DNA from: Shewanella sp. UCD-KL12
Lineage (GTDB): Bacteria; Pseudomonadota; Gammaproteobacteria; Enterobacterales; Shewanellaceae
Reading direction: 5' to 3'
DNA length: 64,000 bases
NCBI RefSeq assembly: GCF_001957125.1
Contig: NZ_MPHJ01000005.1
Coordinates: 1 to 64,000, forward strand
Shown: positions 1-64,000 of the stretch, in pieces
How the letters are laid out: each line of letters opens with the position of its first letter
Numbering within the stretch: the first letter of the stretch is position 1
The notes under the pieces: generated by a model
What the model was told of the DNA's origin: nothing
Database searches by the model: none
Seen by the model: only the letters and a program-made list of their open reading frames with translations
Position numbers and translations under genes: made by a program

Positions 1-215
1 CAAACCTCTTTGATGGACTGGTTACGTATTAACCCCATCCAAAGCACGAGCCAGACTGCCTGCTGTGCAGGCAAACGGCGATTACGGATACTTGCCTTGT
101 TGGCTGTGAGTAATGACTGCTCTATCCACTCTGAATCAATAGCCTCCATTACAGAACCATAAGACCCACTTTCTTCAACAGACTCATGAACTAGCTCAAG
201 CTCTTGCGCAAACAT
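1..215 (-). CDS. IS4-family transposase, N-terminal part (cut by window edge)
   Basis: The first 71 codons of a transposase are visible, starting at ATG 215 (complement). The segment contains a pattern typical of the N-terminal domain of IS4-type DDE transposases: an acidic lead, then SLLTANKASIRNRRLPAQQ, then a hydrophobic stretch ending LIRNQSIKEV. The catalytic DDE core lies outside the window. The start is preceded by a GGTGGGG ribosome-binding-like run that is itself the 3' arm of a hairpin, so translation is probably limited by RNA structure. Whether the full copy is intact cannot be told. Confidence 0.7.
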   Translation of the reverse strand, partial: MFAQELELVHESVEESGSYGSVMEAIDSEWIEQSLLTANKASIRNRRLPAQQAVWLVLWMGLIRNQSIKEV

Positions 216-248
216 AAAAAAATCCCCACCAGAATACTGGTAGGGATT
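215..248 (-). terminator. Terminator-like hairpin covering the transposase ribosome-binding site
   Basis: Positions 221-232 (AATCCCCACCAG) and 237-248 (CTGGTAGGGATT) form a 12-bp stem with one mismatch and a 4-nt loop. On the minus strand the 3' arm GGTGGGGATT runs into seven Ts and then the transposase ATG. The structure would act as an intrinsic terminator and would also sequester the ribosome-binding site in transcripts entering from outside. Confidence 0.6.
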
Positions 249-381
249 ATCTTTCATCTGCAGGATCGTTCAAGTCCTCTTAAACGATCGGCATTATCCA
301 TAAGGAAGCCATTATTAGGGGGACAGTAAAAGAAGATGCTCGCTGGACCTAAGGGTTTAACTCATCTCCCTTCGGCTGTTT

Positions 382-1062
382 TTAGCCTTGTGGCAGTGGG
401 CTCAAGATAATTTCAACACGGCGGTTTTGAGCGCGTCCTTCTGCGGTACTATTGGTAGCAATCGGTCTAGCCTCACCAATACCTTCAGATTTAACTCGTG
501 CATACTCTACCTTCTGGGCAACTAAGTAATTACCCACTTCAATAGCACGTATTTTAGATAAACGAAGGTTATACGATTCAGAACCTGAACTATCGGTATA
601 GCCTAATACGTTTAATTGAGTTTGATCATACTCCTTGGCAACTAGAGCCACGCTATTAAGTACATTCTTGGCACCTGGGTTTAATTTCACCTCGTCGACA
701 CCAAAAGTCACCTCATTAGGCATATTCAGTACAATATTTTCGCCCGAGCGCGTCACGCTCACACCGGTAGATTGGAGCTGCTTTCTAAGCTCAGCTTCTT
801 GAGTATCCATGTAATAACCGATACCACCACCTAATGCAGCACCAGAAGCAGCACCAATCAGTGCGCCCTTACCTCGGTCACTTTTACTTGAAGATGCAAC
901 ACCAATAGCGGCACCAGCTATCGCCCCAATTAAGGCGCCATTAGTGGCTTTAGCATTTTGGCCTTCATTGGTGTACGGATTCGTTGTCTGACAACCTGAG
1001 ATGAAGAGCATTGAGCATACTGTCGCTGCGCTAACTAGGATTTTTGTTTTTTTATTTATCAT
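382..1062 (-). CDS. OmpA-family lipoprotein with glycine zipper (YiaD-like)
   Basis: The predicted 226-residue protein starts MINKKTKILVSAATV and has a lipoprotein signal ending FISGC, so it should be lipid-anchored in the envelope. A Gly/Ala-rich zipper (GALIGAIAGAAIGV and a second GALIGAASGAALGGGIGYY) follows in roughly residues 40-85. The C-terminal half is an OmpA/MotB peptidoglycan-binding domain with the signatures LNVLGYTDSSGS, NLRLSKIRA and GRAQNRRVEI. ATG 1062 is preferred over a TTG at 1077 because GGAG sits 7 nt upstream of it. The likely role is anchoring the outer membrane to peptidoglycan, as known for the family. It is monocistronic. Confidence 0.85.
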   Translation of the reverse strand: MINKKTKILVSAATVCSMLFISGCQTTNPYTNEGQNAKATNGALIGAIAGAAIGVASSSKSDRGKGALIGAASGAALGGGIGYYMDTQEAELRKQLQSTGVSVTRSGENIVLNMPNEVTFGVDEVKLNPGAKNVLNSVALVAKEYDQTQLNVLGYTDSSGSESYNLRLSKIRAIEVGNYLVAQKVEYARVKSEGIGEARPIATNSTAEGRAQNRRVEIILSPLPQG

Positions 1063-1233
1063 GTTCACTCCAGGCAAACAGCCAATAATATAGTGGCTTT
1101 GAGCCTATAACTTAATAATCATAACCCTGCAATATAACCCATATTGTCGCATAACCGCAGCGTGATACTCACCTTAAACTTCATTAATTTATTAATACAA
1201 ACTTAATGATGAAATAGCACAGAGCATATACCA

Positions 1234-1647
1234 CTAGCGAAAGGCGAGTTTATTTGCCCCAAGCCAGTTAATCACTAGACCTGCAAGCACGCCTATGGCT
1301 AAACACGCAGCAGACCAATAGGGAACATCTATAGCGAGTGAATTAAAAAAGTAGAACACGGACAGATTAACCATAGCCGCCAAGCAAGCAACAAGCGCAC
1401 AAAGCGATAACTGCTTGCCTTTTTTCATCTTTGGCCGATGGCTAAAAGTAAAAATGCGGTTTCCCGACCAGGTAAAAATAACCGCAAAACCAAAGGCAGC
1501 TAATCTCGCGACGATCACAGGCCAACCAAGATAATGTGAGAATGATAGGAATAGCAGCATGTCTACAACAAAACCGCCGCCCCCTACCAATAAGAACTGC
1601 AAACCAGTTACCTCTTTCAACCCTGCAAGCTTAGATGGAAGCTTCAT
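1234..1647 (-). CDS. GtrA-family membrane protein
   Basis: A 137-residue protein with four predicted membrane segments and the GtrA pattern FLLVGGGGFVVDMLLF near residue 20, TWSGNRIFTF near 60 and a C-terminal NWLGANKLAFR. GtrA proteins are proposed flippases for undecaprenyl-phosphate-linked sugars. It is the last gene of a three-gene operon: its ATG overlaps the stop of the upstream ArnT-like gene by 4 nt (ATGA), so translation is likely coupled. Together with the GT2 gene it resembles the GtrA/GtrB modules that modify lipopolysaccharide or other surface glycans. The actual substrate is unknown. Confidence 0.85.
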   Translation of the reverse strand: MKLPSKLAGLKEVTGLQFLLVGGGGFVVDMLLFLSFSHYLGWPVIVARLAAFGFAVIFTWSGNRIFTFSHRPKMKKGKQLSLCALVACLAAMVNLSVFYFFNSLAIDVPYWSAACLAIGVLAGLVINWLGANKLAFR

Positions 1648-3041
1648 GGGTTTTCACAGAATAGCAGCGCTTTTCTTTTTCTTTGCGCTTGCAACTGGCA
1701 GTTAGCAAACACGCTAGTGTCCTGAAGTTGCTTTAACCCAACCACTAAATAATGAGGACTCATTTGAACCTGGCGATACTCCTCTGCATCTTTTACTAAC
1801 TCTGCCTTTCCTTGACTATAAAAGCGGGAAGAGAACTCAAGGTTTTGCCAATAATAGGTAGGAAGCGCTTGAGTACGTTGCTGTAAAAGCCAACGGTCAC
1901 TCTTATCTTTACTTGGGCCTAAACCTAATACAATTGCGGTGAGTAATAACAGAGCTGAGATAATTAAAGCTATCCCTTTAAACTTAGGCACTTCTGCCCC
2001 CGCCCACGCATGAGCGATTAACAAGGCAACGGCCGGCACGCCAGGAAGGACATAAGCTGGCAGTACGTTTCCAGCAAAAGTGAATAATATCATTGGCGAT
2101 ATCATCCAACTGACAAAGAATTTTGTCTGCAGATCAAGCCCCTGGCCTTTACGCCATAGACGCCATAAAGCGCGAGGAATAAATAGAGTCCAAGGCAGTG
2201 CGGCAACAGCAAAGAATAGCCAAATGGTGCCTCTAGGCTCATCATGTGCTGTGCCATATAGATCGCCCTGCCAGCCACTATCAACAAACCTTAGCCAGTG
2301 CTCTCCTAGAATGAAATACTCAAGAAAACCCGGTGTAGCCTGCTCAGCCATCAGATACCAAGGTAGACTACAGAGCAACATCAGCAGTAAGCCCGACACA
2401 AGCGGCACTCTTTTAACCAGCTCTCGCCAAGGCTTAATAGCACCAAAGCCCCAGACTAACCATAAGGCAACGGCTAAGCCCATAAGAACGAGTATGACAG
2501 GCCCTTTTGCCAATAAACCTATCGCTAAGCCCACAAAGCCTAAATAGCCCCAAGACTTGTTACCTTGCCAGCACAGGTAAAAGCCAACCATAGCCAGCGT
2601 CATACCGACAGTCAGCGCCATATCTGTCATGACTGCACCAGCACTGACATAAAACACCACAGTAGAGGTCAGAAGAATGGCGACTTTAAGTGCTGATAAC
2701 CCCAACGTTTTAGCAAAATGTGCGGTTAATCCGATAACCACGACTGCAGCCAACCAATGAGGGAAGCGCACAGCAAACTCCGAAACGCCAAATAACTCAA
2801 TGCCAGTTGCACTCATCCAAGTATGCAGGGGCGGTTTGCCCCAGAATGGCACATCATAATTAAACAGTGGTGTTAACCAGTTGCCTGTTTCGGCCATCAG
2901 TCGGGCCATCTCACCGTATCGGGCCTCTGTCGTATCCATCAATGGATAGATAGCGAGTGATAATAGGCGAACAAGTAACAAAATACTCAACACCGCCATT
3001 AACGGGTTGGCGAGCAAGGCCTTACTTAATCTGTTATTCAT
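1644..3041 (-). CDS. ArnT/PMT-like glycosyltransferase (GT83)
   Basis: A 465-residue polytopic membrane protein. The N-terminal periplasmic-loop signature DTTEARYGEMAR around residues 36-47, followed by WLTPLFNYDVPFWGKPPLHTW, is the conserved acidic catalytic region of ArnT and related lipid-phosphate-sugar transferases. About ten hydrophobic helices follow and a short soluble tail contains the cysteines. Such enzymes take a sugar from an undecaprenyl carrier and attach it on the periplasmic face, commonly to lipid A. No arnBCAD genes are nearby, so 4-amino-arabinose specificity is not implied. It overlaps the genes on both sides by 4 nt. Confidence 0.8.
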   Translation of the reverse strand: MNNRLSKALLANPLMAVLSILLLVRLLSLAIYPLMDTTEARYGEMARLMAETGNWLTPLFNYDVPFWGKPPLHTWMSATGIELFGVSEFAVRFPHWLAAVVVIGLTAHFAKTLGLSALKVAILLTSTVVFYVSAGAVMTDMALTVGMTLAMVGFYLCWQGNKSWGYLGFVGLAIGLLAKGPVILVLMGLAVALWLVWGFGAIKPWRELVKRVPLVSGLLLMLLCSLPWYLMAEQATPGFLEYFILGEHWLRFVDSGWQGDLYGTAHDEPRGTIWLFFAVAALPWTLFIPRALWRLWRKGQGLDLQTKFFVSWMISPMILFTFAGNVLPAYVLPGVPAVALLIAHAWAGAEVPKFKGIALIISALLLLTAIVLGLGPSKDKSDRWLLQQRTQALPTYYWQNLEFSSRFYSQGKAELVKDAEEYRQVQMSPHYLVVGLKQLQDTSVFANCQLQAQRKRKALLFCENP

Positions 3042-4057
3042 CGGGTCTGGTCCAAGTAACTGACATTACTCTTTGGCGTTCTATCTCGACCACTGACTTG
3101 ATGAGTCACATCACCTATCACGTAGATTGGCCGCTGTTTTACCTCCATAAAAATTCGCCCGATATACTCTCCCATCATACCTAACGCGAGCAACTGAATA
3201 CCGGCTAAGCCTAATTGGATAATCATCATAGAGGGATAACCTGCAACAGCATCTCCCCAAATGGACGTTTTCACCAGCACCCAGATACCATAAATGAAAG
3301 CACTTAACGCAGTGAGCAAACCTGCCCAAGTCGCCAGTCTTAAAGGTTTAATGCTAAAGGAGGTAATGCCATCCATCGCTAGCCCTACTAACTTGGGGTA
3401 ATTCCATTTAGTTTCACCGATAAATCGAGGGTCACGATCAAACAGTATCGTCACTTGGCTAAAGCCAGGCCAACTGAGGATCCCCTTCATAAAGCGGTTA
3501 CGCTCTGGTAATGAGTTAATACTATCGACAACTTGACGGCTCAATAATCTAAAGTCACCAACATTTTCAGGCACCGCAGAGTCGGACATTGAGTTAATCA
3601 CTCGATAGAAAGCAGCGGCTGAAAAGCGTTTAAACCACGACTCTCCATGGCGCTCATCACGCTTCATGTTGACAACATCAGCCCCATCTCTCCAGGCTTC
3701 AAGCATCTGCGGGATCAATTCAGGTGGGTCCTGCAGATCGGCATCGAGCAAGATAACGCAAAGGCCTCTTGCCTGCTCAAGCCCTGCCGTCATAGCAGCC
3801 TCTTTACCAAAATTTCGGCTTAGTTTGATGCATTGATGCTCACTTACTGATAAAGGGAGTTGCTGCACCAGTTGCCATGTATCATCGCTGCTACCATCAT
3901 CGATAAAGATAATCTCCGATGTCACAGAAACTTGTGATAACACTTTGCTTAACCGTTTAAAGAGAGGCCTGATAACCTCTGATTCGTTAAACATAGGGAT
4001 CACGACGGAAAGGCAGATTTGCTGCTTACCATCATTATCATTTCCCAACTGTGTCAT
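3038..4057 (-). CDS. GT2 glycosyltransferase, GtrB/ArnC-like
   Basis: A 339-residue protein with an N-terminal GT-A domain and two C-terminal membrane helices (about residues 235-300). Visible family motifs are VVIPMFNESEVI, the nucleotide-sugar site IFIDDGSSDDTW, LLDADLQDPPELI and the FRLLSRQV segment. This is the layout of polyprenyl-phosphate glycosyltransferases such as GtrB, ArnC and DPM1, which load a sugar on undecaprenyl phosphate. It heads the operon with the ArnT-like and GtrA genes. The ATG at 4057 has GGGAGA upstream. The divergent response regulator is only about 130 nt away and may share the promoter region. Confidence 0.85.
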   Translation of the reverse strand: MTQLGNDNDGKQQICLSVVIPMFNESEVIRPLFKRLSKVLSQVSVTSEIIFIDDGSSDDTWQLVQQLPLSVSEHQCIKLSRNFGKEAAMTAGLEQARGLCVILLDADLQDPPELIPQMLEAWRDGADVVNMKRDERHGESWFKRFSAAAFYRVINSMSDSAVPENVGDFRLLSRQVVDSINSLPERNRFMKGILSWPGFSQVTILFDRDPRFIGETKWNYPKLVGLAMDGITSFSIKPLRLATWAGLLTALSAFIYGIWVLVKTSIWGDAVAGYPSMMIIQLGLAGIQLLALGMMGEYIGRIFMEVKQRPIYVIGDVTHQVSGRDRTPKSNVSYLDQTR

Positions 4058-4185
4058 ACTTGTCTCCCGTACAGGCTAAAAGAGTAAATTACACTATACA
4101 GCTTGATACACAGGCTGTGAAATTATTGTCATCGACATTTCTTCTACAGTCAACTGACACAATTCTAAATTTTAACGGAGCTCTC

Positions 4186-4896
4186 ATGGATAGAACAAAG
4201 ATACTCGTCGTTGAGGATAATCAGGATGTAGCGGGGATCCTTGCGGACTATTTTGAAGCCCAAGGTGCAGAGGTAGATTTTGCAACGAATGGGGAACTCG
4301 GGCTGTCATTAGCACTAAATGGCACGTTTGATGTCGTCATTTTAGATCTTATGTTACCGAAAATGGATGGTTTAACTGTCTCCAATAAGCTCAGAGAGCA
4401 AGGGTGTACGACCCCGATCTTAATGTTAACCGCACTCGATGATAAACAAGATCTCCTTAATGGATTTGCCTCCGGTGCCGATGACTATCTAGCCAAACCC
4501 TTTGACTTAGATGTGCTTGATGTCAGAGTGACCGCTCTGCTAAAGAGACAGCAAGGCCGGGTTGCCAAAGGCGTCATATCTTTCGGTGAAGTGGAATTAA
4601 ATACCGCTGAACATCAGGTGTTTAGACAGGGTAGAAAACTCGCTCTTACCCCTGCTTGCTATCAAATATTGCAACTGCTTATCAATAAAGCACCTAATGT
4701 CGTCAAGCGTGAAGAACTTATTGAAGAGCTATGGGGTGATATGCCGCCGGGAAATGATATTTTACGCAGCCACATGTATCAATTGCGCAATCAACTTGAT
4801 AAACCTTTCGATCACCCAGTATTAGTCACAGTACCAAAAATTGGCTTTAAGCTCCTGCAAGATCCAAGCAGTGATACAAACAACGGCGCATGCTAA
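4186..4896 (+). CDS. OmpR-family response regulator
   Basis: A 236-residue regulator. The receiver domain has the acidic pair VVEDNQDV, phospho-acceptor Asp in DVVILDLMLPKMDGL, LMLTALDD and the lysine in DDYLAKPFDLDVL. The C-terminal winged helix has LTPACYQILQLLINKAPNVVKREELIEELWG and an unusual RSHMYQLRNQLDKPF recognition region also seen in the regulator at 47816-48490. ATG 4186 is chosen over an upstream in-frame start because ACGGAG precedes it. It is followed with 1-7 nt overlap by its kinase. Given its position it may control the divergent glycosyltransferase operon, which is inference only. Confidence 0.88.
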   Translation: MDRTKILVVEDNQDVAGILADYFEAQGAEVDFATNGELGLSLALNGTFDVVILDLMLPKMDGLTVSNKLREQGCTTPILMLTALDDKQDLLNGFASGADDYLAKPFDLDVLDVRVTALLKRQQGRVAKGVISFGEVELNTAEHQVFRQGRKLALTPACYQILQLLINKAPNVVKREELIEELWGDMPPGNDILRSHMYQLRNQLDKPFDHPVLVTVPKIGFKLLQDPSSDTNNGAC

Positions 4897-6182
4897 TGAG
4901 TCAAAAAATTAACTCCTCAACAAAGACTTTTACCAATAAGCTAAGCCTGTATTTTAATGGCATAGCCTTATCAATTGGTGTGCTGATATTTATTTTATCT
5001 CAAGCGGGTCTTTACTGGCTTGAGGATGAGATTAATACGCGAAATTTAAACCAAAGTGTCGACTACGCCATAGATAAGTTTCAACGAGGCGCTGAATCTC
5101 CCTTAGCCATCGGCCCAAATATTGTTGCTTATGACTCAGTATCTGACATACCTAAAAATCTTGGTCAGTTAGGAAGTTTCCCCATTGGTTTCAATGCCGA
5201 AATCACTGATGATATCGCCCAAGATATGTTTTTATCCCATCAAACATTCCTAAAAGATGGGGTGAAACACTCGTTATACCTAACCATGGAGGCAGATAGT
5301 GTTGAGCTGACCTCAAAAGAGTGGCGCCACATAAATATTGCGTCACTGGTGGTCATGATTATCCTATATCTTGCCTTTGATTTTGCTATTTCCAAGCTAT
5401 CAAAGCGCCTCGTTCAGCCTGTCGATCACCTTAGCTCACAGCTAAAATCTGATAATAAAAATAAAAGTTTTTCAGTCCCTGGGAGCTCAGCTTCAGAGTT
5501 CACTCAACTTGCTGACACATTAAATAGTTACCACCAAGAAAACCAACAACTTATCAAGCAAGAGCAAGCGTTTGCACGATATGCTAGCCATGAGTTAAGA
5601 ACCCCATTAACCGTTATTCTTGGTGCCTCTAAGTTATTAAAAAGGGGCGGCGATCCTCAGTTTCAAACACGCCAAACTGAACGGATCTGTAAGTCAGCCA
5701 TTGATATGCAAAATACGATTGATGCACTGCTTAGCTTAGTGAAGCAGGAGCAATCTAAAGAAAACAGTCAACCTAGACGCCTACATGCGGCAGAGATTGA
5801 ACGCCTACTCGAATACCTAAAGCCGTTAATCGACTCTAAAGGCTTAACCTTAGTTTTAAACCTATTAGATGAACCCTTAATCCGGCCAAGTGAACCTGTG
5901 CTGAAGATGTTACTCAGCAACTTACTTCATAATGCGATTAATGCCACAGAGTCTGGTGAGATAACATTAACGATTAGCAGCAACTTGATTGAAGTCCGCG
6001 ATTCGGGTAGTGGATTAACTGAAGCCGAACACTCTTCAAATGGACATGGATTGGGCTTGCAGATAGTTGACGCTCTTTGCCAAAGGTATCACTGGGATTT
6101 TAGCTTGGTAGAGGCTAGTGGTGGTGGTTGTATCGCCAGTTTATCTTTTCAAGATCAACAAGTAGCAAGTAAATTTACTTAG
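4890..6182 (+). CDS. Two-component sensor histidine kinase
   Basis: A kinase of about 430 residues. One membrane helix lies near residues 22-44 and a second near 152-172, enclosing a roughly 105-residue periplasmic sensor. A HAMP-like linker follows, then the phospho-acceptor His in ASHELRTPLTVI (about residue 234), the N-box NLLHNAINAT, the G1 box RDSGSGL and the G2 box GHGLGLQIV. The start is ambiguous: ATG 4890, or ATG 4896 which overlaps the regulator stop as TAATG. The periplasmic domain matches nothing I recognise. The 3' end overlaps a small convergent gene by 8 nt. Confidence 0.88.
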   Translation: MLMSQKINSSTKTFTNKLSLYFNGIALSIGVLIFILSQAGLYWLEDEINTRNLNQSVDYAIDKFQRGAESPLAIGPNIVAYDSVSDIPKNLGQLGSFPIGFNAEITDDIAQDMFLSHQTFLKDGVKHSLYLTMEADSVELTSKEWRHINIASLVVMIILYLAFDFAISKLSKRLVQPVDHLSSQLKSDNKNKSFSVPGSSASEFTQLADTLNSYHQENQQLIKQEQAFARYASHELRTPLTVILGASKLLKRGGDPQFQTRQTERICKSAIDMQNTIDALLSLVKQEQSKENSQPRRLHAAEIERLLEYLKPLIDSKGLTLVLNLLDEPLIRPSEPVLKMLLSNLLHNAINATESGEITLTISSNLIEVRDSGSGLTEAEHSSNGHGLGLQIVDALCQRYHWDFSLVEASGGGCIASLSFQDQQVASKFT

Positions 6183-6387
6183 TGCCTGACCTATGCCTAG
6201 ATAAGCTTTCAAAAAACTTACAATTACGCTTTTTAAGGGTGTATTCACGAACTGTTTTCCACTCTTGGAATAACGCGAAGGCAAAGGCACCAAATACGGT
6301 GATCATGATAATCAACCCCAGTGAAGTGATAAACTGAATCGCTATCATGGCGTTGTAATCAAATACAGTAGGGTCGAAACCGATCAT
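6175..6387 (-). CDS. Small single-helix membrane protein, hypothetical
   Basis: A 70-residue protein. ATG 6387 has a strong GGAGG five bases upstream, so it is preferred over an in-frame TTG at 6417. A hydrophobic helix spans about residues 17-42 (ITSLGLIIMITVFGAFAFAL), followed by a basic tail rich in K and R, indicating an inner-membrane anchor with its C-terminus in the cytoplasm. I do not recognise the family. It converges on the kinase gene with 8 nt of overlap. Confidence 0.6.
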   Translation of the reverse strand: MIGFDPTVFDYNAMIAIQFITSLGLIIMITVFGAFAFALFQEWKTVREYTLKKRNCKFFESLSRHRSGTK

Positions 6388-6580
6388 AAATCCTCCGAGG
6401 TCGTTAAGGGCTAACAAGATGAATAAAAATTAAAATCTATTGTCATTAGCCTGAATCAAACTACTGAGCAAATAATACACGGTAATAATTAACCTTAGCT
6501 GAATAGAATTATTTTAATGAGAGAGAATATCAGGAAATATAAATGATATTTATTAGCAATTAAGTGTTCATTGAAAAATA

Positions 6581-6612
6581 AAAAACATAAGCCAATAAGA
6601 CTTATGTTTTTT
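6581..6612. terminator. Bidirectional intrinsic terminator
   Basis: AAAAACATAAG at 6581-6591 pairs with CTTATGTTTTT at 6601-6611 around a 9-nt loop, with A and T runs on both sides. It lies just downstream of the minus-strand gene 6635-6991 and can serve that gene. Confidence 0.7.
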
Positions 6613-6634
6613 AAGTGTCTAGACCATTAAAAGG

Positions 6635-6991
6635 TCAAAGTTCAGCTTTTGTTTGAAGTCTTTGAGCATGCACAAGTTCTTGATCAAATACACCTGAGTT
6701 CACAGCATGCATTAACTTAGCTTTCATCTCTTCAACTTTTAACCTAGGTACTCTGAGCCGTGAACATCCATGGTGGATCTGCTCCATAGTCAGAACTTTC
6801 TTACCTAGTTTCAAGGTCAATATTCTAAAGTTATCATCATCATCTTTGGCATCATGCACCCGAGCGCGCTCTCTACACTCCTCTAACGTCAATTCCCAAA
6901 TACGCTTTCGAACTTTATTGCCAGCACCATTGTTAACCATGGCGTACTCTTGAAAACACTCAAGTGAACTTTTATTGGCAGTCCCCATCAT
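6635..6991 (-). CDS. Hypothetical protein, 118 aa
   Basis: A soluble, charged 118-residue protein with no signal peptide or membrane helix. A GGGGGA ribosome-binding site precedes the paired ATG codons at 6991 and 6988. Features are an acidic cluster AKDDDDNF near residues 48-55 and a basic C-terminal half with MEQIHHGCSRLRVPRLKVEEM. I do not recognise the family. The good ribosome-binding site and the terminator directly downstream support a real monocistronic gene. Confidence 0.6.
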   Translation of the reverse strand: MMGTANKSSLECFQEYAMVNNGAGNKVRKRIWELTLEECRERARVHDAKDDDDNFRILTLKLGKKVLTMEQIHHGCSRLRVPRLKVEEMKAKLMHAVNSGVFDQELVHAQRLQTKAEL

Positions 6992-7372
6992 TATCCCCCT
7001 GCATTGAATAATTGATTGTTAGCCGTTGTTATTATCTTTACAAATAGTGCAGTTACCATACAAGCAAATACCTATTTAGATATAGGTTATATTCCTTATC
7101 TAAGACACTTGTCTACAGTGTTCATCTGCTAGTGTGACCAAGCTCAAGACGAGTATCTTAAAACAGTGATCTTCATAGTATTCAGGGTTTTGAACTCATT
7201 TTTCTACTAATCAGTCACCACCAGAATTAGTGCATTAATTCTAAACAATGACTGTTGTTAGTCCTGTTAGAATACAAAAAAGGCACCCTAAGGTGCCTTT
7301 GCTTTTGCAGGAAAACATTTTGGAGCATAAACTCCTAGAGCTAGCTTAAGTGCCTCTCTAGGAACTTAACAA
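6992..7372. other. Intergenic region with two hairpins
   Basis: No gene is seen. It holds the promoter side of the 118-residue gene and, at its right end, two structures downstream of the cytochrome gene: an 8-bp stem TCCTAGAG (7333-7340) with CTCTAGGA (7356-7363), and the terminator at 7271-7300. Confidence 0.5.
7271..7300 (-). terminator. Intrinsic terminator of the decaheme cytochrome gene
   Basis: AAAGGCACC (7279-7287) and GGTGCCTTT (7292-7300) form a 9-bp stem with a 4-nt loop. On the minus strand it is followed by a run of Ts, as expected for the end of the transcript from 7373-9556. Confidence 0.8.
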
Positions 7373-9556
7373 TTACAGAGTAAAACCGTGGTGACCCATG
7401 ATTTTCTCTGGGCTATGACAAGTTGCACAAGCTTCCTTAGCATCTTTTGCATTACCCGCATCATTCACATCAACGATATGATCAGCATCTTTGTTAGCAC
7501 CGAAATAGCCACCGTTGCTTCTAACATGCGACATAGCAGCATCAGACATATACTTCTGGTGACAGCTCATACAAGCAGCTACATCAGGAGAGGCATAGAA
7601 GGTTTCTACCACTTCATCTGCTGCAGGGCTCTGAGTGCTTGGAATCGCATGAGCTTGACCTGCATTACGACCTAATTCGAAGCCATACTTCAAGCCACCG
7701 TATCCCTCAGTTGCTGAGTGACAAGTAGTACAGTCTGTCTTAAGGATTGTACCGCTTCCGCCATGGCCATTATCATGTCCTTCAGCTTTATGGGCCTTGT
7801 ACATGAAACTGGTAGACTTAAGTAAAGCCGCGCCATTGCTCGCTTCACCATTGCCCTTAAGGCTCTTATCGTTGGTATGACAAGCAATACAGTTCACACC
7901 ATTTGAATCATGGTAGAACTCATAGCTATGACACCCATGACAAGATGCAGTATCAACAATCGGACGACGCTCACCAACAACGGCTTCAGCATCAGCTAAC
8001 ACTGTGCGGTAAGCAGGAGTCTGTACATAAGCTGGGTAAGCGTTTTCAGCATCGCAGCTAGTACGTTTATCAGTCCCCTCTTCGAAACAAACTTTTAGTA
8101 CAGGTAGCACTTCAAGTGAACGTGTTGCTACATCTGCAGGGAAGTTGATAGTAACAGCAACACTTACCGTGTTATCAGCATTCCAAGTCGCTTTAGTCTC
8201 ATCTTTGATATCGATTCGACGCTCACTGTATGGTGCTTGATTATAATCTGGGTAGTCTTTCTCTACATCCCAGCTAACAACCATATAAGGTTTGCTGTAA
8301 CCTTCCTTATAAACCTCATCCTTAGCAACTAACTCACCATTGGCATCCATAACCTTCATATCAAACTTAATCAGGTTAGCAGCATCGATAGTCACATTAC
8401 TGACTTCTACACTGTAATCTTTAGCTGCTTTATAAGGGTTGGCTGCTTGAGTATGTACCTCAACACTGTGACAGTCAGTACATGCAAATTCAGGGTTCTT
8501 ATCTGATTTATGCTGTGCTGGTGAATCAGTGTGACAACCACTACATGCATTAGCATTGGCATTGGCCAGCCATAAATCTTTATCTGCTAGCTCTTCGTCT
8601 TGCACATGACAAACCGCACAATCCATAAATGGCTTAGTTGGGAATGCAGGGTAATCAAATGCATGGTCACCGCCGTAACCCGCGATTGTGTAAGGCATAG
8701 GAACAACGTTGCCTTCTGCATCTTTACCTTCACGCTCTGGTCCCATATGAATCGCATGTACCATATGGCCTAGCTCAACAGATACAGCATTTGGATCAGA
8801 GACAATACCGTTATGGCATGACTGGCAGTTTTCTAGATCAAGTCTACGACCACCGTGAGCCTTAAGGCTGTCAGGCTGATGACAGGTGTAACATGTCTCA
8901 AGCGTCACTAACTCACGAGTTTCAAGACCCTCTGTGCCATTGGTAGCAGGGATCCAATCATAATGAGCATTTTCAGCTAGCTCATGACCTGAGTCATATT
9001 CAAACTGCATCTCGATTGCAATACGTTGAGTCAGCGCAGCATCAAATACCACACCAGCAGGATCAACAGCTGAAGTTAGATTAGTACTGAATGTATAGGT
9101 ATAGGTACCATCTTTATGATCAACTAAACACTCTGCACAGTTTTTTAGCTGCTCAAAACCTTGCTCGAAGGTTGTACCAGCATCATTAGTTGTTTCATTT
9201 AATAGTGAAATCCACTGCTTTAAATCAGATCCTTCATTGGTCTTTAGCTGGGCTAACGAGAAGCGGAAATCATGAAATTCATTTTCAGCACTCAGACCGT
9301 GTAGTCCTACACCCTGTTTATTTTCCAGATCGAAATCAACGGTAATGATACCGTCTGCATATGTCGCATTGCTGATACTCGCTACTGCTTCAGCAGCCAT
9401 ATCAATGTGAATCCCTGAAGTCCCTGGCTCACCACCGCCACCAGGCTGACCATCTTCGCCATCCTTGCCATCTTCACCATCGCTACAACCTACGACTCCC
9501 ATAGTCATAGCAGCAGCGAGCACTAACCATAATTTACTTTTTTTAGTATTTAACAT
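7373..9556 (-). CDS. Outer-membrane decaheme c-type cytochrome, OmcA/MtrC family
   Basis: A 727-residue lipoprotein. The signal ends VVGC and is followed by a Gly/Asp/Glu-rich flexible linker. Exactly ten CXXCH heme-binding motifs occur in two pentaheme blocks: CYTCH, CQSCH, CAVCH, CSGCH and CTDCH (about residues 220-362), then CHGCH, CIACH, CTTCH, CMSCH and CATCH (about 538-713). The blocks alternate with beta-rich domains as in OmcA, MtrC and MtrF. These cytochromes sit on the cell surface and pass electrons to metal oxides, humics or flavins. Length is close to OmcA (about 735). No mtrA or mtrB homologue is adjacent, so it must use a conduit encoded elsewhere. Its own terminator follows. 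Confidence 0.92.
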   Translation of the reverse strand: MLNTKKSKLWLVLAAAMTMGVVGCSDGEDGKDGEDGQPGGGGEPGTSGIHIDMAAEAVASISNATYADGIITVDFDLENKQGVGLHGLSAENEFHDFRFSLAQLKTNEGSDLKQWISLLNETTNDAGTTFEQGFEQLKNCAECLVDHKDGTYTYTFSTNLTSAVDPAGVVFDAALTQRIAIEMQFEYDSGHELAENAHYDWIPATNGTEGLETRELVTLETCYTCHQPDSLKAHGGRRLDLENCQSCHNGIVSDPNAVSVELGHMVHAIHMGPEREGKDAEGNVVPMPYTIAGYGGDHAFDYPAFPTKPFMDCAVCHVQDEELADKDLWLANANANACSGCHTDSPAQHKSDKNPEFACTDCHSVEVHTQAANPYKAAKDYSVEVSNVTIDAANLIKFDMKVMDANGELVAKDEVYKEGYSKPYMVVSWDVEKDYPDYNQAPYSERRIDIKDETKATWNADNTVSVAVTINFPADVATRSLEVLPVLKVCFEEGTDKRTSCDAENAYPAYVQTPAYRTVLADAEAVVGERRPIVDTASCHGCHSYEFYHDSNGVNCIACHTNDKSLKGNGEASNGAALLKSTSFMYKAHKAEGHDNGHGGSGTILKTDCTTCHSATEGYGGLKYGFELGRNAGQAHAIPSTQSPAADEVVETFYASPDVAACMSCHQKYMSDAAMSHVRSNGGYFGANKDADHIVDVNDAGNAKDAKEACATCHSPEKIMGHHGFTL

Positions 9557-9978
9557 TGCTCATCATCTCCGTGGAGTTGTTCAATATAATTATTTTGTGA
9601 ACAGAGCAATATTACCCACAAAGTGGTACTTAAAACTTGAGCAAGCTCAAAAAATCATTAACAAGTTATTTACCACTAGTTGCAATTATTAACAGCTGGA
9701 AACATTGGCAAGCAATAAATAACAAGTCATCTCTCCAAACATTTCAAAAATCATCGACGCAGCACTTAAAAAAAACATTAATCAATCATTCAAGCAAACA
9801 TTTTGAAGAAGCTATTCTGCTCGACTATTAATTACTAAGAGAAAACTTCAGCTGCAGCTAGATTATTTAATATAAACTTATTCAAAAGACTATACAGATG
9901 TGTATACTCCACATTTATTTTACGTCCAGTTTGTCATAGTAAAAGTCATAACAAATATTTAGCTATAGGGGAGAACAC
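9557..9978. other. Divergent intergenic region between the cytochrome and the barrel-protein gene
   Basis: This AT-rich spacer of about 420 nt must hold the promoters of both divergent genes. The only clear site is the dyad at 9637-9650. A 64-codon open frame inside it (9637-9831, plus) lacks a ribosome-binding site and is not called. Confidence 0.4.
9637..9650. promoter_or_regulatory. FNR/EtrA-like dyad upstream of the decaheme cytochrome
   Basis: TTGAGCAAGCTCAA is a perfect dyad with the TTGA-N6-TCAA form recognised by the FNR/CRP family (EtrA in Shewanella). It ends 81 nt upstream of the cytochrome ATG, which suits activation under oxygen limitation. This is inference from motif and position only. 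Confidence 0.4.
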
Positions 9979-11301
9979 TTGAAATACATTCAAGTTCCAA
10001 TATTAATCATTGTCATCGCATGTTGTTCAATGATGTCAGGTGCCATCGCTCATGAGCATTCGAGCTCGTTACCTACCAAGCATAGCCTGCTACCCTTTTT
10101 TGAAACTGTTGAACAAGCTGAATTAAGAAGCTATACCTATGATAAAGCAATAGATGAAGCCAGTGAGGCTCAAGACGATTGCAGCTCAGAGCCTGAGTGC
10201 GATCAGCTCAGCCTATATGAGACAGATCTCGAGTATGCCAAAAGCGCCCATATAGACAAAAATGGACTGGATATGTTCGACATTCTTGGTGGGCCGGCTT
10301 ACTCACCAGAGGGCGGTATCATGGCTGCCGTCGGTGGGCTCTACTCATTTAAAACCGATCGAAACCAAGCCGAGCTGCAACGTTCAAGCGTCTCTCTTTT
10401 TGGGGTCGGCAGCAAAACAGACGGCGGTCTAGGTTACGGTATTCGCTCAAAGCAAAACCTATTTTTTGATAATAATGCTATCCGCTATACTGGGCATTTT
10501 TTACTCGCTAATCAGAGTGAGAACTTTTGGGGGGTTGGCCAAGTTGCAGGTGAACAACGGGAGCCGTCCGATGACACACTATTAGATAAGATGTCACTGA
10601 CCTATAACGCTAACTTAGATTTCCAAAACACCTATGGTTTCTATATTGGCCCTGCGATAAGAATTAAGTACTTTGACCCCGATCAGAGCACATTACCTCC
10701 ATCAGCGATTGAAGATGAAAACTTCCAAGCATTCAAAGATAAACCACTTTCTATAGGGCTAGGATTTAGCCTCAACTATGACAGTCGAGATGTCACAGTT
10801 AACGCCTGGGAGGGACAATATCTTAACTTTGAATACATTAACTATAATCCAGCTTTTGGCAGTGATAACCAATATGAAAAGGTATTGCTTGATCATCGCT
10901 ACTACTTAAGCCTTAACCCGGGACGTGTATTCGCCTTCTATAACGCATTCCAGTGGAGTACGGGAGATGTCCCTTATTATGATATGCCTACGTTAGGTGG
11001 CCAATCTTCACTGCGAGGGATTTATCAAGGGCGCTACCGAGATAACAGCACCATTGAACACACCCTCGAGTATCGCCACACCTTTTTACGGGGCAACGGC
11101 GATCTTTCTGCCCACGGTATGACACTTTGGGCCGGTATTGGCGCTATCGCCGGCACTGATACCGATCTATACCAAGCACTCCTTTATAGCTACGGCATTG
11201 GCTACCGCTATGAACTCCAACCCCGAATGAACGTACGCCTAGACCTTGGACTTAGTGAAGATGGAAATGGATTTTATCTGACGTTTACCGAAGCTTTTTA
11301 A
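9979..11301 (+). CDS. Omp85-like surface antigen barrel protein without visible POTRA domains
   Basis: A 440-residue exported protein with a signal peptide ending at about residue 24 (GAIAHE). The C-terminal 330 residues are beta-barrel-like and contain LNYDSRDVTVNAWEG and a BamA-type late segment with PTLGGQSSLRGIYQGRYRD, equivalent to the conserved VRGY/RGF loop of the bacterial surface antigen domain. It ends in Phe (TFTEAF), as outer-membrane barrels do. The N-terminal region is only about 80 residues and acidic, with a close Cys pair (CSSEPEC), too short for a tandem POTRA array. The start is TTG: AGGGGAG lies six bases before it and no in-frame ATG fits. The next gene also encodes a barrel protein. 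Confidence 0.75.
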   Translation: MKYIQVPILIIVIACCSMMSGAIAHEHSSSLPTKHSLLPFFETVEQAELRSYTYDKAIDEASEAQDDCSSEPECDQLSLYETDLEYAKSAHIDKNGLDMFDILGGPAYSPEGGIMAAVGGLYSFKTDRNQAELQRSSVSLFGVGSKTDGGLGYGIRSKQNLFFDNNAIRYTGHFLLANQSENFWGVGQVAGEQREPSDDTLLDKMSLTYNANLDFQNTYGFYIGPAIRIKYFDPDQSTLPPSAIEDENFQAFKDKPLSIGLGFSLNYDSRDVTVNAWEGQYLNFEYINYNPAFGSDNQYEKVLLDHRYYLSLNPGRVFAFYNAFQWSTGDVPYYDMPTLGGQSSLRGIYQGRYRDNSTIEHTLEYRHTFLRGNGDLSAHGMTLWAGIGAIAGTDTDLYQALLYSYGIGYRYELQPRMNVRLDLGLSEDGNGFYLTFTEAF

Positions 11302-11325
11302 TTCCATTTCCGAGATATAAATAAC

Positions 11326-12285
11326 ATGAAATACCCAATATTGGCGCTCGCCGCCCTCTGCACTTTTAGTACTTCAAGTTTTAGCAACGAAGCCACGAAT
11401 ACTGAAAATATGGATTCAGCGACAAGCGATATAGAGAGAGAACAACCCGAGCACTGGAGTCATCTACCTTTTCTTGGCGAAAAAGCCAGAGAGCTTGGCT
11501 ATGAACTGCCAATTCCAGTCGGGATGAATTTCTACTACAACACCCAATCAGTTAACTACGACGCGACAGATAACTTCAATTTAGGATTAGAAGGCACTGG
11601 CTGGCTTGGTAATATCAACAGCGATGTCGTTATTCCAGCAGAAGATGTGGTGATCACAGGTGAAGATCAAAGCTTCCAACTAAAAATAGATGCTTGGGTA
11701 CTGCCTTTTCTTAATGTTTATGGCTTGATAGGGCATACAAAAGGGGAGAAAAATATCCTCGCAGATCTGAGTAATGCAGAAGGATTACCCGGTGGTGGCT
11801 TTGAAGGTGTTGTCCTGCCAATCCCTATCGACTATACCGCTTATAATGTGGGTTTAGGTACAGTTTTAGCCGGTCAAGCAGAGATAATTCCAGGTATGCA
11901 CCCGTTTATCTTTACCGGTGTTGCCGCGTTTACTAACTCCTGGACAACCACAACCGACAGTAAAATCCAAACTTATATCGGTTCAGTGCGCGTCGGACAA
12001 CGTCACGATGTCTACGGTGGTAAGCTTGCTGTTATGCTTGGCTATAATTACCAGCTAATCAATCAGAATGTTACCGGTAGTTATGTCTTTAATGTGCCCT
12101 CACCTAGAGGCGCACCAGGCAGCTTAACCGTTGATTACGATGTTAACTTGGTTAGCTCGCAGAGCCACAATATGTCGGTAAGTATGGTGTATGACTTTGG
12201 CCCAAATAATGAGTGGAATATCTTTGCTGAGTATGGATTCCTCAACTGGGATCAACTCATCGTATCGATAGGCCGTAGGTTCTAA
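11326..12285 (+). CDS. Outer-membrane beta-barrel protein, hypothetical
   Basis: A 319-residue exported protein with a cleavable signal (ALCTFSTSSFSNEA). Alternating polar and hydrophobic strands, aromatic girdles and a final VSIGRRF ending in Phe point to an outer-membrane barrel. It starts 24 nt after the Omp85-like gene and is followed by a strong terminator, so the two form an operon. Segments such as WVLPFLNVYGLIGHTKG and YGGKLAVMLGYNYQLINQ suggest a porin-like or assembly-partner role; I cannot assign a family with confidence. Co-transcription suggests the two work at the same membrane site. Confidence 0.65.
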   Translation: MKYPILALAALCTFSTSSFSNEATNTENMDSATSDIEREQPEHWSHLPFLGEKARELGYELPIPVGMNFYYNTQSVNYDATDNFNLGLEGTGWLGNINSDVVIPAEDVVITGEDQSFQLKIDAWVLPFLNVYGLIGHTKGEKNILADLSNAEGLPGGGFEGVVLPIPIDYTAYNVGLGTVLAGQAEIIPGMHPFIFTGVAAFTNSWTTTTDSKIQTYIGSVRVGQRHDVYGGKLAVMLGYNYQLINQNVTGSYVFNVPSPRGAPGSLTVDYDVNLVSSQSHNMSVSMVYDFGPNNEWNIFAEYGFLNWDQLIVSIGRRF

Positions 12286-12310
12286 CTCTCGTCACTAATG
12301 TATGATCAAC

Positions 12311-12331
12311 AAGGGAGCTCACGGCTCCCTT
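12311..12331. terminator. Intrinsic terminator between convergent genes
   Basis: AAGGGAGC (12311-12318) pairs with GCTCCCTT (12324-12331) around a 5-nt loop. It sits between the convergent 11326-12285 and 12349-13152 genes and may serve both. Confidence 0.7.
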
Positions 12332-12348
12332 GATGTCTACAGCGACTC

Positions 12349-13152
12349 TTATCCCTGACGAGTAAAACGATATGATTGTATCTGCTGCTCTTCGCCTTTA
12401 ATTTGGCTGAAGGTATCGACTAAGAACACATCATTACCAATGAACCTTAACTCTAAACGCATGTTATTACGCTCATCGCCATTTAAGGTTTGTCCCTGAA
12501 CATTCACAGGATAATAGCTGTATCTCTGAGTGGTACCATCTAACTCCCCAGAAAATCGCATCTGCTCATTATTACTAAAATTCGTTTTTAGGCTATAACC
12601 ATCATTTTGCGTATAGGCGAGTTTCACTTTTCCATTTAAAGCATGAGGTTCACCATTAACAGCGAGTTCGTCGAAATTAAGTTCGGCAGCGGTTGTTTTT
12701 GCAAGGCTACCTGTTGCCGTCCCATTAGCTTCAATGCGCTCACCATTGGCATCAAATGCCCAAATATCAACTCGCCATTGACCTGTAAACGTATCTAACT
12801 TATCCCAATTTTGCATCGCAGTGGCTGCTGGTGTGGCTAAAGCAGTATTGCCCAGACCACTCACGTTGATGTTTTTAGTCGCGTTTTCATTGCGGTGATC
12901 TTCTCTATCATTTTGGTAATCCGCTGCAGCACCAGCTGCAGCGCCCGTCGCCGCACCTACCATAGCGCCTTTGGCTGCAAGGCTTGCATCGCCCATCGCC
13001 GCCCCCATAGCTAAACCAACTAAGGCTCCACCAGCCGCACCAGTTTTCAAACCACGATTTTGATCTCGTTCACCATCTTCACCGGTACTCGCGCAACCAC
13101 TCAGAACAGAAACGCACAATGCAGCAAGTAAACTTCTTTTCAAATTTGTCAT
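12349..13152 (-). CDS. Glycine-zipper lipoprotein, hypothetical
   Basis: A 267-residue lipoprotein with signal ending LSGC. Residues 35-80 form an Ala/Gly zipper (GAAGGALVGLAMGAAMG, then GAMVGAATGAAAGAAADYQ), probably a membrane-associated helix pair. The remaining 170 residues form a soluble beta-rich domain starting at WDKLDTFTGQWRVDIWAFDANG that resembles the lipocalin-like fold of small envelope proteins, but I recognise no named family. It is monocistronic, with its ATG preceded by a purine-rich stretch. The zipper resembles that of the OmpA-like lipoprotein at 382-1062, but the C-terminal domains are unrelated. Confidence 0.65.
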   Translation of the reverse strand: MTNLKRSLLAALCVSVLSGCASTGEDGERDQNRGLKTGAAGGALVGLAMGAAMGDASLAAKGAMVGAATGAAAGAAADYQNDREDHRNENATKNINVSGLGNTALATPAATAMQNWDKLDTFTGQWRVDIWAFDANGERIEANGTATGSLAKTTAAELNFDELAVNGEPHALNGKVKLAYTQNDGYSLKTNFSNNEQMRFSGELDGTTQRYSYYPVNVQGQTLNGDERNNMRLELRFIGNDVFLVDTFSQIKGEEQQIQSYRFTRQG

Positions 13153-13365
13153 AGTGTATTCCTCGACATAAAGCGGTACATTGGTACCAATAGGTGTGTA
13201 TGGCTATCATTCAGTAAGTGTGATTATTTAACCAGATGCCATGCGTCCACATTAGTGCAAGCGAAGGATAATTTAATTAACACATGCCTAGGTCTTTTAG
13301 CCCCATTGGTACAGCATGGGTTCAGCTTAAGTTATTGAGTTATCAGCGAAGTCTCCAACAGGAAA

Positions 13366-14322
13366 ATGAATCTGATGAAATACACAGGGATCGATGAGTA
13401 CTTACTTCAAAAACGCACTCAACAGAACCTTTCTCAAGAATCTTTGGCGATCGCCTTACAAGAGTTCAGTTCACAGTTCTCGGAGTTAGATTCATTGACA
13501 ATAAGTCGCTGGGAGCGAGGACGGGTCAGCCCTAACATTCGAAGGCAAGTAGCACTGATGGAGTTTTTTGGCGATGAGCCACACTTGCTACTCTCCAATC
13601 CAGATTTTGAGTTGAAACAGCTGCCATCAATGTCAGCTTTTCAGCAGATGTTAGCTCAGCAAACTAATTACAACCACCTTATGGGCGCCCACCCCTATAT
13701 CCCTCAAGATGCCCTCAACTTTGAAAGGCTTAACAAGCATTGTGATAACCTGGCTCAAAAATTAGCTTGGGTATGTCACTACCATAATAATTTAACCCGA
13801 CAGCGTGAGCCTTGGACTGCTGAGTTTTTATCTCAACTAACTTCATTTCCTTCTACTGAAGTGCTCTTCTATCAAATAGACGATATCTTGATGGGCCACT
13901 CCATCTATATACGTGTCAGTGAGCAGACTCTATCGGACTTGCTCACAGGGAGAATACAAGAAACAGATCTCACCACTCAAGACTTTATCGCTAAGGATAA
14001 GCCTGCTTGTCTGTTTATGTTAACGGCATATATTGGTGGTCGGCAAGTTGCCGAAGATTACTTGCTATATCTGGTATTCACTTTAGTTGAAAATCCGCTC
14101 AACCTATCCTTAGGATATAAAGCCCGTAGTGATATCGGCATTAAGTTAATGGATTTTCTTTCTGGGGAGCGTTGCGGGCAAGGTGAGCAATTAAAAGACC
14201 GTCTAGATGGCGCTAAATACCTCGGGAAACGTTATAGCTATATCTCGTTTAACGTACACAGATCCGATCTGCTTTCCAGCCCTTTGATGCTCAATGTTAT
14301 GCGTAATCATAGTCCTAGCTAA
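13366..14322 (+). CDS. XRE-like HTH regulator with a large C-terminal domain
   Basis: A 318-residue protein. Residues 8-65 are a helix-turn-helix domain of the XRE/Cro type (LLQKRTQQNLSQESLAIAL, then LTISRWERGRVSPN). The remaining 230 residues include FMLTAYIGGRQVAEDY and a C-terminal KRYSYISFNVHRSDLLSSP, and are of a kind I do not recognise, possibly a ligand-binding or acyltransferase-like fold. An AGGAAA run lies just upstream of the ATG; a second ATG at 13375 is also possible. It is followed by a terminator. Targets are unknown; the adjacent lipoprotein genes are candidates by position only. Confidence 0.7.
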   Translation: MNLMKYTGIDEYLLQKRTQQNLSQESLAIALQEFSSQFSELDSLTISRWERGRVSPNIRRQVALMEFFGDEPHLLLSNPDFELKQLPSMSAFQQMLAQQTNYNHLMGAHPYIPQDALNFERLNKHCDNLAQKLAWVCHYHNNLTRQREPWTAEFLSQLTSFPSTEVLFYQIDDILMGHSIYIRVSEQTLSDLLTGRIQETDLTTQDFIAKDKPACLFMLTAYIGGRQVAEDYLLYLVFTLVENPLNLSLGYKARSDIGIKLMDFLSGERCGQGEQLKDRLDGAKYLGKRYSYISFNVHRSDLLSSPLMLNVMRNHSPS

Positions 14323-14329
14323 CAAGTGA

Positions 14330-14353
14330 AAGAGTGCCCATGCAGGCACTCTT
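14330..14353 (+). terminator. Intrinsic terminator after the HTH gene
   Basis: AAGAGTGCC (14330-14338) pairs with GGCACTCTT (14345-14353) around a 6-nt loop. The following T-run is weak. It starts 7 nt after the stop codon. Confidence 0.6.
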
Positions 14354-14399
14354 ATCAGGGGCAGTTGCTCATGACTCAACCGATATCATTCAATCACCA

Positions 14400-15767
14400 C
14401 TACTCGATAACAGCAACTTTATAACCTAGCGACTGTTCAGTATCTTGGTATAAAGCTAATGCATACTGACTGCCATCAAATTGCAGGGTCTGTGACTGAT
14501 ATAGCAAGGTCAGATTACCATTATCATCCTCATGAACCACATTAAGCTCATAGTCCCCTAACGGTATAGTGAGATAGGCGATATCGGCAAGCTCTACCCC
14601 ATCAATTTTATACTCCGCAGAATCTATCGTTTCACTGTCAGCAACAAAGTAAAGACTTAGCTCATCAAAGTCATCAACAAGATTGGCGAAGCTTATTTCA
14701 CTCTTATAAGCCCTAGGCCTAAGGTCATGTGTTTGCGTTAATCCTTTTATCTGCCCCTCAGCATCTTGGTAAATCAGCATAGACTTACTCTCATCCTGAT
14801 TGAAAGTCACTAGGAGGTTATTGGCTAATAATTGCTGCGATTCAGTGTCAGTAATCGTCACACCATAGTCATCGAAATCAACAGCCTGAAAGTCAGTGCT
14901 CTGACCGAGCACAATATCTTCCATTTCAACATTACTGCCGTTATTCGAGACCTTAACATCCACCGCACTATGCTCGCTGAGACCATTGAACACTCTAAAC
15001 TCAGCATTAGCCTCGATATTGGCATAATTATCAGCACCAGAGGTGGAGTCCACATTATCTATCGTGACCTTAAGACTCCCTGGCCCAAAACTGTCTCTAA
15101 TAATCAGCTTGTAAACCGTTTGTGAGGTGAGAGAAAGCGTTGCCGTTGTGTACACAGGCACTAAGGATCCAGGTTCGGTCAGGTAAACAAGGTAATCTCC
15201 AGTATCTAAGGTCACCCCTGTAGTACTGCCTTTATAGCTCAGGTTATCGAGCAAGGTGGCATCAATAAACTCACGGCCATCGACTCCGATATAGACATCA
15301 AACGAATCAGCTTGCATTGCAACATGCCCGACAAGCAGTTGCATCTTGCTGTAACTCTCATCTTCATTATCGTTAAACTCATCCATCTCAGTCGTCTGAT
15401 AGCTGATATCGATAAATTCAGGCGAATGATAATCACCGATCAACATAAAGAGATGATGCTCACCATTATTTAAATCAACACTCCCCTGATAGCTAACCAA
15501 CTCATCGCCTATCTCATCTTCGCCAATGATCTCCAAATCAAACTCACCCGTTGAATACGCATACTTAGGCATAGCATTGCCATATTCCACCGCGGTATAC
15601 AGGTAATCATCTAATGACAAACTTAAGCTAGTACTATTAGCTGATGCGTTATAGAGCTGAATATAGCTCGCATCCGATGAACTCTCTTCATCATCAGAGC
15701 TACAAGCTGTAGCCCCCATTAGCATTCCTGTAAGTAGGAATGCATATCCCCATAATTTATTTTTCAA
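14400..15767 (-). CDS. DUF4397-like surface lipoprotein
   Basis: A 455-residue lipoprotein with signal ending GATAC followed by an acidic Ser/Asp/Glu linker. The body looks like three or four repeated beta-sandwich units with the pattern (V/I)x(L/V)xNAS...V.V..(D/N)...L...(L/Y)G...Y..(L/V)..G.Y.(L/V), the arrangement seen in DUF4397 domains of secreted proteins. Examples are YIQLYNASANSTSLSLSLDD near residue 35 and LLVGHVAMQADSFDVYIGVD near 145. It is highly acidic and probably exposed at the outer membrane. The function of the family is not established. The assignment is by pattern and moderately uncertain. Confidence 0.55.
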   Translation of the reverse strand: MKNKLWGYAFLLTGMLMGATACSSDDEESSSDASYIQLYNASANSTSLSLSLDDYLYTAVEYGNAMPKYAYSTGEFDLEIIGEDEIGDELVSYQGSVDLNNGEHHLFMLIGDYHSPEFIDISYQTTEMDEFNDNEDESYSKMQLLVGHVAMQADSFDVYIGVDGREFIDATLLDNLSYKGSTTGVTLDTGDYLVYLTEPGSLVPVYTTATLSLTSQTVYKLIIRDSFGPGSLKVTIDNVDSTSGADNYANIEANAEFRVFNGLSEHSAVDVKVSNNGSNVEMEDIVLGQSTDFQAVDFDDYGVTITDTESQQLLANNLLVTFNQDESKSMLIYQDAEGQIKGLTQTHDLRPRAYKSEISFANLVDDFDELSLYFVADSETIDSAEYKIDGVELADIAYLTIPLGDYELNVVHEDDNGNLTLLYQSQTLQFDGSQYALALYQDTEQSLGYKVAVIE

Positions 15768-15855
15768 AATTTAACTCCCTTTGACACGCATTTGTTATCG
15801 CCTTTTTACTCAGGCGTTAATTATGACAAGTGAAAGCGGTCAAGAAGTGTCAAGC

Positions 15856-15883
15856 TAAGTAATAGTAAGTAATAGTAAGTAAT
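15856..15883. repeat. Short tandem repeat, 10-bp unit
   Basis: TAAGTAATAG is repeated 2.8 times in the spacer upstream of the DUF4397-like gene. Copy number could vary, and it lies about 90 nt from the start codon. Confidence 0.75.
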
Positions 15884-15927
15884 CCTGCCTTTTGATTTGT
15901 TAGCCATTGAATATCAAGGTAAGCAAA

Positions 15928-15961
15928 CAAAAAAAAGAGCACCTATTGGCACTCTTTTTTG
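15928..15961 (-). terminator. Intrinsic terminator of the FG-GAP gene
   Basis: An imperfect stem (AAAAAAGAG..CC with GG..CTCTTTTTT, two internal mismatches, 4-nt loop) is flanked by A and T runs and lies about 95 nt downstream of the 16056-17627 stop. Confidence 0.6.
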
Positions 15962-16055
15962 TTTTTAACTGTCGTGAATAATGTTATTTAAATGAAGCTT
16001 AGAGTTTGCACCGCTAATCGACAACGCCAGCTATTACAGATCTATATAAACAACC

Positions 16056-17627
16056 CTACCCAGCTAAAATAACCATAAACTTATTCTGCAATGGCTCATC
16101 GTCTTGTTGACCATATTTAATCAAGAGATCGTCTTTGCCATCACCATTCAAATCTTCACTGGTGACCATGCCGCCATCTTGAGGAAGTTTTACACCAACT
16201 TTGTCACTGTGCTTAGAGAAAAGTCGCTCACTGTCGCCGCCAAGAAAAACCTCCAGCGTATCATCTCCATCCGACAGTAAAAGATCTTGTAAACCATCAC
16301 CATTAAGATCGGCAAGCTTAACGACTGGGCTGCCGCTTTGGCCAGATGTTAAGCTAAAGCTTAACTCAACCTCTTTAGTCGCATTCGCATCTTCAGAAAA
16401 CTGGCCCTCTTCATCCATCTTAAACAGATAAACATCTTGGTCTATGCTGCCAGAGATTAATGCACCAATGATTTGTGACAAGCCAATATCAAAACCCGCC
16501 ACCAGTACTTCATCTTTCATATCGCTATCGATATCGATAAACTCAAGCCCAGTTAGCGTTCCATCGGCTCTTATGACACTGTTAGGTTTTTTGGGAAAGG
16601 TCAGCTTGCCCTTTATGTTTTCACCTAGGTATACCTCATAGTCATTAACTCGGTCGAGTACGCCTGAACTCTTGGTATAACGTACGACCATATCCGTCAG
16701 GCCATCATTATTAATATCCTTAAGCTCCTCCACTTTTCGGTAAACAAGATCGCTTTGATCTAACTGTTCACCATAAGCATCTCGCTTATTCCACCAATCC
16801 ATACCGCTAATGGCCAAACGCACCGAACTGTAGCTAGCGATATCATCAAAACTACCAGACTCTTGCTGAGCATAAACCTCAAGTTCACCTTCACCAATTT
16901 TGACAATATCCGGTTTTCCATCCAAGTTTATATCTGCACTATAGACCTTTGATTCAGTGTAACGAGCACCATTATTATAAAGCCTAACTTGAGGCTTAAT
17001 AGGAAGGTTTTGTCGCTTGAATCCGCCCTCACTCTGGGCAATAAAAAGCTCAACTTGAGAAAAGTCAGAGATAATAATGTCATCGAGTCCATCGCCATTA
17101 AGATCACGAATAAAATCGCTATCACTGATATGCGCTGGACGTGACTTTAAAGACATAGAGTGGATATCGGCAACGACCTGAAAGGGATTGAGCTTGTCAC
17201 TTGGAACGAATTTATAGAGGTGATGACTCGAAGCAAACATCAGCTGCTGTAACTTATCTGCTTGAGCTGAAGATGCGTCATCACGTTGGGTTAAATCAAA
17301 TCCCCAAAACTCGCCAGTCAGTTTGGTTTTCGATACCTCAGCATATTTACCGAGTGCTTTATCAAAAGCAAAAACACTCAGCCACTTTTGCTGCAAGCCA
17401 TCCACACCAAACGTAATCAACTCTTTCCCATCGCTTGGTAATATATTGGCGGGTAAAATGGGATGAGTCAGGTTATAGGAGGCCTCAACATGATGAGACT
17501 CAAGTACCACTTCACTATTCTTCGAGGCTGCATGCGCACCAAATGATGCCACTGCAATCATAGGTGCCAACACTGAAAGTGCAACAAGCACCGATGAGCG
17601 AGGTAAACCGCCTGTTCTATTTTCCAT
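16056..17627 (-). CDS. Exported FG-GAP/VCBS repeat protein
   Basis: A 523-residue protein with an N-terminal signal (ALSVLAPMIAVASFGAHAAS). Six calcium-binding loops of the DxNxDG type typical of FG-GAP (integrin-alpha-like propeller) repeats are visible: DLNGDGLDD, DINLDGKPD, DINNDGLTD, DIDSDMKDE (degenerate), DLNGDGLQD and DLNGDGKDD. They are spaced through the chain as blades of a seven-bladed propeller. Such proteins are secreted or periplasmic and bind calcium; ligands vary. No enzyme domain is seen. It is monocistronic, with its own terminator. Function unknown. Confidence 0.75.
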   Translation of the reverse strand: MENRTGGLPRSSVLVALSVLAPMIAVASFGAHAASKNSEVVLESHHVEASYNLTHPILPANILPSDGKELITFGVDGLQQKWLSVFAFDKALGKYAEVSKTKLTGEFWGFDLTQRDDASSAQADKLQQLMFASSHHLYKFVPSDKLNPFQVVADIHSMSLKSRPAHISDSDFIRDLNGDGLDDIIISDFSQVELFIAQSEGGFKRQNLPIKPQVRLYNNGARYTESKVYSADINLDGKPDIVKIGEGELEVYAQQESGSFDDIASYSSVRLAISGMDWWNKRDAYGEQLDQSDLVYRKVEELKDINNDGLTDMVVRYTKSSGVLDRVNDYEVYLGENIKGKLTFPKKPNSVIRADGTLTGLEFIDIDSDMKDEVLVAGFDIGLSQIIGALISGSIDQDVYLFKMDEEGQFSEDANATKEVELSFSLTSGQSGSPVVKLADLNGDGLQDLLLSDGDDTLEVFLGGDSERLFSKHSDKVGVKLPQDGGMVTSEDLNGDGKDDLLIKYGQQDDEPLQNKFMVILAG

Positions 17628-17862
17628 CTGCCACTAACTCCATTTAAAGTCCCGATATGATCGCGATAACACTCATATTCTTGAGTGTCTAATCTATCGA
17701 CTCTGAAAAAAAAAGAAAGTTCAGTTAATCAGATGTTACAAACTAATGGTTCAAATGAGGAGGAATCTACAAATAGGCGCAATATTAGCCTTCTTAACAG
17801 CATCGAGCTTTGATGGTCACCCTGCATTAAGAAAGCATTATCATTGCGCTTTAGTGGTCGCT
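17628..17862. other. Intergenic region upstream of the FG-GAP gene
   Basis: Promoter region of the FG-GAP gene on its left side. To the right the tandem 3'-end copies of the methyltransferase gene begin. No gene is seen. Confidence 0.4.
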
Positions 17863-18276
17863 ATTTCCATACACGAGTCATCTCACGTCGACCTAAGGCG
17901 CCAGGATAGGCTTTCACCTTAAAGCCCGCCGCTTTTAAGTTGCGCTTAAACTGCCTATTGATTGCCGCAGTAGGAATATTCCCAGTTCCGCAGCATACCT
18001 ACTTCCACGCCCGTGTCATCTCACGTCGACCAAGTGCTCCTGGGTATGGCTTTACTTTGAATCCCGCCGCTTTTAAGTTGCGCTTAAACTGCCTGTTGAC
18101 TGCCGCAGTAGGAATATTCCCAGCTCCGCAGCATAGCTACTTCCACGCCCGTGTCATCTCACGGCGACCAAGTGCTCCTGGGTATGGCTTTACTTTGAAT
18201 CCCGCAGCTTTTAAGTTGCGCTTAAACTGACCATTAGCGCAATAGGATACCAACATGCCGCCTGCTTGCATCACAG
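17863..18276 (-). repeat. Three tandem 138-bp units made from the 3' end of the methyltransferase gene
   Basis: The units start at about 17863, 18001 and 18139; matching positions are exactly 138 bp apart (for example GTCATC at 17877 and 18015). The third unit is the genuine gene end. The first two are detached copies, each encoding the terminal ~30 residues (from FKRNLKAAGFKVK to MTR(A/V)WK and a stop) preceded by a ~49-bp spacer shared between copies. Units 2 and 3 are nearly identical, while unit 1 differs mostly at synonymous positions. A plus-strand open frame across the units is a by-product of the 46-codon period. Confidence 0.85.
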
Positions 18277-18820
18277 GAAACAGCCTATCGAAATTGTCTT
18301 GCTGCCAAAGCTCCGGCTGTTTACTCGGCGCAAAAGCATCATAGAAAACGAGGTTTATTGAGTCTGTATCACCAGTAAAGTCCTGCAACTTGCCATGTAC
18401 CTTGTGCAGGATAAAACCTGGAATGATCTCCACATCACAATCCCAAGGCGCTTGGTGTAACTTATCGAACAGTACAGCAAGTTCAGGGGTAAATCCGGCC
18501 TTATAGTTAAGTTGAGCGACCACATCCATAGGGATGGGATACGCCTCAATAGAGGTAAATCGAATTGGCCTCTCTATCTTACCTGTTTGAGATAAAGCGC
18601 TTTTTAACGTCAAGATGGCATTCATGCCAGAGCCAAAACCTAGTTCAAGAATATCGACTCTGTTGAAGTCTGGAGAAAGAGCAGCAAAGCCTGCATCAAT
18701 ATAGACATGTTCAGACTCACTCATAGCACCGTTGTGAGCATGATAACTATCATCAAACAATGAACTCATCAGCGTATGAGAACCATCTTTTGTCATCTTA
18801 ACTTCAATCTTATTTTCCAC
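18137..18820 (-). CDS. mnmD: MnmD-type tRNA 5-methylaminomethyl-2-thiouridine methyltransferase
   Basis: A 227-residue SAM-dependent methyltransferase. The N-terminal DGSHTLMSSLFDDSYHAHNGA, the SAM motif ILELGFGSGMNAILTL and the catalytic-region DAFAPSKQPELW match the MnmC N-terminal/MnmD family, which converts nm5s2U to mnm5s2U at the wobble position of tRNAs. It is a stand-alone enzyme without the FAD-dependent MnmC2 half. The start is GTG 18820, with AGGA seven bases upstream. The gene ends inside a tandem array of its own 3' segment. Shewanella normally also has a fused MnmC, so this could be an additional copy; that cannot be judged here. Confidence 0.75.
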   Translation of the reverse strand: MENKIEVKMTKDGSHTLMSSLFDDSYHAHNGAMSESEHVYIDAGFAALSPDFNRVDILELGFGSGMNAILTLKSALSQTGKIERPIRFTSIEAYPIPMDVVAQLNYKAGFTPELAVLFDKLHQAPWDCDVEIIPGFILHKVHGKLQDFTGDTDSINLVFYDAFAPSKQPELWQQDNFDRLFPVMQAGGMLVSYCANGQFKRNLKAAGFKVKPYPGALGRREMTRAWK

Positions 18821-19262
18821 TCACTCATCCTACTTGTCGCTAAAGCAGCAGGTTGTTCGCCTGCAAAAATCATAATCATTCACTTGGGGATTATACCTGA
18901 AATTGTATCACTCTTGGTTCAATTGGCTTGCTATCAATGACAAGGTTCCCCTAGGCAGAGGCCAGCCCCCTTTAAGCATTACTGTAAACAAAAGTGGTAG
19001 GTTAACAATCTGTAAACAAGACGATTCATCGATAAGTACAGAAAAACAAATAACCACAAAAATACCTATTAAACAATAGGTTAAACAAGCCAGACTTTAA
19101 AGTGTTAGTTAGTAAATTTAACATCTGTCAGCCATTAAAAACTTCCCTTTGATAATCCCAACTATGTTGATAGTATCTGCCTATTCACTCGAGCCTAATA
19201 CCACTCGGTATAACCATAAAAGTTTCATTTTCATCATCCTAAGTCGTTTTGGATACAGCCCT
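18821..19262. other. Divergent intergenic region, about 440 nt
   Basis: Lies between the divergent methyltransferase and rarD genes. I see only AT-rich promoter-like sequence and no structure or operator that I can support. Confidence 0.35.
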
Positions 19263-20198
19263 ATGCCACACACAAGTCGCCCGACATTCCAAGGCAATGC
19301 ACTTGCCGCCTTTGCATTTATTCTTTGGGGATTAATGCCACTCTACTTTCAGATGCTGCCTGGTGCAGATACCAATGAGCTGCAGGCCTTTAGGATCACT
19401 TTTTCAGTACCATTTATGCTGTTAGTGATTCTCGTTTTAGGAAAAAAGCTGCCCTCTTTAGCTGCGCTTAAAGCTGATAAGCGCTCGGTAGCCCTTTGTG
19501 GCCTCGCCGCAGTCATCATGTGCTTCTCTTGGTATAGCTTCACTTGGGCTATCACCCACGGGCAGGTCCTTGCCGCCAGTCTTGGCTTCTTTATTAATCC
19601 TTTATTTGCCATAGGGCTCGGGGTCGTGTTTCTTGGGGATAAACTGTCCAAAGCGCAATCACTCGCTGTGATATTAGGCATTTGCGGGATCAGTTATATG
19701 ATCTTTAATTACGGCGAATTGCCTTGGCTATCTCTGTGTATGGGCGGATTTTTTGCGCTATATGGCTTATGTAAAAAGTTTATTCGATTCGACTCCATGA
19801 CCTCTGTGACACTCGAGGCGGCGCTTCTTATGCCTATTGCACTAAGTTATCTACTTTGGCTAGGGCTATCTGAGCAAAGCACTGCTTTAGCAGGGCTATT
19901 TTCTGAAGTGCAAGCCTTTGATTGGCGACAACTCTTTCTGTATATGGGAACGGCTCCCGTGACCTTGATGCCGCTTATCTTTTTCGCACTCGCTATCAGC
20001 CGTACTAGCCTGTCTATGATAGGTCTAATGCAATATATCGAACCTAGCATGCATTTTCTTTTAGCTGTTTTGCTATTTAACGAGCATTTTGATCAAGTCA
20101 AAGCGGTCAGCTTCGCCTTAATCTGGACAGGATTATTGGTCTGTTCGTTAGAAGCTTTGCCAAAGCTTAGGCGCAAACATGCAAGTGTTAAATCATAA
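19263..20198 (+). CDS. rarD: EamA-family transporter RarD
   Basis: A 311-residue protein with ten predicted membrane helices arranged as two five-helix EamA halves. The N-terminal GNALAAFAFILWGLMPLYFQML and LQAFRITFSVPFM match RarD, as do QYIEPSMHFLLAVLLFNE near residue 265 and the ending LIWTGLLVCSLEALPKLRR. ATG 19263 gives the usual RarD length and removes an unlikely upstream extension. RarD proteins are drug/metabolite-superfamily transporters whose physiological substrate is not settled; chloramphenicol sensitivity was the original phenotype. It is a single gene that converges on the hydrolase gene, 10 nt apart. Confidence 0.85.
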   Translation: MPHTSRPTFQGNALAAFAFILWGLMPLYFQMLPGADTNELQAFRITFSVPFMLLVILVLGKKLPSLAALKADKRSVALCGLAAVIMCFSWYSFTWAITHGQVLAASLGFFINPLFAIGLGVVFLGDKLSKAQSLAVILGICGISYMIFNYGELPWLSLCMGGFFALYGLCKKFIRFDSMTSVTLEAALLMPIALSYLLWLGLSEQSTALAGLFSEVQAFDWRQLFLYMGTAPVTLMPLIFFALAISRTSLSMIGLMQYIEPSMHFLLAVLLFNEHFDQVKAVSFALIWTGLLVCSLEALPKLRRKHASVKS

Positions 20199-20208
20199 GA
20201 GAAGAGTC

Positions 20209-20802
20209 TTAGCTCTCCAGCCGACATAAGATCTCATCAACTACTTTTTGACTGAAGATCATCGACATATGCAGATAAACACTAAATTGTTTATTCGTCG
20301 CTATAGCCCAATATGAACGGCTAGGCGCTACGGTATAATCTATTGCAGCACTGTATGAGTGGAGCGAAAGTTCACTCAAACTAGCAGCCGTTTTATCGAG
20401 TAAGCTCAGTAACTCACTCTCGGGTCTAAGCTGCTTGAATGCTTTAGATGGATAGGGAAGGTAAGCCATATAACTGCCAAGATGTGGACTTGAGATAGTG
20501 AACAGGTGGGTGGTCCGCACGCTCCCCCCAAGTTGCTGCAGATAAAAGCGGGCAACTATCCCTCCCATACTGAAGCCGATAATCACAATTTTTTCATCTT
20601 CACCGAATTGAGCGATAATCTGTTGTTTAAGCTTTTCAGCCGCATACTCTATACCTTGCCCACCATCGAAGGGAGATAAGGTTGGCGTGAAACAGTCAAA
20701 GCCCTGAGACTGAAACTGCTTCTTCATCCACCCCATCACTTTGCCGGTATTGAATATGCCGTGGACCAAAATAAGCTTAGGTTTTTTCTCAATTATGCTC
20801 AT
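20209..20802 (-). CDS. Alpha/beta hydrolase, lipase-like
   Basis: A 197-residue soluble hydrolase. The oxyanion region is LILVHGIFNTGKVMGWM and the nucleophile elbow is GFSMGGIVARFYLQQ, with Ser in GxSxG near residue 93. The family also includes PGAP1-like and triacylglycerol lipase-like esterases. ATG 20802 has GAGG five bases before it; an in-frame ATG at 20820 would add six residues. There is no signal peptide, so a cytoplasmic enzyme is expected. The substrate is unknown. The last third, with its Asp and His candidates, is short compared with secreted lipases. Confidence 0.75.
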   Translation of the reverse strand: MSIIEKKPKLILVHGIFNTGKVMGWMKKQFQSQGFDCFTPTLSPFDGGQGIEYAAEKLKQQIIAQFGEDEKIVIIGFSMGGIVARFYLQQLGGSVRTTHLFTISSPHLGSYMAYLPYPSKAFKQLRPESELLSLLDKTAASLSELSLHSYSAAIDYTVAPSRSYWAIATNKQFSVYLHMSMIFSQKVVDEILCRLES

Positions 20803-20933
20803 ATCTGCCTCGTTGAACATGTAAGTCTCATTTTTATCAGGCCCGACACCGATTTTAACGGGCTATTTTGTTATCATTACACTCAGGCAACTGCCCACCA
20901 ACCCATATTAGCCATTTAACTGAGTTTTTTACC

Positions 20934-21941
20934 ATGACCATCTCCGCATTATTAGCCACCGCGCTCGAAAAGCGTCACGATCTGCTTGCCCAAGCAAAAG
21001 AGCGCAATACAGATTGTTATCGGGTATTTCATGGCACTGTCGAAGGTATCAATGGATTAAACATCGACAGATATGGCGAGGCATGGTTAATTCAGAGCTT
21101 TCATCAAACCTTGACTGATGACGAATTAAAAGAGGTCAGCGACTCGCTCACTCACCTTGAGCCGTTACCCGTTATCTACAATGACCGCTCAGATAAAAAC
21201 TCGCGTGTAATGAACAAGCTTGATGTCATTAATGATGATTTTGCTAACCAAGCCCAAGTTATGCATGAAAACGGCATCAAATTCACCTCAAAGCTGCGCC
21301 ATGAAGGGCAAGACCCCTTGCTGTTTCTGGATATGCGTAAAGGCCGTGAGTTTGTTAAAGCCAATAGCCAGAATAAAACAGTGCTTAACCTATTCTCCTA
21401 TACCTGCGGCATAGGCACCGCTGCAGCGGTTGGTGGTGCAACTCGGGTGATGAATGTCGACTTCTCATCATTTGCTCTGGCGGCAGGTAAAACCAATGCA
21501 GAGCTCAATGGTGTCAGCGATGTTTGTGAGTTTGTCCAAAGTGATGCTTTTCCTGCGCTTAGACAGCTGGCAGGGCTTAAAGTCGGCGGACGCCGTAACC
21601 AAAAGCTACCTAAATACCCTAAGTTACCCACAACACAGTTCGATCTGGTTTTTCTCGACCCGCCACGTTTTGCTAAAAGCCCATTTGGTATTGTCGATCT
21701 GATCAATGACTACCAAAGCCTATTTAAGCCAGCCCTACTCACCACCAAATCAGGTGGCACCATAGTCTGCTGCAACAATGTGGCTAAAGTAGATCGTGAT
21801 GCTTGGTTTAACGCACTCGTTCGTTGCGTCGAAAAGCAGGGGCGTACGGTGAGCCAACATAACTGGCTAGATTGCCATGAGGATTTCCCATCATTTGATG
21901 GTAACCATCCACTGAAGATGGTCGCACTGACTATAGATTAA
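20934..21941 (+). CDS. RlmI-like class I SAM-dependent methyltransferase
   Basis: A 335-residue protein. Its C-terminal 220 residues are a class I methyltransferase with GQDPLLFLDMRKGREFV, the SAM motif VLNLFSYTCGIGTAAAVGGA and the catalytic-type loop VFLDPPRFAKSPFG. This organisation is that of RlmI/RlmK-like rRNA cytosine-C5 or guanine methyltransferases, but the PUA domain of RlmI is not recognisable. ATG 20934 is chosen because the upstream extension is not protein-like. A hairpin terminator follows. The most likely substrate is rRNA, which is family inference. Confidence 0.75.
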   Translation: MTISALLATALEKRHDLLAQAKERNTDCYRVFHGTVEGINGLNIDRYGEAWLIQSFHQTLTDDELKEVSDSLTHLEPLPVIYNDRSDKNSRVMNKLDVINDDFANQAQVMHENGIKFTSKLRHEGQDPLLFLDMRKGREFVKANSQNKTVLNLFSYTCGIGTAAAVGGATRVMNVDFSSFALAAGKTNAELNGVSDVCEFVQSDAFPALRQLAGLKVGGRRNQKLPKYPKLPTTQFDLVFLDPPRFAKSPFGIVDLINDYQSLFKPALLTTKSGGTIVCCNNVAKVDRDAWFNALVRCVEKQGRTVSQHNWLDCHEDFPSFDGNHPLKMVALTID

Positions 21942-21966
21942 TACCTATCAGATACGCCTACTCTGT

Positions 21967-21995
21967 ACGCCTAGATGTCGTTGACCGCTAGGCGT
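21967..21995 (+). terminator. Intrinsic terminator
   Basis: ACGCCTAG (21967-21974) pairs with CTAGGCGT (21988-21995), 13-nt loop, followed by TCTCTT. It lies 26 nt after the methyltransferase stop. Confidence 0.6.
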
Positions 21996-22018
21996 TCTCT
22001 TATGTCTATTCGATAAAT

Positions 22019-22393
22019 TTAAGCAGTCAAACCCGCTTTAAAAAACTGGCTGGTCACACGCAGCTCATAAAATAAGTGATTAAGTTGCTGCTGCTGCACG
22101 TCTGTATCGACTAATCTAGTAAGGGCACTGAGCGGTTTATAGATATTGTCTAAACACCAAATACGCCAGTGTCCCTCTAGCATATCATCAGACAAGGTAT
22201 CTAACAGTAAGCGATACTCAGCCATATAGAGCAACCAAGCTTCCTCTTTGCTCCCTCCCATCCCTGCTTCCTCCATCGATAGCCAGATGGGGATCAAACC
22301 TGGGTTGTCAGACTCCTCAGCATAGCGAACCTTATGGCGTAGCATATTGATGGCAGGATCTTGACTGTCAAACTGTGGGAAACATCTACTCAT
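22019..22393 (-). CDS. Hypothetical protein, about 125 aa
   Basis: A soluble helical protein rich in Leu, Met and Trp (for example WLSMEEAGMGGSKEEAWLLYM and HWRIWCLDNIYKPLSAL). I recognise no family. The start is uncertain: ATG 22393 lacks a clear ribosome-binding site, while an in-frame TTG at 22417 has AAGGAG directly against it, too close to be standard. It stands alone, separated from the alkylsulfatase by about 140 nt. Confidence 0.5.
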   Translation of the reverse strand: MSRCFPQFDSQDPAINMLRHKVRYAEESDNPGLIPIWLSMEEAGMGGSKEEAWLLYMAEYRLLLDTLSDDMLEGHWRIWCLDNIYKPLSALTRLVDTDVQQQQLNHLFYELRVTSQFFKAGLTA

Positions 22394-22501
22394 AAAACGA
22401 CTTAATGGGAATGACAACTCCTTGCATTAGGTCGTTTTCTTTTTAATGAGTCAACACAATTTACCTTAAGGTGCTTTGTCTATACCGCTTATTGTGATGC
22501 A

Positions 22502-22520
22502 GCCCACCATTGAGGTGGGC
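22502..22520 (-). terminator. Hairpin after the alkylsulfatase gene
   Basis: GCCCACC (22502-22508) pairs with GGTGGGC (22514-22520) around a 5-nt loop, 38 nt downstream of the 22559 gene end. No T-run follows on the minus strand, so termination would be weak or protein-assisted. Confidence 0.45.
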
Positions 22521-22558
22521 ACTCATTGTCAACTCAAGCTAAACAGGTTAACACTCAC

Positions 22559-24679
22559 CTAAGGCGTGACGATATTGAACACACCTTTTGGCTTATCTAA
22601 TAACCTAAAGAATCCGATTAAATCTAACTTACTGCCTTGAATGTTCAACTCATCAGAAAACAGCAGATCACTCGCCCCTGCAGTGCCGATAATCAGATCA
22701 ATAAACAGTTCATGGCTGATATTTAAGGTCACGTTGGCATTAGGCGCCTTGGCTGCTTTTTTATGGTGCAGCACTGAGTTTTTCAGCTCTAACACATAGT
22801 TTTCATTCAAGTCAGTGAAGGTAATATTAAGCAGGTAATGTTGACCAAACGCATCAGGGCCTATCACACGTGACGCCATAGATTGCAGAAAGTTCTCTAC
22901 AGGAGATCGCAATAAGATCTGCTTCATAGAGACAAGATCGATCCCCTTCTCTGGCGCACCATGACGCAGTTCAAATGCAGCCGAGAGATACACATCGCGC
23001 CAGGCTGCAGATTCAGCCTGATAGCCAAGCTGATCATAGGCCTTAGCCAGCAGCGCTTTAGCTTGCTGATTAGTACTATCAGCAAAAACCAGTTTATTGA
23101 GCAGCTCTGCCGCCCAGCGATACTCCCCTGCAGCAAAGGCTTGCTCGCCATGGGTAAGCACAGCAGCGTTGCCGCCCATTAACTCAATATATTTTTGTGC
23201 CGATTGAGAGCTAGGCAGAGGGTCTAAGTTAGCCGGGTTTGCGTCATACCAGCCAAGGTAGGCCTGATAAACCGCCTTGGCATTATGTTTAGCGGTACCG
23301 TAATAGCCTCGACTGGCGAAGGTATTAGCCAGCGCTGGTGGCATCTCAATCGCTTCTGCTATCTCAGCAGGCGTCAGCCCCTGATTGAGCATACGTACTG
23401 ACTGATCATGGATATATTTATAGGTATCTCGCTGCTTAACTAAAAAATCAGCAATAGCATCTCCACCCCATATCGGCCAATGATGACTGCCGAAATAGAC
23501 CTTAGCCTCTTGCTGATTAGTGAGTGCCTCATCGATCGAGCGACTCCATTCCAGTGCATCCCTCACTTTTGCACCGCGTAAGGTATAGAGGTTATGCATG
23601 GTCTTTGAGACAAGTTCAGCGCCGCAATAAGCCTGATGCTGCGGTAGATAGAAGGTAAACTCAGAAGGCGCTTCAGTGCCTGAAACAATTTGAAATTCAA
23701 AGGGCACCCCATCGATAACCTTAGCCTCATCAGTCTCTACCGTAATAGTCGGAGATAAAATACTAAAGGTGCCAAAGGCAGGCTCTTTACCTAAGCCTGA
23801 ATCGATATGACCCCGAGCCGTTCTCGGCAGCTGCTTACCATACATATACATAGCGCGGCGACTCATGGCGGTCCCCGCCATCACATTCTCACTGGTGGCT
23901 TCATGCATAAAGCCACCCGGCGCCACGACCTCAATGGCAGCAACCTCTTGCTCTGACAGTGTATCAAGCAAGCCCAGTGCTCCGCCAAAGTGATCCATAT
24001 GGCTATGAGTAAAAATGATGCTAGAGATAGGTCGCTTGCCTAACTGTTCATTGATAAAATCCAAGGCAGCTTTGCCCGTCTCAGCGGTCGTCAAAGGGTC
24101 GACGATTATCCAGCCTTTTTTACCTGCAATAACGGTCATATTGGCTAAATCGAAGCCACGAAGTTGATAGATCCCCTCCGTCACCTCAAAGAGGCCATCG
24201 ATATTGTTCAAACTTGCTTGGCGCCATAAGCTTGGGTTAACAGTCGCAGGTGCCTCCCCCTGAATAAAATCATAAGCTGGCCTATCCCAAATTTTCTTGC
24301 CCTGAGCATCAAGCACCACCAGCGCTGGCAGCTTGGCGATAAAGCCTCGACCTGCGTCGGTGAAATCTTGCTTATCTTGAAAAGGCAGCTGAGACATGAG
24401 CCCCGAGTTTACCGCTAAGGTGTGACTTGTTGCTGGTGTAAATCCATAAGCGTCAATAGCATCCTCAGTAACAGGTGTTACCGACGCTGCGGGGGCTGAG
24501 TCGACTGAGGGTTGGCACGCCACCAGCCACATTGCGCTTAACCCAGGCAATACAAGCTTGAGTCTACGCGCGACTTTTGTACCCATTTTTGCACTAATTC
24601 TTACGCTATTTTTTTCACTAAGCTTTACACTGGGGAGACGCTGTAAGCAGCAGTCCATTTTATTATGATTATTCGCCAT
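22559..24679 (-). CDS. Alkylsulfatase, SdsA/BDS1 type, lipoprotein
   Basis: About 706 residues. The metallo-beta-lactamase domain carries the zinc motif FTHSHMDHFGG (HxHxDH) near residue 225, and downstream zinc or dimer signatures such as YCGAELVSKTMHNLYTLRGAKV. Then come the alkylsulfatase dimerisation domain and a C-terminal SCP2-like lipid-binding domain (NISHELFIDLIIGT). These enzymes cleave primary or secondary alkyl sulfates such as SDS to alcohol and sulfate. A lipoprotein signal ending WLVAC suggests periplasmic or membrane-attached export. The start is uncertain: ATG 24679, or ATG 24586, which places the signal at the very N-terminus. An AraC-type regulator lies just upstream on the same strand. 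Confidence 0.88.
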   Translation of the reverse strand: MANNHNKMDCCLQRLPSVKLSEKNSVRISAKMGTKVARRLKLVLPGLSAMWLVACQPSVDSAPAASVTPVTEDAIDAYGFTPATSHTLAVNSGLMSQLPFQDKQDFTDAGRGFIAKLPALVVLDAQGKKIWDRPAYDFIQGEAPATVNPSLWRQASLNNIDGLFEVTEGIYQLRGFDLANMTVIAGKKGWIIVDPLTTAETGKAALDFINEQLGKRPISSIIFTHSHMDHFGGALGLLDTLSEQEVAAIEVVAPGGFMHEATSENVMAGTAMSRRAMYMYGKQLPRTARGHIDSGLGKEPAFGTFSILSPTITVETDEAKVIDGVPFEFQIVSGTEAPSEFTFYLPQHQAYCGAELVSKTMHNLYTLRGAKVRDALEWSRSIDEALTNQQEAKVYFGSHHWPIWGGDAIADFLVKQRDTYKYIHDQSVRMLNQGLTPAEIAEAIEMPPALANTFASRGYYGTAKHNAKAVYQAYLGWYDANPANLDPLPSSQSAQKYIELMGGNAAVLTHGEQAFAAGEYRWAAELLNKLVFADSTNQQAKALLAKAYDQLGYQAESAAWRDVYLSAAFELRHGAPEKGIDLVSMKQILLRSPVENFLQSMASRVIGPDAFGQHYLLNITFTDLNENYVLELKNSVLHHKKAAKAPNANVTLNISHELFIDLIIGTAGASDLLFSDELNIQGSKLDLIGFFRLLDKPKGVFNIVTP

Positions 24680-24769
24680 CTTAGTTCGCTCTGGTATTAA
24701 CAACTAGAGCCAACCTATTACACTAATGCAACATAGTAGTTATCATTTTCGGCCAATATAAACGTACGT

Positions 24770-25786
24770 TTATATTTTACTTTGTTCGCGAAAAGCGGCG
24801 GGACTGGCACCATGCCAACGATGAAAGGCACGGGAAAAGTTGGTCAAACTGCTATAACCTAATCTATCTGAAAGCAAGGTGATGGAGAGTTCAGTATTCA
24901 TCAAGTAGTGATACGCCAGCTCTTGACGCTTTTGTTGGAGTAACAGCCGAAAGCTGCTGCCCTCAGCGTTTAATTTACGGCTCAAGGTCCGCTCACTCAC
25001 ATTGTACACTTGGGCCACTTTCTGAGCCGTTGGCTCACCAGAAGCCAACATGGCGTGAATAGCCTGGCTGGTTCTCTCCTGCCATTGCAGGGCCTGCATT
25101 GTATCTAAGTACTGCCTGACCTTAGTTTCATTTTGAGCCGCCAACTTGGGATTCCCCATCACAGTCGCTTGCTCAAGCATCCCTCTATCCATCCATAAGC
25201 AGTTCACTGGCTTATTAAAAGAGACAGGACAGGAAAAGCTAGAATGCCACGGCGTTTTATCTTTAGGCTCAGGACGCATCAACTCGACAGTTAACACGAA
25301 TTTTCCATGACCCAAAATGAGTTCACCGTGATGCATTAAGGTCGCAAAAAAAGCATCTATCGACATAGGGCTAATATCCACGCCCGGCAATGGCATGATA
25401 GTAAAACCGAGCCTGTCTGGGGTTCTTTGTAGTGTAATTGCCGCAGAGTTACTCACCAATGCCGAGTAATTAGGTAGCGTCTCAAACGCTTGTGCCAGCG
25501 ATGCTGATGTCATCATCAATAAACCAAGAGAGCGAAAATGCATTGGGTAAGCATATTGCCCAACAGTTAAGCCAAATGCTGATGACCCCGTCGCTTTGTC
25601 TGCCAAGTGCCAGAGCCGAGTCATATGCTCAATCGCAATTCTAGACTCTGGAGATACTTCTACATCCTTAAGGGATAAGCCTGCGGCGTCGAATACTTGA
25701 TATGGATCGACACCACTGGCGCTCAAGGCTCTTGATATGGCAATAGCCCAGGCCGCAATCGTGCTGTACTTTGAGGGGCTCTCCAT
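24770..25786 (-). CDS. AraC-family transcriptional regulator
   Basis: A 338-residue regulator. The N-terminal 200 residues match the arabinose-binding-like domain of the OruR/ArgR-type AraC subgroup (GVDPYQVFDAAGL, FRSLGLLMMTSASLAQAFE). The C-terminal double HTH has VAQVYNVSERTLSRKLNAEG and LLSDRLGYSSLTNFSRAFHRWHG. It is followed by the alkylsulfatase on the same strand with about 90 nt between them, so it probably activates that gene in response to its substrate or product. In Pseudomonas the sdsA regulator is LysR-type, so this would be a different solution. Confidence 0.85.
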   Translation of the reverse strand: MESPSKYSTIAAWAIAISRALSASGVDPYQVFDAAGLSLKDVEVSPESRIAIEHMTRLWHLADKATGSSAFGLTVGQYAYPMHFRSLGLLMMTSASLAQAFETLPNYSALVSNSAAITLQRTPDRLGFTIMPLPGVDISPMSIDAFFATLMHHGELILGHGKFVLTVELMRPEPKDKTPWHSSFSCPVSFNKPVNCLWMDRGMLEQATVMGNPKLAAQNETKVRQYLDTMQALQWQERTSQAIHAMLASGEPTAQKVAQVYNVSERTLSRKLNAEGSSFRLLLQQKRQELAYHYLMNTELSITLLSDRLGYSSLTNFSRAFHRWHGASPAAFREQSKI

Positions 25787-26634
25787 TTAAGGACTCTCCA
25801 TAAACTGGGCTCTATTCACTATAAAGTAGGCCCAACTAATAGCATAAAAACTAGCTAGAGATCATCTAACTCTTGCTAAGTTAGCCATGACTAGGCCAAG
25901 TTTTTACCTCTATTTTCGATGAGATTAAATTTTGTACAACATAGATTGCACAGCTATTTAGGCAGTATTACTCAGTAAGCGTGTAACAAAGGAGATTTTT
26001 GCAGTATTGCATTGCGTCATTTTGTCTATTTAGACAAAGTATCAAGCTCTTTTAAGAATCAACAACGGCGCCTCACACGTTCAGGCTAACTTCCGCCGCT
26101 AAAAAAAATGAGTAACAACTCACAGCAGTAACCAGCGTGAACGCTCTACAGTGTTCAGTTCTACAGGCATGATGCTGAGATGACAACTCAGTATATTGGC
26201 ACTCCCCCCTCAATAACGGCTGTACCCAATAGCCAGTAACGACATCTACTAATAGATAAATGCATAATAAAGCACCTCCCAAAGTGAGACATTTTGACAC
26301 CAACAGCAGCGACATTTAGTCCAAACCCGCAAAACTGCAGAAAATTAGACATTAAAACCACAACAAATAAAAAAACCAGAACAAACAACCAGAAATCAAG
26401 CGATCAACCAGCATCAACCACCATTGCAATCCAAATGAGATCTAGCGCATGACGGACTTATTGTCAGTTTAGGTAAGTTTACGGATAATTTAATTAGAGC
26501 TTGTCTAGTATTTTTCACTCTGTAACTAAGCCTGATGAGTTTAACAAATAGAGTGAAGTGAAACTAAAACAAACTGTGTGAACCTGGGCAGCACTGTTGG
26601 ATATGCTGCTTATTGATAACTATGAGAGGGTAAG
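25787..26634. other. Long leader/promoter region of the formate dehydrogenase operon
   Basis: About 850 nt without a convincing gene. Visible structures are an inverted repeat TTTGTC/GACAAA around 26023-26040, repeated GACATT words between 26287 and 26353, an A/C-rich, almost G-free tract at about 26340-26435, an inverted repeat TTCACTCT (26514-26521) with AGAGTGAA (26550-26557), and a small hairpin GCAGCA/TGCTGC (26588-26609) just before the ribosome-binding site GAGAGGGT. A possible 80-codon minus frame (26073-26315) with one hydrophobic helix is noted but not called. An operator for formate, nitrate or redox control is expected here but none is identified. Confidence 0.4.
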
Positions 26635-29600
26635 ATGAACAGACGTCAGTTTTTTAAACTGTGCGCAAGTAGTACCGCCACCTCGGCGATTGCAGGGCTA
26701 GGCTTAATGCCAAGCAGTGCAATGGCTGACGTGCGCGAGTATAAGCTACTTCGAGCCAAAGAGACCCGCAATAACTGCTGTTATTGCTCGGTGGGTTGTG
26801 GCCTGCTGATGTACAGTCACGGTAGTACAGGTAAAAATGCCGAGAAAGCCATTTTCCACATCGAAGGTGACTCCGATAACCCAGTAAACCGCGGCGCACT
26901 TTGCCCTAAAGGTGCTGGCTTAGTGGATTACGTCAACAGCCCTAATCGTAACCAGTTCCCTGAAGTCCGTGAGCCTGGCTCCGACAAATGGAAGCGCATC
27001 AGCTGGGATGATGCATTCAACCGCATCGCTCGTCATATGAAAGATGACCGTGATGCCAACTTCATCGAGAAAAACGATGAAGGCCAAACCGTAAACCGTT
27101 GGCTATCTGCAGGCATGATGACCTCATCAGCACAACCCAACGAAGGCGCGTTTATTACCCATAAATTTGCCCGTTCTCTTGGCCTAGTGGCCATCGATAC
27201 TATTGCGCGTAACTGACACTCCCCAACGGTAGCAAGTCTTGCTCCAACATTTGGGCGCGGTGCCATGACCAACCACTGGATCGATATTAAGAACTCAAAC
27301 GTCGTGGTGATCATGGGCGGTAATGCCGCCGAAGCACATCCGGTCGGTTTCGGCTGGGTTACAGAAGCTATGGAACACAATAACGCCAAACTGGTTGTTG
27401 TTGACCCTAGATACAACCGCAGTGCAGCACTATCTGACTGTTACGCCCCCTTGCGTAGTGGTACCGATATCGCGTTCCTGCTAGGCCTAAGTCGATACCT
27501 TATTGAAACCAAACAAGTGAACTATGACTATGTAAAGGCGTACACCAATGCCAGCTACATTGTCCGTGAAGACTTCGAGTTCAATGAAGGTCTATTTAGC
27601 GGCTTCGATGAGAAGACCCGTACCTACGACAAAGAGACCTGGCACTACGACTTAGACGAAAATGGTTACGCCAAAGTTGATGAAACTCTGTCTCATCCAC
27701 GCTGTGTGTGGAACCTGCTGAAAAAGCACGTCGATCGTTACGATTTTGAAACCGTCAGCAATATTACAGGTACCCCTGTTGAAGATTATGAGAAGGTCTG
27801 CGCCCTAATCGGTAGCACCCATACTCATGATAAAGCAGCGACCTTCATGTATGCCTTAGGTTGGACTCACCACACTAAGGGTGCACAAAATATTCGTTCT
27901 ATGGCGATGGTCCAGCTACTACTGGGTAACATCGGCGTACTTGGCGGTGGTGTTAACGCACTACGTGGCCACTCGAACGTACAAGGTGCAACGGATATGG
28001 GTCTGCTATGTCAGGCACTACCGGGTTACCTTAAGCTGCCTAATGATAAAGATACCGACCTTAAGAGCTATCTGAATCGTTACACCCCACAACCACTGCG
28101 TCCGGGTCAGACCAACTACTGGTCAAATTACCCTAAATTTTTTGTCTCGCAAATGAAGAGTTTCTGGGGCAATCACGCCACTAGCGAAAATGATTATGGC
28201 TACGACTGGTTGCCTAAATGGGATCTCCAGTATGACTTCACCAAGCACATCGACATGATGTACAAGGGTGAGGTTAACGGCTACTTCATTCAGGGCGTTA
28301 ACGCGATTAACTCCATGCCAAACCGTAACAAGACTTTAGCGGCATTCTGTAAGCTCAAGTATATGGTTGTGATGGATCCGTTAGCGACAGAGACCTCTGT
28401 GTTCTGGGAAAAAGCCGGCGAGTTTAACAACGTCGAGCCAAGCGAGATCCAGACAGAAGTATTCCGTCTACCCACTACACTGTTTGCCGAAGAAGAGGGC
28501 TGTATCGTCAACTCTGGTCGTTGGATGCAGTGGCACTGGAAAGGCGCTAATCCACCGGGTGAGTCTAAGCCAGATGCCGAGATTTTATCGGGTCTATTGA
28601 TGAAGCTTAGAGCCCTGTATGACGACGAAGGCGGTGTACTGCCAGAGCCTATCCAAGCCGCTCACTGGGCTGGATACCACGATAAAATGTTCCCACATGG
28701 CTTTGAAGTCGCTAAAGAGCTTAACGGTATCGATCTGAAAACCGGTAAGCAACTCAATAGCTTTAGTGAACTAAAAGATGACGGTAGCACCGCCTGTGGT
28801 TGTTGGATCTACTCAGGTTCATGGACCGAAGAGGGCAACATGATGGCCCGCCGTGATAACACGGATAAGTCAGGTAAAGGTATTACCCCTGGCTGGGCAT
28901 TCGCATGGCCTGCAAACCGCCGCGTACTGTATAACCGCGCCTCAAGCGATGTTAATGGTAAGCCGTGGGATCCAAAACGTGCAATTCTCGAGTGGGATAA
29001 TGGCAAGTGGCATGGCATAGATGTGGGTGACTTCAATATGAAGATCTCTCCACAAGAATCAGCCCATCCATTTATCATGCAGCCAGAAGGTGCAGGACGC
29101 TTCTTCGCCCTAGACAAATTGGCTGAAGGCCCGTTCCCTGAGCACTATGAGCCGGTGGAGTCACCAATTGGCACTAACCCACTGCACCCTAACGTTATCA
29201 GTAACCCTGCAGTTCGTATGCTAGACGGTGTGGCTGAAACCTTAGGATCGCACAATGACTTCCCCTATGTCTGTACCACTTATTGTGTGACAGAGCACTT
29301 CAACTTCTGGACTAAGCATTGTCGCCTTGCGGCTATCTCTATGCCTGAGACCTTTGTTGAACTCGATGAAGTGTTAGCTAAAGCGAAAGGGATCAACAAC
29401 GGCGATTGGGTCACTGTGAGCTCTAAGCGTGGTGAACTCAAGACCAAAGCGCTGGTGACTAAACGTCTGCAGCCGCTGAAGGTCAATGGCCAACTCGTAC
29501 ACACTGTCGGCTTGCCACGTCATGGCGGTCATAACGCGCTGACTCGTAAGAGCACCAGCTGCAACATTTTGACCACTGAAGTGGGTGATGCAAATACTCA

Positions 29601-29655
29601 GGTGCCTGAATTCAAGGCCTTCCTGGTGAATGTTGCTAAGGTTGAGGGAGTCTAA
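26635..29655 (+). CDS. fdnG: Selenocysteine formate dehydrogenase, catalytic subunit (reads through TGA 27214)
   Basis: About 1006 residues when the in-frame TGA at 27214-27216 is decoded as selenocysteine (residue 194). The frame is the same before and after TGA, and the residues after it, HSPTVASLAPTFGRGAMTNH, match the active site of FdnG/FdoG. A Tat signal (NRRQFFKL) directs export of the folded enzyme to the periplasm. The CxxCxxxC iron-sulfur motif NCCYCSVGCG with a later GALCPKG and the bis-MGD molybdopterin folds follow. It oxidises formate to CO2. It heads fdnGHI-fdhE-selA-selB. A plain gene caller would split it at 27216 and 27265. Confidence 0.95.
27217..27250 (+). promoter_or_regulatory. 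Bacterial SECIS element
   Basis: Immediately after the TGA, GGTAGCAAGTCTTGCTCC (27228-27245) can fold with AGCAA pairing to TTGCT and GG to CC around an AAGTCT-type apical loop. This resembles the fdhF/fdnG SECIS loop that SelB binds. It overlaps coding sequence, as in other bacteria. Confidence 0.8.
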
Positions 29656-29657
29656 TC

Positions 29658-30581
29658 ATGTCTACACAAGATATCATTTTAAGCTCAGGTACCTCTTCTT
29701 TGACACCTGCAGCTCAGGTAAGAAAGAAGCTCAGCAAGATAGCCAAGTTATTTGATGCAACTAAATGTACTGGTTGTAAAGGTTGTCAGGTGGCGTGTTC
29801 TGAATGGAACGATCTTCGCGCCCCAGTTGGTGAGTTTACCGGTAGCTACCAAAACCCAGCCGACCTTTCATCAGAATGTTGGACGCTGATGAAGTTCAAC
29901 GAAGTCACCGATGATAAAGATAAGCTACGTTGGCAGTTTACCCACAGTGGCTGTATGCACTGTGAAGACCCAGCCTGCTTGACCGCCTGTTCAACCAAAG
30001 GCGCAATTGTTCAGCGCGCCAATGGTGTGGTGGATATCAACTCAGATAAGTGTATTGGCTGTGGCTACTGTGTGACAGCTTGCCCATTCGATGTGCCTAA
30101 GCTCGATAGCATCGATCAGAAAGCTTATAAGTGCAACATGTGTTCAGACCGACTGCAGGTAGGCCAAGAGCCAGCCTGTGTGAAGTCTTGTGTCACGGGC
30201 GCACTAAGATTTGGCACCCGTGAAGATATGCTGTTTATCGCCGATCTTCGTATCAAAGAGCTGCATAAGCGAGGCTTCACCAAAGCCGGACTATACAACC
30301 CTGAAGGTGTGGGTGGCACTGGCATGATGATGATCCTTCATGATGTCGACAAACCAGAAAGTTATGGCTTACCCGCCGATCCCAAGACCAGCGTGCCGAT
30401 TAAACTTTGGCAAGATGTGGTTAAGCCATTGGGCGCGGCAGGTATCTTGGCAACGGTGGCAGTGGCGTGTGTGCACCGTATCACTGTGGGTCGCAATCTC
30501 GTAGACGAAAGTGATGTCGAAGAAGATGAAAATCGCGAAGCGATTGATCACAGCCATCCAACCTCATCGGATAAGGAGTAA
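29658..30581 (+). CDS. fdnH: Formate dehydrogenase iron-sulfur subunit
   Basis: A 307-residue beta subunit with four ferredoxin-type cysteine clusters: CTGCKGCQVAC, CMHCEDPACLTAC, CIGCGYCVTAC and CNMCSDRL followed by CVKSC, enough for four [4Fe-4S] centres. A C-terminal helix (GAAGILATVAVACVHRITVG, near residue 260-280) anchors it to the inner membrane, as in FdnH. It passes electrons from FdnG to the cytochrome subunit. It starts 2 nt after fdnG. The tail after the helix is unusually acidic (DESDVEEDENRE). Confidence 0.93.
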   Translation: MSTQDIILSSGTSSLTPAAQVRKKLSKIAKLFDATKCTGCKGCQVACSEWNDLRAPVGEFTGSYQNPADLSSECWTLMKFNEVTDDKDKLRWQFTHSGCMHCEDPACLTACSTKGAIVQRANGVVDINSDKCIGCGYCVTACPFDVPKLDSIDQKAYKCNMCSDRLQVGQEPACVKSCVTGALRFGTREDMLFIADLRIKELHKRGFTKAGLYNPEGVGGTGMMMILHDVDKPESYGLPADPKTSVPIKLWQDVVKPLGAAGILATVAVACVHRITVGRNLVDESDVEEDENREAIDHSHPTSSDKE

Positions 30582-30586
30582 CGTTT

Positions 30587-31231
30587 ATGAATAAGCCAAA
30601 TATGATTATGCGTCACACCCTGTTCGATAGGCTTTGCCACTGGTTTATTGTGGCAACTGGGCTTGTAACCTTTCTAACAGGGTTTGCCTTCTTTTTCCCA
30701 TCTTTTCAGTGGTTAGGGGCTATTGCGGGTACACCGCAAATGGCGCGCTTCGTTCATCCCATTGCCGGCCTGATGATGTGTCTGCCGCTAATGTTGATGC
30801 TCGTGCGTTACTACCACCATAACAAGTGGGAAAAGAACGATCTGAAGTGGATGCTAGCCATCAAGGATGTGATGTTTGAGAACGAGGACAAGATCCCCGC
30901 CATCGGTCATTACAACCCAGGTCAAAAGGTACTGTTCCGCACGTTTGTGGTGACCTCTATCGTACTCACGGTAACTGGCATCATGATGTGGCAGCCCTAC
31001 TTTGCCCCATATTTTGAATCCGCCGCAATCCAATGGGCCATTCTACTGCACGCCGTTTGCGCGGTGATCATGTTTATCTTCGTGATCGTGCATTTCTGGA
31101 TGGCAACTTGGGTGGAAGGCTCCGTTGCAGGCATGTTATATGGCAAGGTTTCCCGCGCCTGGTGTAAAAAACACCACCCTAACATGCTCAAGGATCCTGA
31201 ACTAAAGACTATTAAGCAGGAAAAACACTAA
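30587..31231 (+). CDS. fdnI: Formate dehydrogenase cytochrome b556 subunit
   Basis: A 214-residue gamma subunit with four membrane helices and histidines for two b hemes (FDRLCHWFIV near residue 16, RFVHPIAGLMM near 52, LLHAVCAVIMFIFVIVHFW near 155-175). It is the quinone-reducing membrane anchor of FdnGHI. It begins 5 nt after fdnH and ends 2 nt before fdhE, so the set is co-translated. Confidence 0.93.
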   Translation: MNKPNMIMRHTLFDRLCHWFIVATGLVTFLTGFAFFFPSFQWLGAIAGTPQMARFVHPIAGLMMCLPLMLMLVRYYHHNKWEKNDLKWMLAIKDVMFENEDKIPAIGHYNPGQKVLFRTFVVTSIVLTVTGIMMWQPYFAPYFESAAIQWAILLHAVCAVIMFIFVIVHFWMATWVEGSVAGMLYGKVSRAWCKKHHPNMLKDPELKTIKQEKH

Positions 31232-31233
31232 TT

Positions 31234-32163
31234 ATGAGCACAGCAATACTGGATGCTGAAAAGATCCCAAGCCAAAATTTGGCGATCAAAACAATGATCC
31301 CAGCCGATCCACGATCGGTCTACCAATTCAGGGCTACAAGATTGGCAGAGCTAGCAGAAGAGTCAGGGCTTCCTGAGTACTTTCAGCTACTAACCTTAGT
31401 CGTTAACGCCCAGAAAAAGGTGGCCACACCAACTGAAACATCCGATGAGAGCTGCTTTGGCCCTAAGCCAGAGTTCGACTTAGCATGCGCTCATCCTATG
31501 GCTCAGGGACATTTTGACTGGGGGAATTATTGGCAGTCGGTATTGCTGGAGCTGATTAGTGAGCTCATGCCTAAGCTCTCCACTAAGAGCCAAGCTGAGC
31601 TGATAACTGTGTTGAAGGATCTAGCTGTCACTGAAACGGCGACTTTACAGCAATATGCCAAGTCGATGTTGCTAGGCAAGTTTGCCGAGGTCCCGGCTAA
31701 ATACACCCTGTTTATCTGGGCTTCTTTGGCTGTTTATTGGTCCCATTGGGCAACAGGCGTAGCGAGCGAGTTGGCGAAGACTGATGAAGGTCATAAGACC
31801 TTATGCCCTGTTTGCGGTAGCCATCCTGTGGCGAGCGTGATCAAGGAGAAGCCACGCGCTGGTTTACGTTACCTGCACTGCAGCCTATGTGAAACCCAGT
31901 GGCATCAGATCCGCGCCGAGTGCACCAGTTGCGGTGAAGACAAAGGGGTTTTCCTCTGGTCTGAAACTGAAACTAAGGCGCCGGTTAGAGTCGAAAGCTG
32001 CGACACCTGTAAGGGATACACCAAGATGTTGTTTACCGATATCAACCCTAAGCTGGAAGTTGCCGCGGACGATCTCGCCACCCTGATGATGGATCAACAT
32101 GTCGTCGAGCAAGGCTATTTAGCGACAACTGTGAACCCGTTATTACTGGCTCACGAACAGTAA
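31234..32163 (+). CDS. fdhE: Formate dehydrogenase accessory protein FdhE
   Basis: A 309-residue cytoplasmic maturation factor. The C-terminal part has four CxxC rubredoxin-like knuckles: CPVCGSHP, CSLCETQW, CTSCGEDK and CDTCKGYT, as in E. coli FdhE, where they bind iron and are needed for formate dehydrogenase activity. It is the last gene before a strong palindromic terminator, so the structural operon is fdnGHI-fdhE. Confidence 0.92.
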   Translation: MSTAILDAEKIPSQNLAIKTMIPADPRSVYQFRATRLAELAEESGLPEYFQLLTLVVNAQKKVATPTETSDESCFGPKPEFDLACAHPMAQGHFDWGNYWQSVLLELISELMPKLSTKSQAELITVLKDLAVTETATLQQYAKSMLLGKFAEVPAKYTLFIWASLAVYWSHWATGVASELAKTDEGHKTLCPVCGSHPVASVIKEKPRAGLRYLHCSLCETQWHQIRAECTSCGEDKGVFLWSETETKAPVRVESCDTCKGYTKMLFTDINPKLEVAADDLATLMMDQHVVEQGYLATTVNPLLLAHEQ

Positions 32164-32170
32164 AATCGAC

Positions 32171-32210
32171 AAGCGCTGCAGACTCAAGCTTGAGTCTGCA
32201 GCGCTTTTTA
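32171..32210 (+). terminator. Perfect 36-bp palindromic terminator
   Basis: Positions 32171-32206 are a perfect palindrome (18 bp each side, centre AAGCTT, arms starting AAGCGCTGCAGACTCAAG) followed by TTTTA. It lies 8 nt after the fdhE stop and separates the structural genes from selA. Confidence 0.85.
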
Positions 32211-32254
32211 CTGTTTTGATAACAACTGACTTTAACTTTAAGTAACTGAATCTG

Positions 32255-33679
32255 ATGACCCAAGCTATCAATACCACAGCCGCCCTATACCGCTCTCTAC
32301 CAGCCATGGATAACCTGCTGCTGAACAGTACAGTATTAAAGCTGCGGCAGGAATATGGTGAGGCTTGGGTAAAGCAGCAACTTAGCATGCTGCTTAATCA
32401 AGCAAGAGCCCATATTGCCGAGCGAGAGGTGTTACCAAAATTTTGCGCAACCCATGACACCCTCATTAAAACGTTATCCGAGCAATTATTAGCAGCCCAG
32501 CGTCATAGCCTGCAAGCGGTATGGAATCTAACCGGCACAATTTTACACACTAACCTTGGCCGCTCTCAACTTGCCGAAAGTGCCATCTCTGCAGTCACTA
32601 AGGTGATGCGCTACCCCACTCCGCTGGAATTTGAGCTTGAAGCTGGCAAACGTGGTCATCGCGACCAAGCGATTGGAAAAATTCTCCAGCAACTCACTGG
32701 CTCCCAGAGCTGCTGCCTAGTGAACAATAACGCTGCCGCTGTACTGCTGATGTTATCCAGTGTCGCTGCGGGCAAAGAGGTGATTGTCTCGCGGGGTGAG
32801 CTTGTGGAGATTGGTGGTGCATTTCGAATTCCCGATATCATGCGCCAAGCTGGTTGCACCTTAATAGAGGTCGGTAGCACCAACCGCACTCACCTTAAAG
32901 ACTACCAAGAAGCCATTACCGACAACACCGCAGCCATTATGAAGGTACACACCAGCAACTATCATATTCATGGTTTCACCTCTGCGGTAGATGAAAAAGC
33001 ATTAGCACAGCTCTGTCAGCAACATAAGCTGCCGTTACTGTCAGACTTAGGCAGCGGCGCGCTGACCGATCTTACCGAGTTTGGGCTCGGTGATGAGCCT
33101 ACGCCTCAGAAAATGATCCAAGATGGCGTTAACTTAATCAGTTTTTCTGGCGACAAATTACTTGGCGGCCCGCAAGCAGGGCTAATCGTTGGCGATTCTG
33201 AGCTAATAGAAAAACTACAGCAGCATCCGCTTAAGCGCGCACTGCGTTGTGACAAGATGACCCTAGCAGCGCTTGAAGCCACCTTACTTCTCTATCGCAA
33301 CCCAAAAGCACTCAATGATGAGCTACCTATGCTGCGTAAAATGTCCAGGCCAGTGGCAGAGCTAGAGCAACTTGGGCAGTTGTTGATGGTTGAGCTTCCT
33401 GAGTTCTTCGCTCCCCACTTCAATCTGGCCATAGTGCCGACACAGACTCAAGTCGGCAGTGGCTCACAACCTGACACCTTACTCGAATCATTGGCACTCA
33501 CCTTTACCCCAACCTCAAAGAGTCTATACCCAGTGCATCAACTGGAGCAGAAATTTAAGCAGAGCCCACGCCCCATTATTGGCCGAGTGAGCAATAACCA
33601 ATATTGGCTCGATTTAAGGGGGTCTGAACAAGAGGTGCGCTTGATCAATGCACTGAGAGAAGTAGGCCAGAAATTATGA
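32255..33679 (+). CDS. selA: L-seryl-tRNA(Sec) selenium transferase
   Basis: A 474-residue PLP enzyme that converts seryl-tRNA(Sec) to selenocysteinyl-tRNA(Sec) using selenophosphate. Visible are the N-terminal HSLQAVWNLTGTILHTNLGR, the NNNAAAVLLML stretch and the PLP lysine in SFSGDKLLGGPQAG (near residue 299). Length matches SelA. It begins 45 nt after the palindromic terminator, so it may have its own promoter or depend on read-through. selB follows after 55 nt. Confidence 0.94.
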   Translation: MTQAINTTAALYRSLPAMDNLLLNSTVLKLRQEYGEAWVKQQLSMLLNQARAHIAEREVLPKFCATHDTLIKTLSEQLLAAQRHSLQAVWNLTGTILHTNLGRSQLAESAISAVTKVMRYPTPLEFELEAGKRGHRDQAIGKILQQLTGSQSCCLVNNNAAAVLLMLSSVAAGKEVIVSRGELVEIGGAFRIPDIMRQAGCTLIEVGSTNRTHLKDYQEAITDNTAAIMKVHTSNYHIHGFTSAVDEKALAQLCQQHKLPLLSDLGSGALTDLTEFGLGDEPTPQKMIQDGVNLISFSGDKLLGGPQAGLIVGDSELIEKLQQHPLKRALRCDKMTLAALEATLLLYRNPKALNDELPMLRKMSRPVAELEQLGQLLMVELPEFFAPHFNLAIVPTQTQVGSGSQPDTLLESLALTFTPTSKSLYPVHQLEQKFKQSPRPIIGRVSNNQYWLDLRGSEQEVRLINALREVGQKL

Positions 33680-33734
33680 TCATTTTTACCTTTAGGCCTA
33701 TCGTCACTTTGCTAGTTTCAACAGGGGGCTCACA

Positions 33735-35729
33735 ATGATCATAGTCACTGCGGGGCATGTCGATCATGGGAAAACCACACTACTTCAGGCGCTCACAGGC
33801 ACAGATGCCGACAGACTGCCGGAAGAGAAAAAACGCGGCATGACAATCGATCTTGGCTACGCCTTTATGGATGTGAGTCCAGATTGTCGCCTCGGCTTTA
33901 TCGATGTTCCCGGCCATGAAAAATTCATCAGCAATATGCTCGTTGGCGTCAGTGGTGCAAAGCATGCCATGCTCGTCATAGCCTGTGATGATGGCGTAAT
34001 GCCGCAAACCGTTGAACATCTCGATATCTTGAGGCTGCTTGAGCTGGACAACTTAATTGTTGTGCTTACCAAAGTCGATCGCATTGATGCAAGGCGCCTT
34101 AAAGAGGTCGAGCAAGAAACCCAACAGCTATTGGCAAGCTATAACGGCAATGTGAGTGGACTATTCGCAGTTTCATCCATCACAGGCAGTGAAGTTGAGA
34201 CACTAAGAGAGCATATTAAGCAGCTTGTCATTAAGCAAACTGCTCAAGCCTCAATTCAGAGCTTTAGAATGGCAGTCGACCGTGTCTTTAGCGTCAAAGG
34301 CGCAGGCCTTGTTGCCACGGGCACTGTGGTGAGTGGCGCCATTGAGCTTGACCAAAAGCTCTACTCGTCCACCCAAAACCAAACCCTGAGAGTTCGTAAT
34401 ATACACAGCCAAGGACGCCAGTCTCTAGCTGCACATGTTGGGGATAGAGTCGCATTAAACCTGACTGGCGTCGACTCTCACTCAGGCTTAAATCGAGGTG
34501 ACTGGCTAACATCGCTAAAACCAGCGCCCCCATTAGATAGAGTGACCGCCATTTTTGATGGCCAGCAAGGTATTAAGCACTGGCAAAGTGTCCATGTCTA
34601 TCATGGTGGCAGCCACAGCATGGCAAGAGTATCACTACTTAAATCACTGCAACAAAACCGTGCATTAGTCGAATTACAACTTGAACAAGCACTCGCACTC
34701 ACCAAGCAAGATAGAATAATCATCCGTGATGCCGCAGCGACTAAAACCTTAGGTGGCGCACAGGTGTTGGAGCTAACAGTGCCAACTAGGGCCAAGCGGA
34801 AACCTGAGCGGCTCGAGTATCTTAGCCAACTTGCAAATTGCCTTTCACCGACCAGTGCACTGCAGTTCCAAAGCCGCTTTAAACCTGTGCTAATCACTGA
34901 CTTCTGTTGGAGCTGGCAACTCAAAGATAAGCAGCTGAAGCAGCTATTTTCGCAGCTTCAAGTGGTGAACCTTGCAGGATACGCGCTTCACCCTGAGCTT
35001 TTAGTGCTGATAAGGGCTCAACTGTTGTCGATTATCGATGAATATCATAGCCAATACCCAGATCAACTTGGCTTAGCGATCAGCCGAGTTCAACGCATGA
35101 GCCATGGTAAATATCCCTTTGAGATTGTTAACAAGGTGATTGCTGACCTATGCCAGCAGCAAACACTGAAGATGAGCCGAGGTTTAGTTCACCTCCCTAA
35201 ACACAATATTGAGCTAACAGAGCAAGAAACCCTGCTGTGGCAACGTATCTCCTCCCAGTGTGAGCAAGCCAATGCGCCACTTTGGGTGACTGATTTTGCC
35301 ATGCTAAATGATGTCACGCCAAAATCGATGCGCCACTTTTGCTACAAACTCGTCCAGCTAGGTTTTCTTACCTCAATTTTAAAGGACAGATATGTCATAT
35401 CAGAGTCAATCTATTGCTATGCAGAACATATTCGCAGCCATATTCATAATCATGGCGAAATAAAAACGACTGAATTTAGAGAACTCGTTAAATTAGGAAG
35501 AAAGGCAAGCATTCAGATATTAGAGTTCTTCGATAGAAGTGGTTTTACAAGTAGAAAATATGGCAGTAACAGCCGAGTTATTCGTGATAACGAATTATTT
35601 ACCAGAGAAGAAATTTGGCGGAAGAACATAGGAGTTGAACCTACCCAGGACTGCTGGCAGCCCTACCCGGATTTGAAGTCCGGACGCCTCACCGGAGACG
35701 ACGTTCTTCCTCTTGAACGAACTGGATAA
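33735..35729 (+). CDS. selB: Selenocysteine-specific elongation factor, with a C-terminal extension over antisense selC
   Basis: A 664-residue factor. The GTPase motifs GHVDHGKTTLLQALTG, DVPGHEKF and TKVDR are at the N-terminus, followed by EF-Tu-like domains and a C-terminal series of winged helices that bind SECIS. E. coli SelB has 614 residues and ends just after a sequence like RDALLF; here the matching IRDNELF is followed by about 40 more codons. Those codons run through the tRNA-Sec gene on the opposite strand (35616-35710). The start ATG is preceded by GGGGG. Whether the tail is made or trimmed is unknown. Confidence 0.93.
   Translation: MIIVTAGHVDHGKTTLLQALTGTDADRLPEEKKRGMTIDLGYAFMDVSPDCRLGFIDVPGHEKFISNMLVGVSGAKHAMLVIACDDGVMPQTVEHLDILRLLELDNLIVVLTKVDRIDARRLKEVEQETQQLLASYNGNVSGLFAVSSITGSEVETLREHIKQLVIKQTAQASIQSFRMAVDRVFSVKGAGLVATGTVVSGAIELDQKLYSSTQNQTLRVRNIHSQGRQSLAAHVGDRVALNLTGVDSHSGLNRGDWLTSLKPAPPLDRVTAIFDGQQGIKHWQSVHVYHGGSHSMARVSLLKSLQQNRALVELQLEQALALTKQDRIIIRDAAATKTLGGAQVLELTVPTRAKRKPERLEYLSQLANCLSPTSALQFQSRFKPVLITDFCWSWQLKDKQLKQLFSQLQVVNLAGYALHPELLVLIRAQLLSIIDEYHSQYPDQLGLAISRVQRMSHGKYPFEIVNKVIADLCQQQTLKMSRGLVHLPKHNIELTEQETLLWQRISSQCEQANAPLWVTDFAMLNDVTPKSMRHFCYKLVQLGFLTSILKDRYVISESIYCYAEHIRSHIHNHGEIKTTEFRELVKLGRKASIQILEFFDRSGFTSRKYGSNSRVIRDNELFTREEIWRKNIGVEPTQDCWQPYPDLKSGRLTGDDVLPLERTG
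35616..35710 (-). tRNA. selC: tRNA-Sec (anticodon TCA)
   Basis: On the minus strand the gene reads from GGAAGAACGTCGTCTCCGG to GTTCTTCCGCCA, 95 nt including an encoded CCA. The 8-bp acceptor stem (GGAAGAAC/GTTCTTCC), long extra arm, anticodon TCA at 35674-35676 and overall match to E. coli selC identify it. It lies wholly inside the 3' end of the selB coding frame on the opposite strand, so selB transcription runs against it. Confidence 0.95.
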
Positions 35730-35850
35730 TAAACAGAACCATATTCATAAACAAGATAATTAATTTATTAAAATAACATTTGTGACAGACAGCAATAATT
35801 ATAACAAGCGTTATTGACTAGCTATAATTTATTTAAAGGAAATATATATT

Positions 35851-36699
35851 ATGAGTTCAATTCAAAATCAATTAGACAATGTAATTGAACAGAAAACTGT
35901 TAGATGTTTCAGAAATTTCAGAGAGTCAAAAATTATAGAATCAGTCGCATCTGAAGCTAGGGTTGCCTTAATTTATAATGGTATTTCACATACAGTAATG
36001 ATGGCCAGCCCTGCAGATCTTGAATGTTTCGCCATAGGTTTCACCCTGTCTGAGCGCATTGTAGAGAAGATGTCTGATATAAAATCTATCGATGTTGAAC
36101 CTAATAGTAGTGGGGTATTGATACATATTGAGATCACCAATAGATGTTTTATGGCCTTAAAAGAGCAGCGTAGAAATATGGCTGGTAGAACGGGCTGTGG
36201 GCTATGTGGCGTCGCTCAACTCGAACATGCAGTCAAGCCAATAACACGTGTCGATAATAATAATGAGTTCAACATTAACTTATTGCCACACTCATTAGAA
36301 CAATTAGCTAAAGTTCAATCTATGTTTAATATCACTGGTGCCACACATGCTGCAATATCACTATCTGATAACGGTGACATTATTTCAAGTTATGAAGATA
36401 TAGGCAGGCACATCGCACTCGACAAATTAATTGGTTCTTACTCAAAATATAACAAACCAAGTCCTTCTGCTATTATGTTAACTAGCAGAGCCAGTTTTGA
36501 AATGGTGCAAAAGTCTGCCAGTGCTAATATTGAAATCATATTTGCAATATCAGCAGCGACATCTTTAGCAATAGAACTCGCTGAGCAATCAAATATAACT
36601 TTAGTTGGTTTCTGCCGTAATAACAGAGCAACAATATACACGCATCCTCAGCGCATCACCTCAACAAAAATCAATAAACTTGTTGGTATTCCAGCTTAA
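35851..36699 (+). CDS. fdhD: Formate dehydrogenase sulfurtransferase FdhD
   Basis: A 282-residue protein that passes sulfur from IscS to the molybdenum cofactor of formate dehydrogenase. The catalytic CxxC is in TGCGLCGVAQLE near residue 114. SYEDIGRHIALDKLIG near 180-195 and MLTSRASFEMVQKSA are family motifs. The gene is AT-rich compared with selA/selB, with frequent AAT, ATA and TTA codons. The 3' end overlaps the convergent ATPase gene by 29 nt. A TATAAT-like box lies at 35823-35828, but no good -35 is seen. Confidence 0.93.
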   Translation: MSSIQNQLDNVIEQKTVRCFRNFRESKIIESVASEARVALIYNGISHTVMMASPADLECFAIGFTLSERIVEKMSDIKSIDVEPNSSGVLIHIEITNRCFMALKEQRRNMAGRTGCGLCGVAQLEHAVKPITRVDNNNEFNINLLPHSLEQLAKVQSMFNITGATHAAISLSDNGDIISSYEDIGRHIALDKLIGSYSKYNKPSPSAIMLTSRASFEMVQKSASANIEIIFAISAATSLAIELAEQSNITLVGFCRNNRATIYTHPQRITSTKINKLVGIPA

Positions 36700-37384
36700 A
36701 GACCTTATTGGCTAATCGCTGAGTTTGTTCGGGGCAATGTGACACCATCACCATGGTATATTGCCCCTTAAATGACTCCAGCAACTCCTCTATCACTTGT
36801 GTATTTAGAGGATCTAGCGAAGCCGTGGGCTCATCTAATAGGAGTAATTCCGGCTCAAGTACTAAGGTTCTGGCTAAGCATAACCTTTGCTGCTGCCCGC
36901 CAGAAAGTGAGTATGCATCCCCATTGAGCCTGTCTTTGACCTCATCCCATAATCTCACCTGCTGTAACACCTTTTCACAACGCTCAATAGCTGGAGTTGA
37001 TTTGAGCCCAGCGACAACCTTCAATGGCAACAACAAATTTTCGATGATGCTACCCGGTAACAGGTTAGGTGTTTGAAACACCATCCCCACCTTTCTGCGA
37101 AGCAGTGGCAAATATTGATGAGTAAGCTGACTGATATTGAGCTCTCCTTCGGTCAACTTCAGCCGAATATGACCATGCATATAATGCTTGTCGAAACAGT
37201 CATTAAGCCGGTTTAATGCCCTTAACAAGGTTGTTTTTCCACAACCTGACGCACCAGTCAGCATATGTAATTGGCCTTTATGGAGTTGCAAATTTACCCC
37301 TTTAAGGACAGCTTTATCGGCAAAGCCGATATCTACATCTTGGAATAAACCTATGATCTCGCCGTCGCCAGCCTTATCTAACAT
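36671..37384 (-). CDS. Pst-like ABC transporter ATPase
   Basis: A 237-residue ATPase with Walker A GASGCGKTTLL, Q-loop VFQTPNLLPGSI, signature LSGGQQQR, Walker B LLLLDEP and switch histidine VSHCPEQ. It is closest in type to PstB, but the conserved NRMND-type segment is altered and no phoU follows. It is the last gene of a four-gene minus-strand operon. Its stop lies within fdhD (29 nt convergent overlap). Confidence 0.8.
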   Translation of the reverse strand: MLDKAGDGEIIGLFQDVDIGFADKAVLKGVNLQLHKGQLHMLTGASGCGKTTLLRALNRLNDCFDKHYMHGHIRLKLTEGELNISQLTHQYLPLLRRKVGMVFQTPNLLPGSIIENLLLPLKVVAGLKSTPAIERCEKVLQQVRLWDEVKDRLNGDAYSLSGGQQQRLCLARTLVLEPELLLLDEPTASLDPLNTQVIEELLESFKGQYTMVMVSHCPEQTQRLANKVFKLEYQQVY

Positions 37385-38265
37385 GTGTCACCTTTATTAC
37401 TGTTTGAGAGCCTAGTAAACTTAGGTCGTTTGATACTGGCGGCGAGTAAGGTAAAGACTGTACTCGTCACCATAAGCAGTACCAATGCTGCACCAAAGGC
37501 CATATTGAGCTCTTGCTGGGATTGATATTGAGCGCTGTAATAAAAAATAGTAAATGGCAAAGCTTCAAATCGTTCTAAAAATCCGCCTGGCAAACCTGCA
37601 TTTGCAACGGCCCCGGTAAGCATTATCACAGCAGTATCTTCAGCCGCTCTACCTATCGCCAGCATGAGACCACTCATAATGCCATTTTTAGCTTGTGGTA
37701 AGAGTATTCGATAAGTCACTTGCCACTGCGTCAACCCTAATGCAGCCCCTGTTACAGCTAGCTGTTTAGGTAAACTCGTTAATGCATTTTGGGTCGCACA
37801 AGCGATGTAAGGTAATATGAGCAAGGCTAGACAAAATGCCGCCAGCAATAGGCTCGCATTAGCCTGTGGGAACACACTTGCCCTTAACAGTAGTATTAAG
37901 CTAAAGCCAAACAACCCCATTAAAATCGATGGGATCCCTGCCAAAATATCAACAAGCGTACTCAGTATTTTCTGAGCGGGTTTATCCGGTGCACTAGCGA
38001 GCCAAATGCCGCAGGCAACACCTGGCCCAGAGGCTAAAGAGACGGCAAGTATGACAACGGATATAGAGCCGACACAGGCGGGCCATATCCCTTCCCATAC
38101 AGGCTTTTCCCCCAAGATTGCAGCAAGAGGGGGGGTATCACCAAAAAAGAGCTGAAAATCTACTATCGGTAAGCCTTTAAATAAAATAAAGCCAATCAAT
38201 ATCAGCATGGTAATCAATAGTAAAAAACTACAGATATTGCCCCAATAACGTATCCAGCGACTCAT
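37378..38265 (-). CDS. Pst-like ABC transporter permease (PstA type)
   Basis: A 295-residue permease with about six membrane helices and a binding-protein-dependent permease domain (SLASGPGVACGIWLA, DILAGIPSILMGLFGFSLIL, LGLTQWQVTYRILLPQAKNGIMSGLMLAIGRAAEDTA). The EAA loop and the DILAGIPSI motif are as in PstA. It overlaps the downstream ATPase gene by 7 nt and the upstream permease by 4 nt. Confidence 0.8.
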   Translation of the reverse strand: MSRWIRYWGNICSFLLLITMLILIGFILFKGLPIVDFQLFFGDTPPLAAILGEKPVWEGIWPACVGSISVVILAVSLASGPGVACGIWLASAPDKPAQKILSTLVDILAGIPSILMGLFGFSLILLLRASVFPQANASLLLAAFCLALLILPYIACATQNALTSLPKQLAVTGAALGLTQWQVTYRILLPQAKNGIMSGLMLAIGRAAEDTAVIMLTGAVANAGLPGGFLERFEALPFTIFYYSAQYQSQQELNMAFGAALVLLMVTSTVFTLLAASIKRPKFTRLSNSNKGDTC

Positions 38266-39143
38266 TTAGCGGCTGCCAATCTTGTTCGCCCCACCAAGTA
38301 ACGCGACAATATACTGATACAAGCACTACTCATTAATAGAATGATCCCAGCAGCAAAGAGTGAGTTGTAAGCTTGGCTACCTTGATCGGTCGCTATCACT
38401 AAGGCGATATGCGCAGTTAAACTTCGAATGGCATCGAAGACTCCCGAAGGCAACTGAGTGGCATTCCCCGCAAGCATCAAGGGCAGCATGGTGTCACCTA
38501 TCGCTCGGTTAAACCCAAGCAGTGCTGCACCACATATATTCACCTTACAGTGAGGTAAAATCACATATAAATAGGTTTGCTCAGGGCTCAAGCCTAGCGC
38601 TTGCGCACTTAAGGAATGCTGCTGCCATAAAGGCCGGGTAATATTGTCTAAAATGATACAAATCACAGGTAAAATAAGTAGCACTAGCATGCATATAGCT
38701 GCAAATAGGCTATAACCAGAACCTAACTGAAAGGTATTACGCAATAATGGTAATAGAATAAAAAGCGCGGCTAGGCCATATACCACTGTCGGTATAGCGG
38801 CCATAAATTTGAGCATAGATTGTAAGCTACAAACCAACCAACGTTGTCGTGATAGCAAACAAAAGCTATTCAATCCTATGGCGATAACAAATGCCAGCGA
38901 TGCAGAGATTGACGCTAGCAATATTGTGCCCAAGACCATAGCTAAAATGCCGAAGTGTCCCTGCTCTGGTCGCCAGGTGAAACTGAAAACTTGATTGGAT
39001 TCACTGAAAAAAACCGGCAAAGAAAACCAAATCAAAAACCCAAACACTGCAAGCAATATTAGCCCGCTGACAACCACTAAGGTTATCAACAAGCCTTGCA
39101 TGCAGGTGTTTTGCTTTAGTAAAAGCTTATAGTTTGGTATCAA
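38262..39143 (-). CDS. Pst-like ABC transporter permease (PstC type)
   Basis: A permease of about 293 residues with six membrane helices. The LKFMAAIPTVVYGLAALFILLP segment and the EAA loop QALGLSPEQTYLYVILPHCKVNICGAALLGFNRAIGDTM match PstC-type subunits. The start is uncertain: TTG 39143, overlapping the binding-protein gene by 17 nt, or ATG 39101. It is smaller than E. coli PstC (319). Confidence 0.78.
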   Translation of the reverse strand: MIPNYKLLLKQNTCMQGLLITLVVVSGLILLAVFGFLIWFSLPVFFSESNQVFSFTWRPEQGHFGILAMVLGTILLASISASLAFVIAIGLNSFCLLSRQRWLVCSLQSMLKFMAAIPTVVYGLAALFILLPLLRNTFQLGSGYSLFAAICMLVLLILPVICIILDNITRPLWQQHSLSAQALGLSPEQTYLYVILPHCKVNICGAALLGFNRAIGDTMLPLMLAGNATQLPSGVFDAIRSLTAHIALVIATDQGSQAYNSLFAAGIILLMSSACISILSRYLVGRTRLAAAK

Positions 39144-39960
39144 GTGCTATATAACCAGCAGCCTGTATGTGCTGCGCACCTTTCGGGCTATAAATATAAT
39201 CAATGAAAGCTTGAGTTAAACCACTCGGTGCTCCCTTGGTATTCATATATAAACGGCGGACAACAGGGTACTCTCCAGAAGCACAAGCCTCTTGGCTAGG
39301 TGTGATTTTATTGTAAGTTGGCGCTTTGACCATATCATCAATGTAGCCAACACTGCTGTAACCGATCGCCCCTAAATCTTGTGATACAGCGGTTTTCATC
39401 GCCCCATTAGATGGCACGATATTAGCGCTTGTTGCGAGTGTGGCACCTTTTAATAGTTTCTTGCTAAATACTGAGCGAGTACCACTCGCCTCATCACGGC
39501 TAAATAGATGTATCTGTTTATCTTGGCCGCCCAGCTCGCGCCAGTTCGTCAGCTTACCTTGGTAGATGTCTATTATCTGCTGCTGACTTAAATCATCCAC
39601 TGGGTTTTCAGGGTGAATGATCACTGCAACACCATCAATTGCAAAAGCGAAAGAATCTAGCCCTAAGCCCATCTCCTTATTTTTTAAAGCACGCCCTGTA
39701 TTACCTATATCCACTAAACCTTTAGCAACTTGCTGCACTCCCACCCCAGAACCGCCACCTGCAATAGTGATACGAATATCTGGGTTATGACCCATTATCT
39801 CTCTCGCGGCTTTCTTCATCACTGGAATATGTGCAGTGCCACCAGCAATGTTCAATTGACCACTCATGTCATCAAAAGCAACGAGTTCATCGGCTGCAAG
39901 TGAGCCCGATAAGAGTAAGGGAAAGATCGTGATTAAACGGATAAAGTTGTTCTTCAGCAT
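39127..39960 (-). CDS. Pst-like periplasmic substrate-binding protein
   Basis: A 277-residue exported protein with a signal ending SGSLAAD. PstS-family features: LNIAGGTAHIPVM, TIAGGGSGVGVQQV, VDIGNTGRALKNKE, LTNWRELGG, FSRDEASGTRSVF and the NGAMKTAVSQDLGAIGYSSVGYI block. In phosphate-binding relatives the SGTR and GSG loops hold the oxyanion. No pho box was recognised upstream and phoU, phoR and phoB are absent from the neighbourhood. Phosphate is the default substrate; another oxyanion is possible given the selenium/molybdenum context. Confidence 0.8.
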   Translation of the reverse strand: MLKNNFIRLITIFPLLLSGSLAADELVAFDDMSGQLNIAGGTAHIPVMKKAAREIMGHNPDIRITIAGGGSGVGVQQVAKGLVDIGNTGRALKNKEMGLGLDSFAFAIDGVAVIIHPENPVDDLSQQQIIDIYQGKLTNWRELGGQDKQIHLFSRDEASGTRSVFSKKLLKGATLATSANIVPSNGAMKTAVSQDLGAIGYSSVGYIDDMVKAPTYNKITPSQEACASGEYPVVRRLYMNTKGAPSGLTQAFIDYIYSPKGAQHIQAAGYIALDTKL

Positions 39961-40306
39961 AATAAATAATTCCTAGCAGATAATTGAATTTGAATTAACG
40001 ACAACCAAGAAGTAAAGAGTAACTTCTCATTATTCCTCTTAGTCTATATTTTTCAATAAAAAAATCTGTTTTTTGTCGCATAAATCATTTATTTAGCAAT
40101 TTAATTTAACAACATGGACAGAATGACTAATTAACACCCTTACCTAAATTACCTTATTAGAATACACCCAAAAAACCACCATTATTAAAAACACTAACAA
40201 CAGATAAATCACTCATTCACAAAAAACAACAAAACATATTATAAGTTACACATAACAGGTATAATAATTAAAACAAAACAAACTATAAACCACACAGAAA
40301 ACAGTA
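39961..40306. other. AT-rich intergenic region with A/C-rich, G-poor bias
   Basis: The left part is the promoter side of the transporter operon. From about 40110 the plus strand is strongly A/C-rich with very few Gs, and this continues into the small open frame at 40307. No operator is recognised. Confidence 0.4.
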
Positions 40307-40534
40307 ATGTCAACTACAAAAATATCAAGCAAAAACTTAAAAAGCCCAACAATAAAAACCAACACAATTAAAAAACTTAAAACAAACAGCACAATAAAAT
40401 CAGATACCAACCACTCATTGGCTAAAATACAACTAGAAGACATAGCTAAATATGGGTGGAATGAAATAGAAAAAATCACTAGCGATGAGTCGAGAAATAA
40501 AATGTCAAAATTAAGGCACTGGCGCAAGAGGTGA
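40307..40534 (+). CDS. Possible small Lys/Thr/Ser-rich protein
   Basis: A 75-codon frame from ATG 40307. The first 40 residues are low complexity, rich in Lys, Thr, Asn and Ser; the end is more ordered (KYGWNEIEKITSDESRN, KLRHWRKR). The ribosome-binding site is weak. A strong hairpin begins at the stop codon, which favours a real transcript. I recognise no family. It could also be a non-coding RNA. Confidence 0.4.
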   Translation: MSTTKISSKNLKSPTIKTNTIKKLKTNSTIKSDTNHSLAKIQLEDIAKYGWNEIEKITSDESRNKMSKLRHWRKR

Positions 40535-40570
40535 TATACAGCAACAATATTATAATTTTATTGCTGTATA
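40535..40570. terminator. Hairpin terminator between convergent units
   Basis: TATACAGCAA (40535-40544) pairs with TTGCTGTATA (40561-40570) around a 16-nt AT-rich loop. It directly follows the small open frame and precedes the 3' end of the chemoreceptor gene. Confidence 0.6.
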
Positions 40571-40590
40571 CCCATCAATTTAAATTAAAG

Positions 40591-42489
40591 TTATTTCAAT
40601 TTAAAACGTTCAACTAAAGTATTTAATCTGCTATTGGCAACAACTAAAGTTTTTGTTTCTTTAACTGTCTGTTCTCCACTAGTAGTTAACTCTGTAACCA
40701 TGTCATTCATTGAAGATATATTGCGAGTTATTTCTGAAGACACAGAACTTTGCTCCTCAGCAGCTGTTGCAACCTGCGTATTCAACTCAGTAATCTTTCT
40801 TACCGAGTCACTAATAACATCTAAGTCATTAGCAACTAAACTCGTCGCCTTTGCCGTTTTATAGCAAGTATCTTTAGTCGACTCCATAGCAGACATTGCT
40901 GTATCTGCCCCCGTACGTAATTTTGATAATGTAGCTTCAATTTCAGCAGTGCTTGTCTGTGTTCTTGCTGCTAATGCTCTAACCTCATCAGCAACAACAG
41001 CAAAACCTCTGCCTTGTTCTCCTGCTCTCGCGGCCTCAATAGCTGCATTTAATGCAAGTAGATTCGTTTGATCCGCAATGTCACCAATGACCTTTAGTAC
41101 ATTGGTAATATCTAATGTGTCTTTGTCTATAGCGTTAATGCCAGAGGCAGTCTTATCAACTTCTGAAATGAGCAAGTCAACGGTTTGTGTTGCCTCACCC
41201 ACCCCAACCTTGGACTTTGTTGCTTGTAAATTTGTATTTTGTGCAAAGAGTGCCGTATCAGAAGCGTTACTAGCAACATCATTTGCAGTCGCACTCATCT
41301 CCTCAATCGCGGTAACAACCAATTCAGTTTCACGTGTATGTGAGTCTAATATTTTAGTGTTAGTCTCTGTTTGTAGTTTCAAACAATCCACACTGTATGA
41401 TATATGATTAGCAGACTCCTTTACTTCTAGCATCAGCCCTTGCAGCATAGAGATAAACCGATTGATTCCTGCTGATATCTCCCCTAAATCATCATTACTA
41501 TTAATTGTTAATCGCCTTGTTAAGTCACCTTGTCCTGTAGATAGGTCACTCACCATATCTTTAAGCTCTACAATCGGACGATACAGTACTTTGAGTACAG
41601 TAAGAGAGGTTAATATACTGACTAACAACATTACTATAGAAACAGTAATTGCGTCTTTTAAAGCTTCATTAACACTGGCATATGCCACACTTTTATCCAC
41701 ACCAACAATTAAAACCCAGTGTTTACTATTAACTAACTCTATTGTTTTTGAGTAAGCCAACTTCTCCACACCATTTAATTTGTACTCCTGTTGAGTTTCA
41801 GCACTAGCAAGTACCTCTTTCTCAACATGAGTTAAACCTATGTCACTAAAGCGAGTCCCAAGCCGGTAATCTAGTTCACTAGACGCCATAATTCTACCTG
41901 CCGCATCAGTGATGACAGCAAAAGCGCCAGGAAAATCAATACTTGAAACTGTCGCATCTAACCTAGTAAGTTCTATACTTCCGAAAATAGCACCATCTCC
42001 AAGGTTGCTAACTATTGATACCCCTTTTTTTCCAGTATATTTGTCAATATAAGTATCCGTAACATCAAGCCCATTTACATTGCGAGCCTGCTTATACCAT
42101 GGCCGTATCCGAGGATCATAATCCGCTGGGCTCATACCATTAACCCAGCCATGGTCACTAGTTGATGAGTACGCAATTCCAGATTCAAATCCCAGACAAA
42201 TATTGGTCAAATGGCTGCCCTCCTGAGCCACTCTTGCTATAAGAGAGAAGTCATCATTAATCTTGCCTCTTTTGTAATTATTAACGATAGAGTTAATTAC
42301 CAAAGTTTGATTATCAAACCACGTATTCAACTTTTTTGATTCAGAGTTAACGAAAGCTAGTGTTTGTTCATTCACACTCTGAACTGTTATATCCCGAATA
42401 TGAATATATGAAAGCCAATTTGAAACTAACAAGCTCACAGTCAATAATAGAACTGATGATAATATTAATGCTTTTTTAAAACCCAACAA
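40591..42489 (-). CDS. Methyl-accepting chemotaxis protein with dCache sensor
   Basis: A 632-residue chemoreceptor. One helix lies near residues 8-28, then a periplasmic double-Cache domain to about 270 (with [16 protein letters not shown], the typical dCache_1 signature), a second helix, HAMP, and the signalling tip [23 protein letters not shown]. The start is TTG 42489, with AGGGG six bases upstream. It follows apbE on the same strand. dCache domains often bind amino acids or carboxylates, so the ligand may be related to the neighbouring reductase substrate; that is inference. Confidence 0.9.
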
Positions 42490-42645
42490 CTCAATCCCCT
42501 ATAAAACCAACATATTAAAATACTGTAGCTAACAACTTTCTAAAAAAATTCGCTCTATTACGCAAATGACATTAGCAATATTAGAAAAAAACCACATAGC
42601 AATAACACCAAAGAACTTAGGCCAATGATTAAATGTAAAGACTTC

Positions 42646-43674
42646 TCAAATTCCATCTTTTTGTCCTGTTTGATACATATATTGATAAATGCTTTCACTA
42701 TAATGAATATCCTGACCACTATCTGTCTGCTCAATTATCATCACAGGAAGTACAAGTTTATTCGCTATCTGTAACGAACGTTCCACCGTCAATACCATCA
42801 TCGAGGTGGCAAAAGCATCAGCAACTGCGCAGCTTTCATGAAGCACCGTGACTGACAGTAAATCACTCCAAATAGGCATACCTGTGTTGGGATTAAATAT
42901 ATGGCTAAGGTGCTGATCATTACTCTCAAAATAATTCACATAGCTACCAGATGTAGCCATCGAAAAATCTTTTAGAGTGAATACTCGCTGAAACTCTAAA
43001 CTAAGTTTTTGTGGCCGTGTCACTGCGACTTTCCAATTTAACCCTCTAGCCCCAACACCACGTGTTTTCACCTCACCACCAATCTCAACCAGATAATGAC
43101 TCACCCCAGCTTTATCAAGCACCTCAGCAATACGATCAACACCATAACCTTTAGCCACCGCAGAGGGGTTTATCTGCAAGCCTGCTATGACCTTAGTTAG
43201 CGTTCCTGCATCTAAACTAAAACCATTCATGCCAGTTTTCGAACGTGCATACTCTAGTTGCCCTCGATCTTTATGTTGTAGATCTCTGGGTTTAACCCCA
43301 AAACCCCAAAACTCAATCACAGGCCCCAATGTCACATCGAGTGCGCCATCTGTTTGCGCCGATATAGCCTGAGCAATCTTGAGTACATCCCAAAGGTACT
43401 TAGATACAGGAAGAGCAACACCAGTCTCATTCTCATTAAGGGTCGAGATTTCAGAATCTACACGGAACACAGACAGAGCATCATTGACTCGCTCCAGCTC
43501 CTGCTCTACTGAGGTTTTTATCTCTGACTTTGTCGCGTTAGAATCCTCTAATCGCAACTGTATGGTGTAAGTTGTTCCCATGGTATTACCAGTTATCTGC
43601 TCGATATTGATATGGGCCTCAACCTGAGTAGCAAAAAGAGGTAAACTCAACCAGAGCATCTGCAGAAGCTTCAT
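42646..43674 (-). CDS. apbE: FAD:protein FMN transferase
   Basis: A 342-residue ApbE-family enzyme with a signal peptide (LWLSLPLFATQVEA). Motifs: GNTMGTTYTIQL, SVFRVDSEISTLN, DVTLGPVIEFWGFG, NPSAVAKGYGVDRIAEVL, YLVEIGGEVKTRG and AVADAFATSMMVLT. ApbE attaches FMN through a phosphoester to a Thr in D-x-x-(S/T/G)-x-x-T sites. The product of the upstream gene has such a site (DAISGAT), so that protein is the obvious target. A terminator lies between the two genes, so apbE may be expressed at a lower level. Confidence 0.93.
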   Translation of the reverse strand: MKLLQMLWLSLPLFATQVEAHINIEQITGNTMGTTYTIQLRLEDSNATKSEIKTSVEQELERVNDALSVFRVDSEISTLNENETGVALPVSKYLWDVLKIAQAISAQTDGALDVTLGPVIEFWGFGVKPRDLQHKDRGQLEYARSKTGMNGFSLDAGTLTKVIAGLQINPSAVAKGYGVDRIAEVLDKAGVSHYLVEIGGEVKTRGVGARGLNWKVAVTRPQKLSLEFQRVFTLKDFSMATSGSYVNYFESNDQHLSHIFNPNTGMPIWSDLLSVTVLHESCAVADAFATSMMVLTVERSLQIANKLVLPVMIIEQTDSGQDIHYSESIYQYMYQTGQKDGI

Positions 43675-43696
43675 ACTAATCCTCTATAAATTATAT

Positions 43697-43726
43697 AAAA
43701 ATGCCGACCAGCTCAGTGATCGGCAT
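43697..43726 (-). terminator. Intrinsic terminator between the reductase gene and apbE
   Basis: ATGCCGA (43701-43707) pairs with TCGGCAT (43720-43726). On the minus strand it is followed by five Ts. It lies 26 nt after the reductase stop and 23 nt before apbE. Confidence 0.7.
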
Positions 43727-43751
43727 CTTATGGCACCTTTGTAGTTATCCC

Positions 43752-46281
<2,530 letters not shown>

Positions 46282-46443
46282 ATAACAATTCCTTATTCAT
46301 AAGATTCAGCAACAGATTAAAGAAGCGAGCAATATACTTTGTGAGCGCAATCCATATCTGCTCATAAATTAAGAAGCACTGTGGTTTAAGGAAGGAAAAG
46401 TGTAAAAAACAAATAAAAAGGCTAAAAATAATTAAAATAAAAC

Positions 46444-46517
46444 GTGAAAACTACGTCAAACTAAAAAGATATAAATTTTAACAATGTGAAATCTACGTCA
46501 AACAATATTTATATCTT
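46444..46517. promoter_or_regulatory. Two direct repeats plus inverted repeat, probable response-regulator operator
   Basis: GTGAAAACTACGTCAAAC (46444-46461) and GTGAAATCTACGTCAAAC (46486-46503) are 42 bp apart, four helical turns. Each contains TGAAA and TCAAA words 11 bp apart, as OmpR-type sites do. AAGATATAAAT (46466-46476) and ATTTATATCTT (46507-46517) form an inverted repeat around the second copy. The array lies 163-236 nt upstream of the channel gene start. A related sequence occurs at 49429-49450. Confidence 0.65.
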
Positions 46518-46548
46518 GAACAAAAAATTTAAAATCACATTAAATAAA

Positions 46549-46581
46549 AAAGTGGCAGGTAATATAGATCACCTACCACTT
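46549..46581 (-). terminator. Intrinsic terminator of the kinase gene
   Basis: AAGTGGCAGGT (46550-46560) pairs with ACCTACCACTT (46571-46581) with one mismatch. On the minus strand it runs into six Ts, 34 nt after the kinase stop. Confidence 0.7.
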
Positions 46582-46614
46582 AAAATATTAAAATAACAAA
46601 CAGAAACGGATTCT

Positions 46615-47832
46615 CTAAGTGTTAACAGTTAATACTGCTCTAAACAGCTTATCCTCTCTGGTAGAATGATAAGTCCAGCCTAGCTGGTTAGCTAAACGCT
46701 CAACAAGCATTAAGCCTAAACCAAAACCACTACTGTTTTTCGGCGACATAGCATTAATAATTTCAATGGTATTACCCACCTGCTCGACTCTGATCCCTTG
46801 CGCCCCATGCTCTAAACTATTACGAACTAAGTTGTTTAAAATAATGGTGAGTGGATCTTTTTGCACAGTCACTTCGGTTTCATCACATATCAAGTCTATC
46901 GGTGAGTGATCCCCTTTAGCGTCTTGCTGATCGCTTATAACCTGACGTAAGAGTTCTGCCAATTTAACCTTGCTGTGCCCCATGGATGTACACTCAGAGC
47001 TCATTAACCAAAGTAAAGTTTCTGTAATAGACTTCATCTGCCGAGTTGCCTGGCTAGCATGTAAAGTCGGCCCCTCTAATTGACCGTGCTGCAGGGTTAG
47101 AATATCAAAAGATGACTGACATATAGCAATAGGTGTGCGCAGTTCGTGGCTAGCAAAACGTAAAAATGATAACTCCCTTTGCTGCGCGTCTTTGAGCTGC
47201 TTAATCGAGATATCCAGAGCATCTACAATCGACTGTAATTCGGCGTAGCATTGCTGGGGGAAGTTAAGGCTTTGCATTTTTTGCCAGTCATGCTGCTTAA
47301 TTGCACGACTTATTTGATGGACTGGCGATATAACTCGACTTTGCATATATAAAGCCAGGCTGGCAACAACACCGAAAGTCATGGTGATCAATAGACAGAT
47401 TGCCGCCATATTTTTGGGGGCAAACTCCAGATCATGGGTCGCATTATAGTTAAGCCAGACATATAAATTCTCACCAGTGCGCTGCTCATATACCATTAAT
47501 GCATCGATGAACTGGCCATTATGGTGATGATATTCAACGTCATTTAATTGCGTCGGCTTAATGCCATTAGTAATTGATTTAACTTGCTCTGGAGCGCTGT
47601 CCCAATCCCTATATATTTTAATATTGTCTGTTTGGTAGAGGTTACCAGTCTCTACCAGATGCTGTTCTGCCGCCTGAGCCGCGCTTTTCATCGTGATCTC
47701 ATGCATGCTAAACATGCCAGTACACATCATGCATAAAGGAATAAAAATGTTTATCAATAAAGTCACAGCCAAAAAGACCACGCCATAGCATTGATATACA
47801 CGCTTTAAACTCATCTTATGCTTCATTAACAT
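46615..47832 (-). CDS. Two-component sensor histidine kinase
   Basis: A kinase of about 405 residues. Helices lie near residues 13-38 and 140-160 with a roughly 100-residue periplasmic sensor between. Then come HAMP, the phospho-acceptor His in ASHELRTPIAI, the N-box NLVRNSLEHG and the G2 box GFGLGLMLV. The G1 box is weak (EIINAMSPKNSSG, lacking the DxGxG Asp), which is unusual. Start candidates are ATG 47832, 47826 and 47814. It overlaps the regulator by 17 nt if 47832 is used. Last gene of the luxR-regulator-kinase operon. Confidence 0.85.
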   Translation of the reverse strand: MLMKHKMSLKRVYQCYGVVFLAVTLLINIFIPLCMMCTGMFSMHEITMKSAAQAAEQHLVETGNLYQTDNIKIYRDWDSAPEQVKSITNGIKPTQLNDVEYHHHNGQFIDALMVYEQRTGENLYVWLNYNATHDLEFAPKNMAAICLLITMTFGVVASLALYMQSRVISPVHQISRAIKQHDWQKMQSLNFPQQCYAELQSIVDALDISIKQLKDAQQRELSFLRFASHELRTPIAICQSSFDILTLQHGQLEGPTLHASQATRQMKSITETLLWLMSSECTSMGHSKVKLAELLRQVISDQQDAKGDHSPIDLICDETEVTVQKDPLTIILNNLVRNSLEHGAQGIRVEQVGNTIEIINAMSPKNSSGFGLGLMLVERLANQLGWTYHSTREDKLFRAVLTVNT

Positions 47833-48490
47833 CAGCCTTCAAACATAAACCAACGCCCCGAATAGTATGGAGATATTGATATTTATAAGGCTTATCAACG
47901 ATTTTTCTTAATAGGTGCATATGACTTCTTAAACTGTCACTATCTGGCAAACTATCAGGCCATAATATGCGTTCAATCTCTTCACGCTCAACAGTCTCTG
48001 GGCTACGTCTAGCGAGTAAAGATAATATCTGCCAGCCTGTACGAGAAAGTAGTAACTCTTCACCTAAACGGTGTACGCGATGGCCCGCAAAATCGAACTC
48101 TAGTTCACCAATTTTTAATAATTTGGGGGCTGGCCTACGCTCAGCAACGACTCTTAACCTAGCCACCAGCTCAGGCATGGCAAATGGTTTAATTAAATAG
48201 TCATCAGCTCCCACTTCAAAGCCGGATAGCTTATCTTGCAATCCACTCCTAGCTGTTAGCATGATAACAGGTGAAATTACCCGCTGATCTTTCCACTTTT
48301 TACAGGCTTCAAGACCATCGCCATCAGGCAAGTTCAGGTCAAGAATAATGGCGTCATAAGGTCGGCTGTAAACTTGGCTATCAGCTTGTGCTAACGAACG
48401 AGCGTAGTCACACTCGATATCGATAAGCTCTAAATAATGAATAATATTCTTTGCTAATAAATGATTATCTTCAACAAGTAATACCAACAT
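47816..48490 (-). CDS. OmpR-family response regulator
   Basis: A 224-residue regulator. The receiver has VEDNHLLAK, phospho-acceptor Asp in DAIILDLNLPDGDGL, LTARSGLQDK and DDYLIKPFAMPEL. The winged helix has LSRTGWQILSLLARRSPETVEREEIERILWP and ends RSHMHLLRKIVDKPYKY, with LHTIRGVGLCL. It begins 3 nt after the luxR-type gene, so the three regulators are one operon. The direct repeats upstream of the channel-reductase operon fit binding by such a protein. Confidence 0.9.
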   Translation of the reverse strand: MLVLLVEDNHLLAKNIIHYLELIDIECDYARSLAQADSQVYSRPYDAIILDLNLPDGDGLEACKKWKDQRVISPVIMLTARSGLQDKLSGFEVGADDYLIKPFAMPELVARLRVVAERRPAPKLLKIGELEFDFAGHRVHRLGEELLLSRTGWQILSLLARRSPETVEREEIERILWPDSLPDSDSLRSHMHLLRKIVDKPYKYQYLHTIRGVGLCLKADVNEA

Positions 48491-48493
48491 GGC

Positions 48494-49240
48494 CTATATA
48501 ATCTCCAGCTGATGAGCAATATGAACCAAATTCGCTCGATTGCTTGCCGACAGCTTATTTCTCATGGTCTCTAGATGATATTCCACTCCACGAATAGTAA
48601 TGTGAAGCTCCTCCGATATCTCGGAGTTTTGTAAGCCTCTCGCTACCATTTTTAACGCTTTAATCGCTGTTTGATTAAAAAGTGTGGCTTGTCTATAGGG
48701 ATTTAATTGATGGTGATAATGTTCTAGCAATGTTGATTGCGCTCGTTTCATTGAAGTCTCTAAATGGACAAGATTTAACTGTGTATCTTTATCTTTAGAT
48801 AGCAAGGTGAAACGCCCACTCCAAGCTTCAGAGGCGTAATGTCGAACAGGGTAACTGAGCACGGTTTTTATGCCATAGGTGTTAAATAGCTTATGGGCTT
48901 TTTTAGCCTGCCCACTTCCAGATAACTGGTAATAATAGGCTTGCTCTAAATTTAACGCATGACCAAAATTGCAGTCTCTAGCAGCGACTTGCTCTATATA
49001 TTGGCGTTGTAACTTCTGGACTGTACGTGACGAGCTATATACGCCTCCCGAGCTATATAACATTCGCCGACTTAGGATACTTTTCTTACTATTGAGCAGG
49101 AAGTCTTGAGACGCTCTATTTGGGATACCTTGAAACCAAAATCCAGCAAAACCCAGCTGTGATATTGCAGGCATCATTGTCTGTAGAATCAAAGGAGATA
49201 TGACGAACTCAGCTAAACTATCGCTTTCACTATTTTGCAT
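48494..49240 (-). CDS. LuxR-type transcriptional regulator
   Basis: A 248-residue regulator. The C-terminal HTH_LuxR is clear: NQTAIKALKMVARGLQNSEI and ITIRGVEYHLETMRNKLSASNRANLVHIA (residues 180-245). The N-terminal 170 residues look like an autoinducer-binding-like sensor (GIKTVLSYPVRHY, WSGRFTLLSK), though the acyl-homoserine-lactone Trp/Tyr/Asp set is not obvious. No luxI is nearby. Being co-transcribed with an OmpR-type regulator and kinase is unusual. Confidence 0.8.
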   Translation of the reverse strand: MQNSESDSLAEFVISPLILQTMMPAISQLGFAGFWFQGIPNRASQDFLLNSKKSILSRRMLYSSGGVYSSSRTVQKLQRQYIEQVAARDCNFGHALNLEQAYYYQLSGSGQAKKAHKLFNTYGIKTVLSYPVRHYASEAWSGRFTLLSKDKDTQLNLVHLETSMKRAQSTLLEHYHHQLNPYRQATLFNQTAIKALKMVARGLQNSEISEELHITIRGVEYHLETMRNKLSASNRANLVHIAHQLEII

Positions 49241-49753
49241 ACGACATCTAACCTTCTAACTAAAACATCTTGAGAAATATTGAGTTTAAAACCGCTAAGA
49301 TAATGCAAGTAATTAGCATTTGAGCTTTGCCACTCACCATACTCAAAAGCGTTACATTGATAAACTTTGAAAAACAAAATATTCCAAGCAGGTAACAAAA
49401 CCACAAATTATTTTCATCAGGATTGCTTTTTTGACGAAGTTTTGACGAAGACTCATATACACTCAGCTAGATCAACAGCAAAAATCAGTGACTTGGACTA
49501 GCAAAGAATAATCTAACAGTTTTTTACTCCCAAACACCTAATGCTCGTATCATCTACAAACTACAATCCACCTGCCGCATCTGATATAACAACAAATCCA
49601 GTAAAGCATTGATGTAAAGTAGAAAAACAAACATTAACGCTAATTAATCCTTCGACTGTTTATTCTGCTTTACTTCCCTAAAAAAAGTTCTAGAATCCGC
49701 CTCCCGATCCAGTCAATCAACTCGATTTTTAACCTGTTCACTAGGAGATAAAG
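49241..49753. other. Divergent promoter region between the luxR-type gene and the MFS gene
   Basis: A 513-nt AT-rich spacer. The one site I can support is the tandem repeat at 49429-49450. A 63-codon minus frame (49213-49404) overlaps the luxR-type gene and lacks a ribosome-binding site; it is not called. Confidence 0.4.
49429..49450. promoter_or_regulatory. Two tandem 11-bp repeats, probable response-regulator site
   Basis: TTTTGACGAAG occurs twice head to tail. On the minus strand each reads CTTCGTCAAAA, close to the CTACGTCAAAC core at 46451-46461 and 46493-46503. The 11-bp period puts TCAAA words one helical turn apart. It lies 189-210 nt upstream of the luxR-type gene, fitting autoregulation. 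Confidence 0.6.
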
Positions 49754-50926
49754 GTGGATACTACCGCCGTTCATGATTCAAAAAATAGCACCTTAGTTCC
49801 TGTTCTAGGACTGTCCTTTTTTGCTGTTGCATCAGGCTTCTTAATGAGTCTGATCCCTCTATCGATGACCTCATTTGGGCTAGACCATTCACTCGCCCCT
49901 TGGCTCGCTAGCATCTTCTATTTAGGCCTACTCATTGGCGCTACTAGCATAGAAAGAGTGGTACGAAAAATAGGACATAGAGTCGCATTTATCGCATTTC
50001 TTAGCCTGCTAATTGCAAGCATCATAGTCATGCTAATGTTTCCCAGCGCTTCAGTTTGGCTTGCAGCTAGGTTTATTGCGGGCATGGCGGTAGCTGGGGT
50101 ATTTGTGGTGGTCGAATCATGGTTGTTGATGGCAAATAGCGCTAAAGCCAGAGCTAAGCGTTTAGGGCTATACATGACCTCGCTTTATGGTGGTAGCGCA
50201 CTGGGACAACTCGCGATCGCCCCCATAGGAATAGAAGGGATGACGCCTTATTTGTGCATTATAGGTTTACTGCTGCTGGCTATACTGCCCCCTCTTTTGA
50301 TTAAATCGGGGCAGCCAGAAAGTAAGGCACAAGAAAAGATGCTAATGAGCGAAATAAAGAAGTTAAGCCGCCCCGCTATCTTAGGCTGCTTAATCTCTGG
50401 TCTGCTATTAGGCCCTATTTACGGGCTGATGCCACTGTATATTTCGACCCAAGCGACTCAGGCACCGTTTGTTGGCGTATTGATGGCAGGCATTGTATTG
50501 GGAGGCATGCTAGTGCAGCCACTGGTAAGCTACCTCTCTACAAGAGTGGGTAAGAGCTTGCTGATGGCGATGTTTAGCTTATTAGGTACACTTGCTGTAG
50601 TAGGCGTGCTCGAGTCTCAGTCACTCCTGTTAATTGGGATCAGTTATCTGATATTAGGTGCGGCGAGTTTTGCCTTGTATCCGATAGCAATAACGCTGGC
50701 TTGTGACGCGCTGCCGATGGCCAAAATTGTTTCGGCCACTGAGATCATGCTACTCAGTTACAGTATTGGCTCTGTAATGGGGCCGTTATTAGCCACTAAG
50801 CTCAGCCAGAGCAGTAATGGAATACTCTATTACCTCGGCGGTATTATGCTAACGACGTGTCTTTATATGCTGATAAAAAGTATTGAGAAAATACACACAG
50901 GTCACAAACCTGTGGCAGGTTTATAG
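49754..50926 (+). CDS. MFS transporter, YcaD-like
   Basis: A 390-residue protein with twelve membrane helices, two six-helix halves and the MFS loop motif between helices 2 and 3 (GATSIERVVRKIGHRVAF). MLPLYISTQ-like segment GLMPLYISTQATQAPFVG starts the second half. The type resembles YcaD/YfkF-like transporters of unknown substrate. The start is GTG 49754, with AGGAGA seven bases upstream. It is divergent from the luxR-type operon, so it may belong to the same regulon. Confidence 0.8.
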   Translation: MDTTAVHDSKNSTLVPVLGLSFFAVASGFLMSLIPLSMTSFGLDHSLAPWLASIFYLGLLIGATSIERVVRKIGHRVAFIAFLSLLIASIIVMLMFPSASVWLAARFIAGMAVAGVFVVVESWLLMANSAKARAKRLGLYMTSLYGGSALGQLAIAPIGIEGMTPYLCIIGLLLLAILPPLLIKSGQPESKAQEKMLMSEIKKLSRPAILGCLISGLLLGPIYGLMPLYISTQATQAPFVGVLMAGIVLGGMLVQPLVSYLSTRVGKSLLMAMFSLLGTLAVVGVLESQSLLLIGISYLILGAASFALYPIAITLACDALPMAKIVSATEIMLLSYSIGSVMGPLLATKLSQSSNGILYYLGGIMLTTCLYMLIKSIEKIHTGHKPVAGL

Positions 50927-51008
50927 CCAGCAGTGATCCAGCATAGAAAACTGATAGCGACATACTGGTTTATGATCTTTAGAAAAAGTAGATAAATTAA
51001 AATTTAAC

Positions 51009-51040
51009 AATGACATACTCAGTTAAATGAGTATGTCATT
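51009..51040. terminator. 13-bp hairpin between convergent genes
   Basis: AATGACATACTCA (51009-51021) pairs perfectly with TGAGTATGTCATT (51028-51040) around a 6-nt loop. It lies between the MFS gene and the convergent HMA-like gene. The T-run is poor on both sides, so the role is likely but not certain. Confidence 0.5.
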
Positions 51041-51092
51041 GGAAGCGCTAGCACGTTAGGCTGAGCGATATTTTTGCTGCTATGCGCGATTG

Positions 51093-51452
51093 CTATACGG
51101 CTGAAATAGCCTTTAGAAGAGATGGCGTTAAGGTTTTTCTCAAAGCCAACATGGCAACACCCTTGCAGATTTTCTTGGCATAGTTACGAGTTAAACTGCT
51201 TACCAGCTCATCACTCGCCGTCACACTTAGCCATTTTGAATTCTCAACCATCTGCATTATATCTTCAGCGCTATTGAGCTTGTTATCAAAAACAATAGCC
51301 ACAGAACCTGCATATCGCTTGAAGCTAATATCAACAATACCAGTCAAATCTTTCATTTCATCTATTTGCGCAGAAACAAGTTTTGGATTAGTTCTGATGA
51401 AGTCAGAACGGACTCTGATGCGATTGGCAGTGCTGTGAATGAGAGGCTTCAT
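51093..51452 (-). CDS. HMA-like small protein, divergent from the ATPase operon
   Basis: A 119-residue protein related in pattern to the HMA-like domains of the neighbouring operon. ANRIRVRSDFI corresponds to the HxPGRxRxR segment, and DISFKRYAGSVAIVFDNKLNSAEDIMQMVEN corresponds to the second half of the ferredoxin-like fold. There is no CxxC metal site. A basic, partly hydrophobic C-terminal helix follows (YAKKICKGVAMLALRKTL). It is transcribed away from the operon starting at 51597. Confidence 0.6.
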   Translation of the reverse strand: MKPLIHSTANRIRVRSDFIRTNPKLVSAQIDEMKDLTGIVDISFKRYAGSVAIVFDNKLNSAEDIMQMVENSKWLSVTASDELVSSLTRNYAKKICKGVAMLALRKTLTPSLLKAISAV

Positions 51453-51596
51453 AGATTCAACGCTAATGAGAATGACTTTTATTCATGTTACACCTGACGT
51501 CTTTACAATTCAACTCAGATTTCTTTGATCTTGAGCAGTTTTTCACGTTTGCAAAGGGGATAATCTGAGCCTAATTTGACGCAAGTGTATATTTTT

Positions 51597-51947
51597 ATGA
51601 TGAAAAGTGAAGATGATAATCATTTCGAACAGCTCAAGCAGTGGGTGTCTGTTGCTCACCATATTCCAGGGCGACTGAGACTCAAATTTAAATTAAGTGT
51701 TATTAGCTACTTAAGAGACTTTAATACCGACGGGATAAAAAGCACCCTTCAAAGTTTTCCAGCTTTGAAAGATTATCGCCTCAATATCGCCGCCGGCAGT
51801 TTAGTGATCGAGTATGACGCACAGGTCATCCCATTTAACTTGATCAACCAAGCCTTCGACCAACACCCAGAAACATCCACTGCGGCGATCAATCAGCTGC
51901 AGCAGTTAGCTGAACAACTTTTACCTGAACTAGGAGAACTATCATGA
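51597..51947 (+). CDS. HMA-like domain protein, first gene of the ATPase operon
   Basis: About 116 residues. VAHHIPGRLRLKFK and NIAAGSLVIEYDAQVIPFNLINQAF match the HMA_2-type fold seen at the N-terminus of the operon's ATPase (HHVPGRARFRVP, SIVIEYDHQLI). The CxxC metal motif of classical HMA domains is absent. The start is uncertain: ATG 51597 or 51600, or an upstream GTG or TTG. The stop overlaps the next ATG by 4 nt (ATGA). Confidence 0.65.
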   Translation: MMKSEDDNHFEQLKQWVSVAHHIPGRLRLKFKLSVISYLRDFNTDGIKSTLQSFPALKDYRLNIAAGSLVIEYDAQVIPFNLINQAFDQHPETSTAAINQLQQLAEQLLPELGELS

Positions 51948-52681
51948 ATAATAAGGACCAAGAGAACTATCAAGGTATGCCTTTCCCGCCTCATCAAGAT
52001 CCTGCCGCTCTATGGCATGCTCAGGCAATGCACTACTACGGATACCCACCGCAGCCGATGACTCCTCCGCCAGGTTACTATCCACCTCAACACATGATGC
52101 CACCTCAACCTATGATGCCGCCTCAAGGTCATCCTCAGATGCATCCCCATGCTCATATGCACCAGCATCAAGGACAATTTCAGCATGGTCACCCGCATAT
52201 GCATCACAATGGTCACCAAGATCATGGCTCTGAGCACCATGGCCAGAGCGATGCTATTTTTCAGCAGGCTCAAGGCATGCTTGAGGGTATGATGGGCGAT
52301 CAAGCAGGCATATTCAAAGACCTTATTCATAAGCTCGGCGTCGATGATAAAGAGTTTTGGAAAGGGGCAATGATAGGTGCGGCTGCCGCCATGATTATGA
52401 GTAATGAAAATGTGCGCAATAGCATGATGCAGATGTTTATGGGCGCTGGCGACATGCTTAAAACAGGTGCCGACAAGGTCAAACAAGGCTCAGCACAGAC
52501 AGCCAGCAGCGTAAAAAATAATGTAAATGCGGGTAGCGAGATATTCCGCGAAACATATCAAGCGGGTAAACAAGGTTTTAATGAGTCAGTTGAGCGTCAC
52601 CGTGCACCAGATGAAGCTACGCCAACAGAGCCGAATGAGACTCCAGAGCCAGCAAGCGTGACGCCAGAGAGCGAAAAGTGA
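51944..52681 (+). CDS. His/Met/Pro-rich protein with a short membrane segment
   Basis: A 245-residue protein. Residues 10-105 are extremely rich in His, Met, Pro, Gln and Tyr (for example HPQMHPHAHMHQHQGQF), typical of low-affinity Cu/Ni/Zn-binding or metal-buffer regions. A hydrophobic stretch WKGAMIGAAAAMIMSNENV near 140-158 is followed by an amphipathic helix and an acidic Pro/Glu tail. The GAA-A-MSN-xx-V-xx-S pattern recurs in the gene at 52976. Both ends overlap neighbours (ATGA, GTGA). I recognise no named family; metal handling for the ATPase is inferred. Confidence 0.7.
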   Translation: MNNKDQENYQGMPFPPHQDPAALWHAQAMHYYGYPPQPMTPPPGYYPPQHMMPPQPMMPPQGHPQMHPHAHMHQHQGQFQHGHPHMHHNGHQDHGSEHHGQSDAIFQQAQGMLEGMMGDQAGIFKDLIHKLGVDDKEFWKGAMIGAAAAMIMSNENVRNSMMQMFMGAGDMLKTGADKVKQGSAQTASSVKNNVNAGSEIFRETYQAGKQGFNESVERHRAPDEATPTEPNETPEPASVTPESEK

Positions 52682-52989
52682 GTAACCAATCAGATCAACT
52701 CAGTCCTGCCAGTCGCGCCATGATAGCCGCGGCCTTGATAGGTGGTGGCGCCTCCTCTGCTAAACAGTGGCACGCCTATCAACAGCAGGAAGTGAGTTTA
52801 GATGAAGCGACAAAACAGGTGCTTACCGACGCGGTTAAAGCGGGCGCGATTGGCGGCCTAGCCACTGCAGCCGCTGGAGCGATGGCGGGTCGACCTCTGT
52901 TGTCGATGTTAGCTCTACTCAGTGTTGGCGCCGCAGGCATGCACCTAATGGACGAAATGAAAGGAAATACCCAAGATGAAGAAGCCTAA
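52678..52989 (+). CDS. Small Ala/Gly-rich membrane protein
   Basis: A 103-residue protein starting with GTG inside the preceding stop (GTGA overlap). Hydrophobic helices lie near residues 13-27 (RAMIAAALIGGGASS) and 53-90 (AGAIGGLATAAAGAMAGRPLLSMLALLSVGAAGM), with an amphipathic segment between and an acidic tail. No metal-binding motif is visible. No family is recognised. Its end overlaps the next gene by 14 nt. Confidence 0.65.
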   Translation: MSNQSDQLSPASRAMIAAALIGGGASSAKQWHAYQQQEVSLDEATKQVLTDAVKAGAIGGLATAAAGAMAGRPLLSMLALLSVGAAGMHLMDEMKGNTQDEEA

Positions 52990-53287
52990 TTCTCCCTATT
53001 ACAACCCATATTACAATCCATACAATCAGCCATATTATTCACAAGCTCAGGCACCCGCGGCGCCCTACAGTAAACAGAATAACCGCACTCACTTAGTGAC
53101 AGGCATAGTGGCTGGCGCTGCTATTGCTTACTTAATGTCGAATAAGAAGGTTCAGCAAAGTGTGACACAAACAGGTGCAAAGGCCTGGTCAGCTGTACGC
53201 GGTGAAGTTGAAGAGTTGAAAGAGAAGCTTGAGGATAGCCAAGCTGAACTTGAGTATTATCGAAATCTACACAAGGATGCTCAATGA
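52976..53287 (+). CDS. YtxH-like single-helix protein with coiled-coil tail
   Basis: A 103-residue protein. The N-terminus is Tyr/Asn/Pro-rich (SPYYNPYYNPYNQPYY), followed by one helix THLVTGIVAGAAIAYLMSNKKV (residues 38-60) and a charged coiled coil (VEELKEKLEDSQAELEYYRN). The helix-plus-MSNxxV pattern resembles that of the His/Met-rich protein, so the two may share ancestry or interact. The layout is like YtxH and like mycobacterial PacL proteins. The stop overlaps the ATPase ATG by 4 nt. Confidence 0.65.
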   Translation: MKKPNSPYYNPYYNPYNQPYYSQAQAPAAPYSKQNNRTHLVTGIVAGAAIAYLMSNKKVQQSVTQTGAKAWSAVRGEVEELKEKLEDSQAELEYYRNLHKDAQ

Positions 53288-55347
53288 CCTCTATCCTGCT
53301 TGTCCATCATGTTCCCGGACGTGCGCGTTTCAGAGTGCCTGAAATCGCCTGCCATCCGGACACTCAATCATGGGTGAAACAGGGCTTGTTGGCTATTCAA
53401 GGTGTATTGCAAGTTAGAGTCAATGATGCAGCTAAATCGATTGTTATCGAGTATGACCACCAGCTGATAGAGCCATCTATGCTGCAGCAGCGTATCGACG
53501 ATCTAGATTGGGAGAGTGCCACTCAAGGCGAGAGTGAACATGACTTTACCCGAGGTGATGTCGTGCTAAATGTGATTGGCGTATTGGCGAGTTATTTTCT
53601 TCCCGGACGCTTTGCAGCATTAACGACCCTCCCTTTGATTGCACCGACAATTCAAGAGGGTGTAGAGAGTATCAAGGAGCGCTCTCTTAAAGTTGAAGCA
53701 CTTGATGCGATTGCTGTTGGCCTTTCTGCTTGGCGTGGTGACTATAAGACAGCCATGTTAACGCAGTCACTGCTGACCTTAGGCGAGTATATGGAGCAGG
53801 AGACTAGCCGTAACAGCGATCAAATGCTGGCTAACCTCATGCAACCTAATGTTCGTCAGATCTGGGTTTGGCGTGATGGTGTTGAGATGCAGGTCGCCTC
53901 TGACAGCTTAGTGGTTGGCGATAACATGCTATTAAGTCCTGGCGACCCTGTGCCTGCTGATGGCAGAATTGTCAAAGGCGAAGCCTTGATCAATCAAGCC
54001 TCACTCACTGGCGAAAGTGTCCCCGTAAGGCGAGAGTTAGACGCCTACCTTTACGCTGGCACCTTAGTACAGGAAGGTAATATTGTCGTTGAGGCCGATA
54101 AGGTCGGTAGTGAAGCGACAACGGCTCGTATTGCCCAGTTTATCGCAGACTCTCTTAGCGAGAAGAGCGAGACTCAACAAGCGACACAAGCGATGGCCGA
54201 TCGCCGAGTTAAGATCACCTTAGGCATAGGCGCACTCGTGTTCGGCCTCACTCAAGATGTGAACCGCTTAGCCTCAGTGTTTCTTGTCGATTACTCCTGC
54301 GCCCTGAAATTAAGTACCCCAGTGGCCTTTAAGTCCATTATGTACCGCGCTGCCAATCAAGGCCTGCTGCTAAAAGGCGGTCGCGCCATTGAGCAATTAG
54401 CGCAGGTCGATACCTGTATTTTTGATAAAACAGGTACCCTGACCTATGGGGATATGGAAGTCACAGATGTGATCTGTCTGCGTGATAAAGATGATGCCAG
54501 AGAGCTGTTAGCCATCGCGGCTTCAGTTGAAGAGCACTGTAACCATCCTTTATCGCAATCGATAGTCAATGCAGCCAAACATCATGAGTTGCCACATATT
54601 GACCATGGGGAAGTTGAATATGTCATTGCGCATGGACTACGCAGTAACCTTAATGGCAATGTTCTCGTCATAGGTAGCCGTCACTTCTTAGAGGTGCATG
54701 AAAATGTTAACTTCGCCGCTTCTGAAGAGCAGATTGAAGCATTGGAAGCTCAAGGAAGACATCTGCTATTTGTCTCTAAAAACGAGAAGTTAATTGGGAT
54801 TATAGGCCTGACTGACAATATCAGGCCTGAGGCGATTGAAACCTTGCAAGCATTGAGAGCAGCCGGTATCAAGCAACTGGTGTTGCTTACAGGCGACAAG
54901 CAGGCAAAGGCTGAGCAGATTGCTGCCGAGCTCGGTATGGATATGGTGTTTGCTGATGCCACGCCAGAGTCGAAAGCAGACATAGTTTCTCAGCTGCAAG
55001 CTGCTGGTCATAAGGTGATGTTTGTGGGTGATGGGGTGAATGATGCACCTGCACTCACCAATGCAGATATCGGTGTCGCTATGGGTCAAGGTACTGAGCT
55101 TGCTCAGCAAACCGCTGATGCCGTCTTGCTGAAAGAGGGAATATCTGGCCTAGTCGATGCGCGTCTATTATCCCAAGAAGCGATGAAACTAGTAAGCAGT
55201 AACATCCGTATAGCAGAAGTAGTAAATAGCGGTATTATGCTCGCAGCTGCGCTCGGGAAACTCAGCCCTGCAGCAAGTGCTTTACTGCATAACGGTACCA
55301 CCTTAGGTGTGTTATTAAGATCCCTCGCGGTCAGAAAAGCCAGCTAG
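53284..55347 (+). CDS. P1B-like P-type ATPase with atypical ion-site motif
   Basis: A 687-residue P-type ATPase. An N-terminal HMA-like domain without CxxC (HHVPGRARFRVP) is followed by membrane helices, the actuator SLTGESVPV, phosphorylation site FDKTGTLTYGD, HP motif CNHPLSQSI (typical of P1B metal pumps) and hinge VGDGVNDAPAL. The membrane motif before the P-domain is YSCALKLSTP, not CPC, SPC or TPC, so metal preference cannot be read from known rules. It is smaller in the first membrane region than CopA or ZntA. It is the last gene of the coupled operon, followed by a terminator. Confidence 0.85.
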   Translation: MTSILLVHHVPGRARFRVPEIACHPDTQSWVKQGLLAIQGVLQVRVNDAAKSIVIEYDHQLIEPSMLQQRIDDLDWESATQGESEHDFTRGDVVLNVIGVLASYFLPGRFAALTTLPLIAPTIQEGVESIKERSLKVEALDAIAVGLSAWRGDYKTAMLTQSLLTLGEYMEQETSRNSDQMLANLMQPNVRQIWVWRDGVEMQVASDSLVVGDNMLLSPGDPVPADGRIVKGEALINQASLTGESVPVRRELDAYLYAGTLVQEGNIVVEADKVGSEATTARIAQFIADSLSEKSETQQATQAMADRRVKITLGIGALVFGLTQDVNRLASVFLVDYSCALKLSTPVAFKSIMYRAANQGLLLKGGRAIEQLAQVDTCIFDKTGTLTYGDMEVTDVICLRDKDDARELLAIAASVEEHCNHPLSQSIVNAAKHHELPHIDHGEVEYVIAHGLRSNLNGNVLVIGSRHFLEVHENVNFAASEEQIEALEAQGRHLLFVSKNEKLIGIIGLTDNIRPEAIETLQALRAAGIKQLVLLTGDKQAKAEQIAAELGMDMVFADATPESKADIVSQLQAAGHKVMFVGDGVNDAPALTNADIGVAMGQGTELAQQTADAVLLKEGISGLVDARLLSQEAMKLVSSNIRIAEVVNSGIMLAAALGKLSPAASALLHNGTTLGVLLRSLAVRKAS

Positions 55348-55358
55348 TACAAGCAATG

Positions 55359-55388
55359 AAAAAAGCGCTGAACTGTCAGCGCTTTTTT
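55359..55388 (+). terminator. Intrinsic terminator of the ATPase operon
   Basis: AAAAAAGCGCTGA (55359-55371) pairs with TCAGCGCTTTTTT (55376-55388), a perfect 13-bp stem with a 4-nt loop, 11 nt after the ATPase stop. It is also suited to the convergent antiporter gene. Confidence 0.9.
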
Positions 55389-55452
55389 ATTGTTCAGCCG
55401 ATATCTACTCTAGCCATAAACTTGAAACTACACAGGTTAACTAGCCCCAAAT

Positions 55453-56667
55453 CTAGCGCTCTTTATGGTTTTTAGCATACCAGTTAGCAAAAGGCTGAGC
55501 AGTTAAGCCATGGGCGAGAATACTCATCAACACTGTGACTGTAACCACAGCATAGATGGTTTCAAATCCCTCTATGCCACCAAGTTCATGCGCGACAATA
55601 AGGACATACAAGATAGATGCGATACCCCGCGGGCCAAACCACGCGATAAAAGCCATGGTTGCCAGATCTAACTTAGCTCCAATTAGGCTTATCATCACCG
55701 GCAGCATTCGCAGCACAGTCAGGCTTAATAGCGCATAGAGAACCACATCAAGGCTAATATGCGCCAAAGTCATAGGCACAAACGCGAGACCAAATAGGAA
55801 GAAGCTGACGAGTACAAACAACTCCCCTTCGGTTTCGGCAAAATCTTCAATATGCTGCCGCGTCGTCTCGCAAGTATTACCCGCATAGAGTCCAGCAAAA
55901 AAGGCAGCGATAAAACCATTACCCGCTAATGATTCAGACAGATAAAACGACAATATGGCTAAGGCAATTGGTATCAGGTTTTGGTAGTTAGACTCCATCC
56001 AGTTCTTCTCAACAGCCTGCATGGTAAGCTTAGTTCCCAGGTAACCGACAACCCCGCCGACTAATGCACCAAACACAATTTGCTCAACGACATAGCCAAC
56101 CCAGCTATTGTCTTGTGTTTCAGTCAGCCCGCTGACAATCATGGCGACAACGGTTAAAACGATGGGGAAGACAATGCCATCATTAAGTCCACTCTCAACA
56201 TTAATACTAGAGCGGATTTTTTTCGGTACTTTCGGATCTGATACTACGGCTTTTCCTAGCGCTGCATCTGTCGGTGTGAGCAGAAGTGCTAATAAGATCA
56301 GATAAGTCATCGGCTCGCCGGGGAAAACCAGTGTCGCCACATAGGTGCCCGCAAGAATGGTGATAGGGAGTCCGATAAAAAGCAGCCTTGCAGGGATCTT
56401 CCATGACTGCTTGAGCAATTTAAGGTCTAGTAGAGCGGCGTCGGCAAACAGCACTAACACCAAAGCTATCTCAACGATAATAGTGACAAACTCGGCGTTG
56501 ACCTCAACTTGAGTGATATTGAAACCAAAAGGGGAAAGTAACAGGCCAAAACCGGTAAACATCATAGGGCCAGAGATATTTAACCGTGACAGTGCCTTCG
56601 AAATATATCCGTAGAGTAATATCACCAAAGCAATGATTAAAATAACAATATGCTCGTCCATGTCCAT
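55453..56667 (-). CDS. Cation/proton antiporter, NhaP (CPA1) type
   Basis: A 404-residue protein with about twelve membrane helices. LLLTPTDAALGKAVVSD and NVESGLNDGIVFPIVLTV near residues 125-170 are the CPA1 ion-site motifs (T-D and N-D). WFGPRGIASILYVLI near 330 is the conserved late segment. It should exchange Na+ or K+ for H+. The ATG has AGGA upstream. It is monocistronic, and the hydrophilic C-terminal tail is very short. Confidence 0.88.
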   Translation of the reverse strand: MDMDEHIVILIIALVILLYGYISKALSRLNISGPMMFTGFGLLLSPFGFNITQVEVNAEFVTIIVEIALVLVLFADAALLDLKLLKQSWKIPARLLFIGLPITILAGTYVATLVFPGEPMTYLILLALLLTPTDAALGKAVVSDPKVPKKIRSSINVESGLNDGIVFPIVLTVVAMIVSGLTETQDNSWVGYVVEQIVFGALVGGVVGYLGTKLTMQAVEKNWMESNYQNLIPIALAILSFYLSESLAGNGFIAAFFAGLYAGNTCETTRQHIEDFAETEGELFVLVSFFLFGLAFVPMTLAHISLDVVLYALLSLTVLRMLPVMISLIGAKLDLATMAFIAWFGPRGIASILYVLIVAHELGGIEGFETIYAVVTVTVLMSILAHGLTAQPFANWYAKNHKER

Positions 56668-56782
56668 CCTTGAAAATCAGTCGTTTAATACGCTAGCGCC
56701 TAAACTAGCAAATCTTATGTTAATTAGCATTGAATACCTGAGACTGACCTAAGACATGACTGAGACTCGCTAGATTTAACCG

Positions 56783-56808
56783 CTTTAGATTGAGACTTTA
56801 GATTGAGA
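56783..56808. repeat. 13-bp tandem duplication
   Basis: CTTTAGATTGAGA is present twice in tandem in the spacer between the antiporter and phosphoesterase genes, followed by a partial CTTTC. No function is evident. Confidence 0.75.
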
Positions 56809-56909
56809 CTTTCAATTAAGGGCATGGGGTAAGGCGCTCAAGCTTGATTTAACTTAGGTAGATTGCGCTCGACCAAGTTATCAAGCAGAGTATCAGACTT
56901 GCCTCCTCA

Positions 56910-57827
56910 TCAGGCTACTCGTTTTTTTAGTGATTTAGGCGCTGAACGCCCCAAAGAGATTGAACTGATTAAGCTGGAATCTGATTGCTGCTCATCCCAT
57001 TGGCGTAACTGTAAGTCGCCCCTTTCAGACTCTGCAATGAAAGTGCAGTTTTCTACCCAGTCGCCATCATTGGCATAGATCATCTTGCCCTCACGGGAGA
57101 GCTCTGGTTGATGAATATGACCGCAGATCACCCCATCGACACCTCTATCAGTTGCGTAGGTAACAACGGCATCACGAAACAGGCTAATGGCTTGTTGAGC
57201 CTTGTTCACTCTGAGCTTGATATAACTTGCCAATGACCAATAGGGATAGCCTAAGTGAGTACGAACTTTATGAAGCTGCCTGTTAAGCAGGAGTAAGATA
57301 TCATAGAGGCGATCGCCCAACTTAGTTAACGCCTTACCGACACAAACTTGAGAGTCAAATTGATCACCGTGCAGCATTAAAATCCGCTGCCCACCTATCA
57401 TGGTATGCACATGCTCCTTGGCAATGGAAACGTCCCACAAATGAAAGCCATCGTAGGATTTAAATTGCTCGTCATGGTTGCCAGGAATATAGATTATTTG
57501 GGTGCCATTCCTGGCCATTGAAACCAGTTGCTGTAGAACCTGATTATGCGATTCAGGCCAATATACCCGCCGCTTCATCGCCCAGATATCTATGATGTCG
57601 CCAACCAGATATAGCGTCTCCGTCTGCGTCTGTTTGAGCAGCTGCAACAGGTACTGCGCCTTGCAGTCTTTCGTCCCTAAGTGAACATCTGACAGCCAGA
57701 TGGCATTAAACACCTGCTTGCTCGCTTTGAGCTGTTTTACATTTGAGTCCAACTGGCTTTCAGCCCGCTTTTGACCCCTCTGCATCGCGTGAACCTTGCT
57801 CTCTAATCTTTTTGTCGGCTTTAACAT
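56910..57827 (-). CDS. LpxH-like metallophosphoesterase
   Basis: A 305-residue calcineurin-type phosphoesterase. The metal-binding blocks are in order: SDVHLG, LVGDIIDIW, IPGNHDE, MLHGDQFD and ICGHIHQPE. The GHIHQPE and GDIIDIW forms match UDP-2,3-diacylglucosamine pyrophosphatase (LpxH) relatives. ATG 57827 is chosen over an upstream extension. The Arg/Lys-rich N-terminal 40 residues are extra compared with LpxH. True lpxH is usually elsewhere, so this may act on another nucleotide or phospholipid. Confidence 0.8.
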   Translation of the reverse strand: MLKPTKRLESKVHAMQRGQKRAESQLDSNVKQLKASKQVFNAIWLSDVHLGTKDCKAQYLLQLLKQTQTETLYLVGDIIDIWAMKRRVYWPESHNQVLQQLVSMARNGTQIIYIPGNHDEQFKSYDGFHLWDVSIAKEHVHTMIGGQRILMLHGDQFDSQVCVGKALTKLGDRLYDILLLLNRQLHKVRTHLGYPYWSLASYIKLRVNKAQQAISLFRDAVVTYATDRGVDGVICGHIHQPELSREGKMIYANDGDWVENCTFIAESERGDLQLRQWDEQQSDSSLISSISLGRSAPKSLKKRVA

Positions 57828-58000
57828 AGTGTCATCACCATTGACGAAATATGTGCATAGCCTAGCCCCGAGACTTGACCAACACATGAAAGAAATGTTG
57901 CTGATTTGTGACTTTGCCAGCTAAGAGTGCAATGAAGATCCCTGAACTATACTCAACATCAGGCTTTAGCTATTACCAAGCGGTTTAACAGGAGAAGACA

Positions 58001-58645
58001 ATGGCTGATGAACAAATGGCTGATGAACAGAAGTGGGCTCTGTCTATGCACCAAATTGAGTGCTGTAACTGTAGCCATGGCTGCGGTTGCCAATTTGCAG
58101 GCTTCCCGGATAGTGATACAGGCGGCTGTCAGGCGATGATTGGTTTTTATATCAAGTCAGGCCAGCTGAATAAAATTGACCTCACAGGCATGAAGATTGT
58201 GATGGCGGCATCTTGGCCAAAGGCGATTCATGAAGGTGACGGCACCGCTATACTATTTATCGACTCAGCAGCTTCTACCGAACAAGTAGGGGCCATTGTT
58301 ACTATCTTCTCAGGCTCTGCTGGCGGCATGCCGTTTGAGGCACTTGCTGGCACCTTCTCAACCTTTGTCGGCCCGCAAATTCATGCCATTAAGATGGATA
58401 CCGATGACACCCGGGCAGGCTTTTCAATTGCGAATATTATTAGCGTTCAACATAAACCTCTGCTCGACCCTATGACAGGTAATGACAAACAGGTAAGAAT
58501 CAGCTTCCCCGATGGTGGTTTTTTCTGGAATGAAGGGATCATAGGCACAACAGAATCGATGAGCCTCAAACATGATGCGCTCTCGTTTGAGCATGTTGGC
58601 CGCTTCGCTGCCAAGGCCGAGGTAAATTGGAGCAACAATGGTTAA
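58001..58645 (+). CDS. DUF1326 protein
   Basis: A 214-residue protein of the DUF1326 family. The conserved Cys-rich start IECCNCSHGCGCQFAGFP near residues 19-36 suggests metal binding, and the rest is a beta-rich soluble domain. The first five codons are duplicated in tandem (MADEQMADEQ), leaving two possible ATG starts at 58001 and 58016; GGAG six bases before 58001 favours the first. It is followed after 29 nt by a DUF2182 membrane protein. The pair is common but its function is unknown. Confidence 0.8.
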   Translation: MADEQMADEQKWALSMHQIECCNCSHGCGCQFAGFPDSDTGGCQAMIGFYIKSGQLNKIDLTGMKIVMAASWPKAIHEGDGTAILFIDSAASTEQVGAIVTIFSGSAGGMPFEALAGTFSTFVGPQIHAIKMDTDDTRAGFSIANIISVQHKPLLDPMTGNDKQVRISFPDGGFFWNEGIIGTTESMSLKHDALSFEHVGRFAAKAEVNWSNNG

Positions 58646-58674
58646 TACCTTAGATTTAAAGCAGACCCGTTAAT

Positions 58675-59415
58675 ATGAAGAGGCAAGCACTCAACTATAG
58701 CAGGGTGGGGCTTATGGTCACTATTCTCGCCCTCATAGCCCTCTCCTGGTATTACATGCTCGAGCTCATGTCGATGAACATGCAGCCTATCGCCGCTTGG
58801 AGCAGCAAAGATATTGCTATGTTATTTGTGATGTGGGGCATAATGATGACAGGCATGATGCTGCCTTCCGCCATTCCTGTCATCTTATTAGTTCAGCGTA
58901 TTAATGACAGCAGGAAAGCAAGGCAGGTTGCTTATACCTCTAGCTACTATTTCGTCGCAGGTTATCTGCTAGCTTGGATGTTATACAGCCTGATAATCAC
59001 TGGCATTCAATATTACCTGCATACGGTGTCGTTACTTACACCTATGATGAAAAGCGGCCACCTTAGTTTTACGAGCCTGTTGTTATTACTCGCTGGTATT
59101 TATCAATGGCTGCCTATCAAACAGAGTTGCCTGAAAAACTGTCGTTCCCCTTTAAGTCTTATCACTAAAGATTGGCGCGAAGGCAGATTTAATGCCATCA
59201 AACTGGGCTTTAGTCATGGTCAATATTGTCTAGGCTGTTGCTGGATTCTGATGGCACTGCTATTTGTCCTTGGCGTGATGGATCTCTTCTGGATAGCGAT
59301 ATTAACCTTGGCTGTATTTGTCGAAAAAGTCGCGCCCAAAGGTGAGGTATTCGCTAAAATCTTAGGCGTTATCCTCATCGGCATTTCAATACTCATTCAT
59401 TTTATCAATATTTAA
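58675..59415 (+). CDS. DUF2182 metal-binding-type membrane protein
   Basis: A 246-residue protein with about six membrane helices. MLFVMWGIMMTGMMLPSAIP near residues 49-68 and LGFSHGQYCLGCCWILMAL near 180-198 are the DUF2182 signatures; the Met-rich and Cys-rich helices suggest a metal site within the membrane. It is co-directional with the DUF1326 gene and probably co-transcribed. The biochemical role is unknown. Confidence 0.8.
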   Translation: MKRQALNYSRVGLMVTILALIALSWYYMLELMSMNMQPIAAWSSKDIAMLFVMWGIMMTGMMLPSAIPVILLVQRINDSRKARQVAYTSSYYFVAGYLLAWMLYSLIITGIQYYLHTVSLLTPMMKSGHLSFTSLLLLLAGIYQWLPIKQSCLKNCRSPLSLITKDWREGRFNAIKLGFSHGQYCLGCCWILMALLFVLGVMDLFWIAILTLAVFVEKVAPKGEVFAKILGVILIGISILIHFINI

Positions 59416-59529
59416 CCTGACACAAATGCTATACATTCCCTCTGCCATATAAAACTCAGCTTAGGCTTCTCTCATATGAAAATACAAGCTAGTCTGTGAA
59501 CGGCAATATAGGCAAATGTAGGTAATCAC

Positions 59530-60187
59530 ATGAACAAAACCGCCATAGTACTAGGCGCAACGGGTGTTGTTGGCCGTGAGCTTGTGGCGCTCCTGAGTCA
59601 GCATGAACAAATAGACAAGGTTATCGCGATAACTCGCAGACCGATTGCCTATAACAGTAAAAAGATCACTAATCATGTGGTCGATTTCAGTAATCTAGAA
59701 CAGTTTTCTACAGCTTTTCAAGGCGATATTCTACTCTCTTGCCTAGGCACAACATTAAAGCAGGCAGGTTCAATCGAGCAACAGAGAGTTGTCGATGTAT
59801 CAAGCTGCCGAGCTAGCCCTCACCAGTGGCGTAAAGCACTACTTACTCGTCTCCTCTAGTGGTGCAAACCCAGATAGCGCTAATGCCTACATGAAAATGA
59901 AAGGTGAGTTAGAGGCTAAGGTAACTACATTTAACTTTGAGAAAATCAGCATCATTCAGCCCTCACTGCTGTTAGGTGAGCGTAAGGATTTTAGACTAGG
60001 GGAGAAAATTGGAGCAAGCTTGCTGCCTTTAATATGCCGACTTGGCCTGCTAAAAAAATACCGCCCAATAACAGGTAATCAAGTAGCCACTAAAATGTGC
60101 CAAATAGCACTTCAGCCACTAGCGCGGGAAGACGCTGTTCTAGAGAAGCAGTTACAATATTATCGACTCGATGAGCTATTTAGTTGA
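59530..60187 (+). pseudogene. NAD(P)H-binding oxidoreductase, frameshifted
   Basis: The first frame (59530-59859) encodes a Rossmann start, AIVLGATGVVGRELVALL, and SCLGTTLKQAGSIEQQRVVDV. The second frame continues the same protein: YQAAELALTSGVKHYLLVSSSGANP, then the C-terminal part to 60187. The switch is near 59787-59800, where a net +1 (or -2) shift is needed, so about two bases are missing or one is extra. The joined product would be about 218 residues, normal for this HTATIP2/YwnB-like family. It is either a real broken gene or an assembly error. Confidence 0.8.
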
Positions 60188-60207
60188 GCCCTGAGACTAG
60201 ATCAGTT

Positions 60208-61033
60208 TTAGTCATACTCTGAGGGGCCAATACCCGCTTTAAGATAACCCTTTAAGCCCTCCTTCATAAAGTAGTACTCCTCGACGCCCTCTTTTTCGAG
60301 TAGATATTGTAGCCAGCGAGTTTGCTTACCCACAGCATCATAGATCAGCATAGTCTGATCGTATTTCTTGGCCTTTCGAATCAAACCAATAATCTTATCG
60401 GATGAGGCAACGCGAGTCACTTTAGTCAATATCACTACATCTCTTTGAAAGTGTTCTCTTATATCAATCACCATAGAGTCACTATCGATTTTGGCAACAA
60501 ACTCTGCAGGAGAAAGCAGATGAGCCGCTTTTTTCTTCTCATCGATTAACCGCTCTATTGGTACAGGGCTTTCACCAAGCAATACCGAAGCATCAGGGTG
60601 CGCCTTAACCCATTCAAAAATACCAAGATCGAAAGTCGACACATTTTTAATACCGAATTTAAGGGCTTTATCGCTCGCTTTATAGGACTTGGCACAAGAG
60701 ATGCCATTACAGTAAAAAACAATAGGTCGACTATCTCTCTCGTATCTTCATTAATCGCGTAATAAAACCCGCATTTGAGATAGAAATATTAACTGCGTCG
60801 GCAATATGCAAGGTATCAAATTCATATTTAGACCTAACATCAACAACAATAGTGGAAGTTAATTCACGATAGAGCGCTTGATGAGAGATGGTCGGTACGT
60901 CATGGTACTTTTCACGTAAAGGGAAGGCTGCATCCTCAGCTGCAAGTACTTGCAGGCAAAAAATACTGCTAGCAGCAAGAGGTAAAACAAGTAATAAGCT
61001 TAAACAAGTGGCTCTGCTAAATGTCTTGAGCAT
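60208..61033 (-). pseudogene. Double rhodanese-domain exported protein, frameshifted at a GA repeat
   Basis: The 5' part starts at ATG 61033 with a signal peptide (LSLLLVLPLAASSIFCLQVLAAE) and the first rhodanese half (TIVVDVRSKYEFDTLHIADAVNI). It stops at 60731 after IRER. The following frame gives RPIVFYCNGISCAKSYKASD, the active-site Cys loop, and then a second, degenerate rhodanese-like domain to 60208. The shift falls at a GAGAGAGA tract (about 60735-60745); one more GA would restore IRERDSRPIVFYC. The original protein would be about 275 residues, a periplasmic sulfurtransferase. Contraction of the repeat or a sequencing error would explain it. Confidence 0.85.
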
Positions 61034-61216
61034 GATATTGCCTACAATTGCCAATCAACACCTGAAAATGTATTCAATAAAGTTTAGTCATCCCCCAAAA
61101 ATCACGCAAGCTAGCCACCAGCTAACTGTGATAAGGTCATGTAGCTAGAGTCTGCTATCCCAACAGACACTGATAGACGTAAGCACCTGATTAATACTGA
61201 GTAAGATAAAAAGAAT

Positions 61217-61702
61217 ATGATAGAAACTAACACTAGCCAGCAAGTAATGACCGCCTACTTAGGTGAAGTGTATGGCATCAGCTTTTTTCAGTATTTTGAA
61301 CAATATTATTCGGACAAAAGCGCGCAATACCTCTGGCAAAGCCTCATCGATGTAGAGTCACGAACTGCAGATAAACTAGAAATATTTTTGAGCAAGAAAC
61401 AGATACCTTTCAACCGCGAAGATAAGCAGCAAATGCTCAAAGGAGAAAGTGATGCCAAGCGGTGGCTAACACTTGAAAAGGAAGAGTTATTAGCAACCTT
61501 ATCAGCATGGGTCAAACCCTATGAGATAAGGTATCGACAATGGTTAAGTGATGCGCAGGCTCAGCAGCTAGATCAAGATGAACTCACTGCATTTAAACTT
61601 ATCGCTGCACATGAGACAGCGATATATTTATGTTTAAACAATGAGACATCAGGTCAATCAGGGCTCCACTATTTAACTCAGTTTTTAGATAACAATCAGT
61701 AG
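61217..61702 (+). CDS. Hypothetical helical protein, 161 aa
   Basis: A soluble, acidic, mostly helical protein (FQYFEQYYSDKSAQYLWQSL, HETAIYLCLNNETSG). The overall pattern could fit a ferritin-like four-helix bundle, but the ExxH ligands are not clearly arranged. I recognise no family. The ATG follows an AAAAAGAA run. It stands alone. Confidence 0.55.
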   Translation: MIETNTSQQVMTAYLGEVYGISFFQYFEQYYSDKSAQYLWQSLIDVESRTADKLEIFLSKKQIPFNREDKQQMLKGESDAKRWLTLEKEELLATLSAWVKPYEIRYRQWLSDAQAQQLDQDELTAFKLIAAHETAIYLCLNNETSGQSGLHYLTQFLDNNQ

Positions 61703-62379
61703 GGGTTTACCGATTTAAACCGAGGTATAACAAGTCCTAAAACTCGCTAATAAGCTGCCGATAGCATTCATGGTCAAGGGCTTAAGTAAGTAAGCGTCAC
61801 ACCGACCTTTAACGTACAGTATATCGTTACGATCTCGACTTGAGTCGTTAGACTAGTTGTGATTTTCACAGCAAAAATTGCGATATAGATCTGTCGTTTT
61901 AAACAGGTTCAACTTCGGTTACCTACTTGGAGGTAAATGTAACGATTTAGTTCACCTCCAAGCGCAAAAACGAGACATCTGTTACAAACACCCAAACCCT
62001 AAATCAGTTAACCGATTGCAAGCCAGACTTCAAATACAAATCCCAGATGCAGAAACAACAGAAAACAGCATGATTAAAAATAATCAAAATAAATTTTCGA
62101 GCACTTACCTATTTAAAGGTATTTAATCAATAGCGGTTTAATTCTAAATTATGCGGAAAATATAGCTATAACATCTGTTTTTTCAGAGAAGTTGGCATAA
62201 GTAACAACAGGATTAATCACACGAGCACCCCACTGTTCACAAACAAAAACAATCCAGCCAAAAGACATATATTACAACCAATTAGAGTTAGACAGTTTAT
62301 TTGATACTGTTTACTCTGATAACCATAGCATTAACATTTCAGCTGTTATTTGCATAAAGTAATTGAGGGATACACGACT
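61703..62379. other. Intergenic region with inverted repeat
   Basis: About 680 nt without a supported gene. An inverted repeat CTTGGAGGT (61926-61934) and ACCTCCAAG (61954-61962) flanks a 19-nt loop. The right part should carry the promoter for the GGDEF-EAL gene. An 82-codon frame at 61878-62126 has no ribosome-binding site and is not called. Confidence 0.45.
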
Positions 62380-64000
62380 TTGTATGATCTTAACGTCTTT
62401 AATCATCTTCATACTCCTGTATGGATATACGATATAAAGAGAAAAAGAATCCACTGGGCAAATCAGGCCTCGCTGCCAATGTGGGAGTCTAGCTGCACCT
62501 CAGAGTTACAGCAAAGAGATATGGGCGCCGACATGTCAGCAGCCGTGGCAGCCACACTAGAAAACTACCATGCAAAGTTTTTAAACGGTGAAGTGATAAA
62601 AACATGGTGGAGATTCAGCCCTAAATTCAAGACTAAGCAAGCCATGTGTCATTTCTCAGGCTTTCCCCTGCCGGACGGAACTATCGCTATGCTAGTCCAA
62701 GTGTTAGGCCATGAAAGCACCATGCGCCGCGAGTTAGCCGCCGTTGATTGTACCAATCTCTCACTGCTTTTCTCTGAGCAAGGAGACTTGCTTAGCGCTA
62801 ACCAAGCTTTTACAGAAAAGTTTGGCGATGAACTCAAAAATCTGACTCAGTTTTTAGGTAACCGTGACAAACAGAGGGCCTTAATCAGCTCAGTAAAAAA
62901 GCATATAAAAGTTAAGCTAGAGCTTGAGTGCCATACAGGTAGCAAAAAAGTATGGTTTCGAATTGAGCCTATCTGGCAAGAAGATACGAGCCAGCTGCTG
63001 CTTCAGCTCACGGACTCCACGGCGCAAAAAAAGCGATTTTTTCAGGAACAATACAATGCTGAGCATGACGATTTAACCCAAACATACAACCGCAGAGGGG
63101 GCATCAAGCAGATCCAAAACCTCTGTAATACACAACAAGCTTTCAGTTTATTCTTCCTTGATATTGATGGCTTTAAGCTCATTAATGATACCTATGGTCA
63201 CTCGACTGGCGATCAAGTACTGATCTCAGTCGCGAACCGATTACTCAATACATTATCGAAAGACTGCGTGCTCGCGAGGTTTGGCGGGGATGAGTTCATT
63301 ATTTTACTCAGCGAAAAAAACTACTCTCCACCCGATGATTTTGCCGCTTCTATCACTCATATTTTGACCCAGCCATTTTATATCGACGGTATCGATCAGT
63401 TATCTTTAAGCTGTAGCATAGGTTACTCAAGCTTTCCTTTAGATACTGTCGATCCTGAAGAGCTGATCGCTCAAGCAGATATGGCGATGCACCACGCCAA
63501 AGAGCGGGGAATAAATCAATATCAACACTTCTCTGAAGACATTGCTAATGCGTTATTTTTAAAAACTCATATCAGGCAACGTTTATCACAGGCTATTGAT
63601 AACAACAGCTTACAGCTTTACTTCCAGCCTATCATCGCCACAGACACGCTGGTTGTCGTCGGCTTTGAAGCCCTACTACGATGGAATGATGCAGAACTCG
63701 GCCAAGTCTCTCCTGCTGAGTTTATTCCCATTGCAGAGGAATCAGGACAGATCCTCTCAATAGGGCAATGGGTACTAGCAGAATCTATTAAGCAGTTAAG
63801 GAAGTGGCATAGGCACTACGACCCCTCATTGACCATGAGCATCAATCTATCTCGAAAACAGTTAGATAAGAGTCTGCCAAAGCAAGTCAAATTACTGTGC
63901 GATAAGTATCAGGTTCCACCTAAGCACATCGCGCTGGAGATCACTGAATCAGCCCTGATGCAAAACTATAAAGTGGGGCTTAAATGCTTATATGAATTGG
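62380..64000 (+). CDS. GGDEF-EAL cyclic-di-GMP protein (cut by window edge)
   Basis: The frame is open from TTG 62380 to the window end (540 codons seen). The TTG has GAGGGA nine bases upstream and no in-frame ATG lies before the first domain. A PAS-like sensory part (to about residue 225) is followed by a GGDEF domain with an intact RFGGDEF (near residue 303) and LDIDGFKLIND, then an EAL domain with FEALLRW. Both catalytic signatures look intact so far, so it may make and degrade cyclic di-GMP. No membrane helix or signal peptide is seen. The end lies outside the window. Confidence 0.88.
   Translation, partial: MYDLNVFNHLHTPVWIYDIKRKRIHWANQASLPMWESSCTSELQQRDMGADMSAAVAATLENYHAKFLNGEVIKTWWRFSPKFKTKQAMCHFSGFPLPDGTIAMLVQVLGHESTMRRELAAVDCTNLSLLFSEQGDLLSANQAFTEKFGDELKNLTQFLGNRDKQRALISSVKKHIKVKLELECHTGSKKVWFRIEPIWQEDTSQLLLQLTDSTAQKKRFFQEQYNAEHDDLTQTYNRRGGIKQIQNLCNTQQAFSLFFLDIDGFKLINDTYGHSTGDQVLISVANRLLNTLSKDCVLARFGGDEFIILLSEKNYSPPDDFAASITHILTQPFYIDGIDQLSLSCSIGYSSFPLDTVDPEELIAQADMAMHHAKERGINQYQHFSEDIANALFLKTHIRQRLSQAIDNNSLQLYFQPIIATDTLVVVGFEALLRWNDAELGQVSPAEFIPIAEESGQILSIGQWVLAESIKQLRKWHRHYDPSLTMSINLSRKQLDKSLPKQVKLLCDKYQVPPKHIALEITESALMQNYKVGLKCLYEL

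What the first reader, a model, noticed from the sequence alone, without database searches (positions are those of the whole stretch)
51093..55347. Coupled metal-ATPase operon with HMA-like, His/Met-rich and YtxH-like partner proteins
Five plus-strand genes overlap end to start: HMA-like protein, His/Met/Pro-rich membrane protein, small two-helix protein, YtxH-like coiled-coil protein and a P1B-like ATPase. A divergent HMA-like gene lies next to them. The ATPase has YSCALKLSTP in place of CPC and its HMA-like domain lacks CxxC, so known specificity rules do not apply. The small single-helix proteins recall the PacL partners of mycobacterial CtpC, which scaffold and feed metal to the pump. The shared GAAxAxxMSNxxV helix in two of them suggests a dedicated membrane platform. 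This is the strongest candidate for an undescribed system here.
Basis: partly seen in the sequence, partly recalled or inferred. Interest (0 to 1): 0.75.

Follow-up and report, generated by a model that had tools for sequence, protein, structure and literature searches.

The report
Ferrosome-type iron-storage gene cluster variant
This bacterium carries a six-gene set that most likely builds small membrane-bound iron stores called ferrosomes, in a variant form that includes a relative of a protein that magnetic bacteria use to control their crystals.

Summary
In detail: five overlapping plus-strand genes plus a divergent sixth (51093-55347), conserved as a unit. It is not an undescribed kind but a diverged branch of six-gene ferrosome (fez) clusters. 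The ATPase has the TM6 HN motif of P1B-6 pumps, found in 44 of 44 related pumps and neither CPC control. The order of gene classes (HMA, HMA, YtxH-like, two-helix, YtxH-like, ATPase) equals that of canonical clusters, one from Rhodopseudomonas; the fourth position is weakly supported. All six genes are in 15 of 17 window-type clusters; in 295 genomes of the order the YtxH-like gene e occurs in exactly the 12 with the pump. Relatives, but not convincingly the window, have Fur boxes, pointing to iron. New here: gene four is a homolog of magnetosome protein MamC, gene three has a His/Met/Pro-rich tail, and the DUF4405 half of canonical gene one is missing. Organelle formation and iron as substrate are inferred. 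The PacL/CtpC analogy is a fair likeness of working but fails membership.

The parts
51093..51452 (-). gene a (divergent): HMA_2-like domain plus a C-terminal hydrophobic stretch; counterpart by position of the first canonical fez gene, without its DUF4405-like half
   Evidence: 16 of 17 clusters; 92.9% to canonical a, 94.8% to the domain of canonical f; HMA_2 in 16 of 16, DUF4405 in 0 of 16
51576..51947 (+). gene b: HMA_2-like protein, HHIPGR in place of CxxC (likely true start ATG 51597 or 51600)
   Evidence: 17 of 17; 99.6% to canonical gene b
51609..51627 (.). weak Fur-box-like stretch (14 of 19) at the start of gene b; not unusual for this window on its own
51944..52681 (+). gene c: His/Met/Pro/Gln-rich N-terminal half, one hydrophobic helix, YtxH-like tail
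   Evidence: 17 of 17; 97.3% to canonical e, 82.4% to canonical c
52678..52989 (+). gene d: two-helix membrane protein, homolog of magnetosome MamC
   Evidence: (16 of 17)
52976..53287 (+). gene e: Tyr/Asn/Pro-rich N-terminus, one hydrophobic helix, YtxH-like charged tail
   Evidence: 17 of 17; 98.4% to canonical gene e
53284..55347 (+). gene f: FezB-like P1B-6 ATPase; N-terminal HMA_2 domain, DYSCALKLSTP at 336-346, LLHNGTT at 667-673
   Evidence: (17 of 17)
55359..55388 (.). 13-pair hairpin just after the ATPase with a T run on either strand; terminator-like (consensus match only)

Best explanation
This is a diverged ferrosome (fez) gene cluster. The P1B-6 ATPase (FezB-like) pumps Fe(II) out of the cytoplasm into small membrane compartments formed at or from the inner membrane. 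The single-helix YtxH-like proteins (c, e) and the two HMA_2 proteins (a, b) scaffold the compartment and bring metal to the pump; the His/Met-rich tail of c binds iron near the pump. The MamC-like protein (d) sits in the compartment membrane and influences the mineral. Shown here: gene content, conserved order, homology and exclusive co-occurrence. Inferred: iron as substrate, organelle formation, and the role of each protein.
For: Clusters with a pump about 39% identical have the layout HMA, HMA, YtxH-like, d, YtxH-like, ATPase, among them Rhodopseudomonas sp. BR0M22 (L071). R. [quoted passage not shown] The window has this order with gene a flipped. Best profile matches lie within the same class for a, b, c, e and f (92.9% to 100%), and values between unlike classes are at most 4.3%, except d with canonical e, 40.8%. 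HN motif in TM6. Gene e occurs in the same 12 of 295 genomes as the pump, next to it each time, and in 0 of 283 others. Fur-box matches of 14 or more of 19 in 13 of 17 a/b regions, 8 of them unequalled elsewhere in their locus; C. difficile fez genes are repressed by Fur (PMC12574912, passages). Gene d resembles MamC, a protein of iron-mineral organelles.
Against: No experiment. The window's own Fur-like site is weak (14 of 19; 14 other positions as good in 64 kb) and 4 of 17 regions have none; several of the 13 are close relatives, not independent. Gene d matches canonical d only weakly (40.6%, no better than canonical e), gene a matches the domain of canonical f (94.8%) slightly better than canonical a (92.9%), and gene c matches canonical e (97.3%) better than canonical c (82.4%), so one-to-one descent is clear only for b, e and f. 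The DUF4405 half of gene a is absent. The link of the canonical loci to RPA2333-2338 rests on genus, gene number and a weak DUF4405 match, not on a direct comparison. The canonical loci were fetched with patterns that include [VA]DYSCALK, so their TM4 motif is partly built in. The primary ferrosome papers were not held, so I could not read whether they already list this branch. Sequence does not establish the pump's metal.
Confidence: 0.74

Rival explanations
1. A metal-efflux platform like PacL1-CtpC: the small single-helix proteins scaffold an inner-membrane pump that expels toxic Zn or Mn, without any organelle.
For: CtpC shares the HN motif of P1B-6 pumps and is encoded with a small single-helix protein (PMC9374683, passages). 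The His-rich tail of gene c would suit metal donation. A source names some canonical relatives 'manganese/zinc-transporting P-type ATPase C'.
Against: No DUF1490 or DUF6110 hit; no CPC in TM4; Fur boxes in relatives point to iron; the layout equals that of ferrosome clusters.
Confidence: 0.13
2. An Fe(II) or general divalent-metal exporter at the cell membrane that detoxifies excess metal; the partners only tune or feed the pump.
For: P-type ATPases with HMA-like partners often detoxify (established knowledge); a pump of this kind is accessory in the genus, in 12 of 129 genomes, as resistance genes often are.
Against: Five dedicated small proteins, one of them MamC-like, exceed what efflux seems to need; Fur boxes in relatives imply expression in iron lack rather than excess.
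Confidence: 0.09
3. On gene d alone: the MamC likeness is convergent (Gly/Ala-rich paired helices) and gene d is only a generic membrane hairpin.
For: Scores are far below NCBIfam's cut-off (22.6 against 100 bits); 28% identity; only two MamC sequences were used.
Against: 16 of 16 gene d proteins score 15.2-32.2 bits, above the best of 1600 shuffles (12.4) and of 16 reversed sequences (5.7); gap-free over 78 columns; other families of the cluster reach at most 11.4% against MamC where d reaches 94.4%; 10 of 10 members hit NCBIfam MamC.
Confidence: 0.2

Closest known systems
Six-gene fez (ferrosome) clusters of the Rhodopseudomonas type
   Same: Same six classes in the same order: two HMA_2 proteins, YtxH-like, small d protein, YtxH-like, P1B-6 ATPase with DYSCALKL[S/A]TP and HNG.
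   Different: Pump only 38-41% identical; gene a is divergent and lacks the DUF4405-like part (8 of 24 canonical members hit it weakly, 0 of 16 here); gene c has a His/Met-rich tail; gene d is MamC-like (canonical d is not).
Clostridioides difficile FezA/FezB ferrosome system
   Same: A FezB pump and a membrane protein, repressed by Fur according to PMC12574912 (passages); compare the Fur boxes in relatives here.
   Different: Sequences not compared here; that paper names FezA and FezB as required, while this cluster has six genes.
Mycobacterial CtpC-PacL1 zinc efflux platform
   Same: P1B-6-like HN motif; pump encoded with a small single-helix protein that helps form a platform (PMC9374683, passages).
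   Different: CPC in CtpC TM4; PacL is DUF1490 with a C-terminal DLHDHDH motif; neither is found here.
Magnetosome protein MamC (Mms13)
   Same: Gap-free alignment over 78 positions covering both hydrophobic helices and the loop between them; MamC regulates magnetite crystal size (PMC7604359, passages).
   Different: Far below the NCBIfam cut-off. An acidic residue faces MamC's loop Glu in 15 of 16 members, but the Asp four further on is mostly not kept (by eye; I did not check that these are the Glu66/Asp70 named in that paper).

Membership tests
Ferrosome (fez) gene cluster | FezB: P1B-6 ATPase with HN motif in TM6 | tested here: met
   LLHNGTT at residues 667-673, in the last long helix 662-685 of the model; HNG in 44 of 44 fez-type pumps, in 0 of 2 CPC controls
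Ferrosome (fez) gene cluster | Six-gene layout as in Rhodopseudomonas-type clusters | tested here: met
   Same order of classes; d weak, a and c assigned by class and position rather than by best match; gene a is flipped
Ferrosome (fez) gene cluster | FezC: DUF4405-like cytochrome (a known part; not known to be universal) | tested here: not met
   0 of 16 gene a proteins hit DUF4405; no other window gene of the cluster does
Ferrosome (fez) gene cluster | Fur control (reported for C. difficile) | tested here: inconclusive
   13 of 17 a/b regions hold 14 or more of 19 matches, but the window's site is not unusual for its locus
Ferrosome (fez) gene cluster | Forms membrane-bound iron granules | not testable with these tools
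   needs electron microscopy and deletion strains
PacL-CtpC efflux platform | DUF1490 (or related DUF6110) partner | tested here: not met
   no Pfam hit up to E 0.1 for the window's genes or for 10 members of family e
PacL-CtpC efflux platform | CPC motif in TM4 of the pump | tested here: not met
   DYSCALKLSTP
PacL-CtpC efflux platform | C-terminal DLHDHDH-like metal-binding motif in the partner | tested here: not met
   c ends ...TPESEK and e ends ...NLHKDAQ
MamC (NCBIfam NF038051) | Score above curated cut-off of 100 bits | tested here: not met
   22.6 bits, E 9.5e-5: homolog, not filed as MamC
MamC (homology) | Significant, colinear similarity beyond composition | tested here: met
   16 of 16 above all 1600 shuffles; hhalign 94.4% over 78 columns
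CPC-type P1B exporters (CopA, ZntA) | CPC in TM4 | tested here: not met
   the host's other two P1B pumps (L002, L003) have CPC, the window pump does not

The most novel reading that the evidence does not exclude
A gammaproteobacterial branch (pumps named from Vibrio, Shewanella, Photobacterium and Ferrimonas) builds ferrosomes whose membrane carries a MamC relative, so that the iron store is a shaped, perhaps crystalline, mineral. That would tie ferrosomes and magnetosomes to one protein ancestry and supply genes for the iron-dependent magnetic inclusions reported in a Harveyi-clade Vibrio.
Probability: 0.3. Interest if true: 0.8.

Novelty: new variant of a known kind. Interest (0 to 1): 0.6.

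Why it matters
Ferrosomes are recently described bacterial iron organelles with few studied hosts. If this reading holds, easily grown Vibrio and Shewanella species carry a ferrosome variant, which widens the choice of models. A MamC-like part in a ferrosome cluster would be the first component shared by ferrosomes and magnetosomes that I know of (from recall; the listings and the passages read showed no such claim, and the primary ferrosome papers could not be read). It makes the question of how such compartments control their mineral testable by deleting one gene.

Tried and rejected
PacL/CtpC membership was rejected on DUF1490/DUF6110, CPC and the C-terminal motif. An ordinary CopA/ZntA exporter was rejected on CPC. 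SARAF and YtxH hits of gene e are below cut-off and taken as compositional or superfamily-level. FNR sites in the divergent region: p below 0.05 only in L130 of 17. Sigma-70 scan: 6 found against 6.7 expected.

Families built by iterative search merged the two HMA genes with the ATPase's domain, and the two YtxH-like genes with each other, so positions were reassigned by order. Of 80 loci, 69 passed the script's ATPase filter; the 22 with all five small genes detected in order were used for the small-gene profiles (the ATPase profile used all 69). Of the other 47, 30 had one small gene undetected. L071 was among these because the script's distance limit cut off gene e; one search shows all its genes. 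Tree: the window type is monophyletic (100/100), but it sits on a long inner branch and the ingroup root is unsure, so nothing more is taken from it than that and the window's nearest neighbour; canonical rows there are stop-to-stop frames and so longer than the proteins.
Full report
OBSERVATION. A 13-pair hairpin follows the ATPase. Pfam gives HMA_2 to a (below cut-off), b and f, weak YtxH to e and nothing to c and d. NCBIfam gives d a weak MamC match (E 9.5e-5).

CONSERVATION. In 97 genomes of the genus, 9 have the ATPase at E 1e-100 or better, one of them at only 39% identity; in all 129 held, searched with that 39% pump, 12. I read 17 window-type clusters: the window, seven more of the genus and nine drawn from the order. 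All 17 have genes b, c, e and f in the same order; a is in 16 (not L016), d in 16 (not L123), all six in 15. In 295 genomes of the order the ATPase is in 12. A profile of e finds the same 12, each time beside the pump, and none of the other 283. A profile of d finds 9 of the 10 window-type genomes and none of the other 285, two of which have a canonical-type pump.

WHAT IT IS. The 39% pump of G083 lies in a six-gene operon (locus L020). Where the script detected every gene (22 loci) the layout is HMA, HMA, YtxH-like, d, YtxH-like, ATPase, and so it is in L071, the Rhodopseudomonas locus. R. [quoted passage not shown] D. magneticus FezC is DUF4405-like, and a FezC of Desulfurispirillum indicum binds heme (passages of PMC10979944). 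Gene a of 24 canonical loci (the 22, L071 and L020) combines HMA_2 (23 of 24) with a weak DUF4405 match (8 of 24, best E 0.0013) and has two invariant histidines in that part. I therefore take these as canonical fez clusters; this is an inference, since RPA2333-2338 itself was not compared. From recall only: Grant et al. 2022 reported six-gene fez operons in R. palustris and S. putrefaciens; that paper was not held.

Profile comparison of window-type with canonical families: a-a 92.9% (a with the domain of f 94.8%), b-b 99.6%, c-e 97.3% and c-c 82.4%, d-d 40.6% (d-e 40.8%), e-e 98.4%, f-f 100%. Between unlike classes values are at most 4.3% apart from d-e. So the window has the same order of classes with gene a flipped; one-to-one descent is clear for b, e and f, and the fourth position is weak.

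THE PUMP. DYSCALKL[S/A]TP and HNG are in 44 of 44 fez-type pumps; the host's two other P1B pumps have CPC and lack HNG. The model (mean pLDDT 80.1, pTM 0.68) shows an N-terminal HMA-like fold and eight long helices in the expected membrane parts, with HN in the last. PMC9374683 (passages) names the HN motif in TM6 as a P1B6 feature. Specificity for iron is inferred from the family, not shown.

REGULATION. Best matches to a 19-base Fur consensus (recalled) in the a/b region, with 60 bases of a and 120 of b, reach 14 or more in 13 of 17 loci. In 8 (L014, L015, L017, L019, L124-L126, L129) no other place in the locus is as good; some of these are close relatives. The window's own site scores 14, lies at the start of gene b, and is equalled at 14 other positions of the 64 kb, so it proves nothing by itself. 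Loci L016, L127, L128 and L131 reach only 10 to 12.

WHAT IS NEW. (1) Gene d. MamC proteins were found in 2 of 6 genomes behind the Magnetospirillum-type loci. With a profile of these two, 16 of 16 window-type d proteins score 15.2-32.2 bits; the best of 1600 shuffles is 12.4 and of 16 reversed sequences 5.7; of 22 canonical d proteins 20 were reported, best 11.1, median 0.4. Profile comparison gives 94.4% over 78 gap-free columns at 28% identity; canonical d, canonical e and window c and e give 0.5% to 11.4%. NCBIfam MamC is hit by 10 of 10 members (best E 4e-9); the bit scores seen, 22.6 to 33.9, are far below the cut-off of 100. MamC regulates magnetite crystal size (passages of PMC7604359). 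(2) Gene c carries a His/Met/Pro-rich N-terminal half (His 2-10%, Met 4-12% of the whole protein over 17 members; L131 is poorest in His). (3) Gene a lacks DUF4405 (0 of 16).

MOBILITY. The window's pump groups with one named from an uncultured Photobacterium (96/83), apart from the other Shewanella. Of four other genomes with the neighbouring antiporter gene, I read three that lack the pump: in L141 the two neighbours are about 90 bases apart; in L139 and L140 a pair resembling a BlaI-type repressor and a membrane peptidase (by eye) fills the slot. The fourth, G097, has its cluster elsewhere. The cluster looks like an accessory module at a variable site.

MECHANISM. Most likely the pump loads Fe(II) into small membrane compartments; a, b, c and e organise it and supply metal; d affects the mineral. 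Shown: gene content, order, homology, co-occurrence. Inferred: the rest. A Harveyi-clade Vibrio has 10-50 nm electron-dense inclusions, at least some magnetically separable, whose formation an iron chelator inhibits; its authors likened them to those of S. putrefaciens CN32 and saw no surrounding membrane (passages of PMC4069165). Many listed pump records come from that clade. That strain's genome was not examined, and the lack of a visible membrane speaks against a simple identity.

VERDICT. Real, conserved and coherent, but a variant of a known kind. The MamC relative and the missing cytochrome part make it worth testing.

Noticed in passing
L139 1872-3901, L140 8129-10242, L141 1868-1958: The slot between the NhaP-like antiporter gene and the MFS gene is variable among relatives: a repressor-like and peptidase-like pair in two, nothing in one, the fez cluster in the window.
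   Followed up: partly
L013 3167-3646, L014 8809-9288, L015 2823-3299, L017 2787-3272, L018 8491-8970, L019 3149-3628: A lysine-rich protein of about 159 aa sits beside gene a in six Shewanella clusters but not in the window; the L014 copy has no Pfam match above cut-off.
   Followed up: partly
PMC4069165 (Harveyi-clade Vibrio PS1): Iron-dependent magnetic inclusions are reported there (passages); many listed pump records come from that clade.
   Followed up: partly
L092 6387-6998: The Azotobacter vinelandii canonical gene e has a Gly/Tyr/Met-rich N-terminal tail, so low-complexity tails on YtxH-like partners are not limited to the window type.
   Followed up: no
window 47816-49240: A response regulator and a LuxR-type regulator (by eye) lie upstream of the MFS gene; no link to the cluster was sought beyond position.
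   Followed up: no
G044:C1:3260046-3260285 (locus L031): The only HMA_2 match in the genus sample outside genomes with the pump (E 1.5e-4).
   Followed up: no
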